The position numbers were made by a program, and so were the translations under genes. 64,000 bases of DNA from positions 50,625,733-50,689,732 of the forward strand of contig NC_068571.1 in assembly GCF_025698545.1 (NCBI RefSeq), in the 5' to 3' direction. The notes under the pieces were generated by a model. That model did no database searches, was not told where the DNA came from, and saw only the letters and a list, made by a program, of their open reading frames with translations. Shown one piece after another: positions 1-64,000 of the stretch (position 1 is the stretch's first letter; the number at the start of each line of letters is the position of its first letter). The DNA comes from Gossypium raimondii (Eukaryota; Streptophyta; Magnoliopsida; Malvales; Malvaceae).

Positions 1-416
1 TAAATTTTAAATAGATTAGATTGAATTCAATTGGGGAGTTTTTCCTTAGGTCAATCAAACAAAGCTTTTATTGGATAAAATAAAATTTTATTTTAATTTT
101 TCTAAAAGTTTATACTTGGATAAAAGAAAATTTGATTTATAAAATTTTATAATTTTTCATCCCTAGCCTTCAATCAATATATTTATGAATTTTAAACCTC
201 AAACATTAGTAAAACGAAAATATAAAAGAAAAAGATTATTGAATTTATAAGTACTTGTCCTTGCATTAAATGAAACAGAAATGTCAGAGTTGACTTTTGG
301 GATAAATTATTGAGAGAAGCTAAGGTATCTATTTAGGAGATGTTGAGCATCACATACTTGGCTGCTCATGAACCGAAAGGACAGTCAAAATCTCCGCTTT
401 ACAAGCTGCCCATCAT
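1..416. other. AT-rich upstream region of MOT1
   Basis: No coding region is recognised. The first 350 bases are AT-rich spacer. The last part leads into the TATA box and short 5' leader of the molybdate transporter gene. Confidence 0.5.
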
Positions 417-424
417 CTATAAAA
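417..424 (+). promoter_or_regulatory. TATA box of MOT1
   Basis: The sequence ctataaaa lies 49 bases before the ATG at 473. A plant TATA box normally sits about 30 bases before the transcription start, so the leader would be roughly 15-25 bases. This supports the ATG at 473 over the in-frame ATG at 368, which lies upstream of the TATA box. Confidence 0.6.
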
Positions 425-472
425 CCCACACATTCCATTCTCAGTCCATACACACTGCCGTATTTCATAGCC

Positions 473-1858
473 ATGGAGTCTCAAAACCCCCAAACATCTG
501 AAAACTTAGACAGCAACCCCACCTCTCCTTCACCGGCTAACTTAGTTCATAAAGTGAAAAGCAACTTGGTTTTTCAATCCAAATGGGCTGAACTGAATGG
601 TGCCATGGGAGACTTAGGCACATATATTCCTATTGTATTGGCCTTGACACTTGCCAAGGACCTTAACTTAGGCACCACATTGATATTCACTGGTGTCTAC
701 AACATGGTCACTGGCGTCATATATGGTGTTCCAATGCCCGTCCAACCCATGAAGTCGATAGCAGCGGTAGCTATATCGGATGGTCCGGATTTTAATATCC
801 CGGAAATAATGGCGGCCGGGATTTGTACCGGTGCAATCTTGTTGGTCTTGGGTGCTACAGGGTTGATGCAGCTAGTGTACAAACTGATACCTCTATCTGT
901 TGTTAGGGGAATTCAGTTGTCACAAGGCTTGGCATTTGCTATGACTGCCGTTAAGTACATTAGAAAGGTTCAGGATTTTTCGAAATCGAAATCTAAAGAG
1001 AATAGGCATTGGGTGGGATTGGATGGACTGATTTTGGCTATTGTGTGCGCTTGTTTCATAATTGTTATCAATGGTGCAGGTGAAGAAAGAAAGGAAAGAG
1101 AGACTGGTAATGTTGATGATGAAGAAAGGAATATGAGAAGTAAGAGAATCAAGAAAACCATGGCTAATATTCCTTCAGCTTTTATCGTTTTCTTATCAGG
1201 CGTAGTTTTGGCATTCATACGAAAGCCTGCCGTGGTGAAAGACATTAAATTTGGACCTTCATCAATGGAGGTCGTGCAATTCACTAGTCATGCATGGAAA
1301 CAAGGATTCATCAAGGGAACCATTCCTCAACTGCCATTATCAATTCTGAACTCAGTGATTGCAGTCTGCAAGTTGTCATCAGATCTGTTTCCAGGAAAGG
1401 AATTCTCAGCTACTGCGGTTTCAATAACCGTGGGGCTAATGAACTTGGTGGGGTGCTGGTTTGGTGCCATGCCATGCTGCCATGGTGCAGGTGGGTTAGC
1501 CGGGCAGTACAAGTTTGGAGGCAGGAGTGGTGGGAGTGTAGCCATTCTAGGTGCAGCCAAGATGGCGTTGGGTTTGGTTTTAGGAACATCTTTGGCAAGG
1601 ATTTTGGACTGGTTTCCGGTTGGCATTTTGGGTGTTCTACTATTATTTGCAGGGATTGAGCTAGCAATGACCTGCAGGGATATGAATTCAAAGGGAGAGT
1701 GTTTTGTAATGTTGATATGCACAACTGTTTCGCTTGTAGGTTCAAGTGCAGCACTGGGATTTGTTTGTGGAATGGTGGTGCATGTGCTTCTCAAACTAAG
1801 GAATTACTCGAGCCGAGACCAGTCAGGTTGTACGGTGTTCATCAATGGAACTCCATAA
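473..1858 (+). CDS. MOT1: Molybdate transporter, MOT1 (SULTR5) family
   Basis: A single-exon gene for a 461-residue polytopic membrane protein that takes up molybdate for molybdenum-cofactor enzymes. Both hallmarks of the family are visible: PVQPMKSIAA at residues 89-98 and MPCCHGAGGLAGQYKFGG at 333-350, which has the conserved PCCHGAGGL signature. About ten hydrophobic segments are spread through the protein, with a charged cytosolic-type loop at 203-228 (ERKERE.. to KRIKK). It has no STAS domain, as expected for group 5. The N-terminus (MESQ..., then NLVFQSKWAELNGAMGDLGTY) resembles Arabidopsis MOT1;1 more than the vacuolar MOT1;2, whose N-terminus differs. An in-frame ATG at 368 would add 35 residues with no family counterpart; 473 has the better context (gccATGg) and the TATA box lies between the two. 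The subcellular site (plasma membrane or endomembrane) cannot be read from the sequence. Confidence 0.95.
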   Translation: MESQNPQTSENLDSNPTSPSPANLVHKVKSNLVFQSKWAELNGAMGDLGTYIPIVLALTLAKDLNLGTTLIFTGVYNMVTGVIYGVPMPVQPMKSIAAVAISDGPDFNIPEIMAAGICTGAILLVLGATGLMQLVYKLIPLSVVRGIQLSQGLAFAMTAVKYIRKVQDFSKSKSKENRHWVGLDGLILAIVCACFIIVINGAGEERKERETGNVDDEERNMRSKRIKKTMANIPSAFIVFLSGVVLAFIRKPAVVKDIKFGPSSMEVVQFTSHAWKQGFIKGTIPQLPLSILNSVIAVCKLSSDLFPGKEFSATAVSITVGLMNLVGCWFGAMPCCHGAGGLAGQYKFGGRSGGSVAILGAAKMALGLVLGTSLARILDWFPVGILGVLLLFAGIELAMTCRDMNSKGECFVMLICTTVSLVGSSAALGFVCGMVVHVLLKLRNYSSRDQSGCTVFINGTP

Positions 1859-1936
1859 CAACACCATGCTTTTCCAAGTAATGCTTTAAAGAACTGAATA
1901 AGTGTACGTTATGGCCTCCATAACAATACCATGCTT
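1851..1936 (+). repeat. Short direct repeat across the MOT1 stop codon
   Basis: The 21-base block beginning ctccataacaacaccatgc at 1851-1871 contains the stop codon. It recurs at 1916-1936 with one mismatch (ctccataacaataccatgc). The spacing of 65 bases suggests a local tandem duplication in the 3' UTR. Confidence 0.7.
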
Positions 1937-3010
1937 CTTGCATATCATGTTTGATCGATATTGTAATTCTACCATTGCATGTAGGGTGTGTTTTTATTTC
2001 TCGTAGTTTCTTATATTATGTTTAATTATATAAACTATTGGTGTAAATTATTTGATAATTAAAGCTCTCTCTTTCTCTTTTCTCTTTTTTTTAAATTTAA
2101 ATAATAATTTTTCTGAACTATAAACACCTAAATTTATCACCATATTACTTGGTGGTGAGATTCAATTTAAATGTAATACCAACAATTTTGAGTGCATATA
2201 CATCTCATACTTTTAGATGGCTTTTTTCATGAATTTCTTTCATCTAGTTTACAAGATTCTCCTATTGATCGATGAAATCATCTACATTTTACGAGGTGTT
2301 TCTCGACAATTTCTTTCAAAATATGGTAAAAGAGAATAAATAATTAAAAGTTAAATCGGTTTACTATAGCATATTTCTAACTCTAAATATTAGTAGAGTT
2401 ATCACACTTTTTTTTTTTCATTTTTTGGTTTTGATAATTAAGCTGCCAACTCCTCTAGTGGGTTTTAAAATCAGCTTCCTTCATGTCTACAATATGCTGC
2501 AACTACTCATGAATTGAATAGTGTCACAAATTTCATTTACCCATATTTTGTGAATGTGATGGGGGACTTATTGGACTCAAAGGCCCCTCCCTACACTTAA
2601 TTTGGAAATTGACATCCTCTTCTTCTTCTTCCCAATCCCAGGTCTGCATTATGGTTTTTGCTATCATAATTCACATCTCCAAAACTATAATATCTATTTT
2701 ATTTTATTTTATTTTATTTTTTATCTGTTTTTTTTTCAATGATCTTGTGTGATGCTTATTTAATACAATTTTCTTCATTCACATGCTAATCTGGTATTCT
2801 TAGCCTCAGCTGACAATTAGCAGCTAGCTGACAAACTTATAGCTGTTCAACTCTAAAGGGTTTATCTATACATGACAACAAAATATCATGGACCTCATCT
2901 TTTTAACTTTTTAGCTTCTGGTTTTCTCAACTGTTCTAAGGGTTTAAGCTGTTGTTGAAGCCAAGAAAGTAGCAGCCTTGAACCAGCAAATTTGCTCCCT
3001 GTGTGAGGCA
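1859..3010. other. Intergenic: MOT1 3' UTR and S28 peptidase upstream region
   Basis: AT-rich spacer with no recognised gene. It contains a pyrimidine tract near 2068-2090 and an imperfect (TTTTA)n microsatellite at about 2697-2720. The last ~100 bases are the likely 5' leader of the next gene. Confidence 0.5.
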
Positions 3011-5247
3011 ATGGCTCCTTGCCTATCTTTCTTCTTTTTATTCCTCTTTGCTTTTTCTGCAATACCAGCCAATTCTTTGCCAACATTTTTCCCTGGAGCT
3101 GCCTATCAGTCTTTGATCAAACAAGCCAAAATTTCAAAACCAAAGCTTCCATTCAAGACTCACTACTTCCCTCAAACTTTGGACCACTTCACTTTCCAGC
3201 CCAAGAGCTCCAAATTGTTCTACCAAAAGTATCTAATCAACAGTGATTACTGGCGAAAAGGTGCTCCTATATTTGTCTATACTGGCAATGAAGGAAACAT
3301 CGAGTGGTTTGCTGCTAATACAGGGTTCATGCTTGACATTGCTCCCAAGTTCAAAGCCCTCCTTGTCTTCATTGAAGTAATGTACCTGATTGGTCTATTG
3401 CAACTCTATAGATGCTTTTTCCTTTTTGGGGGGCTTAACTTATAGGAGGGTTTGTTTTTGTTGGGATTTTTTCAGCATAGATTTTATGGGAAGTCGATGC
3501 CATTTGGGAAAGACTCGTACCAGTCAGCAAAGACCTTGGGGTACTTGAATTCTCAACAAGCCTTAGCTGATTTTGCAGTTCTCATAACCAGCTTGAAGCA
3601 GAATCTATCATCTGAAGCTTCCCCTGTTGTGGTCTTCGGTGGGTCTTATGGAGGAAGTAAGTTCAAAACAAACCCTAAAATTGATGGTTCCTTTATTTTC
3701 ACCATTGCTAAAAAAAAGGGTTGTTTCTTCCAGTGCTGGCAGCATGGTTTAGACTTAAATACCCACATATAGCAATTGGTGCATTGGCTTCTTCAGCCCC
3801 TATATTACAGTTTGATAAGCTAATCCCATGGTCAAGCTTCTATGATGCTGTTTCCCAGGATTTCAAGGTCCATGTTGTGCTCCTACTTTACATTTCTTTT
3901 GTGTTCTTCAAATCTTCCTCTATGACTATAAGTAAACCAACATTGGCATTTAGGATGTAAGCTTGAATTGCTATCAAGTGATAAAGGGGAGCTGGGCAGA
4001 ACTAGAGGCAATGTCAACTCAGAAACAAGCCTTGGCTGAACTAAGCAAAACTTTCAGAACCTGCAAGTGAGTCATGGAAGTGTATTATATGATGATGAAG
4101 TAATTTACGTGTAATAATGAGACCACTAATTTGTGTGTTCAGGAGCCTTCATTCGACAGCTTCTGCTCGAGACTGGTTATGGACTGCTTTTGTTTATACA
4201 TCCATGGTCAATTATCCAACTAAAGCAGATTTCATGAAGCCATTACCTGCTTATCCTGTGCAGAAGGTAAGGCTTGTAAATAAGTTTTTAACATTTTCAA
4301 ACATCTCTTGGTTCATTTCGTATTTCGGCATTTATATATGTGTATTCACATGTAGATGTGCAAGATAATCGATAAGATTCCATCAGGGGCGACGAAGCTT
4401 AGTCGCGCTTTCGCAGCGGCAAGCTTGTATTACAACTATTCTCGTTCAGAAAATTGCTTTAAGATAGAACATGAAGTTGATGGTCATGGCCTTCATGGTT
4501 GGGATTGGCAGGTATCTGATATAAAATGTGCCAATATCATATATTGTTTAAGCTAGTCTGATGGATCCCCCTTAATCATCCAAATGGTTATGCAGACATG
4601 TACAGAGATGGTTATGCCGATGACTTGTTCTAAGGAGAGCATGTTTCCTCCATCTGGATTCGACTACGAAGAGTTTGCCGAACAATGCCAAATGAAATAC
4701 GGGGTTTCACCACGACCGCACTGGATCACAACTGAATTTGGTGGTGAAGTGAGTTCTTATTGATTGTTTTCTCTTCTCCTCCATTCTTTTGGTCCCGATA
4801 TACGTATTAACGTGCCTTATCGATGCAGAGAATTCAGAAAGTATTGAAGAGATTCGGCAGCAATATCATATTTTCCAATGGAATGCAGGATCCATGGAGC
4901 AGAGGAGGGTAAGTTGTCAGTTTTAGCTTCATAGATCATAAATTCCTTGTCATCAAAGAAACTGATACATAATATTGAATGATACAGCGTGTTGAAAAAC
5001 ATATCATCTAGTATCATTTCTCTTGTCACAGAAAAAGGTATGTCTGAATCATGACAAAAGAATTCTGTGTCTTAAAATTTGTTATGAAGCTAAAAGAAAT
5101 TAGCCAATTGTTGTTGTGTCAATAGGAGCTCACCATGTTGATTTCCGGTCAGCAACAAAAAAGGATCCAAAGTGGCTTATTCAACTGAGGAAACAAGAAG
5201 TTGAGATCATCCAAAAGTGGTTAAATGAGTACTATGCAGATCTTTGA
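3011..5247 (+). CDS. Lysosomal Pro-X carboxypeptidase-like serine protease (family S28)
   Basis: Ten exons by GT..AG junctions: 3011-3376, 3476-3656, 3734-3867, 3954-4066, 4143-4266, 4356-4511, 4596-4748, 4829-4908, 4988-5037 and 5126-5247. They sum to 1479 nt, giving 492 residues with every phase closing. The protein starts with a signal peptide ([15 protein letters not shown].., about 22 residues), then a short propeptide-like stretch and the S28 fold with [13 protein letters not shown] near residues 57-68. The catalytic triad is readable: Ser179 in GGSYGG, Asp430 in NGMQDPWS and His455 in GAHHVDFR. These numbers match what I recall for human PRCP. The family cleaves the C-terminal residue after proline in the vacuole/lysosome or extracellular space. 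The start was chosen at 3011, immediately before the hydrophobic signal. An upstream in-frame ATG at 2978 would add eleven residues before the signal peptide. The native substrate in plants is not known to me. Confidence 0.93.
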
Positions 5248-6963
5248 CATGAATAAGTTTTTAAGGTTGAGATTTAGGATCAATCAATGGTTGCTGCAAG
5301 CATGCATGCATCATCTAATTTGCAGAAATGCTCAGGCTGAAGCCATTTATATGACCAAGCTAAGTTCCCATGAAATGATGGAAAGACTAGCAAAACCATT
5401 TACTTGAGTTAGGTTAATTAGATGAAGCAATCCTGGTTTTAAAATTTCCATGTTGGTTTCAGATTTTGATTAAATTTGAGCTGTTTTAGTATGGGATTGG
5501 TTTTATTAAGTTGTGTCATTATAGTTAGTAGCATTTCAGGTTATTTGTTTCAAATGATGTGTTTGGTTGGGTGGAAAAGTAAAGAGAAAGGAGAAAGGAA
5601 ATGAAAAGTTGAAAGAAATTTTGAGTGTGCTTAGTTGAGAAAAAAAGTGAGTAAAAAAAATAAGTTATTTTCTATCTTAATGCATAAAAATTAATGCTTT
5701 CATATTAGAATGATAAGAGGAGAGAAAATGAGAGGATGTGCATGTTATTTCAAAATAATACCTTTTCAAATCTTTTCTTTTTTTTTCTTTTTTTTTTTTC
5801 ATTTTTCGCCTCTGCCTAGAAGAAAAATTATGTTTTCATCCTTCTAGTTTTTTATCCCTTCAATTTTTTATTTTTTTTATTTTTTTGCTTTATCAAAGCC
5901 TTAAAAGTAAATTGTTTTTAAGTTGATCATAATTAAGTTGGGTCAAAATTAAGATAAAAAGATCATTTTCGTAGTTGTTGGACCAACAAATGTTAAATAC
6001 AGTGATAAGATACATTTTATTTTATGGGAGAATGTAGACTCAAATTTTAGAGATGACCTTGTTGGAATGGGCAGCCATGAAACCTAAATATAAACCTTTA
6101 ACGGACATGATAAACACAAAAAAGATCCATGGTTGTTGGAACAGAGTTCGATCGAACGATTGGATCTAGAATTGTCCAACAATATTTTTTGAACCGAATT
6201 AGACCGGCCAATTAGATCAATAGGATCGAGAATTGGTTGGGATACCGATCTGGATGAAGGCTTTGAACTGATTGATTCGAAAACCAATACGAATCAGTTG
6301 AATTAGAAAAACATATGTTGAATCGAATAATTTAATTGAAATTTTTAATTTTTAATAATTTTTTAATCAGACCGAATCAACCGATCGAATTAACGAACCA
6401 ATAACTTAACTACGGTCCAGTTGAATTATTTTTTTGTTTTTAAAATTTTATAAATATCTTAGTAATTTATTTAATTAAAATTAAACCGACCTGTTGTATA
6501 AAAAATGGATGATGTTTTAAAAACATTTACCAAGCAATGGTAATGGGGGCGTGATGACACTGACACAGCCATAAATACATGTTGGGTTGTCCCTCATAAT
6601 CAGTCTCTGAGCCGCCATCTGATGATGTTCAAGGACAGGATTTTCAACTGCTCTGTATCTCTGATTACTTGTAATTTTGTTAAATCCAAGTGGTAATCCC
6701 ATCCAATGATTTCATGGAATTTTTACCTCTACACGGACTTGATGGAATTTTTTATTACTTTTTTTCTTTCTTTGCAACGGTGATTCTACCTTAACCTTGG
6801 ATTTTGGAACTACTCTTAACACAGTATAAACCAGGAAAATGAAAACATTAAAAAGGCAGTTGAAGCAATAGATTTCATATTTATAGCTCCCAATCAATGC
6901 ATATCCTTGGTTTAGATCTCACTATTCCATAAACAGTAAAAAGAAAGAACGAGAGATAGAAAC
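5248..6963. other. Intergenic between S28 peptidase and DUF1068 gene
   Basis: No gene recognised. Around 5560-5830 is an A/G-rich repeat beginning gtgtttggttgggtgg. It is related in inverted orientation to 14040-14170, where the sequence reads ctactcaactaaatacaccc. Around 6120-6420 is a relic full of gaaccgaat/aattggttg motifs, related to pieces near 17935-18190 and 23455-23640. The last ~90 bases are the likely leader of the DUF1068 gene, with a possible TATA (atttatag) near 6880. Confidence 0.45.
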
Positions 6964-8412
6964 ATGTCGAGGCGATCAGGGACTTGCTTGAGGCTATGTC
7001 TAGTAACGTTTGCTCTAATTTCGGCTTTGGCAGTATGTGGACCAGCTCTTTACTGGAGATTCAAGAAAACTCTCAAGTTGGGTCCTTCCAAATCCTCTTG
7101 TCCTCCTTGCATCTGTGATTGTCCTCCTCCTCTTTCCCTTGTCAACATTGCCCCTGGTATCCCTCCTTTTTCTTTTTGTGCTTTATTTCATTCTGGGTTT
7201 TTGTCAGATTTTGGTTTTGTTTGTTTGTTTGTTGGGATGAGTTTTAAGGAATACCCATTAGGGAAATTTCAAGTCTTGATCTGCTTTTGTTGCTAAATTT
7301 GCTTTCTGAGCTTTGGGTAATCTTTTGTTACTCTAGGTCTTAACCATTTGAGATTTTGATCTATTGCTGCTGCTATTGCTTTGCCTTTGACTTGCAATAG
7401 CAAATAAGCAAACAAAACCGAATTTGGCTTCAGTTTTGTGCTTGTTCAATCATATACTAATTATGGAAATCAGAGCCCTAACTATAACTCTATGCCCTTT
7501 ATTGCCAGGAAGTATTGGATTTACTTCAAGGGCACTGAAATGGTCTCCAAATTTCTTGAATGGCTATTGAGATAACATATTTGTTGAGCTTGATTAGAGT
7601 TGAAATTTAAGAACGACTGAAACTGATAATTTGCAGTGCTGTTGCCCCTTTGTTCTTGCTTTTCTTAATTTATTAACAACAGTCCAGAATACGAACGGAC
7701 TCGATATTCATCACGAAAAGATACTTCCATTTGACTGCTGAAAATGTCGAAATTCTAGAGCCCGGAGAAAGGCAGAATTTGTTACATTTATATCAATGAT
7801 ATTATGGCTTCTCTTGTGTTTGGACAATATTACCTTTTATGTAGGAATCTGCAGCTTGTTGGTTTCCTTATTCTATGTTTGTTCTAGTTTCAGGCTCAAT
7901 GGTTGTAAAAGTTTGTGTCAATGCGTCTGCTACTAAAACCTTTTGGTTATCTCTGTGAATTACTTGACATGTTTTTTGTGCCTTTGTTCTTCTTTTGCAG
8001 GGTTGACCAATCTCTCAATCGCAGGTTAGAGTTTATTCTATCAAAACTCAAATTGGTTTAACTTATTTATTTATAATCATGCATGCATGATATGGATTAT
8101 GGTGACACAGATTGCGGAAGCAATGACCCTGATCTCAAGCAAGAGATGGAGAAGCAATTCCTGGACCTTCTAACAGAGGAGTTGAAGTTGCAAGAGACTG
8201 TCGCCGAAGAGCATTCCCGCCATATGAACATCACCTTTGGTGAAGCAAAAAGGGTGGCTTCCCAGTACCAGAAGGAGGCAGAAAAATGTATTGCAGCCAC
8301 CGAAACATGCGAGGAAGCCAGAGAGCGAGCCGAGGCCTCACTAATCAGGGAGAGGAAAGTAACTACAGTATGGGAGCAAAGAGCTCGACAAATGGGCTGG
8401 GAAGGGGAATAA
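6964..8412 (+). CDS. DUF1068 single-pass membrane protein
   Basis: Three exons, 6964-7156, 8001-8024 and 8111-8412, total 519 nt and 172 residues. The middle exon is a 24-nt microexon encoding only GLTNLSIA and its junction codons. The N-terminus MSRRSGTCLRLCLVTFALIS is followed by one transmembrane segment ending at GPALYWRFKK (about residues 11-33). A proline/cysteine-rich segment CPPCICDCPPPLSLV comes next, then a charged helical C-terminal half (DCGSNDPDLKQEMEKQF to the end WEGE) with heptad-like coiled-coil character. The whole pattern matches the plant-specific DUF1068 family, whose Arabidopsis members are of similar length. Its biochemical function is unknown to me; endomembrane localisation is inferred from the signal-anchor. 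Confidence 0.9.
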
Positions 8413-8932
8413 ACTGTTGGTATAATTCATTGTCTAGAAAATCTTGTTAGGGCAAAAAGGCCCCCCAATATGTTTCCCTCCCACCTGTACTTTCACCTGT
8501 TAACTGTGATACTACTGTGTGGACCTATTACTACTATTATATATCATCTCAATTTGATTTGAAGCATAATCACATGCCAATATACAACTCTATGGTTCAG
8601 GGGTCAGGTTTTGCAGGAGATTGGTGTTGGCTGAGTAATGGTCAGGTTTTTTTTTAGAATTCTTACAACTTTTGTAAAAAAAATAATAATAATGTTTTGA
8701 ACTATTTAGAATGAAATATATATAATGTATATATATTCAAAACTTTGAATATTTAAAAATTCAAACAGATCTAATTGAAAGGGACTAAATTGTTGATGAT
8801 CCTATATAGTAGAGGGATCTCCAGGTATTTATGCTATTTTGCAGACATCTTAAAAGATTAAATATCAAATATATCTTTTAGCTGTTGGAATGTTGGAACT
8901 TTGATATTTGATCATAGCAAGATGAATGGTTT
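8413..8932. other. Intergenic, DUF1068 3' region
   Basis: 3' UTR followed by AT-rich spacer leading to the fold-back element at 8933. No coding region recognised. Confidence 0.4.
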
Positions 8933-9214
8933 GGTTAAAATATGTTGGTAGTCCCTGTAATTCAACAAAATTTGAGATTTAATCTCTGTATTTAAAAAGT
9001 TAAAAATTATGTTTTTCGGTCAAATTTTGTCAATTTACCATATTGATTAAGCTACCTTTATATTGACAGAAATTAAGTTGATAAATTTTAGCGAAAACTA
9101 CCAAAGACAATAATAACTGAACTAAGATTTTTAAATTGGAAATGTAACTTTTAAAATACAGGAATTACATCTCAAATTCTATAGAAGTAGAGGGACTAAT
9201 AGCACATTTTAACC
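8933..9214. mobile_element. Fold-back MITE (282 bp)
   Basis: The left end ggttaaaatatgttggtagt and the reverse complement of the right end (ggttaaaatgtgctattagt) match along roughly 80 bases, including agtccct and the shared gagat(t/g)taat. The flanks gaatggttt and gaatgacta share six of nine bases, which may be a decayed 9-bp target duplication of Mutator type. It lies in the spacer between two convergent genes and has no coding capacity. Confidence 0.65.
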
Positions 9215-9450
9215 GAATGACTACTCCCAACAAGACATGAGTGAAGCTAACTACTATTCCATGTCAAAGTGTAAAAAGGACATGAAAAAGAGGAGGGGCA
9301 GAGAATCTCAGTAGAGAAAATGGAGCAACACAGAATAAATTACATAATGATACAGAGACTCCTATAAAGAGTAGCCTTTTTTACGCCATTTTCACCGTCT
9401 TTGTTTTTTTTATCTCAGAATCAGCATCAACCACAATCAGCATAACTGTC

Positions 9451-12142
9451 TCATATACATGACCCGAGGGGGAATGCATCATATCCCAATTCCCCCTCCA
9501 TCATCCCCGTCTCGTTATATTGCTCCTGCATCACACAATCCAGCCTTTTTAAAGAATTTATGCTCATAACTATATTTCAAACATACAAAAGTAACTTCAA
9601 CTACAATGATTAAAAAAAATAAACTATATTTTTCTCGTGCCATACCGGTTTGATCATGGGACTTGATATAACGTCCAAGGTCTCAAAGTTGTTTTGACTG
9701 AATTCATTTTGCGGCTTTCTCTGCTCAAAGAGGATGTCTTCATTGGACCTCAGTTTTGTGTTGAAAGCTAATTTCCCAGCCTCAAGGTGCTGAACATAAG
9801 GAGCACCAGCAACCAGGGAGTCCACACCAGCAAACGAACTGTTTTCTCCCCACTGTTGCTTTGCTGCATAATCTATATTGTGAATGACATTATTACTTGG
9901 ACTAATTTGGCACTGCATGTCTCCTCTAGAGTCCTCCAGGCCTGCATTTGCCATGGAAGCAGAAAGATCAATGGGGTTATCATTTAGGTGAGAGCTCCTC
10001 CAAGAAATGCTTTCTTGCAAATTGTTAGTATGCAACTGCTCGTGACTAAAAGCTTCACATGTTGACAACGAATTTGATGGGAAACTGGATAATTGAACCG
10101 TGTTCTGCCAGTTTTCGTGGCATCTACCATTATCAACAAAATTAGAAAAACCATGAACACCCATGTCAAACGATTCCTGATTTAACGATGCCACATCAAG
10201 AGATGATTGGTTTCCAAACGCACCACTACGTTGTGCCTGTTGTGTGTTTGCTTGTAACAATAAAGGGCTGCCTGAGGGTGTAGATAGAGAACTGCTCGAG
10301 CTACCAACAGTCATTCTGGCATCTGGGAAGTTTGTGGCAACACCAAAAACATTTGGATTATTAACAGGATTAAGTTCTCCAAAGTGGTTAGCGGACTTAT
10401 TTTGCAATAGTTGGTTGAGTTCTATCGATGTTGGGATCCCTTGAAACAAAGTTCCATTTTGATTCTGGTTTGCAGGCAACCCAACAGGCTGGATCTTCCC
10501 AAGACCATTGATGGAATTGCTCAAGGTTTGAGGATGTCCCTGTTGAATCACGCCAGAAGAAATCCCACGTAGGTTTAAAGCAGCTGAAGAGTTCAGTCTA
10601 CCAAACATCCCACTCGGTTGATATGATGATAGTGTAGCACTCGAAAGTCTTCCAGATCCAGTCAATGTACGAAAATCTCCAAAGCCATCCAGTGAACCCA
10701 TACGCAAGTAAGAGGGATCTTTACCACCTAATGCAGCAACCATGTTTGCTTGCTGGGTTGCAACACTGCTGAGTCTTTTCAGGTAAAGCCTATATTTCTG
10801 CAAAACAACATAAAACAGCAAGCTTAAAGCGGACACAACAAGGTGAATCATAATGCAAAAGGTCGAGAACAATGAGCAAAAGGGGCTTACCTGTAGATGG
10901 CTTGCTACATTTTCCCTTGTGAGCCCTTCAACATTCATAAGGTCAAGAATTTTCTTTGGAACAGCCTCTGCATTTGAATAAAAAACAAATTAGAAATGCA
11001 ATCAAGGAAGATAACTCTCTCGACAATAAGACACAGTGAACAGCAGAAAACTCACTGTCAAGGCCCAAATGATTGACAGCTGCAACAAACTTCCTATGTA
11101 GCTCAACGGACCAAACAACTCGAGGCTTCTTCTGGGTTGAAGGGTCATCATTCTCATGTTCATTATCTTCACCATCATCTTCTTCATCTTCATTTTGGTC
11201 CTTTCGCTTCTTATTGAATTTTTGGTCCGAACTGCTTGTTGATGTTTGGACAGCTTCTCCGATTCCTCCCGAAGCCTTATCTTGATTCAGAGCATTAACT
11301 CGATCCTTAGAATCAGGTTTCTTTCTCCTGACCACATGCTGCCATATGTTTTTGAGTTCCTCAATGCGAACAGGCTTCAATAAGTAGTCACAAGCACCAT
11401 GGGTAATCCCCTTCATTACAAGCTTGGTATCACTATGAGCTGACAACACTGGAATTCATTGACAGAAAGCATTTTGTTTAATCATTCTGATACAATTCTA
11501 ATTTATTACCACCAATAATGGAAAAAAGGGTTAAAGCTTACTGATTACAGGTAGGTCCATTTCAAGCCCAACAAGCTCAAGAAGCTTAAAGCCATCCATA
11601 TCTGGCATATTAACATCACTGATAACCAAGTCATATCTGTTTCTGTTTTCCCTCAACATTTTGAGGGCTGAAATGGCCTGATTTGTTGTAGTAACTGCAA
11701 AACAAACGCCATTAATGATTTCGCAAAAAGAAGCCTAAAGTTTCAAGTTTCAACAATGCCGACAGTCAAACGTTCTTGCATAGTACAATTACAAAGATCC
11801 AAATTAAATGCACACTTGCAAACCACAACAGACAGATCTTCCCACAATGGAAACAGTATCCAAAAAGTTGACTAATTAACCCGAAATGAAAGACACATCA
11901 AGGCAATTTATCAAACATTTTGAGAACAATGATGAAACTTTAAATCAGACAAAGATTGAATCTTTTGTCAGAAAAAGAAAAAAGGAGGACTGACCTTGAT
12001 ATTGGCATTTAAGAAGCAGAGTACCCAAAACTTTGAGGCAAATAGGATCATCATCCACGGCTAAAACACGCATACCAACTGGAAACCGATCCAAGGCTTC
12101 ATCTTCACGATTGGAACCACCCATTTTCTCCTCCATAGTCAT
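9451..12142 (-). CDS. ARR12-like: Type-B response regulator (ARR10/ARR12-like transcription factor)
   Basis: Six exons in transcript order: 12142-11995, 11694-11542, 11448-11056, 10967-10891, 10797-9646 and 9525-9451. They total 1998 nt, giving 665 residues. The receiver domain (about 24-141) shows the acidic DDD at 30-32, phospho-acceptor Asp76 in [13 protein letters not shown], Ser103 and Lys125 in LLKPVR. An acidic linker ([15 protein letters not shown], 187-201) precedes the GARP/Myb-like DNA-binding domain (about 207-268, [15 protein letters not shown].. to KYRLYLKRL), split over three exons. A long Ser/Gln/Asn-rich tail follows, and a 25-codon last exon ([18 protein letters not shown].. 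to LGSCI) supplies a C-terminal motif typical of the family. The protein would accept phosphate from AHP proteins and activate cytokinin-response genes in the nucleus. The start MTMEE resembles ARR10/ARR12. Assignment to ARR12 itself rather than its clade is uncertain. Confidence 0.94.
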
Positions 12143-13524
12143 TAATACAACCAAGATAAGAAAACAGAAAAAAAAAACAGAGATCACAAACCCAAGGTTT
12201 TTTTTTTCAATATTTTTCAAGTTTATCCACTACTTTTTGAACTTCAAAACAAAACCCAGATAGCTAAAACCCAAAAATAGCAAAGAAAAATAAAATTAAG
12301 TACAAGTACAAGCAGAAAGATTGGAAGTAAGAGAAAATTGGAAACTAGAACCGTGAGGGCTTTGCAGGTGAAAACTATACAAAGGGACAATGATGTTGAT
12401 AGGCTAAAGAAGAGTTAAAGATGTTTCAACCCTCCAACAAAACAGATAACTTTTTTCTTTAAAAAAATGTCTGTTCTTTTTACTTCTTTAAATTTTTGGG
12501 TGCAAACAAAGCAATACTCTCTTCCTTTTTCTTTCTTGGTTTGTTTTTTGTTTCACTCTCTTTTTTTCTCTCTCTGCTCTGTAATTGTTTTCAGCTTTTC
12601 TTGTCAACTGAACAGAGCATCTTTATTTTATTTAAAGAGTAAAAATAAAATAAAATATACTTGGTCCAATAGTTTTAGGTAAACCCATTTATTCCTCTCA
12701 AAATCGGCAAAATTTTAAAATCTTTTATTTTTATTAGAAGATAATAAAATTTTAATTTTAAATTGAAGTTTTATAAAATTAAATATATTTGATTTTTTTC
12801 ATAAAAAGTCTTTTTATTAAAAATGGAGCATTTCAAACTCATATTTAATTTTGAGATGAATTCATTAAATCATATTTATATAAACTAACTAGTTTTCAAT
12901 ATGCAAAAATTATAAAATTTGCTCAAAATTCCTTTAAAAATATAAAAGTTTTCTTAAAATGCAAAACGAGAATTCCTAAAGTTTTCAAAAAATACCTTAA
13001 AATTCTTTAAAGTTTTTCATAAAATTCTAAGATTTTATAAAATTTTATGAATTTTAAAATTTTCAAAAGTATATTATAATTTTTTAAGTTTCTTTATAAA
13101 TTTTAAAGTCTTTTCCAATTTTTCATTTTGATGATTTTTTAAGTTTTTCTGATATTTTTGAAATTTTTAGTTTTCTTTTTTATTTTTCTTGGCACATGGC
13201 AGTGAATCATTTGTTGGGTTGGGATTGATAAAAAAAATACGTTTTCAAAGTGATAATTTAATTGTAGTAGAAGTATTAAGCCAAATATATTGATTACATT
13301 TTTTCATCCACGGAGTGAGTGTACCATAAATTTAGTTTTAACTAAAATTATTCCTAAATGAATTGCTCTTAAATCTTTCTCTTTTTGGGGGAAAAAATGC
13401 TATGTTTGTAATTTGTATACTATATTTTCTTTGAGTAGTTACTTTTCATCCCCAGTATTTTCATCTTCACAAACATTAAGCTAAAGTTTTGGGTTTAAAA
13501 CCAAATCGGAGTGACTACAGATAC
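12143..13524. other. 5' leader/promoter side of the type-B ARR and AT-rich spacer
   Basis: 12143 to about 12620 is the likely divergent 5' UTR and promoter of the minus-strand response regulator, with pyrimidine-rich blocks near 12510-12590. From 12690 to 13200 the sequence is almost pure A/T made of degenerate aaaattttcaaaatt words. No gene is recognised. Confidence 0.45.
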
Positions 13525-13880
13525 TCAAACCGGTTTCCCACTCCTACCGCGAGGGAAAATACTCCCGAAACCTATTTGAGTTCTGTTAGAGAGGATGACA
13601 GGTTTAATCGGTAATGTAGATTCCTCAACAACAACATTGCTATTCTGATTCTCTTAAGATTTAGTATACTCACCTACTATTTTAGAAAACTCAGGAGAGC
13701 TTCTTTTCAAAAAAATCCATACCAGCAACACCCACTTTTGGTTGTTTCTCTCCGTCTGCAAGCTCCGGTGGCTTGTCAGAGTCTATCAGGAAATCTTCCT
13801 ATGTCGCAAGCGATTTCAACTGCTGCCCCACTGAAGCAATCGTCTTCTGGCACTACTCCGCGAATTTACGGGTTGCCTCT
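13525..13880 (-). pseudogene. Remnant of a filament-like plant protein (FPP) gene
   Basis: Read on the minus strand, about 13879-13770 gives EATRKFAE, a stop, CQKTIASVGQQLKSLAT, a stop, and EDFLIDSDKPPEL. This closely resembles the conserved plant FPP stretch (CQKTIASLG.QLKSLAT.EDFL). Further down, near 13585-13525, NRTQIGFGSIFPRGRSGKP resembles the basic C-terminal end of the same family. Stops interrupt the first block, and the segment between the two blocks has drifted and appears frame-shifted, so this is not a working gene. FPPs are long coiled-coil proteins linked to microtubules; only the last part is represented here. GC content is higher than in the surroundings. The family match is from memory. 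Confidence 0.6.
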
Positions 13881-16800
13881 TAAATCCATTTTCGATTGTG
13901 TTGATGTCACCTAACTCTGTGACTTCAATTTTTCTGTCCATAAGTATATTTGGTAGAAAAGATGAAAATTAAAAAAAAAAATTTCTTCAATCTATTAAAA
14001 ATACATAAATTTTTAACCAACCTTCACTTCTTTCTCTCCCTCCTCCAACCGTTCTAATTTAGAAGGAAAATTGTCATCGCTTTATTTTCTTTTATCTCAC
14101 TTTTTTTTTCACCCAAGCATATTCAAATTTTATTTTCTTTTATTTTCTACTCAACTAAATACACCCTAAATAAATAAGTTTACAACTAATTATCGTATAT
14201 AAGTGAAATAATATAAACGGATTTAAAATATTGTCATTTAATTCTTCTATAAATTCATATAATAATATCCTAAAGCTATTTGTGAAGGGTTTTTTAATTG
14301 CATTTATAATAATTACCTTAATTCACAGACCTCTCTAAATTTGTTTAGGATTTTCTTAAAAAATATAAATATGAAATTCATAGATGAATTTTGATTTCAT
14401 GTGATTTTATACATGAATTTTTTAATTTGATTCAATTTTCACATATCACTAACAATATTATTGAGTTAGCACCATTTTAAATTAATATATTGCATACACA
14501 AACAATTATATTAATCCAATATGAAAAATAAATGTATGCATTTGTTTTTTTAAATGTATACAATTAAATCAAAATTAAAGTTTCATGTATACATATAAAC
14601 CAAAATTCAAGTTTTATGTGTATAATTACACCAAATCAAAGTTTACATATCAAATTGCACATTGCACAAAAAAAAGTATTTATCGGTCGAACCAGTCCGC
14701 TTTGGGCCAAGCTTATGTTTATATTTTTCAACCCCGACCCATTTTATTGTTTATAAATAATAAGTATAAAAATAACTCCATATTAAATTTTACATATTTT
14801 TATAATTAAATTTAAATAAATTATTATTTTAAAACAATGAAATTGGTCTTGGTGGGTCAACTTCGGGCATAGAATTTTTTGAAATCAGACCTCAGCTCAA
14901 CTCGGTCTGGTCACATCTGTTTTTAATTTAAAAATTGGAATCCACTTGACAACACTATTAAATAAATTATATTAATTTTGAATATGTGTTATCAACTGGA
15001 ATTTATTTTTTAAATTAGAAAATTAAACATTAAAATGTCACATATTCAAATATAATGAAAATCTATTAATAATATTACCAATTAGATTGTAATTTTAAAT
15101 AAAAATAGAGAGATTAAATTTTAAAAATAAAAATAAAAATCAAGGTACTAAATTTCTAAAGCTCAAGAGTATAAAGACTAATGTCATATTTAGAGTAAAG
15201 ATATTAAATTTGTACTTTGTAATGATTCGGATGTAATACTTTTGACATTGTCAATCGACGTGATTATGATTATACCTTTCTTAAAAATATTTTTAAAAAA
15301 TGTATTCATCTACTAAAGAGCCAACCACAAATCTCGAACATGAGTCAAAAATGAACATGAAAAATACAAAAAAAAGCATTAAATTAATAACAAATTAAAA
15401 TTTTAAGAATCCCGTTTTATATAAAAGTGTGGGAGTGTTTTTAATTACAAAAATAGTTATACTTGATTTTCATTATGGAGTAATGATGAGCAAAATCATG
15501 TATCTAATTATCTTCTTAATCACTATTTAATCTCATTAATGCTACTCATCATCTCAAAACCCTATTCATATTTAGGCAAGGAAGCTAGTCAGAGTCGACT
15601 ACCCAATTAGCTAGCTAGTAGAAATATCATCATCTTTTTGAATATGTTTCTTTATGTATAAATGCATTGCATCTTTCCCAAATCATCTTTTCATTGCTTT
15701 GGCTTTTTATATATATGTCATTTTCCACGTTTCTTACATAATTTCATTTTTGTCATGTTTAAGAATGTTGATGTACCATATAAATATATAAAACTTAAGA
15801 GAATTTTGACCCCAAAAAAACTAAATGAAGGCGATCTTGTCTGTTCACACATGTGATGCATTTACCCTACATTTTAGGCTGGCTGATTTTGTATAGAGGC
15901 AAATTGGATTGGATTAATTCATGTTATTTCCTATACAGTCAAGTGGTTTTAAGTCTATGACGGTCTTGGGTTCAAGTCATTTTAAATTTAAATAATTTCG
16001 AGTTCGAGTCATTTTGAATTTAAGTATTGAATTTTTCAAGTTGTCTTATCTCGAATTAGATCTATTTACACTTGATCATTCAAATTAATTTAATACAAGG
16101 ATTATGATGAGTTGAATAATTTTATATTTAAGATATTTGGATGTTTTAAGTTTAACTATTAAATCAAGTTCAATTTCTTAATTTATTTAAATAAATTAGA
16201 AAATTAATAATAATCATAAATAATTTTTGAAATAAATCGTCATAAATTCAAATTAATTAACCTATATTATAAAGCCTTTTGAATGACTAAATAGATGTTA
16301 TTTAGGTTTTTTTTTACAAAAGATAGTTATTTAGTTTATTTTACATTTTCATTATAAAGTTTCGATATTTTTATTGGGGTTAGTACTTGGTACACTAGTA
16401 GTATATTTTTTTATTTCACAAATAATCTTGAAAATTCGACCAGTCTCTTTTCTTAAATATTTATTTTTTAATATTTTACTATTCCCCATAAGACACTTGT
16501 TAATCCTCCGACTCCACTTGTAGAGTGTAAAACTCCATTCTCAATATACCAAAAGGAGATTAATCAAAAATCATTTTAAGATTTCAAATAAATCAAATAA
16601 AAGTCAAATTCAAATTTTTAAAGATTTTGAAGTCAAATAAAAACAAAATCAAAAGTTTTTGAGATTTTGCATTGTATTTTGATCATTCTCTTTACTTATT
16701 AAATTTATTTGCGAATAAAGAGAATATATATATTATGTGTAGTCTTGTTTTTGCAATTTGCTATCAAGATTTCATGACATAAGATGAAATTGCATATTTT

Positions 16801-17576
16801 ATAACAATAGATAAATGATACTTACAATTTACAAGCTATTTAAAATAAAACAAATTAATAATTTAGGTTATAAGTATTGTTTTGCGATTTGTGAAAATTG
16901 AATCAAATTAAAATTTTATGTATAAAATCACACAAAATCAAAGTTCATGTATAACATTGCACATTGGACCAAAGTTCATGTATAATTTTGATATTTATCC
17001 TAAAAATTAAATACATGAATATTATATTTTATCTAATAAGGGTAGATTTGTAAATTATCATCACATTCTCAGAAAAGTACTTAGTGAATCAAAAGTGATA
17101 ATGTAACTTTTCCAAAATTTTAATCAATACCTTTCAATATATATCAAACATTATAAAATATTTTTCTTGGCAACCACAACACCAACAATAATATTTACAC
17201 GTGTAAAGTTATTTCTAGTTCACATATTGAAGAGACAACTCAACATGCTTAACAATAAATAAGGTACAAATGATTTAGATTTTAACATATTTAATAATTA
17301 ATACAAAAATAATGAAATAAGCATGATACATTTAAATACTATTAATTAAATATTGATATAATCAATAAGGTTATACATGAGGTAACATGCAACTAAGGAT
17401 ATTTGGGGATTTAGCTTAAGTTCAATTGCACTTATGCGCATTTTATTTTAATATAAGGGTTAAAGAGGAGTTATGAGTATTTATGTATCTAGATTCTATA
17501 TTAATATTGGGTTGGTGTCACGAGTTAAATGCAATTTAACTCAATAATGAAACTGTAAAAAAAATCAATTTAGATA
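13881..17576. other. AT-rich intergenic region with dispersed repeat relics
   Basis: No gene recognised. 13905-14170 is a repeat related to 5560-5700 (inverted). 14570-14680 and 16890-17000 share the theme caaagttcatgtataa..cacattg, probably relics of one repeat family. 14680-14930 contains a cggtcgaaccagtcc / gggtcaacttcggg relic. 15940-16030 has iterated gttcaagtcattttaaattt units. Confidence 0.4.
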
Positions 17577-18494
17577 GGTTTAAATCATCAAAGTACTTGT
17601 TCTCTTTTGAAATTTAAAATTTAGTTATTATACTTTAATTTTGAGACATTCAATTTCTGTACTTTTTTTATTTAAAATCTTGGTCCCTCCATCTAATTTT
17701 ATCGTTAGAGTTAACAATGTTAAAGATAAAATAACTTTTTTGCCCTCAACATTTACAACTTTTGTCAAATTTGTCATTATTGTTTAAAAGTACATAAAAT
17801 TAATTTTTCATATTTTAAATATTAAAACAAAAATATTTAAAAATGAAAATAATAATAACTCATAAAATAAAAAAATTAAAAATATAAAAAAATCTAAAAA
17901 AATCTAAAATTCAATGCTATCTAAATTGGACCAGACCAATTGGGGTATAAAAAACCAGTTGGCCCGCAAACAAACATGGACTGGTTGAATCGAGCTAAAA
18001 AATCGATTGAATTGATTTCAAACTGGTTTGACCAATTGGTTCTTGGAATGACCTATCCAATCGGTTCAAAGCAAATAAATTATTAAAAGAATTATAAAAA
18101 CCGATTCAACTATCAATTCAACTAGTGTTTAATCCTGGTTCAACCAATCTATACCGGTTCGCAAATCAACCAAGTTTTTACCTCTTACTGGACTAAAAAA
18201 TATATTTTTAATATTTTAAAAAATACATATATTTTAAAATTTTATGTTTTTTAATACAAAAATATTTTTAAAATTTATGTAATTTTAAAGGGTAGGGACC
18301 AAATTGACAAAAAATTATAAATATTTAGGACTAAAAGCTATTTTAACTTTAACATCATTAACTCTAATGGCAAGATTAGACAGAGTGACCAAGATTTTCA
18401 AATAGAAGAGTATAGGGATCAATATCTTAAAATTAAAATATAGGACTAAATTTTAAATTTAAAAGAGTATAAGTACCTTTGGTGTATATAAACC
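17577..18494. mobile_element. Fold-back element with ~200-bp terminal inverted repeats
   Basis: The left arm (ggtttaaatcatcaaagtac, with later cttggtccctccatctaatt) pairs with the reverse complement of the right arm (ggtttatatacaccaaaggtac, with later cttggtcactctgtctaatc) over roughly 200 bases. The flanks caatttagata and aattgaatata are similar and could be a decayed target duplication. The interior (about 17930-18190) is filled with ccaattgg / aaccggttc-like words and has no coding capacity. Superfamily is not certain; long arms suggest a Mutator-type non-autonomous element. Confidence 0.6.
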
Positions 18495-20277
18495 AATTGA
18501 ATATATAAGGTAAGATACAACTAAGGATATTTTATAATTTACTTAAAACAAACCGTTTATCATTATCTTCCATTTTATCTATATCTTCCTTAAAAAATAA
18601 ATAAATGTAAATTATAAATAGGTCATTTATTTTAAAATAATTTTCTATCATTTTAAAATATTTATGCAATTTACTTGAAAATAAATTATTATCAATTATC
18701 CTCACAGAATTATGTAAGTTCCTTTTTACCTATAAGTCACTTGAAAAATCTCTCTTTATAGATATATTATAAAAAGATTATTTATTTTAAAATATTTTTC
18801 AATCAATTCTTTTATCTTGTATATAAATAGATATCAAATTTACATGAAAATAATATTACTCGTGAATGTTTTAACAAAAAAATAGTGTCTGAAAATAATA
18901 TTACTTGAGAAAGGATGGTATAAAACATAAATATTATTCATTTCTAATAGTTTGATGCTAAATCAGTAAATTCATTTTAAATTTTAGAATTTTCATTTAT
19001 CAAGATAAAATATTCACGTGATATTAAATTCTTAAAAAATATGACGTAACCTCATTATTTCTTACAATTATTTTTCATCAAAATTAAAATAAAATTTAGT
19101 ACTTTTTAATAACGTAAGCGCAATTGATTCACTAATAAAAACACAAATGATAACTTAATTGTTTGTGGTGAAGTAAGTAAAATAGGAAAGGGCGGTGATT
19201 CCCACGCAATCTAAAGGAGAGTTAAGAAAGAGGTCCGCGTGTTCCGAAACGGAAAGCACCAAAAGAAAGTGTGTTTTTAGCAGAATATCAACGTGTCATC
19301 TTTCTATTGAGTAGGCGGTTTACAGGATGGGACCCACCCAGCAGTTTAGAATCCAAACCCCAAAATGCAAAAGCCAAAATGCAAAGCGGCAGCCTTTTTT
19401 TTAATTTTTTTTTTATTTTTCTTTTTCGGATAACGACACGTTGGTCGCAGGATATCAGAGACAAGAACTTGCTTGGAATTCGGAAATTGGTGGGTCCATA
19501 TCTCATAATTAAACTGTACCCGCACTCACTCGATCTAACCCCCTTGCCCTTTGCGGCATTTGACTTTTTCGTTTCCATTATCCTCTCTTTTTCCTACTTT
19601 TAAAGTTATTCACGTTCAATTACAATTTAATTTGGGTATAATGACAAATTTAATCTTCAATATTTATATTTTTATTAATTTGATCATTACTTTTTTAACT
19701 AAATTTGATAATTAATTTTTTTTAAAATAGTTAAATTGATTTTTTAATGGGAATGTTAAATAAAACAATAATTTTTTAGCAATATTGGTGTGCCAGCCTA
19801 CATTATAATCCATGTATATTTTATATTGAGATGATACTATTTATCTTATATGCCACATTAATAAATAATTTAAAAATTACAAAAAAATCAAAAAATCAAA
19901 AAATCAAAATTAAAAATAATTATAAGAAGTTCATAATTAAAAAAAAAAAAGAAACATGAACTACACATGAATCATCATAAGAAGAATATATTTTAGATCT
20001 AAGTCGATCTGATAATCAGTGTTGGAGATCGAAAAAAAAAGCTGTTTGGGTTTTGGTTATTAGATTCGTGACGTTGAAAGTTGTTTCATAAATAAAGTGA
20101 ATTGTAAAAGAGAAGGGGAGGAGAACTTTCGATTGATGTAGGTGGTGCGAACAGATAAAACCATAGATCAACGATTTTAACAACACAATGATTTAAATGA
20201 AAATTTTGAATAGTTTAATGATTATTTTGTAACTTTTTGAAGTTGAGTGACCAAAATGTAAACACACTAATAGTTAA
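18495..20277. other. AT-rich spacer with a short GC-richer island
   Basis: Mostly AT-rich with no gene. 19180-19580 is clearly richer in G+C than its surroundings, with promoter-like words such as caacgtgtcatc and gatgggacccaccc. Open frames occur on both strands there, but I recognise no family. 19630-20270 looks like further decayed transposon-like sequence. Confidence 0.4.
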
Positions 20278-21256
20278 ATGGCATTAAAGACTAATTTACC
20301 ATTAAATGCCTAAAAAAATATTCATGAGACTAGGCCGATTAAATGAAAAATGACGGGAATGGAACAATTTTGGAAAAATGCTTCAAGCTGGAAGCTTTTT
20401 CAAGTGATACGTAGAAAAGTGCTTCTAGCTGGAAGTTCTTTCCACCAAGTCAGCAAAAGCACTTCTAGCAGGAAGCTCTTTTCCTCTGATTTTTCCAGCG
20501 CTGGTTTTAAGTGTTGGGGTTTTGTTTATTTAAAGTAAGGTTTAGGGTTTTTTGAGATTTTAAATTAATTATTTTGTAATAATTGTTTGAGATGTTAAAT
20601 AATAATTTAATTCAAAATTAAAAAAAACATTGTATTTTTACACCAATCGTATATTTAAATCCCGAAAATTGAATTAGATTCATAATTGAAACTTTCGTCT
20701 ACTTTGCAAGGATAAAGTATTAGTCTTAATATTAGAGTGGTAGGCGATTTTCCGAAAATTATTTATTAACGGAAATATGGTTCTTATCATGACGTACATG
20801 AATTTGCCATTGATAATTTGAAAACAATGAATACTTGGTATTAGAAATTTTTTAGGAAAATATTAAGATAATTTAAATAAATAAAATTGAGAGAGCAAAA
20901 TTTTTTTTAGAGAATTTAATTGGGTTTTGAGAGGAATTTGAGAGAGTTGAGATTGAATTGGAAATAAAAATAAAATGGGGGGTCTATAGGGTAAATTTTT
21001 TTACCGTTGGGGGGCAACGGCTAATTAAACAACCGTTGAAAGTAGGTGACCGCTGGGGAAAAATAGCTTCTGCGCAAAAATGGCAGAAAGAGCTTCAAGC
21101 TGGAAGCACTTTTCTGCGCATCACCTTAAAAAGCTTTCAGCGGGAAGTGTTTTTCAAAAATTGACCAATTCTCGTAATTTTTCATTCAATCTGCCTAGTC
21201 CCGTAAATATTTTATTTTTTACATTTAACGGTAAATTAATCAAAAGGTTGTTTACC
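20278..21256. mobile_element. Long inverted-repeat element with iterated palindromic motifs
   Basis: The left arm (about 20278-20476, containing gagactaggccgattaaatg) matches the reverse complement of the right arm (about 21080-21256, gggactaggcagattgaatg) over more than 150 bases. Each arm carries copies of the near-palindrome gcttcaagctggaagc: 20380, 20421 and 20461 on the left, and 21092 and, more degenerate, 21133 on the right. The centre (20540-20990) is AT-rich and non-coding. This is a non-autonomous fold-back transposon of undetermined superfamily. Confidence 0.6.
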
Positions 21257-24064
21257 CTAAATTTTATTATAGTTTTTGTGTAAAATTTATCATAAAATAA
21301 TAATTAAAATTTGTTATACATAATCATCTAATTAGACCAATCATTTTGATAAAGAACGAGTTTACTCATAAAAAGGGTTCATCCAACTTAAGACTCCTAC
21401 ATGCTTACCACTGTCGGGTCACATCAAGATTTACTTGAAAATTCCTTTTATCGCATCTGATAGGATCCTCATTACTTTTTTTACCAATTCTTCGTAATAC
21501 GATGAATCACATTCTATCATATCTTAGTAGAGCTTTTCATAATCCTATACTATCAATTTTACACGATAGGATACATGTACAAAGAGGCCCACACCAAGCC
21601 CTTACTTTACATAACTCCATCCCTTGAGGCTCCAAGCTATTACTCCATGTTAGAGGGATACACATATTATTATCGTAGCTCAAGAGGTCTTGGCATTTCT
21701 CCTTTAAAATTTTAATTAGGCTCTTCAAAATTTAAAATCCTCATTACATTTTATTTTTTTGAAAATTTTTATTAACCTCTCTTATTATTCTTTTTAAAAA
21801 TCTCATTAATCTCGTAAAAAAATTTAAAAAGTTTAATTAGACCCTCAAAAATTTCTTTTAAAGAAAATTTCATAAACTTGTAAAATTTTTGAAAATTTAA
21901 GTGGCACCCAAAACTTAATTTTAAGATGTGCGACTACTCCATTGTCAACACTCTGTTCATATCTTACCATAGCTCTCTAAATACTCTCAAACAACTTTTA
22001 ACGACCCTAGCATATCCCACGTATTCTATCAATGAAAATAATTGAGAGGAGCCTTCCCTAACCTGAAAGATTAATCACCCTTAAGCTTAAAAATGGTAAT
22101 GAAAGATTAAAGGTCATGTCAAAATAATTAAAGATTAATCCAGCTAGAAAAGAAGAGTGAGAAATGTAATGCCTGATGAAACAAGTTGCTTAATGATTAA
22201 TTAATATTTAATGGCATCCAGCTAAACACAGCAATGCTGTTTTGATTGAACATTTTTTGGAACCCATTTGGTGAATGGGGGATGTCTTAGTCTTTCTTTC
22301 AAACTACAAATCCAAGAATTTGGATTCAAATGCAAAATTTATAAGTTTAATTATATTATATGGTGGTTGGATTAGGCAACCTCCAATTTAGGATGTGAGG
22401 ATTACTTTTGAAATCTAATTTTATAAATTAAAAAGAAAAAAAACCCTAAGCGAAATTGAACTTGAATTCTTATAAAATCAAATGAACCCTAACTCATGAA
22501 CCATACAAAAGTTGTTTGAGAAGAAGATGATATTATGATGGGGATGTGCGTTGGGGGGTCTTATGTCTTAATCACACCTTAACAGTCTGGTCCACTCACT
22601 GCATACAGGAACCAGACAGCACCTCTTTACTTTTTGTAAGACTTACAACAACCATGTTCCATGGATCATATGCTTCCAAATCCTCTACTTCAAGCCTTTG
22701 TGACATGGGTCATAGTTTTGCATTTTCAATAACAAAAGGTTAATGCATCTTGGGAACAATTTAATGGAATATCCCAACCTCTTTAACTTTCAATCCATAC
22801 CATAAATGACATCCTTTAGGGTTAGCAAAGAGCAACGTGAAACATGGTGGAGAAAATGATTACAGAAAACAAGAAAGTGGGATTATATGAACAAATCATC
22901 AACCACTTGAATGCCCATTTTGCTTTATTAAGAAAATTACAAATGAGGACACATCATTTTATTTTATTTTAAGGTTTCTGGTTATTATAGTTAATTATAT
23001 TGGAGAAGTTTGGTGAGCATTAGGCGGAATCAAGTGATGGGTTTTTATAGTTTAAACAAAGGTTTGTGGAAGTGGAACTACTCTCTCTATATGCCATTTT
23101 TAGTATTCCAAAAGGATTGCTCAATGGACAAAGAGTTGTTCATTTGAAGTCATAAGTGGTATATTTTGATGACTGATATGAACACAGCAACATGTTCACA
23201 CACAATTACTCTTTAATTAATAAAATGGACCATATTTTTTAAATGCACAATTTTGCTTCTTATATGAGCCAGGGCCAGGGGGCTTTGCTCTCAAAATATT
23301 TTAAAATTTTTAATTAGACCCTTTTTCTCATTAATCCTTCAATTCTTTTTTAAAAAATTAATTAGGCCATCCAATTAGGTTAATGAAATGTTCCATTTTA
23401 TAGATTAATTCCATAAAAAATTATGATGCTTCGTTTTTTTAAAAAAATCATTCAAGCAGTCGGTTCGATTAAAAAATCATTAAAATTAAATTTTTTTAAA
23501 AATAATAAAACTTTGGTTCATTTGATTTATACCAGTTCTCAATTTAATCGATTCAAATTTTTTCTCTAGACTAATACCTTGATCGATTCTTGATCTGAAC
23601 AACAAATTCAATCCAATTCAAACATCATTGACCTAAAATTCGAACCTCAACCGAAAACCCCATTAGCAATTACTAAAATTTTCATTACTTGTCATTCAAC
23701 TTGTAGTTGTAATAATTTGAGACATGCATTTGACTTATAGTCTGCTGAGGATAAAGTTTAAGATACCCCCATAAAAGCAAATTTTCAAAGGTTTACTCAC
23801 AAATTTCATTAACTTTTTCACCATTTATGAAAATAAAATGAATTATTTTTCATTATATCCTTGGCATGTTGTGGAAAACAACTTAGTCTAAATATAGCCT
23901 TGGTTCCCTACACCCTAGAAAAAATCAAAACACAAAGGTGTTAATTATAGAGTTGTTAATAACAAAAGAAAATAGAAAATACCTTTAAAATATTAATTAG
24001 CATATATGTATCTTTAGGATGTACATATAGCAAATCTGGCTACAACCATGTATGTACATATATG
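21257..24064. other. Intergenic, repeat relics
   Basis: No gene recognised. 21720-21910 and 23270-23400 are relics of one AT-rich repeat with the word ttttaattagaccc and gctc(t/c)caa-like starts, also seen at 58440-58620. 23455-23640 holds gattcgatt/ccaatcgattc motifs like those at 6120-6420. 22500-22740 is less AT-rich but carries no recognisable coding signal. Confidence 0.4.
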
Positions 24065-24530
24065 CTATTAGTTCTCGTATTATGCATAATTTATTGATTT
24101 AGTCTCTATGTTTTAATTTGATCATTTTAATCTTTATATTTTTGAATTGTGAAATTTTAGTTCGATTTAATAGCAACCTTTCAGTTCATTAAATTAAGTT
24201 ATGTTATTTTCCTATATAGTAAATATTATCATGTGTGTAATACCTTGTTAGCTTGCGATGGATTGAATGTTTGTTGTTTGCGTTAAGATCGAAATTTCAA
24301 AATTTGAAAAGTACAAGGATTAAGAATGATTAAATTGAAGAATATAGACTAAATTTATAACTTTACACATGATACACGATTAATAGCGAATTTAACCAAA
24401 ATGATTTAATTTCTACTATTTGAGTTCGAATTGGAATTTTAAAATTGAAAAGCACATGAACTGAAATTGTTAAAATTAAAGTATAAGGATTAAATCTACA
24501 ACTTATGCATATTGCATGGACAAATTAGTA
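24065..24530. mobile_element. Decayed fold-back element
   Basis: The left part (ctattagttctcgtattatg, then tttagtctctatgttttaat) pairs with the reverse complement of the right part (ctactaatttgtccatgcaa, then tttaatccttatactttaat). A second, inner arm pairs near 24330-24380, so the structure may be two nested copies. No coding capacity. Confidence 0.5.
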
Positions 24531-25811
24531 GGTTTTATTTAGTTTATGTCATTAGAAAAAGACTAAAACGCTAATTTTTTTTGAAAAATCATAATTTTTA
24601 TTATAACGATATTTATATATCTCAATAATTTTAATATTTTTTTATAATTTAAAGAACTTGAATTACAACCTTAAAACAAATCTCAAATTTTAGCCAAATA
24701 AAATTGAAAGAGTTAAAAATTTGGGTATAGATTGAATTTTTAGTGTTGATACTGATTTTATATTTTTTATATAATTTTTCCTTTCACCAAGGACAAGTGT
24801 GATATATAATTTAATACAGAAAAAATATTTGACTTATCGTTGGTGCATATAATGTTTAATTATGTTCAAATAAAGTAATTAATATTTATGTATATGCTCT
24901 CTACTTTTTTGCTTTATTTAATAATGAGGTGTCATGTTATTATTCTTTGATGGTATGTGAAACTTATGTATCGATAGTGCATCAAATGCTACTATATATA
25001 TAATGAGAAAGTATTTAGTACGATGACAATAGAGTTTTTAAACTTTACAAGTATGATTAGAGGGTTGACACGTGTCTATAAGAGCATAATAAAATATTTA
25101 AAGAAAAAGAGACACATGTCAATTTTTAAGACTACTTAAAGGAATAAAAATTGTTAACGTACCAAATACATACCCATATATATATTTTAATGAACATGTT
25201 CTTTTAGTCAAAAGTGACCCAAGTATATGAAGAAAAGTGACAAGTAGTGGCAAACCTTCAAATTCAAGGTTGTTTAATTTACAGCCACCAATCTCTTTTT
25301 AGTTTATAAATGGCAGATTATTATGGCCTCATTTGATTGTGGGCGACATGTATCGAATTTGCCATTAAATTTAGCCGAATTCCAGCCATGGTATCTTCAC
25401 CATTGTTTAGCCAAAAATAAAACAAACAAAAGTGAAGTTTGAAATCTTTAGCCATTGTAATGGGTTGGGTTAACCAGTGCAACTTTGGGTCCTTTTCAAT
25501 GGAGTTTGTGAACGAAAGTAATGCATATATTTTCCCTTTTTTCTGAATGTTTGAGAGTTTTTACATGGACCAACTTTGTAATATCATACATGAAGTTCTT
25601 GATCAAGAAGCATACATATGAATGAATTCGAAGAACCCCTTATCGATTCAATCGTTCAAAAGCCGGATCCGGATCAAACAGAGACTACATATCTGTCATT
25701 ACAAACCTGGGATGGGAGAAACAGATCATCAACCACCGGCTGCCACTCACTGGGTGATGCCAGCCAAGTACATCAAACATACTTGGAGACAATGCAACTA
25801 TCTGTCCCAAC
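24531..25811. other. Intergenic and 3' region of the ABHD17-like gene
   Basis: AT-rich spacer. About 25560-25811 is the likely 3' UTR of the minus-strand hydrolase gene. No additional gene is recognised. Confidence 0.4.
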
Positions 25812-27308
25812 TCATGATTCTTCCTTTTCCTTCTTTGCCTTCAATCTCAAGCATTTACAGTGTTTATGTTCTGTAATACTTGGGGTAGAAGTAAGCTGTT
25901 TAGCCGGTTTCGAAATCGAAATCTTCTCTATCGTGCTTATGAATTTGCGTAGATGCTTAATGTACTCTGGGAAAGTTTCGAGGTTGCAATGGCCGCCACC
26001 TTTCACCCATAATGGATCATATTTTTCCTTTGAAAGTTCCCATAATCTCTTCCCATGAGACCAATCAACAATCTCATCATCTGTTCCCTGCAAAGGGTTT
26101 ATCAAACAAAATGAATGAACCATTATTACATTTGGACGAAGATAGGGGACATAAGAGATGAGTATACTTACATGAATAACTAGAACCGGACATTGGACGC
26201 GCCGTATTTTGTCAATGTTCTGCAAGCATAGTTCCAAAGAGCTTTTCGATTAATACGAAAGGGAATAATTTATTAAGCTTGAAAACCGAATAGACGAGTT
26301 CATAGATGAAGCTTACTTTGAAGATATCGAACCAGAAAGTCATCTTGACGGGATACAAGACCCGAATGCCGGAAAGGATGGCACTGTGAAGAACAACTCC
26401 GCCTAGTTTCTTAACACGAGAAGCTAAGTGTAGAGTTGGTCCACTTCCAACAGATTGACCATACACTATCAAATCTTCCTGCTTAACTCCATATTCTTTC
26501 TTTAAACAATTGTACACTGCCTCTATGTCATAATATGTGTTGAATTCAGTTGGCTATTGCAATTGGAATTGCAGAAGATTAGCAAATTTATCATGTTATG
26601 GGTCATTTTTAAAATAATAAAAAAACCTTTTTTCATAAAACACATTTTCAAGCAATTAACAGTGTGGTTGACCCTCAAAATAAAGACAACAATATGAAGG
26701 ATTCCTTTACCTTGCCCGTAGATGCTCCATACCCTGAATAATCATAACTGCAAAATAAAGAACAAAAGGCTAATATAATCACATCACTGAATGATCATGC
26801 CCTGGGAAAAAAACCAATTTCACATATCAAGGCAAAAAGGAAAACAAATTGAAAAAATAAAAATAAAACAGGAGTTCCATATGACAAACACATCATGTTC
26901 TCCCTCAAGTTTTCTGACAAATAATACAGACAGAACACAAAAAAGAAACATTAAACCTTGAAAAAAAGTGAAGCCTGTCAACATAATAAAAAGGAAGGAG
27001 AAGGGATACCTCATAATGTTGACACGAAGGTGGGCTCTGAGTTCATTGAAGAGTTCATGCATCTGGCCTAAATCAGCAGCATTGCCATGGGAATACAAGA
27101 GGGTTAAACGAGCAACAGGGTGTCTCCAAAAGGTGGCTATGATTTTATTCCCGCCTTTGGTATCAAGCATATGAACATCTATGTTCTTGTCGGCTGTCAC
27201 CCCTTGCAAAACAAGCTTCCCACTTTCATCCTTATGTACATCGTACGTTGGTGGGTCTGGTGGGAAAAATGCAAACCTTGCGGCCACATTCGACGTCACA
27301 TTCCCCAT
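25812..27308 (-). CDS. ABHD17-like alpha/beta hydrolase
   Basis: Five exons in transcript order: 27308-27010, 26747-26711, 26553-26317, 26219-26172 and 26087-25812. They sum to 897 nt and give 298 residues. The fold is clear: [14 protein letters not shown] (oxyanion-hole HGN), [10 protein letters not shown], nucleophile Ser146 in YGQSVGSG, Asp211 in GTDDEIVD and His240 in KGGGHCNLE. The protein begins [20 protein letters not shown]. Gly2 and Ser6 fit an N-myristoylation signal, so membrane attachment is likely (inference). The C-terminus is basic with a CKC pair, a possible palmitoylation site. Animal ABHD17 proteins remove palmitate from cysteines; the plant substrate is unknown to me. The ATG at 27308 was chosen because an in-frame ATG upstream (27380) adds 24 residues not seen in the family. 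Confidence 0.92.
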
Positions 27309-28789
27309 TTCACAACCCAAAAATTCCCAACTTCTTTTTTCCCCTTTTTCTCTTTTCAGATATGAAACTGCATAATACATGCAATCAACATAAGGCCAAG
27401 GAGGGAAAAAAAAAGAAAGAAGGGTTTTTTGGGTTTTTGTGGATCCGATCTAAATGGGTGAGCGCTGCAACTGTGTTCTTGAACAAGAACGAAGGCCTAG
27501 AAAATATTGATAGCTAATAGCTATAACAATTAACAACAACCCCTTTTTATTTATTTTTTAATTGCTTTCAAGGAGCTTAGAATCAATGGCTGTTTTCATC
27601 ATCGTCTATCTGCCTTCTATTTTTCTTCTGTTTTGTGATTGACACCACCTAGTTTTGTGTTCGACGAAATGTCCGATTTACCCTTTTTACGCTGAAACTA
27701 ATTATCTGCTAAATCTCCAAATAAATTCAAGTATACTTTTTTTGTTATCCAAATATATCGGACCGAAATTTTGTTTTACTTGAATCCCGCCTAATTTTCC
27801 TTTTTTTCTAAATTGATTTTGATTTTTTTAACTAAAGATTACCATTTTTAAATTTATTTTTTTATTCAGATTACATCTAATCTATGCTCCAAATTTATAT
27901 TTTATATTATTTTAAATATTATATTTTTAGGAAATTATTTTGAATTTTATTTTTATTTTTATTTTGGTGAGAGAAAAGAAAAGATACTCGCAACCCTCCT
28001 TCCGTTATTCAATCTGTTTTTCTGTTTTTTTCTTTGAGAATGTATTCAAGTTCCCGCGCCTAATTACCGTTGATTTTGAGGGTGCTGATTCCGAAATTTG
28101 GATAGCTTCAATAGCCTCCAAGCTGTTTATTTGTATTAACATTTCGTTTCCTTGTTTTTTCTGCACCAATAATAAATTATTGTATTGAGCATCTCCCTAT
28201 CTATCGACAAAAATTGATGATCCAATCTCCGTGTTTAAACTTTATATTCTTTATTGTATTAGTAGTGAAGGTTTTTAATCTCATAAGCCACCTTAAATAA
28301 TTACCACGTGTTTCATTTATTTAAATATCAAACTAGATCACACTTTCTTAATTTTATTTGTAAAGTTTTAAAAAATAAAATATCATCTGTATGAAATAAT
28401 TCATATTTCAATAAATTTGTGATAAATACTATTATTGTTTACGTGGAAAATAAAATTCACAGATTCCAACAATAATATGTGTTTCGTTAATTTAAGTTTT
28501 ATTTATTTATTTTAAATACAAGACATGTATTCTTATTCTAAAATAATATATCTGATAAGAATACTTTTGTAAATTACATATTAATTATTTTAAAATTATA
28601 TTAATCACTCTGATTAATATTTAATAATAAAGAATTTAAAAAAAGCTAAATCATTTTAATCCTACATCATGGAGTTCTGGGTATTAAATTTTGTTATAAA
28701 ATAGATATTTGATTATAATAGTAATTAAATTTTGTTATAAAACAGATATTGATTATAATAGTAAAAAATTGAAGTAACGAAGAAAATTA
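27309..28789. other. 5' side of ABHD17-like gene and AT-rich spacer with a tandem duplication
   Basis: 27309 to about 27550 is the likely 5' leader and promoter of the minus-strand hydrolase. The rest is AT-rich spacer without a recognised gene. At 28684-28769 a ~42-base unit starting attaaattttgttataaaa is present twice in tandem with small differences. Confidence 0.45.
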
Positions 28790-29250
28790 GAGCATAATGA
28801 CTTATTTGACTCTCTAATTTTGTAAAAAAGTTATTTTAATCATCTATTAAGTTTCACCTCTTTTAACCATTGAAGTTGTATTATTTTTAAATCACCTCAA
28901 AATGAATAAATAAAAAGTTAACGTTCGTTAACTTTGTTAACATGATGATTCACATGTATGTCCGCTAGTAATTTATCAAGTTTTTGAAATAAAAATATTT
29001 TAAATATTTTTATATATTTTTGAATTTTAAATTAAAAATTGATTAATTGATGATGTGGCATTGATGTGACAATCTATGTGTATACCATGTTAACAAAGCT
29101 AATATGTATTAATTTTTCAACTATTTTAAAGATAATGTAAATTAAAAAAATAAAAGGATAAAATAATTTTTTGATAAAATTGGACAACTAAAGGGTTTGG
29201 ATATAACTTTATAGAAGCTCAAAATGAAGGGTGCTTTTGACATTTAAATC
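28790..29250. mobile_element. Decayed fold-back element
   Basis: Inner arm sequences actttgttaacatg (left) and, in reverse complement, gctttgttaacatg (right) match. Outer parts (ttgactctctaattttgt versus the reverse complement tttagttgtccaatttta) match less well. It carries a ttgatgatgtggcattg-type motif in the centre. Non-coding; superfamily undetermined. Confidence 0.45.
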
Positions 29251-29640
29251 TCTAGGCTGAATGTTCCCTTCTTCCAAAACAATGGGTCGTTCCTAAAATC
29301 TAGTGCCTTTAAAATATATAATTTTACCCCTATAAAGTACTAAAATTAAATTTGATAGTTTCGAAAAATAATATATTTAAACATGATTAATAATATTTAA
29401 TAAATCAGTAAATTGAAGAGAAAAAAAGGAAGTTGTGTAGAGATGGAGGGTTGAGATTTGGTCAAAGGTCTGGTTGCAGAGGAGGGAGGATGAGAGAAGA
29501 CATCAGAAATATTGTCAGAAGCAGATATTCCCCTGTTTCCATTGGTTAGATATGACTTCAGGTTTCAACCCATGTTTTTGTAACATATGTCTATGCCTTT
29601 CTGCCTACTTGCAACTTAAACCATTTTAGCATAATTTTAC

Positions 29641-31075
29641 GGGTAAACTATCAAAATAGTCATTTTTATTTTACTCATGTTACATTTTAGTTACTAACGT
29701 TATCGTGTTATAACATTCTAGTCACTGAACTATTAATTGTTGTTAAGGTGTAACGGTAAGCTGACGTGGCACGTTAAATCATCATTTCAAACGAAAATTT
29801 TAGGTTAAATTATACAATTGACCCCTATATTTTTTTCGTTTTGAACAATTTAATTCTTTTCTTTTATGTTCTTTTAACTTTTTTTTTCCATTCTCTTCTA
29901 CTTCTCCCTCTGTTTTTCTCCCTTATCCATTTCATTTAACGTAATTTTTCTATGCTTTCCATTTGTTAAAACACCCGTTCTGAGGGTTTTCGTTGTTGAT
30001 GGTGAAGAGGTCGAGTCTTCTGAAGGTCGCCCCAAAGCTGTTGAGGTTACTGGCCCCAACGAAAACCTTGTTCGTGGCTCCTCTAGATCCGAGCCCAGTG
30101 ACCTTGGTGGTGGTGGAGGTTATGGCGGTGGTTATGGTGGAAGGGGAAGGAGAGGTGGTTATGGTGGAGGTGGCGATGGATGTTATAAGTGTGGTGAGGT
30201 GGGCCATTTAGCACGGGATTGTAGACAAGGTGGCGATGGCGGTGGTGGTGGAGGCAAATATGGTGGCAGTGGCGATAGCGGTGCTTGTTACAAATGTGGA
30301 GGCTCTATGCATTTCGTTAGGGAGTGTCTTGATAGTGGTCGCTAATTTTGATGAGGGGTTTAATTGAGTCATTCATATTTCTCCGATCCATCCTTTTTCC
30401 CTTTTCCACTACTATTTCTGTTAGTTTCGTTATTATCGTATGGTTTGCTTTTTATGTTTTCTTTTTTTAGTTTATGTAGAATGATTTCTCTTAGTCAGTT
30501 TGCTTTAATTTTGAAGTTGGCAAAAGGCTATAATAGGTGCTTTCGTAGTAGTCTTATGGTGAGTGTGTACATTAGTATTGATGGAAAAACAACAATGAAG
30601 AAGAAAATAATGTTAAAACTCACTGTCATCAAGTGTTTATATAGATATCATATAAATAAAAAGAAAAAAAATTAAATTATTCAAAAATAAAAGTATAGGG
30701 ACTGGTTTTAACAAATGGAAAACATATAAAAACTACATTAAGAGAAATAGAGAAGGGAGGAAAACAAAAGGAGAAGCAGAAGAGAACGGAAAATAAACAA
30801 AAAAAAGAAAGTTAAAAAATAAAAGGAAAAAATTAAATTGCTCAAAACGAAAAAAATATAGGGATCAATTGTATAATTTAACCTAAAATTTGCGTTTGAA
30901 ATGATGATTTAACGTGCCACGTCAGCTTACTGTTACATCGTTAATGGAAATTAACAGCTTAGTGGATAAAATGTTACAACACGAGAACATAAATGACTAA
31001 AATGTAATATTTCAAACATAAGTGACTAAAATGTAATCTAAGACAAACAAAAGTAACTATTTTAGTAATTTGTCC
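29641..31075. mobile_element. Long-TIR element carrying a captured host gene fragment (Pack-MULE-like)
   Basis: The left arm (29641-29972) begins gggtaaactatcaaaatag. The right arm (about 30704-31075) in reverse complement begins ggacaaattactaaaatag. Both share gtaagctgacgtggcacg, the block around tttaggttaaattatac, and an inner edge ccatttgttaaaac. The arms are over 300 bases. The roughly 730 bases between the inner edges are unrelated to the arms and hold a GC-rich piece of a cold-shock/glycine-rich protein gene with its apparent 3' UTR. Arms of this length and an internal gene fragment fit a Mutator-like Pack-MULE. A clear 9-bp target duplication is not seen (taattttac versus taagttttt, six of nine), so the superfamily is inferred. 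Confidence 0.7.
29971..30345 (+). pseudogene. Captured fragment of a cold-shock/glycine-rich zinc-knuckle protein gene (GRP2/CSP type)
   Basis: One frame is open for about 125 codons up to TAA at 30343. It reads DGEEVESSEGRPKAVEVTGP, the end of a plant cold-shock domain, then a Gly-rich linker (GGGGGYGGGYGGRGRRGG). Two CCHC zinc knuckles follow, CYKCGEVGHLARDC and CYKCGGSMHFVREC, both with perfect C-X2-C-X4-H-X4-C spacing. The first part of the cold-shock domain with its RNA-binding motifs is missing. No start codon precedes the domain in this frame, and the coding part begins right at the inner edge of the transposon arm. The intact family binds RNA as a chaperone in the cold. This copy is most likely a non-functional passenger unless transcribed as a fusion. 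Confidence 0.75.
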
Positions 31076-33512
31076 TAAGTTTTTTAGGTTTAAATTTGCT
31101 ACACCAGAGGTTATACTTAAAAATTTAATACTTTCGGTCTTTTCCCTAATTTTACAAGATTATTAAATTAATTGTAAAAAATATAAATTAAAAAATAGTA
31201 AAAAATATAAAAGTATTAAAAAATTATTAAAAAGTTATGACTCATACCTGAGAAAGTTTGGGGTTATTTTTTATATGAAGGGATGAATTCAGCGTGGTGC
31301 TTAGGTTTTGTAATGGATGTATCGAAAGAAGGTGAAAAAGAAGGATTAGAGTAGATCTAGTAATATCAATGTAGGTATTGTAAAGAAGTGAACGAAGTGC
31401 ATTAAGGTAGAGAGTAAAATTAGAGTAGATTTGGTAACATTGAGTGTAGTGACAGAAGGTGATCGATAAGGTGGATAAAAAGAAATGTGACAAGTTGAGA
31501 GAATTTTATTGACAGCTTTGAGAGTTAAAATGCCATAGTATCAAAAGCCACGTCACAAATTGTGAAGCGCTCCTATTTATAGTGTCTCAAGAATGGAGTT
31601 ACAAAGTTGATAATTAATGGGAGTGAAAAAATTAACTTTTAGTTACAATGACATTAAGTTAGAAGGGAATGGTGATATAGCAAATAGTGGAGAAGAACTT
31701 ACTATGTTTTTAAAAGACAGAAGAAACACTTAATATTCTAGAAAAATGTTAAACAAGAATCCTCTTAACTAATTACTAGTATATAGAGAGAGATGAATGA
31801 ACATCATTCTTACAAATTTTTCTTCCTAAACTGTAGTTAGAAGAAGAGAAAGAAGCTTGGATTTCCACGTTTGCTATTAATCAAGATACACTAGTTTTTA
31901 ACTTTGAAAGTTAAACCAAATTGTCATTAAAAGAGTTATAAGCCTATTTTTCGAGTTTATATTTTATTTAAATTCTCTCATTTTTGAACAGGTCTAACTA
32001 AAAAGCAAGTTAAGATTTCTACTTAATTTTTAGGGATCATAAATTTGGATATTTATAGATATTTCATTTTAATTAAATATGGATGTTTGACCTATTCTTT
32101 GTAAATTTAAATATTATGGGTTCAATATTGATTGAGCGTTAATTAGTTAGAATTGTTGTTATTATAACAACAAGAATAATTTGAGTTTGTGTTTTCATTC
32201 AGTCTAAAGATTTGAGGTATGAGTAGTGAGAAAATGGAATAAAAATGATATTATAGATTCGAATAATATTAGATTATTTGTAATGGAAATGGATATTAAC
32301 CCTTGGATTTTCATTATTCTAATCCACTATACTTTTGGAAATATTAAGATATTGAATATCTAGATTTTTATTTCAAAAACTATTTTATAGTATCTCAATG
32401 TGGAAATTCAACAGAAAATTTAATTAATTCATATTCGAAATTTGATAATAAATAAATTCACATTTTAAAGCAAATTTATAAATTGGAAATAAGAGCTACA
32501 AATATTTGACACCTTATGAGAATTGAAATTATGTATGCAATACAAAGAGAAGTTTTCTTAATTTACATTTAAACAAGGTTTTCTTCACATTCCTATATAA
32601 TATTGGAAATAAAAGGTGTGGAGAGATGTATCTAACAAATGAACAAAAGTTGAATCTGATCAAACATTCAATGCAAGAACATAAATTTGGGTTCCCATTT
32701 CCATATTTTAACACTGCAAAACCTTGAAGAAAAGAAGGAGTTGAGTGCTAATTTGGCCAAGTTTTGATTACCCAATACCCACAGACCACAAGCATTTTTT
32801 TTTCTTTAACTAAAATCAATGTTTCTCAATGATTTTAAAGGCCCTGAAATCATTCACCAGAGCCACAAATCAATATTTTTATTCTTTAACTAAAAACAGT
32901 TGTAATCTTTAATGAGTTTTTATTTATTATTTTCACAATTAACCAAAGAAAAAGAAACACATCAACAACACATATGGCCAAATCTAGCTGATATGCTTCA
33001 GTCCAAAGGAAGAGAGCGAGTCAAAATGGCCCATAGAATGCTTGGGATTTGGTGCACTAAAGTCGCAAAGATTAGTTCTAAAAAATCGTTACGATCTGCA
33101 ACTAAAGAAGGCAACTGTTTAAAAGGTGTTTAGTAAAGCACAAAAGAGTCCCACATATTTATGTATTACTATGATTAAGATTTGTTGATATGGTATTCGT
33201 AAGGGAGGAGACATGAACGAGAATATGGTGCTATTATGGAAAGTCGGTTCATATTATAAGGTGGAGAGCTGAAGGTGATAAGTAAACAAGGAGGTTGAGG
33301 ATGTAAGGGAACAGTATGAAGACTAGAATATTGGAGGGTCAATCCCTTCTTTATCGAGCTCTGAAGTATTTATAAGAGAGGTCCCATGTTTGGTAGTGAT
33401 AATGTGATGATCTTGCTATCAAACTATCATTGTGGGATGCATGAGAAGGATGTCTGTAATGGGACACATTCTATCATTTCTTTTGAGTTGTGGTACAAAA
33501 TTGATAGCTTAA
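31076..33512. other. AT-rich intergenic region
   Basis: No gene recognised. 31240-31560 is a purine-biased stretch of repeated gtagagtaaaattagagtagat-like words. 32900-33135 and 33180-33510 are less AT-rich and have short open frames without recognisable families; they may be old transposon or gene debris. Confidence 0.35.
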
Positions 33513-33614
33513 AGAATCACATTCTCAAAAGGGTGAATTCGTGAAGGACAAGTGGATGAGAAAGAATCACATTCTCAACAGAAGGGTGAATGTCGTGAAG
33601 GACAAATGGACGAG
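33513..33614 (+). repeat. ~50-bp tandem duplication
   Basis: agaatcacattctcaa followed by gggtgaattcgtgaaggac at 33513-33560 is repeated as agaatcacattctcaacag and gggtgaatgtcgtgaagg at 33563-33614. Two copies with small changes. Confidence 0.7.
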
Positions 33615-33910
33615 AACCTTTCGGAAGAATGGGTGGCTAGCTTGCGAGAATGGTTGATCTTTTCTGGGAAAATAGGAGGTTGTTTGGAATCAGAACTTTT
33701 GGATTATTGATCCTTTGGTGACTAGCCGGTTGGTAGAGAATGAAGGAACTATATTGAGTAGCTTGCTGTGCTATCACGTTCCACAACATAAACTTTGGTT
33801 TAATGCACATTAACAACAGAATTCAACTTTCTTCCCTATAAGCCCTCGTTCAATTATAAAATTAAACAACAAAAATATCATCCTTTTGATCATCAACACC
33901 AGCATTCTAT

Positions 33911-34121
33911 TTAAGAATTTTTATAAAGCTCTTCGGTCATACCAACTTCAACAGGCCCAGGCTGAGAGGGGAAATACCTATCTTTAGATGCACTTACAAT
34001 GGTAGGAATATTTGTTGTAGGGATTTCGACTGAACTAGGAGGACAACCGATATTTAAGGATGCTGGATTCTTAGACTTCTCCACTGAACTTCCTTCAGGA
34101 TTTGAGTTACAACTGCGTCGT
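33911..34121 (-). pseudogene. Coding-like 3' exon of an unrecognised gene
   Basis: On the minus strand an open frame of about 70 codons runs from a plausible acceptor (gcgttacag before 34121) to TAA at 33911-33913. It reads RRRSCNSNPEGSSVEKSKNP, then a Ser/Pro/Ile-rich stretch and ends PVEVGMTEELYKNS. Composition is coding-like and richer in G+C than the flanks. Upstream on the same strand, around 34500-34440, a possible second exon reads GLGLELNNICGNDWVFSDGD with a donor-like ccag/gtaact. I do not recognise the protein and could not connect the pieces into a gene. It may be a broken gene or the 3' end of a diverged one. Confidence 0.3.
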
Positions 34122-35753
34122 CTGTAACGCCTGGAATGCGATGATATTAGGGATACAGATTCATTATCCTTATCAATATAAGGAGTGTTATTTTGATTAC
34201 CAATTAATACAAGCTAGAGAAGGCGTGTTATGTTACAGGATCTCTGCAATCTTAAGGGCAGGAACCCAGACATGGATCTTTCCATGCTAAAACACCAGCC
34301 AAACCCTTCTACATATTATATTTTGCACAAGGACATTTATATATTAGTTCTCACCCTTCTACATATGGTCACCATTTTCACGCTACTACCAGTTTTTAGG
34401 CATTGGAAGGAGCCAAACCCTGACAAGTTACCTGGATCACCATCGCTGAACACCCAATCATTTCCACAAATGTTATTCAACTCAAGGCCAAGACCTGCAT
34501 AGACAAAAATGTTCATCATTAGAGAGAAAGAGTCCCTGCAGCCAGATCTTCTCTTTTTACTCAACTTTAGATAATGGACCACCATTTTTCCCAACAATTA
34601 CATTGAGATCTACACAACAACCTGTTTAATCCAAGCAATCCTCAACTTTTCATGCTAAACATCTACCACTAAGAAAAGAGATAATAGAAAAAAATTACTA
34701 AAGCATGCATTGAGGTCGGCGAAACTTACCATTTTCTAGCTGAAGTTGAACTCGGTCCTTTCTCCAAAGATGAGGTGGACGAGAAATTATTAGCTAGGTG
34801 TTATAAACATGCACAAAAACCGAAACATCCATATCTAAAACCATCTGACATTTCATTGTTGCTTAATCTAATACATAACCAATCAACCATTATTATATTA
34901 TTATTACTTAAAAAGATTTAACATCTAAATTTACCAATATATTTTTGTTACATAATAATTTTTGTAACTGAAGTTGTTGAGTTATAAATTTCATAACCAA
35001 TTTTATTATAACTAAAATATTTTCACACATCATTGTTAAAAATGCATTATATTTGAAAAAAAATTGTTACAATATATATAATTAAAATGATTTTTAATTT
35101 GTAAAGGTATTGTGCATACTTTAGACAACGGAGGTAAACGTAACAACCTCGCAACAACTTTTTATTGTTACAATAAAATTTTAACAACAACAATACATTA
35201 TTCAATAAAATATCATTTTTCTTGTAGTGAAACTATCAAGTATTATTAAAACTTCAATTAAATTTGATTCGATAAATATAGAAGTATAGAAATGTTTTTT
35301 TTTAAACTAAACTTTGCGTTTTTGAAAATCCTATCTTACTTTCTTACCAAAGTGACACTTATTTATTATTTATTGAATCCGAAAACAAGGGAGAAGATAA
35401 AATTTGTGTAAGATACACCACACTCCCACATCTGAGTCAATGGTACCATTAGTGAATATCATTAAATCATTCTGGGTATTGTCTTTCTAAGTAGTGGATT
35501 GAATTGAGACTAAAATTGTGGTGAATTTTGATAATATATATCAAGTTTAGAGCTGAATAAAAACCTATTAAATTTTAGATCTGAGTCGAGTTTGAGTCTT
35601 GTTTCCATTACATTGCTATCTCTAAATGGGCCTGACAAAGCCCTATTAAAAGTCAACTGATGAAATTTGCTTGGAAAAGTCAATGATCAAGTTAGGAAGC
35701 CTTTTTGACGTCTTATTCACGTTATTAGTTACTTATTTTAAAGGAATTCATTT
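34122..35753. other. Intergenic
   Basis: Apart from the possible minus-strand exon near 34440-34500, no gene is recognised. 34860-35240 is strongly AT-rich with acaacaattttta-type words. Confidence 0.35.
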
Positions 35754-36259
35754 GGGTGAATTATCAAAATAGTCACTTTTATTTTCTTCAAAATTCAAAT
35801 TATATTTTAGTCACTTATATTATTGTGTTATAACATTTTAGCCACTAAGTGTTAATTGTTGTTAGTAGTGTAACAGTAAGCTGATGTGGTACGTTAAATC
35901 ATCATTTCAAACAAAAATTTTAGGTTAAATTATACAATTGATCCCTATATTTTTTTTCGTTTTGAACAATTTAATTTTTTTCTTTTACGTTAAGTTAAAA
36001 GAGATGAAGAATGAAGAAAAATAGAGGGAGAAGTAGAAGAGAACCAAAAAAAAAGAGATAAAGTTAAAAGAACATAAAAGGGAAAAAAAATTTCAAAACG
36101 AAAAATATGGCGACAAATTGTATAAGCTAACCTAAAATTTTTATTTGAAATGATGATTTAACGTGCCACGTCAACTTACCGTTACATTTACGACAATTAA
36201 TGACTCAGTGACTAAAACATAATATTTCAAATAAAAGTGATTATTTTGGTAGTTTGCCC
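35754..36259. mobile_element. Empty long-TIR MITE, same family as the element at 29641
   Basis: Left end gggtgaattatcaaaatag; reverse complement of the right end gggcaaactaccaaaataa. Both arms share the gtaagctgatgtgg(t/c)acg and tttaggttaaattatac blocks with the Pack-MULE-like element. Here the arms meet almost directly, with only a purine-rich centre and no gene fragment. No convincing target duplication. Confidence 0.7.
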
Positions 36260-37098
36260 AGTTGAAAATATTAATTGGTTAACAATTACTTGTATACTTG
36301 AGTAATTTCTTGAAATATTATTATTTAATTAAAATCCAAATAGGATTATAGATATCAGATAAGTGTCTGAAGTTCTGCTTCAATACATATACATAGTAAA
36401 TTCATAAAATAGTATTTACTTCTAATTTTAAACCGATTTGACTTTTGGGACTATAGATATGGATTATTGTGTAGGATTTGATTTTTCTTTTATTCCTAAA
36501 AGTGACACATTGATATGGAATACAGTCCTTTAAAATGAAATCCAATCCTTACTTTGACCAATTAACTTAATAGTTGTAATTTTGTAAGGTTAATATTATG
36601 TAAAAGTCAACATTTGATAAATAAATTTAATTTAATTTAAAAATATCAATTTTTAAATGATGATATTAGGTATATATTGTTTTAGGTTAAATTATGGATA
36701 TGGTCTTTTTACTATATTTAAATTTAGGATTTAGTATCTATAGTTTAAGTTGATATAGTTTGGTTCTTGTGTATAATATCATTAGTTAGTCGGAATAATA
36801 AACACCCTTTAATTATACGGTTAAAATGTTGAGACAATTTTTTCTTAAAAAAATACTTATTTTAACTTATCATGTCAAAATGCTATGTATATATTGTACT
36901 AGAAAAATGTTTTTAAGATAAATTTATGTTAACTATTTTAATTAAAATAATTAAAATGTTAACTTTTGGATTAATAATAATATTATAAAAGTAAATCACC
37001 GAATTATAGTAAAATTAAAATATAAAATTGAGAGATGAACCATTATTTTATAATTGTTAAAAAACATAAAGGAGAGGTGTGGGACATGTTATTAAGAG
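36260..37098. other. AT-rich spacer
   Basis: No gene or clear element recognised. Its last eight bases (37091-37098, attaagag) are the left target duplication of the hAT MITE. Confidence 0.4.
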
Positions 37099-37654
37099 TA
37101 GGGGTGAGCAAAATCTGATTCGATTTGAAAAATACGATAAAAAATTCAAATTTTGAATTAAATAGCTCGAGTTATTTGAGTTAATCAAGTTATTCGGATA
37201 AACTCGAATAAAAAATTAAGTTTTTCGGTTTAACTCGAATATGAATTTCACAATTTGAGTTATCCGAAAATCCAAATAAGAAAAGATATAACTGTGTCGT
37301 TTTGATAAATGTTTACTTTTTTAAAAGTTAAAATTCAAAATAATAATTAAGTTAAAAGGCAAAACTACGTCGTTTTGATAAATGTTTACCCATTAAGTTA
37401 AAAGGCAAAATCATTATATTGTTCATGTAGTTAAATAATCTTGTACTTCGTCTACTAGTTAAATAATCGGTCCATCTAAACGTAACATTAAGTATAAATA
37501 ATAGGATTCGTTAACTTGACTCGATTTGACTCAAAATTTTTTGACTCGTTTCGATTTGAAAAAAAAGTAAATTGAGTTCGGTTGCTAAAATAGGATTTGT
37601 CAACTCGACTAACTCGAAAATTTTTGACTCGGCTCGATCGAATACTCACCCCTA
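37099..37654. mobile_element. hAT-type MITE with perfect ends and 8-bp target duplication
   Basis: The element starts taggggtgag and ends ctcaccccta, a perfect 10-bp terminal inverted repeat. Longer imperfect arms rich in actcga(a/g) words follow. It is flanked by identical 8-bp duplications attaagag at 37091-37098 and 37655-37662. An 8-bp duplication and ends of the (C/T)AGGGGTG type are the signature of the hAT superfamily. At 556 bp with no open frame it is non-autonomous. Confidence 0.85.
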
Positions 37655-38630
37655 ATTAAGAGACATTTTTTAAGTACTTAATAACATTTCTTTTATATAT
37701 ATAGTATAGATTTTAATTTTTTAATAAATTAAATTATGAAATATAATTTAAAATCAAGTTACATAAATATAATTTAAATATTTTATCTAATTATAAATTG
37801 TATTCTATTATTTTATAAAAATTGAGAAGTTAGTTCCATATTTTTATAATCAAAAGGAAAGAGCTCAATATAAGTAATGAGGTAGAAAATTAGCCATCAC
37901 AATGTCATGCATTGTCCAGCAAAGTTCTTAAAAAACCCTCCATACAACATCCATTCTCATAAACAAATTTGTCATACCATCCGCTATTCAGTTCTTCTAC
38001 CTCAAGACATAATTCACCCAAAAGTCCTTCATCGGCCGCAAATATTCATTCACTCTTTTCCTCAGCAAACTTTGATCTAGAGTTTAACCATTCAAGAAAT
38101 TAACTGTCTCTATGTAATCCATTTCAAGGATAATATTTCTAACACTTTTCTCACATGCTAGCTTAGGCCCCATAAAAATTGAGAAATTAGTCCAATAACT
38201 AATAGATACGTATATTTAAATTACAAAATTTTATTAATATATTGCATAAAATTATTGAATTGCTGAATTTTTAACATTATTACCTAAATTAATTTTTCAA
38301 TTTTCAATAAACACATTAACTAAATTTTGATAAATTAAAGTAGAATAACTATTTTTCAATTAAACTCAAATATTTTGAATCAGACGTCATTATAGATTTA
38401 CTTAGAATATAAAATATAAATTCCTCTATGAATTAGTGTTTTTACACCCAGAATATCCAGTTAAGTGACGGTAACAGATATAGCCAAATAAACCATATTG
38501 ACCTTCACAAGTTATCGCAATAAGACGCAACCATGTAAGTCTAGGCATTGAAGTAATCCAAGAAGATTTCCAGGTTTGGCATTTGTTTAATCATAATAAA
38601 TTCACTCAACCATCGCCCTCTATGGCTCTA
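37655..38630. other. Upstream region of the first GH18 chitinase
   Basis: AT-rich spacer; 37900-38180 is less AT-rich but shows no recognised coding sequence. The last few hundred bases should hold the promoter of the first chitinase gene. Confidence 0.4.
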
Positions 38631-38640
38631 TCTATATATA
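38631..38640 (+). promoter_or_regulatory. TATA box of the first GH18 gene
   Basis: tctatatata followed by ggtggc lies 56-65 bases before the ATG at 38696, a standard position for a short-leader plant gene. The second GH18 gene lacks this sequence at the equivalent place. Confidence 0.55.
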
Positions 38641-38695
38641 GGTGGCGCTCCAAGCTATTTATTATACCATTCAAAGCTCCATTTGGAACTCAACA

Positions 38696-39924
38696 ATGGC
38701 TGCAAAACTCCTTAGCTTTTTGTTTTTCAGTTTCCATTTTCTTGTTTTTCAGCTTCACTTCTCCGCCGGTCAGGATGTTGTTAGGGCTGCTTATTGGTCG
38801 GCAGGCAGTGAATTTCCCGTTTCCGATATAGACTCCACGCTTTTCACTCACCTTTTCTGCGCATTTGCTGATCTTGATTCTCAAACCAACCAAGTCACGG
38901 TTTCCTCGGCAAACCAGGCCCGATTCTCCACCTTCACTGAGACTGTCCAACTGAAAAATCCTTACATTAAAACACTCCTTTCAATCGGTGGGGGAAGTTC
39001 ATCGGCATCAGATTTCGCTTCCATGGCTAGCCAAGCTAATACCCGGAAATCATTCATCGATTCCTCCATAAATATAGCTAGATCTTACGGCTTCCATGGC
39101 CTTGACCTTGATTGGGAGTACCCATCAACACCTACTGAAATGAACAACTTGGGTTTACTTCTAAACGAATGGAGAGTTGCTTTGGTTAATGAAGCCGCCA
39201 ATACTGGCAACTCAAGATTACTTTTGTCGGCAGCATTTTTCCGCAACTCGGATTATTATACTCTGGATTATCCAATCCAGGCAATACAGAATAGCCTGGA
39301 CTGGATCAACGTAATGGCTTATGATTTTTACGGCCCTGGATGGTCAACTGTAACCGGACCTCCAGCAGCGTTATACAATCCCGGAACTCAAGTTAGTGGT
39401 GATTATGGGATCACTTCATGGATACAATCAGGTATTCCATCGAATAAATTAGTTCTCGGCTTCCCTTTTTACGGCTATGCATGGCAGCTTGTGGATGCAA
39501 ATAACCATGGGTTTTTTGCACCGACTAGTGGACCGGCTATAACGCCAAATGGAGACTTGGGTTACGGTCAGATCAAGGATTTTATTTCGGCCAACAGCGC
39601 CACTGAGGTATACAATGCGACGGTGGTTTCGAATTATTGCTACGCTGGGACGACCTGGATTGGTTTTGATGATACAGAAAGCATTACAGCCAAGGTTTCT
39701 TATTGTAAACAAAAAGGGTTGCTTGGTTACTTCGCATGGCATGTTGGCGCTGATGATGGTTGGACTCTTTCTCGAGCAGGTCAGTGAATGGTTTAATACC
39801 CATATATTCTCAATCTGAATGGTCTAAACCATTCTTTTTAGCCATAGCAATTTGTTTGATTAACTTATAACATTTTAATGGGTTTCTTTTTCATGTGGCA
39901 GCATCGGAAACTTGGGGATCGTAG
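38696..39924 (+). CDS. GH18 class V chitinase, secreted, copy 1
   Basis: Two exons, 38696-39779 and 39902-39924, encode 368 residues. A signal peptide (MAAKLLSFLFFSFHFLVFQL, cleavage probably near the HFSAG segment) is followed by a complete GH18 barrel: [30 protein letters not shown], the catalytic DLDWEYP with proton donor Glu141, and MAYDFYGPGW. It ends in YFAWHVGADDGWTLSRA. All core catalytic residues (D137, D139, E141) are present, so hydrolysis of chitin or chito-oligosaccharides in the apoplast or vacuole is expected. The tiny second exon adds only ASETWGS. A TATA box precedes the gene. The start is supported by exact conservation of the sequence around the ATG (ggaactcaacaatggctgc) in the neighbouring copy. 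Role in defence against fungi or in symbiotic signal turnover is inference from the family. Confidence 0.93.
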
Positions 39925-41195
39925 ATGCCAATTGCGAGTAACTAAGATATTTATACAGTTATACTATTACAAGTCACGAAATAATATGATCCTTGTCAAT
40001 AAGAATGATGGTGACTTATTTAATAAATATAGTTGACAAGCTTAATCTCCTTTTATGATTTTCATTTTCCTTCTCTATTAGTAATTTGTACCAAAAAGAA
40101 TAAATGTATAATATTATTTATTTTAATATTTAATTAATAAAAAATAGAAAAGTCTAAACCAGGAAACGGCAATTAGTGAACACCTCAACTCAACCCACAA
40201 AGGCCTAACTCCCCTAGGAGACTACTCTCCCAACTCTTTGATAGGGATCAACCCTCATCAAACTCGGATCTTCTTTTGAAAAGAGTTTCCATCAAATTTG
40301 ACAAATCATTCCGTAATTCGTGGGTATGTTCAAAGGTTTCCGATCAATTATCTAGAAATTCTTCAATGTTTTCTCAACTCTTCAAATTAAGGTAGTTGGT
40401 ATCGAATGAATGTACAGTTTTTCTATTAGTACTGGTTCATGTTAGTCACATAATAGGGTAATCCATTTCAATTTTATTGATAGTATACATAATATTTACA
40501 CGAAGTAGTCACATAGGAATAAGAAAGATATATAATATATTCTTAAATATATGTCTAAAAGATATACAATAATATACAATATATTTAAAATATCAAATAA
40601 TGAGAGTAACTAAATCTCTATGTAAAATACTCCTTAAAAATAAAACTTTTGTTTAAGTGGTAAAGAAAAAAAATATTGGTGGCATGGTTTCAAATATCAC
40701 CCTATGTAAATTTTAACATACAAAATAAAAATAAAATACTCATCAATTATATAAAATATTCTTGAATAAGTTTCACTAATTCAATTTATCATTAAGCAAA
40801 CTCAAAATAAATGAATAAAATAAACCCTGTGAATTTTTTTAAAAAATTGTTGAAAATTTTAATTTTTTAATGAAAAAATGGAATTTCTAAGTATTCCAAA
40901 CAAATAATATGTGAATTATAATTCATATATATTATATAACATAGAAGAAATGGGATATCAATATCCTCATTTCATATAAAGAAAATAAATTTTCATGGAG
41001 TAAAAGAATGAAATTTGATGAGTGCTATATGTTGTATAATTTGACCAATTAATAATGTATGATTAATTTTCTAGTGTTGGATATTTTTTACCGGCTACGC
41101 AAGTTGGTCAGTGTCATGTATTAGGTGCTTCTTCAATCACTGTTGGTCATTGCTATATTTATTATACCATTCAAAGCTGCATTTGGAACTCAACA
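39925..41195. other. Spacer between the two tandem chitinase genes
   Basis: 3' region of copy 1 and promoter of copy 2; AT-rich, no other gene. Homology to the upstream side of copy 1 appears to begin only at about 41150 (ttattataccattcaaagct). Confidence 0.45.
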
Positions 41196-43657
41196 ATGGC
41201 TGCAAAGCTTCTTAGCCTCTTGCTTTTCTGTTCGCACTCTCTGCTTCAGCTTAACTTCTCCGCCGGTCAGAATGTTGTTAGAGCTGCCTATTGGTCTGCA
41301 GACAGTGGATTTCCAGTTCCCGACATAGATTCCACACTTTTCACTCATCTTTTTTGTGCATTTGCTGATCTTGATTCTCAAACCAACCAAGTCACCGTTT
41401 CCTCGGCAAACCAGGCCCGATTCTCCACCTTCACTGAGACTGTCCAACTGAAAAATCCTTCCATTAAAACACTCCTTGCAATCGGTGGGGGGAGTTCATC
41501 GGCGTCAGATTTCGCTTCCATGGCTAGCCAAGCTAATACCCGGAAATCATTCATTGATTCGTCCATAAAGCTAGCTAGATCTAATAGCTTTCATGGCCTT
41601 GACCTTGATTGGGAAAACTTATCAACGCTTCCTCAAAAGACCAACTTGGGTTTACTTCTCCAAGAATGGCGAGCAGCTGTGGATAAAGAATCCACCACTA
41701 CTGGCAACTCAAAATTACTTCTTTCAGCAGCACTACCTTTCCGCAACTCGGATTATCCAATCCAGGCTATACAAAATAGCCTGGACTGGATCAATGTGAT
41801 GGCTTATGATTTTAACGCCCCTGGAAGGTCGACTGTAACCGGACCTCCTGCAGCATTATATAATCCTGGAACTCAATTGAGTGGGGATTATGGGATCAGA
41901 TCATGGACACAATCAGGGTCAGGGATTCCGCCCAATAAATTAGTTCTTGGGCTTCCCTTTTACGGCTATGCCTGGCGGCTTGTGGATGCAAATAATCATG
42001 GGTTTTCTGCACCGGCTAGTGGACCGGCTGTATCGCCGAAGGGAGAACTGGGTTACGGTCAGATCAAGAATTTTTTTTCCGCTAACAGAGGCACGAAAGT
42101 TTACGACGCGGCAGTTGGTTCGAATTATTGTTACGCTGGGACGACATGGATTGGTTATGATGATACGGAAAGCATTAGAGCTAAGGTTTCTTACGTTAAA
42201 CAAAATGGGTTGCTTGGTTACTTCGCATGGCACGTTGGCGCAGACGATGACGGTCGGACTCTCTCGAAAGCAGGTCAGTCAATGATTTCATACCTATACT
42301 TTCTCAATCCCCATACTCTAAATAATTCTTTCTCTAATATTGCGTTCTCTTCGTTTTTGTATTGCAATTTGCCATTACACCCAATATTTTATGTTCATGT
42401 GGTGAAGGTTTTAACCGAAATCGTCACATTTCTCATTTATTTTTTTTTTAAATTTTAATTAATAGTTATGTGTTATCATAAGATTATTTTTCTAATTTGG
42501 TTCTTATGTTTTTTATCTAAATTTATTAAAATAATGATCAGAATAAACTTAGATAAATGACTGTCCAAATACAAAAGAATAATAGTAATAAATTATCCAA
42601 GTTCATATTAGACGTAGTTTCTTAAATAATTATTAAAATGTTATTTATTTTAGAATTTTTAAAATTTTCTAAAATATTTGTTGACATGGAAAAAATTCCT
42701 TCATATTAAACTTACATGATATCTCATATGTCACTATTTTGTTATATTAGTAAAAAAATGACGGTCAAATTTGGTTAACGTTAATGATCAAGAGCTTAAT
42801 TGATTAATTTTTAATTATAAAATTTGAATTGAGTACAAATTTTCATGAGCACTTAATTGATTTTTTTTATCTTTTTGCAAAGGGCATTTTTACCATAAAT
42901 TTTGATTTTCTTTTATAAATTTCATAAATTTTTATAATATTTTATATATTTCTATACGTTTTCTTTTAATTTTGTAAAAGATTTTAGATTTTCAAATACT
43001 TTTAAATAGTCTTTTTTTAATGACATGGCACTCTTTCATAACCTCCTAATGGTGTAAAAAAGATAAAAGTAAAATTTAGTCTTTGAATTTGACAGTTTTT
43101 ATCAATTTAGTCCTTAATTTTTTTTCATTCATATTAATACTAGAACTTGGCAATTTTTTCAATTTGGTTCCTAAAGTTGGATTTCATTAAGGTGTGATGA
43201 TGTGGCACACTATTATTGTGCCATATCATCACTTGAAAATTTTAAAAATTATATAGAATCTAAAAATACAAAAAATTAAAAATATAAATAAAATTTTAAA
43301 ATTTTATAAAAAATCTTAAGTATGTGGCACAATCACAAGGTGCCACATCATCATAGTTTAACAGAATACAAGTTCAAGGACCAAATTAAGAAAAGTTGTC
43401 AAATTTCAAGACTAATACCAAAAAAGTTCGAGGACTCAGGACTAAATATTGCTTTAAAGGGTTAAACCATTTAACGGAACCCAAGTTTGAGGACTAATAT
43501 GAACAAAAAAAAGTTCAAGGACCAATTTTTAAAAAAATTACCAAATTTAAAGACTAAATATTGTTTTATTCCTAAAATTAAGAAATTTTACTACCAATAT
43601 ATCAAATAACTAACTTTTATTTTATTTATGTTTGTTTCAGCAGCAACGGGATCTTGA
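41196..43657 (+). CDS. GH18 class V chitinase, secreted, copy 2 (diverged near the active site)
   Basis: Two exons, 41196-42273 and 43641-43657, encode 364 residues. It is a tandem duplicate of the gene at 38696 and identical over long stretches (for example SSANQARFSTFTETVQLKNP). The signal peptide is MAAKLLSLLLFCSHSLLQL. The catalytic DLDWE is intact with Glu140, but the next residues are NL instead of YP. The conserved MAYDFYGPGW of copy 1 has become MAYDFNAPGR, and the loop after AALPFRNSDYP is shorter. Catalysis is therefore possible, but substrate binding is probably altered. The intron is 1367 bp against 122 bp in copy 1, because a fold-back element and other AT-rich sequence sit in it. 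The last exon contributes only AATGS or ATGS, since the tandem cagcag acceptor allows either. Confidence 0.9.
43062..43585. mobile_element. Fold-back MITE in the intron of chitinase copy 2
   Basis: The left arm (aaatttagtctttgaatttg, then tttagtccttaa) pairs with the reverse complement of the right arm (aatatttagtctttaaattt, then attggtccttgaa). Central arms share gatgatgtggcac. Arms total about 150 bases each. It lies inside the long intron and explains part of its length. No target duplication was established. Confidence 0.6.
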
Positions 43658-44756
43658 GGATTGTAAATGACAATTGCCTGAAGTAACGAAGATACTAAAT
43701 AAGAATGACCGCCAAATTTTTAGAAAGTTTTAGCTTGAAACTAGTTACTGACTGAATATACGTATAATGAAACTAGCTTATGTTATACGTAGTACTTCTT
43801 GAATGGTATATATGCAATATTATTTACTTTAAATATACAAATGGTCACTAAATTAAAAATTATGTTTATTTTCATCTATCAAAAATTACATTACGATCAC
43901 CAGCTTTACTATTTTAAGTTTCATGATTAAGTTATGTTGAACAATTGAAGAAGAAGGAAGGAAGGATAAGAGCAAAGTGGGAGAAAAATGTCTACTTGTT
44001 TCATTAATCAAGCTTTAAAATCTAAAAGAAAGAATGAACTATCTTTTATACAAGAGGTGTAAGCTAGAAATTTCATCTAATTCTTTCACTTCGAACCCAC
44101 ACCCACAACAGCACATAAGCAACCAAAGCACAAATAGGATTCATTCTTTCTTTTTGCTCTTCATTGTTTTCACTTTTCTTAACAACTCAAGGTGAACAAC
44201 ACTTTCACGAAGTGTCATAAGTGGATCATACTAGCTCAAAAGCAAAATGAATTATAAAACTCATATCTATAGCTTTTGCAAGAAATATCTTCTACTCGGC
44301 TTGTCACTTGATCAAGTAATTCTTAAATCACTTGTATTTCTACGATAGCATATACGAATGATATTAGGTAATTCCATTTTTGCTTTTTCTTCTTCTTTTC
44401 TTTCTTCCTTGTTTTAAAGCTTCTAAGGTTGAAATTGAAAGTGTTAGGTTAGGGTTTTTACTTTACATCAAAAGACCTAAAAGGAATAAAAATAAAGTTA
44501 ATGTTAGTAGAAAATTAGGTAAATAAGTGTAATATAGGTAGCAAATAGTTGAAATGTTAATGTTAGTAAAATTAGATTCAAGAAGAGTAAACAAAATAAA
44601 ATTAAAAGTTTTAAAATAATATAAAATGTTCCCAAAATTATTGACATTTGCAATAACTTCAATTTTGTTTTTACTAAAGTAAGTATTACAAATTATCCAA
44701 TTATTGAAGAGTTTTCATAAATAAGGTTCAAATTCTAAACCTAATCGGAGAGACTT
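43658..44756. other. Spacer downstream of chitinase copy 2
   Basis: 3' region of the gene followed by AT-rich sequence. 44080-44330 is less AT-rich but shows no recognised coding region. Confidence 0.4.
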
Positions 44757-47160
44757 GAAACTCACTAAGTCTTGCCACTAAGATAGTAACTTGTTGGAAA
44801 ATGTTTATAATACATAGTTTTTGTGTACTCGAAAATTGATAGATTTAGCAATTCAATCTTATATATTAAATTAAAATATTGACGAATTGAAAAGAATCAA
44901 AAGAACTAGAAACGAATTTTTAAAAAATAATTCGTTCATTATTTTTTCCAAAATTTCAATTTATTAAACTAGTTTTTTTGACCCAAAGATTGAGTGATCT
45001 AAGAAAGGATTTTTGAAAGGAAAAAAAGAGATAGATTGTGATCTTAATTCTTACTTGAAGATTTAGAGATAGGAATGTGCTAATATAAGGAGGAGATGTG
45101 ATGATTCATGACAGTTCACCTGAAGGGCGGAGAGCTATACGGATGTTAGTATGGTCGACATAAGGGTTATCAATAAGGATTAAAGAGGGATCAAAAGAAT
45201 TTCAAACGACTGTATTCGTTCCCTTCTCCTACTATTTCTATGCTTTTAAGGAGTTACCTCTGATCAATCAATTCCAAACTCCTTGGTATTAATTAAATTC
45301 ATGAGTACCTTTTAAGATTTAAGTAAAAAAAAGAATTTGGTAATGACAATTAATATATATATATATATATATATATATAATGGATAAATAGATAGAAATA
45401 TAGATATATTATCAAAAAATGTTTGGTGTAATGGTGAAGCAAATTGCATTTCTAATCTTGAAGACAATATTATTGAGAAGAATAATTATGAACCCCAAAC
45501 ATGGACGGATATGTATATATATGTTTTACTGAGCTGGCCCTTAACGAGGCCACCAACTAAAGTTTTATTTTGATATTTTTATACATTTTAATCTTAATTA
45601 TTCACACTTTATTATTTCCATCAATTATATATCTATACATACTTACTATTTCAATGTCACCCAAAACTCAAAGTAAGAAATTAAAGTATAATTAGAGATT
45701 TGAAATTAATAATTTTATGCCTTACACATATACAATCTTACTAAATCTTGACTAATTAATGCATTTTCTTTGTATTTCATTATGTAAGAAATAAAATCTA
45801 AACCAAAATCTTCAAATTTCTGCTATCTAAGTTCTTATGTCATTATTATTTCAACTTTAATTAAATTCAAGATTAATTGGATCTTCCTAAAAAGTAAATA
45901 AGGGTAAATTAGGATGGGTGGTGCAATGTAGTGTGATGCATTTAACTTATTTTTTGTCTCATGTTATAGTATCGTTACAATATCTAATTTCACTATCACT
46001 ATTATTTTTACACTAATAGTAGATAAACACACCACCCATACAAACCCACCCTAAATCTGAAATTAAAAACCCAGGTTACTATTTTAATTGACAAGCTTCT
46101 AGAAGATTATAAATCAGTAGTAGTTGTCCTACACAACCCATTAATTATTTTGAAAATTGAAATGCAATTTGTTTACATTTTTGTCTTGATGCATTGTTTT
46201 TCAATCTGCATCAGCACGTGGAATGGAAAATTTTATGTCTTTAGGAAATTGAGTAGGACATGATATTCGGCTTATTGTTTGCCCCTCCTGAATAGGAAAT
46301 TGTTTGTTTAGGACTCCAAAAGATTTATCAAATTTTAAGTTAATATGTGATCAATTATAATTTGCCCCTCTCAAATTATAAAGATATAAATGGTGAAGCT
46401 GCACTTTAACTCTTATAAAAGTATATAATTTAATCTCGTCCCTCCCTCCAAAAAAATAGCTCCCCCTCTGCACATGAGCTCTTACTTTTTACTAGTGTTG
46501 AAATATTTGAAGTTGCTACAATCTGCTAAGGAAAATGGCCACTTCCTTTACCACTGCGACAAAACAATAACTTGTCTTATTTAAAAGATTGACGATTTAT
46601 TGAACTAAATCTTTGGGTTGTGCTGATATCATGGAATGATTCAAACCCATCAATGAAGATCAACTCATTTGAAAATACATATCCGGATCAAAATTAGAAG
46701 ATTTATTTGCCAATAGTCCATTTTACTTTGGTCATTAATATTATATTGTATTTAGCTATTTTAGCTGTTGTTTAAAAGGGACTGTGATTGTAAAATCTTT
46801 GTATAATTAGTTTTACAAGCTAAGTTCTCAAGGGATACTGTAAAGGGATATAGTCTTTAAAATACAAGAGTGAAGATTATTATTTAGGGTGTGTTAGAAC
46901 TAATATTATCGGGTGTATTTGTTTCAAAAATAGTGAGTTGCTCCGTAAACATAATAAAACTGAACTGCGTATCCCCTCTATTCATTGTGTTTGTTACTGT
47001 TGTTATAAAAGTGCTCACTTCTGCTCATATTTTGTTTCTGGTATATGTAATTATCTCATGTACGCAAAAGTCTAAATATTTGAGTCAACGAAATGAGAAA
47101 AATACTTCAATCAAATCCTCACTTCACGTTAAAAGAAAAAGACAACAAAGACATTGGTAA
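44757..47160 (+). repeat. Segmental duplication, copy A (direct repeat of 61683-64000)
   Basis: Starting with gaaactcactaagtcttgcc, the sequence is nearly identical to 61683 onward for about 2.3-2.4 kb, with scattered substitutions and short indels. Shared landmarks include gacggatatgtat, gattgagtgatctaagaaag and a block ending cacttcacgttaaaagaa near 47140. No gene is recognised inside. A less AT-rich block at about 46470-46700 is shared with 63345-63560 and may be an old gene remnant. The repeat probably extends past the right edge of the window in copy B. Confidence 0.9.
45353..45377 (+). repeat. (AT)n microsatellite
   Basis: About twelve AT units in copy A. The same position in copy B (62319-62337) has about nine to ten, so the locus is length-variable between the duplicates. 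Confidence 0.8.
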
Positions 47161-47449
47161 TTACAATTAAAATGAGCCCACCTTTTGCGGAACATGAAAA
47201 AGAGATCAATCTTTAATAATGTATGGGTTTTTTTGTCAAAATAATTTCATCACGTTTAATACTAAAAATATTCCTTCCCGCCAATAGTTTAATATTGCTG
47301 GAGGCACACTTTTTTTGTAGAGCTCAGGAATTTTGTGTTAAAATATCTGAGGTAAAACTATAAATTTTTACAATTTAAAATGAATATAATTATTAATTTT
47401 AAAAGACCAAAATACAATTTAGATAAATCCTTATCTTTTTAGGTTTGAA

Positions 47450-47635
47450 ATGTTAAAACTAAAAATATGGGGATTAATTATATAATTTAATTTAAAATTT
47501 TGTTTGAAATGATATTTAATGTGTTACGTCAGCTTATCGTTACACTGTTAATGGTAATTAATGACTCAGTGACTAAAATATTACAACACGATAACGTAAG
47601 TAACTATAATGTAACATTTCAAATATAAGTGACTA
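47450..47635 (-). repeat. Single arm of the long-TIR family
   Basis: gtgttacgtcagcttatcgt and actcagtgactaaaatatta match the right arms of the elements at 29641 and 35754. Only one arm is present; it stops where the Athila-like fossil begins. Confidence 0.65.
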
Positions 47636-50600
47636 TAACTCTTTTTCATTATTTATTAGGGATAGGATATTTTTGGTGCTTTCAACGACAGCATTAAATT
47701 TTGGCGCCGTTGCCGGGGATTGGCAACGTACTAATCCTGTTTTTTGTTTCTTATGACCAGATTTGCTCCAGGTACTCTTGTGTTCGGTTTAGAAATTGAG
47801 AAGACTGCTAGAGCCAATCGCAATGAGACAAAGTTACGAAAAAAGTAATCAGCGGTGGTTGGAACTCAAAGTAACCCACCGCCAAAAATCGAAGTCGACG
47901 ACGAAGCTGAGTTTAGGGTTAACGAAAACCCTACTTGAACACTTGAAAGCGAAAAAGTAGAAGTCGACTCACCAGAAGAAGTGCTTAATGCTAGGGTTGA
48001 CGAAAACCCGAATCTAGCACACCAATCAATGGCTCAAACGATCCGGCAACTAGCTGAAGCTCCGACAGAACAACCGCCATTGTGCATCGCATATCCTACT
48101 GTGGATACCGATTTTGAGTTGAAATCAGGTTTAATCCAGTTACTGCCAACTTTTCGTGGGTTGCAAAATGAAAATCCCCACAAGCATCTGAAAGAGTTTC
48201 ATATGGTTTGTCTTAGCATGAAACCTCAGGGGTTTACTGAGGATCAGATTAAATTGTGTGTTTTCCCTTTCTCCCTAGCAAATTCCGCTAAGGAATGGTT
48301 ATTTTATTTACCTCCTGGATTTATTACAACTTGGGCTGATCTATCTCGTTTGTTTCTGAACAGGTTTTTTCCAGCGTCTCAAACAGCTGAACTAAGAAGA
48401 GAGATAGTTGGAATAAGGCAAAAAGAAGTTGAGTCCCTTTACGATTATTGAGAGCGGTTTAAGAAGTTGTGTGCAAGCTGCCCACAACATGGTATAACGG
48501 AGCAATCACTTCTCCAATACTTTTACGTAGGTTTGAAGCCCATTGAGATGAATATGGTAGACGCCGCTAGTGAATGAGCATTGGTCAACATGACTCCCCA
48601 ACAAGCGAGAGACTTGATCTCCACGATGGCTGCAAATTCTCAGCAGTTTCGAGCCAATATTGAACCCCCTAGAAGGGTTCACCAGCTAAGTAATTCAACC
48701 TTAGAGGATAAAGTTGATAGACTTGCTAATATGATGAATTCTCTTATTACAGAAAAAGTGAAGACAGCCCGGTTATGCAGAATATGTGCTACACCTGATG
48801 ATGCAACTGATGCATGTCCCAATTTGTATGATGATACCATGGTCCATCTGGATACTATAAGAAATTTCCCTAGGCCGCCACAAAGGCGATACGACCCCTA
48901 CGGTAATACCTACAACCCAGGGTGGAAGGACCATCTTAACTTAAGTTATGGGGCCAATCTATGAAATAACTAGCCATACCAAAATCAGTTTCCGCAACAA
49001 CCGTAAGGTTTAGGTAATTTTCTTGAAACCATGGTCAATAAGTTAGCAGCTAATGTTCTTGATTTTCAACAGCAAACTTTTAATTTCCAAAAAGAGATGA
49101 AGGATTTCCAACAAAAAACTGAGGCGTCCATCAGAGAGTTGACCACATCGATTGAGAAATTGACCTCTCAAGGGAAGCTACCGTCACAAACAGAACCAAA
49201 CCCTAGACAAAATGCAAATGCAGTAACGTTGTGAAGCAGAAAGGTACTGGAACCGATTCCTGACAGGAATCTTGGCCAAGAAATTGCCCAGAAAAAACCT
49301 GAGAAAGACGAACAGGTCCGACTGAAGCCTCCATTGCCTAAAATTCAACTTCCATTTCCAGAACAATTCAACCAGTGTCGACGAGGTAAAGAGGACAAGG
49401 AAATCCTCGAAACATTTAGGAATATTGAGATCAACATTCCACTGTTGGATGCCATCAAGCAAATACCGCGGTATGCTAAATTTCTTAAAGAGCTTTGCAC
49501 CAACAAGCGAAAATTAACAGGTAATGAAAGGGTGAATGTTGGTGAGAATGTACCCGTAGTGTTACAGCGAAAAATGTCGGCAAAATGCAAGAATAAGGGT
49601 ATGTTTGTAATACCATGCAAAATAGGCCATCTGAAAATTAAGAAGGTTATGTGTGATTTAGGGGCTTCTATAAATGTAATGTCATATTCTATTTATGAAT
49701 TACTTAACGCGGGTTTTTTTGACAAAAATAGGTGTTATCATTCAATTGACGGACATGTCTGTTGTGCATCCAGAAGGAGTTCTTGAGGATGTTCTGGTAA
49801 AACTTAATGAGCTTATTTTCCCTGCCATTAGCCATCCCAGTGAAATCTTAAGTGTAAATCGTATCGACATAATTGACTCTTTAGTGGAAGAGAATTTTGA
49901 GTCAATTTATGGAGTTAATTATGAACTTGATAAATTTGAATTTGTTAATGAGTTATTATCTCCAAATACTAAACTGTTACCTTATGTTATACAGGCACCA
50001 GAGTTGGAGTTAGAACCCGCATGAAATACAAGGAAATTAGACATCCTAGAGTTAGAAGAAATTCGCAATAATGCCTACGAGAATGCTCTCATTTATAAAG
50101 ACTAGACAAAGTTGTTTCACGATAAGAGAATAGCTCAGAAGCATTTTCCGGTAGGACAAAAAGTTTTACTTGATAACTCCGAGTTAAACTTATTCTCAGG
50201 TAAGCTTCGGTCACGATGGCAAGGACCTTTTATTGTTACTGAAGTGTTCAAACATGGAGCGATTGAAATAGAGAGTGAAGAATCTGGAAACGGTTCGTAG
50301 TCAATGGCCAGCGGTTGAAGCCATTTTATGAGAATTTTCAAGCCCACACGGTTGAGAAAATCCATTTGGAACCATCATAGAACCAATAACTGCGTCGAGC
50401 TAACGACGTTAAACAAGAGCTTGTTGGGAGGCAACCCAATTTTTATTATTTATTTATTTATTTTCTTTACTTTATTTATTACTTTATTTTATTTTATTAT
50501 TTATTACTTATTTGGATATTAATAAAATTTTCTTCTTTTGCTTAGATAAAACAGAGCAAAAATGTGAAGAAAATCGTTGAGCAACGCTTAGAGTGCATTG

Positions 50601-51199
50601 AGGCCCGACTTGAAACCTTTGGCCAGCAACTGACTGAGTTTATTGCCATCATATGCGATCGACAGTAACAACACGGGGAGTTTTTCTAAACTTTTCTACC
50701 TATTTATTTCTTTTTGTCCACATTGAGGACAATGTGCTTTCAGTAGGGGGAGGTACTCTTCGTTATTACTGTCATTTTCTACTGTGATTTTAGTTGTTGT
50801 TGCTGTGATTATTTTTGGCTGGTGTTGCTACTTGAGGCTCCATTTGTCCATATTTTTTTAATTGCCTACTGTTTGACCTACAAGTATGATTCTTGTTTTC
50901 TGGGAAAATTACGGATTTTCCATAATTGATGCCATCTCCACTGTTTTATTCTTATTAGGCTAAAAATAATTGTGATTCATAGAGTTAACTTTATCTTGCT
51001 TTTCGTAAAATTAATCAAGTTTAATATAAAATGAACACTTAATATGTTTGCATGCTAAAATATGTTCATTACTATTAAGGTAATTACTGAAACTTATTTT
51101 TGACATTTGATTGTTTTTTTTCTCTAAGTCCTCATAAAAAAAGAGTTATTATTAAAATGTCGTTTAATGTTTCCGTGGTTATGAGTGCAGCTTAAAAAT

Positions 51200-51490
51200 G
51201 TGACTGACTAAGTAACGGGGGTAGGGTGCTTGGGTTGTCATACTATTTCACTTTAAAATATTGTGTGACGTGTTAGGTAAAACTCTGCTAACCGGAATTA
51301 ATTTTTAAGAACATGTTGGGCTGAGTAATCGGGGTGAGGTGCTTGGTTGTCATCTCTTTTCGAGTCAAAAGGTTCGATGTGTTCTTAAGAAAAAATTATA
51401 ATAAATTAGGAGTCTGCTGGGCTGAGTAACCGAGGTGGGGTGCTTGGCTGTCATCTCTCTTTGCGTGTAAAGGTTCAGTATATTCCTAAA
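51200..51490 (+). repeat. Three imperfect ~110-bp tandem units inside the Gypsy fossil
   Basis: Units centred on ctgagtaaccgaggtggggt and gcttggctgtcatctc occur three times, each followed by a spacer ending near gtgttcttaag-like sequence. Such repeats before the 3' LTR are common in Athila-type elements. Confidence 0.7.
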
Positions 51491-51827
51491 GCATAAAAAA
51501 ATATAAATAATAAAAAAAATCAAAATCAAAATAAAAAAATATATAATTTGGGGTCTAAAGGAGGAAACAAATAGGGTGTCTTGGTAGGTTTGGTAATTTA
51601 CCTAAATTTCATTAAATAATTCAAGTTGATTCTAATTTTTTGTGTATTAATTGGAAAACTTTTTCTGTTTTACTTAAAGCAAGCTTAGGGTTCTCTTTAT
51701 TTTTCATATGCATTTTTGACTGATTTTTATAAAACGCTGGAGTGATATTTCTTTTATGCCAGAATCTAACTTTCACAGTAGATAGGAACCATACTTGAGG
51801 GCAAGCATAGGCTAAGTAGGGGGAATT

Positions 51828-53121
51828 TGATAACACTCTAGAATAACGTATTTTTATGTATTAATTATGTATTTATTCTGAATATGATCCTGCTAATTTA
51901 AGCTATTAATGATCTTTTATCTCAAAGGGACTAAATTTGAGGCAAAAGCAAAATTAAGGGCCAAAAGCGTGAATTTAGAGATAAAATGGGCTAATGTGTG
52001 ACACAAGGAAAAGTTGATGCCAAAAGTACAAGCATGGAGGACACAAGGGTTGAAATGTGAAAAGAAGAGATTTTATTCTATCATACTCTATTTTAATTAC
52101 ATTAGGATAATTAATATTAAGATAATTATTAAGGATTATTTAATTTTAGGATTTTATTTATCTTTATTTATCTTCAATTAAATGTATTTACCTTTTGGGA
52201 GCTTAAGTAGGATTAGACTATCTCTCCTAGCACTATAAATAGGGAGTGAAGTGACTCAAAAGACATCCATCTTTTTTTTGTAAACACTCTTTCCCAAAAA
52301 GTTTAGGCTTTTGTTCTTCTCGTATTTTATTTATTTTCTTTTCCACCACAACCATGAGCCACTAAACCCATCTAGCCGAAGGTTGTCGATATTCCCCAAA
52401 AAGGGTTCTTGAGGCTTAGAATCCGTACTTAGTCTCTTCGCCGAGTATTCATCATTTCTCCGCACTACGAGGCTAACGCTTCCGTCCATGTCCCTTAAGA
52501 ATTAAGCTTTTCAACATATGTAAAGGTTGTTGCTTTGTATGTTTTGGGAAGGTTGCACAGTCGGTTCGTTAGCTTACTGCGTCAGAGGTTGGCGTGCCAA
52601 GAGACAAAATGACGTGGGATTCGCCATTGAGCAGCGTTGATCTAGCATAAGACGATTCCATAGAAGCGATTGTTGGCTAGAGTCAGGTTCTAATAAATCA
52701 TAAGTCTAAATCCTTGGAGTTTGTGGTCGTAGGCGTCCTCTTCCACTATAACTGGCTTATTCGGTTTGAAAAGGATTATCTAAAAGCTGAGGATTGAACC
52801 CAAGGCGGAACGAGACAACTGGAGGCTGGAACCTCCCATAAGAATTTCTTTTCTCTCAACTCTATTTTTAATTTCTCGAATTTTCGATTCAAAATTCTTA
52901 ATTCTGTTTTTATTTTATTTTTCTTTTCCAAATCCAAACCTTTAATTCTGTTTTTTTTTCAAAGAACGTAGGTTTTCTTGGGCAAGATTCTGCTTAGAAT
53001 TTCATGGAACAAGACATTGTGTAAATCCAGTCCCTGAGATTTGACCCTACATCTCTTTTACTATTTTTTTTCATTATTTATTAATGATAAAATATTTTTG
53101 GTGCTTTCAACAACTGCATCA
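51828..53121 (+). repeat. 3' LTR of the Athila-like fossil
   Basis: Starts TGATAACACTC directly after the polypurine tract and ends ..caactgcatCA. Its last ~50 bases (ttttggtgctttcaac..) match the stub just upstream of the primer-binding site at 47.65-47.70 kb. It contains a TATA-like ctataaatagggag near 52233. Length is about 1.29 kb. Confidence 0.8.
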
Positions 53122-53320
53122 GTTATTAGTCTAATCCTTTGTAATTACTACCCGTGATAATAAACTTAGAAAATTGTTATTTGAGCAAATCAAAGTCAAA
53201 GTTATGTCTTGGTGGGGATAGCATTACATTTGTCTGTTTTCTTTTATGTAGTCATTTCCAACCAAATTCTACGTTTAATTATCAACTCTCCAAGAAATCA
53301 TCACCCTGAAAGTTTCCTCC

Positions 53321-56300
53321 ATGGTTATGGTACCCAAGTTTATCATACTTCTCTATATTTTTCTCTCTTTAGGACTCAATCCATCACGAGCACAAACCTG
53401 GATTCAAGCTGGTTACTGGTATTCCGGCACTGAATTCCCCATTGCCGATATAAATTCATCTCTTTTCACTCACCTTATTTGCGCTTTCGCTAACATCAAT
53501 GCCTCATCCTATCAACTCTCCGTTTCTTCTTCTGATGACCAATACTTCTCTACTTTCACAAACACGGTCAAACAAAAAAACCCATCAGTCACCACGCTTT
53601 TATCCATTGGAGGAGGAAGTGCAAACCGTTCAGTCATAGTTTCAATGGTAAGCAATTCGTCCCATAGGAAATCCTTCATTGATTCCTCAATAAAAACAGC
53701 TAGGCTTTACGGCTTCCAAGGCCTAGACTTTAGCTGGGTTTCAGCCAACACAAGCTCCGATATGAGCAATATGGCTGCTCTCTTCCAAGAATGGCGAGCT
53801 GCAATAGATTCAGAGACGGGTCAGTCTAAGTTGATATTAACGGCTGCAGTTCCATATTCTCAATATTCACAGTCGTCTACTTATCCAATAGACTCATTGA
53901 GGACGAACTTGAACTGGTTACACGTTAATGCCTTCGATTTTTACATGCCAACATGGGAAAACCTCACGAGAGCTCATGCAGCACTATATGACCCAACCAG
54001 TAATTTCAATGCAGATTTCGGTATAGAATCATGGATTACTGGAGGACTACCAGCGAATAAGTTGGTTTTGGGTTTGCCTTTGTATGGCTATGCGTGGACA
54101 CTAGTCAACCCCAGGGATAACACGATTGGCGCACCAGCGTCAGGGCCGGCTATATCAAAAACTGGGGAGATGACATACAAGGAGATAAGGAATTATATTC
54201 ATAGTCATGGCGCCAATTCAGTGTATAATGCTACTTTTGTAGTGAATTACTGCACCGTAGGAACCACCTGGATTGGTTTCGATGATGTTGAGGTTGTCAA
54301 AGTCAAAGTTTCCTTTGCCAAGGAAAGGAAGCTGCTGGGCTACTTTGTGTGGCAAGTTCCCAATGACGACAATTGGTTGCTTTCGCAAACTGCAGGTATG
54401 CTTACAAGAGTTTTCGTGATACTTTTATCAAAATACAATGAAGAAGAAGCTCACCAAGCCGGCTTGAGAAGGACCAAAAAAAAAAAAGGAATTAGTTAAC
54501 TAAGAAAAACTATAATCTAAAGAGGCCATAGAAATAAACATCATGAAATTAATGAAAAAAGAATCTTTCTGGCAAGCTTTCATTATTTATTTATTTTTAA
54601 ATCTGTATCAGTTGATGTGGATGGTGAGAATGGTACAGAGAAAAAAGGGCGGTCGTCGTTGATTATTATATTGGTTCCAGTCACTGGGGTCTTGATTTTG
54701 ATCGGGGCATTGACGTACTACATTCGAAGGACAAAGAATAAGAAGAAAGGTATTTATTTCGAGCTATCTCACTTAACTGCTCATTCACTATTCCCTCTTC
54801 ATTATTTAGCAGTAAATCTCTAAACTTCGATCCTGTTGAATTATGTAAATGGAATTCCGAGTACAAAGCAGCTTATTCATGAATGTTTTTTGGTTGGTTA
54901 ACAGATACCGAGTACAAAGCTAAAAATTCCAAGTCCAAAGCAAATCTTATGACAGAAGCTGGAGATTTTAACAACAATGCTCCTAATCTGATGGTTTATA
55001 GATTCTCTGATATTGAGGAGGCCACTAATAGGTTTTCATTTGAAAATAAGCTTGGGGAAGGTGGATATGGTCCTGTTTACAAGGTAAAGCTAAGCTATTC
55101 TAGCTATTTGATGTAAAATTTTGGAAATTACATTGCACTTTTCCAAGGAACTGTAAATAAATTCCCATTTGCCAGGGTGTTTTATCAGATGGAAGGGAAA
55201 TAGCAGTAAAGAAACTTTCGAAAACATCTACACAAGGATTTGAGGAGTTTAAAAATGAGGTCATGCTAACAGCAAAACTGCAGCATGTAAACCTCGTTAG
55301 AGTTTTGGGATTCTGCATTGAGAGAGAAGAACATATGCTGGTCTATGAGTTTATGCCAAATAAGAGTTTGGATTACTACCTTTATGGTAATTTATAGTTA
55401 ATCTATAAGCAATTGAATTACTGGTTGAACAACAACTGGTTAAATCTTATCTTAATTTTCATTTATGATGAATGTTTCATTGTCTACAGATCCAATAAAA
55501 CGGTACATGCTGGATTGGGAAAAACGTGTTGAAATTATTGAAGGAGTTACTCAAGGGCTTCTATATCTTCAAGAATACTCGAGATTGAAAATTATTCATA
55601 GAGATTTAAAAGCTAGCAACATTTTACTAGATGAAGAAATGAAGCCCAAGATATCAGATTTCGGAATGGCTAGAATTTTCTCTAAAGATGAAGTTGAAGC
55701 CAACACACACCGCATTGTCGGCACATAGTAAGTTAATTCTGAGAATACGAAAATTGAGTGTGGACATTGACACTTTGTTTTGCTTTTGCAGTGGTTATAT
55801 TCCTCCTGAATATGTTAAAAAGGGTTTATATTCCATCAAATCAGATGTATATAGTTTCGGGGTCCTACTTCTTCAGATCATAAGTGGACGAAAGACCGCA
55901 TGTTTATATGGATTACATGAAAATTTAAGTCTTCTTGAATTCGTAAGTCTCAACATGATCTCTATACCCTTTTTCAATCATTAAGTTGTGAAGATAATTG
56001 AATATAATGTTTGAATAAAACTCAGGCATATGGATTATGGACACAAGAGAAAGGCATGGAATTCATGGATCCCACACTGGATGACACAAATTCATCATGC
56101 ACGTTATTGAAATGCATGCAAATAGCTTTGTTATGTGTGCAGGAAAATGCCAATGACAGGCCTACCATGCTGGAAGTGTCGTCGATGCTTAGAAATGAAA
56201 CCACACCGATGGCCAACCCGAAAAGACCTGCTTTCTCAGAAAGAACCAATGAAAATGATGAACTAAAGAGATCGAATTTGAAACCTGAAATATGTTCAAT

Positions 56301-56337
56301 CGATGACTCGCCCATATCAGAAGTGGTTGGTCGATGA
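53321..56337 (+). CDS. CHRK1: GH18-ectodomain receptor-like kinase (chitinase-related, CHRK1-type)
   Basis: Seven exons, 53321-54395, 54612-54749, 54905-55083, 55176-55386, 55490-55727, 55792-55942 and 56026-56337, total 2304 nt and 767 residues. A signal peptide (to about residue 24, ..NPSRAQ) precedes a GH18 domain (about 26-358) homologous to the two chitinases nearby. The catalytic DLDWE has become DFSWV: Ser138 replaces Asp and Val140 replaces the essential Glu, so it should not cleave chitin. After a short linker comes one transmembrane segment (about 375-396, [20 protein letters not shown]) and a Ser/Thr kinase: [10 protein letters not shown] (455-464), Lys476 in AVKK, HRD (571-573), DFG (591-593) and GYIPPEY. 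All kinase residues needed for activity are present. The architecture matches tobacco CHRK1, a plasma-membrane receptor kinase with an inactive chitinase-like ectodomain. Binding of chitin fragments or another glycan is inference. A second in-frame ATG at 53327 is equally possible. Confidence 0.93.
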
Positions 56338-58832
56338 CTTTGGTGGCTAAGAAAATTTGTTATCATCAAATACTATTTCAACTTTATCTCTTTTGGTTAT
56401 TAAACTATTCATGATAATTTAAATCCCTTAAATACGAATAATTTATATCAGTTTTTTTTTACAAAGAATTATAACTATATATTTAAGAGATGTTACTTGA
56501 ATAAGTTTATCTCTTACTTTAATAGTTATGTCTATAATTTATGAAATATTAGTTGAATAATTATGTCTATTTTAAATATGTATTTATTCAAAAATAAAAA
56601 AACCACCTATAGAAAGTAATGTCTTTATATATTAGAATTCTTATAAATAGCAATGGGATTTCATTTGGAAAATATATCAAAAAAAATTTAAAAGTTTTTT
56701 TCTATTTGTCCTCAATATTGTTCTATACTTTGCGCAGTGCTTAGTGAATTATTTTCGTCAGTGTAAAAGGGAAATAATCATCGGGCTTATTGTATCCTGA
56801 TCAAAGTTCATTTGGTTGAAACTCGTTTGCACACTAAGTATAGGTGGGGGGATAAAACCTTAAAAATAGTAGTTTTATACATGCCTTGAAGCCTTGTCTT
56901 ATTGCTTTGTTTTTCTATTCGAGTTGTTGTTCGTATTTCATTTGTAAGTTTGAGGTTTTCCTCACCAAACTTCCACACTAACAAAAAAAAAATAGAGTTT
57001 TGATTGTCGGCTTTCGTTGAAAATTTTGTGTTATGAAAGTTGCCAAATTGCAATTTGCTATGAAAAATGTTTTGTGGAATTATACGAATTGCGAAAATCA
57101 TTGGATTGGTTGTTTTTATACCATTTTAGAAATGTTTTATGGATTTTACTTACCTTACTCGAATTTGTTTTTAAATTGCTTTTAAATAAATTTTAATATT
57201 AGTAAAGTTAGAATTTAGAGATCACTATTAAGCCGCTTAGTATTAGGGTTTTTAATTTCGTGTGCAAATTATAAATAACTCATAAATTCGTGATCAATTA
57301 CCAACCAATCTCTACAAACCTTTATTTTTGAAAAGACATTACTTCATATAATCTTGATAGGTTTGATTCCATTTACTCGTTGGCTATTCAAATGAGACTT
57401 GTTGAATAATTTTAATGTTATTTTTGCTTTTATAAGCATATTTAAAAATTATATTTTAATGTATAAAATTGAATAACTAATCCAGCAAATTACTCTCGAC
57501 ATCGCCTACGCGCAAACACCTTCCCTAACGCATCCGGTCAACTTAGGACAATCGTTAGTCAGTGCTTGACCATTGGCTGTCACTTTATTCATTGAATCTT
57601 ATTTTGACTTGATTCGTTCTCTTAAGTCAATTCGATCCAAGGGCAAAGTCAAAAATTATTTAAGGGGTCCAAAATTAAATTTTAATTTTTATGATAGCAA
57701 AGATGCAATTTTACTATTTTAATAGTTTATATTTTTATAACTTTTAAAGGATTAAATCAAAATTTTATAATTTTTAAGGAACCAAAGTGTAATTTTATTT
57801 TTACTAATTTAAAATTTTAAAAGGCCTAAATAGAAAAATTTTCATTTTAAGAGGTCGGCCTAACTACACCCTGGTGATCCTCTTTAACTCATGTAATTAC
57901 CAAACTTTTTCTAATAGCAATACTAAACTAATGCAATCAAACGAAAATTAATAGAGTCCACGAATTATCTCACTTCATTTGTTTTATGATAGTTTCCTTC
58001 TTATTGTTATATCTGGAAATAGTTATAAGCTTTACTAATAAACCATTAAATTTAATGGAAATTTTCAACATTTAATATTTTAAATTTATAATATTAAATA
58101 TATTTAATATTTTATTTAATATAAAAATTTCAACAAAAAGGTATTGAATGAGATAATTAGGTAGATAGCTATTTATCACATTAATTATCATTTAAAAATG
58201 AGATATTTAAATTACCATAATAAGATTAAAATTAAAATTAAACAATCTTTTAAAATTAATATTTACTTTTATGAATTCAATACTGTATTTACTAATTTAC
58301 CAAGCAATTTTCTAATATAAATTCAACACTTATAAAATTGACTTGTTGAAAAATATTGTCTATTTTTAAATTTTAAAGAAATAGCATTTGGTGCATTGTT
58401 AATTTCTTTTATTCTCTTTAAAAATAGCTATATGCAGAGGTGGGTCCTCATTATGGCTTCGGAGGGTCTTGGCTCCTCAAAATTTTTAAAATTTTAGTTA
58501 TACTTTTAAATTTTTTGAAAATTTTAAATAGATCCCAAAAGGTTTTAAAATTATTATTAAACCTTTGAAACTTTAAAAAAATTAATTAGATTATGCAATT
58601 TCTTTTTAAAATTTTCATAAAATATCTAATGTCGCATGTGTTACATATAATTTTACGTATTTAATATTTAATATTATTTAAATATTATCTTTTTATTTGT
58701 AGTAATTAACGTAAAATTATATTTTTTGAATAAATGCTTTTTATGTGTTACATATGATTTTACATATGATTTATATGGCATGTATTTCTAAACACTTTAC
58801 ACTTCACACATATTCCGAGAACCGGCTAAATT
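56338..58832. other. Intergenic, repeat relics
   Basis: The 3' region of the receptor kinase, then AT-rich sequence. 57640-57870 and 58440-58620 are relics of AT-rich repeats (aaattttaaaaggcc and ttggctcctcaaaattt). No further gene is recognised. The last ~150 bases may include internal sequence of the adjoining Gypsy fragment. Confidence 0.4.
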
Positions 58833-61682
58833 GGGCTCTGATACAAATAAAATGTTACACCCCTTACCCGAGACCATTTTCGGAGTCGAGCATGAGGCGT
58901 TACTTGACTTAATTTAAAAGTTCGGGGCATAAAAATTTACTTTTAAAATTAATTTCACCATTCATAATAAAGTTATCCACCTTCGCAGCAGTTACTAAAT
59001 TAATTATAACTCAAGTTACGAAACTCAAAATTTAAATCCGTAAATTTTCCTTGAAACTAGACTCATATATCTTCTTAGCATAAAATTTTCAGAATTTTTT
59101 GTTTAGCCAATTTGTACATTTTATTCTTTAAAGTCTCCCATGTTTCACTGATTGACTATCCTGACCTCTTGTCACTAAAATTCAATTATCTCATTGTACA
59201 GACTTCATATGGTGCTTCCACTTATTTCTCTACTTAAAATAGACTCATTAAGGATTCTATACATATAAATTATAACTCATAATTCCTTCTGTACAATTTT
59301 TAATGAATTTCTAAAGTCAGAACAGGGGACTTCAAAAACCATTCTTATCCTGTCTCACTAAAATTCAAATATCTAAAAATATATAACTCTTTTGCTTACT
59401 CTATTCTTTCATTTGAAAGTAGACTCATTCAGCTTTAATTTCATATCTCACTCAGCTTCTAATTCAATTCCCACAATTTTTGGTGATTTTTCAAAGTTAC
59501 AACAATGTTGCTGTCCAAAAACTGTTCCATTGCAATTTTATTATTATTTTAAAAAAAATCAATATAACCCCTTTATAATTATCTAACCTTCCCTACAATT
59601 TTCAAATCACAACCAATTTCAGTATCTCAACTACTTCATTTAAATACTAATAAAGTTCAACCAATCAACCATTTCAAGCTAAAAACATGTATATTTCAAT
59701 GTCTAACACAACCATCACATTTAGATTTACTTTGCATAATTAGTCATTCATTCTATTACTTTTTCCTTCAAATCCCTATACATGCCATATAAATCAAAAA
59801 GTTATTTAACAAAATCTACCGGAGTAAATCTGGATAGTGTGATTCTTGATGTAGATCCGATCCTCCGAACGTATTTATATGTCAATCTACAAGAAACAAT
59901 AAACACACACAAGTAAGCTTATAGAAAGCTTAGTAAGTTCATAGGCATTTAAGATAAATCTTACCGAACTAATCATAATAATTCACATCTTATTATTCAC
60001 TACACTTCCTGCCATACACAATTTCCAATTGATGAAATCATTTAATTGAGCTTAATTTCAACAACTACGATAAATCTACCACTTGAATATGAGTCTATGT
60101 AACACTTACCGACTTTATCAAAATTAGTGAACGTCTTATGGAATTGAGTACTTCATTTCCTCGATGCCATAGTCCAACTATGGTCTTTCACATAATCACA
60201 TAATACATACCGATGCCATAACCCAGCTATGGTCTTACACGGAATCACTTATCATTTATCTCTTATCTCTGATCAGATAAGTGTAGCTAAGCTACCACTT
60301 ATCACTTATCACTTGTCACTGATTAGATAAGTGTAGCTAAAGCCACCACTTATCACTTATCACTGATCAGAAGTACTCAAATCCGACATTCCGCTCAATT
60401 TGATTATTTATTCGCTTTTCGCATTATTATTTTATTTCCAATCCATCAACAAATATATATCATCATACACTATATAATTCATGAAATTAACATTTAATCA
60501 TTAAATTTCAGCCATATGAACTTACCTGACTACCTTGGAAAAGTTGCGGAAGTTTAGTGGCTAATCGGTAATTTTCTCCTTTCCTCGTTTACCTTTGGGT
60601 TCTTGATCTAAAATACAAATTTATTAATTCATCAGCATCTAATTCAATTCTAATTCATTTCACAATTTATACCCCTTTAATTTTCGAAATTACAATTTTA
60701 CCCCAAACTTTACAATTTTTACAATTTGGTCCCTACTCATTTAACCCCTCAATTGATCTAATTTTTCTCAATTAGCACTTTTTCCAACCATTTTATACCA
60801 CTATATAGCCTTTTATAGTCAAAATATCAACACCAAACCCTAATTCCAAACTTTTTCATAATTAGGTCCCTAAAATCAATGTTTATCAAAATTAGTTAAT
60901 AAAATCATCATATAATAAAATTAAAGCTTTAATTCCATGTTCATTCATCATAAAAACTCAGCACTAATCAATGGTAACTCTCAAAATCAGCCATGAAATA
61001 AAAACTAATGAGATAATTAGTTGGACCTAATTGTAAAAGTATCAAAATCACAAAAATTAGAATAAATAATCAAGAATTAAACTTACATGAGTCAAATATA
61101 TGAAAAAAAAGCTTGTTTCAGACCTCCTATGGCGTTTTTGATGATAAATTGTGAAGAAATCTCTAGATTTTTCACTTTTGTCTTTGTTTTATATATTTAA
61201 TTTGTAAAGTTTCCAATTTTGCCCTTGTTTCTCCTTACCATCTTGCTGATTTTTATTGCCCAACCGTTCAGCCCATATAATTTTGGGACTAATTGCCTTT
61301 TAAATCCCTCCTCATTAGTCACTTAAGCTATTTAATCACAATTTAACAAATTTTACACTATTTTCAATTTAGTCATTTTTAGTTAATTGACTATCCAAAC
61401 GTTAAAATTTTCTAACAAAACTTTAATACCAACTCAATGACACTCTATAAATATTTCTAAAAATATTTATAGCTCGGTTTATGAGTTTGAGGTCTCGATA
61501 CCTCATTTCCGATTCTAATTATTTTAATATTTATTCCTAGTACACTATTCACTATTTCAAAAATTTTTCTAACTTCACATTAAACTTATACTCACTAAAT
61601 TAATAATATTTTCTACTCATTTGCCAGATTTAGTGATCTTAAAATCACCATTCCGACATCACTGAAAATTCAGGCCATTACA
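58833..61682 (-). mobile_element. Large-LTR Ty3/Gypsy fragment: LTR plus primer-binding site
   Basis: On the minus strand an LTR of about 2.83 kb runs from TGTAATGGCCTGAATTTTC (at 61682) to the ..GGGGTGTAACA end (at 58853). A near match to the tRNA-Met primer-binding site (tgtatcagagcccaa) follows at about 58845-58831, so this is the 5' LTR end of a minus-strand element rather than a solo LTR. Inside the LTR at about 60130-60390 are short repeats (cgatgccata.., ccacttatcactt). Long LTRs with this start suggest a Del/Tekay-like lineage common in cotton, from memory. The element is a broken fragment; age cannot be measured from an LTR pair. Confidence 0.8.
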
Positions 61683-64000
61683 GAAACTCACTAAGTCTTG
61701 CCACTAAGATAATAACTTGTTGGAAAATGTTTATAATACATAGTTTTTAAAATCATTAACTTGTGTAATGTACTGATTGATTCAATTGAAAATTGATAGA
61801 TTTAGTAATTCAATTTTATATATTAAATGAAAATATTGACGAATTGAAAAGAACCAAAAGAATTGTGAAACGAATTTTTTTTAAAAAAAAGAGTCGTTCA
61901 TTATTTTTTTCCAAAATTTCAATTTATTAAACTAGTTTTTGACCCAAAGATTGAGTGATCTAAGAAAGGATTTTTGAAAGGAAAAAAAGAGATAGATTGT
62001 GATCTTAATTCTTACTTGAAGATTTAGAGATAGGAATGTGCTAATATAAGGAGGAGATTGTGATGATTCATGATAGTTCACCTAAAGGTCGAAGAGCTAT
62101 AAGGATGTTAGTATGGTCGAAATAAGGGTTATCAATAAGGATTAAAGAGGGATCAAAAGAATTTCAAAAGACTGTATTCGTTCCATTCTCCTACTATTTC
62201 TATGCTTTTAAGGAGTTACCTCTGATCAATCGATTCCAAACTCCTTGGTATTAATTAAACTTATGAGTACCTTTTAATATTTAAGTAAAAAAAAGAATTT
62301 GGTAATGACAATTAAAAGATATATATATATATATATAGTGGATAAATAGATAGAAATATAGATATATTATCAAAAAATATTTGGTGTAATGGTAAAGCAA
62401 TGCATTTCTAATCTTGAAGACAATATTATTGGGAAAGACAATTATGAACCCCAAACATGGACGGATATGTATCTATATGTTTTACTGAGTTGGCCCTTAA
62501 CCAGGCCACTAACTAAAGTTTTATGTTGATATTTTTATACATTTTAATTTTAACTATTCGCACTTTATTACTTCCATCAATTATATATCTATACTTACTA
62601 TTTCAATGTCGCCCACAACTCAAAATAAGAAATTAAAGTATAATTAGAGATTTGAAATTAATAATTTTATGCCTTACACATTACTAAATCTTGACTAATT
62701 AATGCATTTTCTTTGTATTTCGTTATGTAAGAAATAAAATCTAAAGCCAAAATCTTTAAATTTCTGCTATCTAAGTTCTGATGTTATTATTATTTCAACT
62801 TTAATTAAATTCAAGATTAATTGGATCTTCTTAAAAATTAAATAAGGGTAAATTTAGATGGGTGGTGCGATGTAGTTTAGTGCATTTAACTTATTTTTTG
62901 TCTCATGCTATAGTATCGTTACTATTGTTTTTACACTAATCGTAGATAAACGCACCTTTCATCCAAACCCACCCTAAATTTAAAATTGAAAACCCAAGTC
63001 TAGAAGATTATAAATCAGTAGTAGTTGTCCTACACAACCGAATGCCATTAATTGTTTTGAAAATTGAAATGCAATCTGTCTTTAGGAAATTGAGTAGGAC
63101 ATGATATTCGGCTTATTGTTTGCCCCTCATAGAGTAGGAAATTGTTTGTTTAGGACTCCAAAAGATTTATCAAATTTTAAGTTAATATGTGATCAATTAT
63201 AAATTGCCCCTCTCAAATTGTTAGGATATTGATTTTGTCATTTGAAAATCATAAAGATATAAGTCAATATAAGGGTGAAGTAGCACTTTAACTCTTATAA
63301 AAGCATATAATTTAATCTCGTCCCTCCCAAAAAAATTTCTACCTTCGCCCTGTACATGAGCCCTTACTTTTTACTAGTGTTGAAATATTTGAAGCTGCTA
63401 CAATCTGCTAAGGAAAATGGCCACTTCCTCTACCATTGCGACAAAACAATAACTTGTCTTATATATAAGATTGACGATTTATATATTGAACTAAATCTTT
63501 GGATTGTGCTGATGTCATGGAATGATTCAAACCCATCAATGAAGATCAATTAATTTGAAAATACATATCTGGGACAAAATTAGAAGATTTATTTGCCAAT
63601 AGTCCATTTTACTTTGGTCATTAATATTTTATTGTATTTAGCTATTTTAGTTGTTGTTTAAAAGGGACCGTGATTGTAAAATCTTTCTATAATTGGTTTT
63701 ACTAGCTAAGTTCTCAGGGGATACTGTAAAGGGATCTAGTCTTTAAAGTATAAGAGTGAGGATTATTATTTGGAGTGTGTTAGAACTAAGATTATCCGAT
63801 GTATTTGTTTCAAAGATAGTGAGTTCATGTTAAACAACTTTGTTATCCCCTCTATTCATTGTGTTTGTTGCTGTTGTTATAGTTGTTTCTTGTAAATGTA
63901 ATTATCTCATGTGAACAATTAATTTTAATAAATTTATTAAACTGTTATCAAATGTACGCAAAAGAAAGAAAAATCAAACCATCACTTCACGTTAAAAGAA
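61683..64000 (+). repeat. Segmental duplication, copy B (runs off the window)
   Basis: Near-identical direct copy of 44757-47160, beginning at the same gaaactcactaagtc right after the Gypsy LTR and still matching at the window end (cacttcacgttaaaagaa). Differences are scattered substitutions and short indels, for instance in the AT microsatellite and around 63210-63270. No gene recognised. Confidence 0.9.

Follow-up and report, generated by a model that had tools for sequence, protein, structure and literature searches.

What does a receptor kinase perceive through a chitinase domain that has lost its catalytic residues, and does that domain derive from the active-looking chitinases encoded beside it? 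Both questions are raised by a gene of Gossypium raimondii, analysed here in a window of 64,000 nucleotides of contig NC_068571.1 (hereafter C7). The gene lies at window positions 53321–56337 on the forward strand and consists of seven exons and six introns, all GT-AG, giving a product of 767 aa (Table 1). The spliced protein was matched in Pfam by both Glyco_hydro_18 (PF00704; residues 31–349, E 1.2e-64) and a kinase domain (residues 449–718, E 2.1e-47). Hydropathy placed a signal-like hydrophobic stretch at residues 1–21 and a single membrane stretch at residues 370–397, in exon 2, with a peak Kyte-Doolittle 19-mean of 2.74, a layout in which the Ser/Thr kinase would be on the cytoplasmic side. 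The best solved relatives of the ectodomain were the plant class V chitinases AtChiC (3aqu, 50% aa identity) and NtChiV (3alf, 47% aa identity), and an identity of about 50% to 3aqu already points to a class V GH18 fold. If intron 1 were retained, the exon 1 frame would stop after 34 codons (54396–54499), leaving a soluble ectodomain.

Table 1. Features of the receptor gene, its twin and the adjacent chitinases; positions are window coordinates unless stated otherwise.
Feature	Position	Strand	Remarks
w1, secreted class V GH18	38696..39787 (approx.)	+	DLDWEYP retained, active-looking by sequence; start = in-frame Met before signal-like stretch, chosen by eye
w2, tandem copy of w1	41196..42458 (approx.)	+	DLDWE retained; start chosen by eye
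Receptor exon 1	53321..54395	+	signal peptide and entire GH18 ectodomain, precursor residues 1–358
Ruined catalytic motif DFSWV at DxDxE position	53726..53740	+	mature residues 112–116, precursor residues 136–140
Divergent patch in exon 1	53797..53996	+	15 of 70 twin differences in 200 bases; precursor residues 159–226
Receptor exon 2	54612..54749	+	juxtamembrane part, transmembrane helix
Receptor exon 3	54905..55083	+	kinase start, glycine loop
Receptor exon 4	55176..55386	+	kinase: IAVK lysine, alphaC glutamate
Receptor exon 5	55490..55727	+	kinase: HRD, DFG
Receptor exon 6	55792..55942	+	kinase: PPEY
Receptor exon 7	56026..56337	+	kinase end, C-terminal tail
Twin receptor	C7:50690771-50693796 (window coordinates about 65039-68064)		beyond right end of window; motif DFSWA

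The original prediction, a single protein joining a signal peptide, a GH18 domain, a transmembrane helix and a kinase, was thus borne out by Pfam, hydropathy and the splice model alike. It had also described the kinase as intact and the chitinase motif as destroyed, and both descriptions held: all seven kinase motifs searched for were present, and sequence and alignment agree that DFSWV stands in place of DxDxE, with the first Asp retained, the middle Asp changed to Ser and the Glu to Val. The receptor therefore lacks the DxDxE with its catalytic Glu by which an active class V chitinase is recognized. Two tandem GH18 chitinases had been announced about 10 kb away, at least one with a full active site; these are w1, which keeps DLDWEYP, and w2, which ends 10.9 kb from the receptor gene. 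They share 85% DNA identity over 1195 aligned columns, with a dN/dS of 0.25; in w2 an Asn replaces the Tyr after DLDWE and the frame continues beyond the position of the w1 stop. Elsewhere in the window, an MFS_MOT1 molybdate transporter gene (347–1855) has a 93% identical copy at C7:50612635.

Across the genome (751 Mb, 281 contigs), 30 GH18 matches were found, 11 of them full-length and class V-like, and a count of 11 was likewise obtained with the ectodomain as query. The 19 weaker matches (none above 81.7 bits or reaching beyond position 237 of the 317 in the profile, two containing stops) were left out of the phylogenetic analysis. Kinase exons lie downstream of the GH18 exon in 5 of the 11 class V genes, namely the window gene, a twin at C7:50690771, two genes on C13 and one on C5. 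With exon phases imposed from the window gene, all five receptors gave open seven-exon models of 767–776 aa with GT-AG introns and a transmembrane segment in exon 2, which speaks against the GH18 and kinase parts being two separate genes. The remaining six are soluble: w1, w2, a gene 3.3 kb to the right of the twin (the fifth class V gene on C7), two on C13 and one on C5. Ten of the 11 class V genes fall within three related segments, the eleventh being about 0.37 Mb off, on C13. Loss of the catalytic residues extends to the whole receptor family, the motifs reading DFSWV, DFSWA, DLFGV, DLFWV and DLCGF, with both the Glu and the middle Asp absent from all five; DxDWE is retained in all six soluble genes. 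One of the five paralogues, C13:54156353, carries HLD instead of HRD in the catalytic loop of the kinase. A short frame at C13:54167281–54167559, with about 42–44 residues matching the receptor ectodomain exon at 48–50%, lies between the C13 receptors and may be one more GH18 fragment.

The origin of the ectodomain was examined in a Maximum Likelihood tree of 15 GH18 domains, 11 from the genome and 4 from solved plant proteins. The five receptor ectodomains formed a single clade (100/99). AtChiC, NtChiV and RobpsCRA were joined by w1 and w2 (83/83, not starred), and CrChiA by the remaining four soluble genes (100/99). Being a clade of their own, the receptors did not branch with RobpsCRA, the position that would mark a CRA lectin. 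A clade uniting the two C7 receptors (window gene and twin) with w1 and w2 was rejected (AU p = 1.6e-6). The identities agree: w1 and w2 share 67% and 62% aa identity with AtChiC but only 50% and 49% with the receptor ectodomain. The claim that the receptor is a sister-derived relative of the adjacent chitinases is thus unsupported, and the ectodomain did not arise from the present neighbours. Of the branching expected under that claim, what survives is a deeper union of all receptors with w1 and w2 against the rest, which was not rejected (p = 0.08).

The kinase parts of the five receptors likewise formed one branch (90/99, not starred), placed among SD1 and DUF26 kinases. Eight non-GH18 kinase loci, taken from near the top of the match lists rather than as a census, were inspected by eye for their ectodomains: five had S-domain/G-lectin frames, two had DUF26 and one was left unassigned. 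The nearest kinases therefore carry G-lectin/PAN or DUF26 ectodomains, as expected for an SD1/DUF26-type (DLSV) kinase. Taken together, the tree and the dS values given below suggest an old lineage of receptors, fused to a kinase of the SD1/DUF26 type, and no recent offshoot of the neighbours.

Whether the former active site could still hold a sugar was considered residue by residue. An AlphaFold2 model of the ectodomain, built with just three window sequences, was set aside; because it was so poor (mean pLDDT 39), the statements on the cleft are drawn from the sequence alignment alone. The C7 receptor pair retains Tyr8, Phe32, the Gly-Gly-Gly at 73–75, Trp235 and Trp320. In the C5 receptor and both C13 receptors, Gly73 is replaced by Trp, Tyr231 by His and the strand-8 Trp320 by Phe; these three of the five thus lack the strand-8 Trp and some or all of the GGG floor. 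The receptors accordingly fall into two predicted cleft types, the C7 pair largely retaining the sugar-binding floor and the C5/C13 group having an altered one. In MtCHIT5a, a class V chitinase, the D148A and W364A variants were reported to be non-functional (PMC4967823), and we read W364 as the strand-8 Trp. The first residue of loop B is of interest in the same respect, as S257P at this site sufficed for Nod-factor cleavage by MtCHIT5b (PMC4967823). All five receptors share a Pro here with w1 and w2, whereas the remaining soluble genes, four in number, have Val, AtChiC and CrChiA have Ala, NtChiV has Lys and RobpsCRA has Gly, the equivalence of the site being taken from the Ala and Lys that PMC4967823 names for AtChiC and NtChiV, since MtCHIT5b is outside our alignment. 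The Pro at the start of loop B in the receptors makes lipo-chitooligosaccharides a possible ligand class.

Selective constraint on the cleft was compared in 12 pairs, which were selected from all possible pairs and have sequences in common, with strand-end segments placed by motif and the cleft face defined after a first look at the data. With six-residue segments, the face was significantly conserved in six of seven enzyme pairs (odds ratios 0.09–0.44), w1/w2 being the exception (odds ratio 0.49), and in none of five receptor pairs (odds ratios 0.65–1.84). At 10, 12 and 14 residues per segment, the enzyme signal shrank to one of the seven pairs. These values give only a hint that the receptor cleft may no longer be constrained like that of an enzyme.

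These features make it likely that the gene encodes a receptor kinase of the CHRK1 type, in which a GH18 domain would bind a sugar in its old cleft, leave it uncleaved and signal through the kinase. Specifically, the GH18 barrel would face the apoplast and would be incapable of hydrolysis, as DxDxE has lost both its proton-donor Glu and its middle Asp; a sugar ligand would be held in the former substrate cleft and the signal handed on to the kinase. A ligand of the GlcNAc-oligomer type would be the first guess for the C7 pair, because the cleft floor (strand-1 Tyr, strand-3 Gly-Gly-Gly, strand-8 Trp) is largely retained, and would be less likely for the C5 and C13 receptors. The motif by itself is a poor predictor of activity, given that RobpsCRA retains DxDWE yet is reported to be devoid of chitinase activity.

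A less probable but still credible alternative is that the ectodomain sees another ligand, such as N-glycans, a glycan of the host wall or of development, or some protein; the barrel would then be a mere scaffold. It draws on RobpsCRA, a relative from class V that shares 46% identity with the ectodomain and is reported to bind high-mannose glycans (PMC6272470), on the altered GGG floor and strand-8 Trp of the C5 and C13 receptors, whose clefts have evidently changed, and on the ties of tobacco CHRK1 to development and cytokinin balance (PMC10573068, PMC4707873). However, the set of cleft residues kept in the C7 pair (Tyr8, Phe32, GGG 73–75, Trp235 and Trp320) goes beyond what a scaffold needs.

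The layout of the locus also suggested a functional unit, in which the neighbouring chitinases release fragments that the receptor senses, and the history of the region bears on this. The C7 region is colinear, in inverted orientation, with C5:3.925–3.960 Mb: to the left of the receptors, three anchor spots outside the GH18 family keep their order, and after them come a receptor and then a soluble gene. The link to C13 is one-sided, consisting of an anchor block between C5:3.925–3.929 and C13:54.199–54.203 Mb, and its tie to C7 is one 64-residue match beyond the soluble gene. A 459-aa frame on the minus strand of the window (9613–10989), which has no Pfam match, has homologues at C5:3.958, C5:3.975 and C13:53.769 Mb that fit the related segments, and further ones on C8, C3 and C10.

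The dS values of eight neighbouring non-GH18 C7/C5 frame pairs, which include overlapping frames on both strands and hence are not independent genes, ranged between 0.45 and 1.10, and that of the soluble C7/C5 GH18 pair was 0.68–0.71; 18 C5/C13 anchor frame pairs (dS 0.10–1.65) were left out of the dating. Receptors compared across segments gave 1.62–2.06 over the whole coding sequence, which is near saturation; values for single exons went as low as 1.06 and so reached into the upper end of the range seen in the neighbours. The receptors as simple whole-segment duplicates were rejected, their whole-coding-sequence dS exceeding that of the eight C7/C5 neighbours. Since the dS of the soluble pair matches the neighbours while that of the receptors is higher, the mixed receptor-and-chitinase array is probably older than the duplication. 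The C13 soluble gene does not correspond by descent to the C7/C5 one, given its 51% identity to the C7 gene and a dS that is saturated against C7 and 2.46 against C5, and no counterpart of w1/w2 was found in the C5 segment fetched. The simplest reading of this pattern would be an ancestral array holding several lineages each of receptors and of soluble genes ahead of the segment duplication, followed by uneven loss.

For the unit, it can be said that in all three segments a soluble DxDWE gene lies downstream of a receptor, at a distance of 1.3–3.3 kb (3.3 kb from the twin on C7, 1.3 kb on C5 and 3.1 kb on C13), and that the mixed array probably predates the duplication. However, inherited tandem duplication alone could leave such neighbours, ten of the 11 class V genes being in the three segments; on C13, the soluble gene and its receptor are on different strands, and this soluble gene is another one by descent; w1 and w2 are missing from the C5 segment; and single receptor exons, with dS down to 1.06, come within the range of the neighbours. 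A sensing unit of receptor and chitinases is therefore unlikely. Equally doubtful is the broader proposal of an old module, in which dead chitinase-kinases and working chitinases stayed side by side through genome duplication in three surviving segments, with two receptor cleft types (chitin-binding floor kept or altered). The cluster acquires a longer history from these data, and position does not address joint function.

Relaxed constraint on the ectodomain, with the receptor on its way to becoming a pseudogene, was weighed against the divergence between the window gene and its twin, which lies 11.7 kb to the right with an ectodomain 93% identical. The twin belongs to a tandem duplication that also matches window positions 44757–47245 and 57493–58707; between the twin-unit matches, the window holds about 6 kb (47246–53201) as against 0.8 kb in the twin unit, including a retrotransposon gag fragment (PF03732) at 47939–48448. 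The two gene bodies show 70 differences over 3017 bases, and the density in the exon 1 patch of Table 1, which surrounds barrel strands 5 and 6 (placed by motif), was reached in 26 of 5000 random placements. Amino acid differences number 22 of 334 in the GH18 part and 5 of 296 in the kinase (p = 0.0026), with dN/dS values of 0.50 and 0.14. The introns differ at 10 of 713 positions (1.4%) and the 3′ flank at 136 of 2201 (6.2%; Fisher p = 1.8e-8). In addition, the twin has lost the strand-6 Asp (D182N), a residue common to all 14 other sequences of the alignment; sugar binding there may therefore be degrading.

Decay is nevertheless quite improbable, despite the high GH18 dN/dS of the twin pair and the loss of D182. 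Neither copy has an interrupted exon or a damaged splice site, and dN/dS between receptors across segments is 0.14–0.26 for the GH18 part, as expected of a retained domain (0.07–0.13 for the kinase). The patchy divergence points instead to gene conversion, by reason of which the pairwise dN/dS of the twins is no clean measure. Positive selection on the cleft of the twin was also considered but is not claimed here. Differences affect 13 of 96 cleft-face residues and 9 of 238 elsewhere (p = 0.0025; face dN/dS 0.62), but the face was drawn after two clusters had been seen, the excess reaches significance with segments of 10, 12 and 14 residues but falls short of it with those of 6 and 8, and it was not seen at any segment setting in the independent pair of C13 receptors. 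Gene conversion that homogenized most of the gene and spared the strand 5/6 part would fit better.

A CHRK1-type receptor with a non-hydrolysing, sugar-binding GH18 domain, the reading preferred here, has its closest known kind in tobacco CHRK1 itself, as the original prediction had noted: both have a class V GH18 domain, a transmembrane helix and a Ser/Thr kinase, and CHRK1 is also reported to lack the catalytic Glu and chitinase activity, with a plasma membrane location in a fusion assay (PMC10573068). CHRK1 was induced by a fungal pathogen and TMV, a chitinase-like kinase was reportedly not seen in Arabidopsis (PMC10573068), and CHRK1, NtPUB4 and cytokinin have been linked (PMC4707873). The cotton gene also lacks the middle Asp, in which it may differ from CHRK1, and belongs to a family of five receptors with a tandem twin. 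Soybean GmGH18-20, a CRA-kinase, likened here by description, combines class V GH18 and kinase as the sole one of its group (PMC11855358, PMC6272470), but is reported as a single gene in a CRA family described as free of tandem duplication (PMC6272470). More widely, 91 plant GH18-kinase sequences (PMC5485988) and kinase domains combined with CRA domains (PMC5485960) have been reported.

Other class V proteins share the fold family or arrangement but not the receptor. AtChiC and NtChiV have an intact DxDWE and solved chains free of a kinase. RobpsCRA, reported as a class V GH18 protein turned lectin (PMC6272470) and, like the MtCRA proteins, said to have no chitinase activity (PMC6272470, PMC4967823), groups, unlike the receptors, with AtChiC, NtChiV, w1 and w2. 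The Nod-factor and chitin hydrolases MtNFH1 and MtCHIT5b are class V members in tandem (PMC4967823), and Chit5 and Nfh1 occur in clusters with paralogues (PMC6192697), but these are enzymes, and the available portions of the two papers mention no receptor among the paralogues. The literature consulted, in the portions available, names no ligand for a GH18-type receptor kinase, and we found no paper on cotton GH18 receptors in the open literature.

The architecture was thus already known. New here are the gene itself, the inactivation seen in every one of the five family members found, the two predicted cleft types and the probably old mixed array. The absence of the catalytic residues from all five genomic members argues for treating the receptors as binders, and two apparent cleft types together with a near-identical twin pair in one genome provide natural material for finding the ligand.
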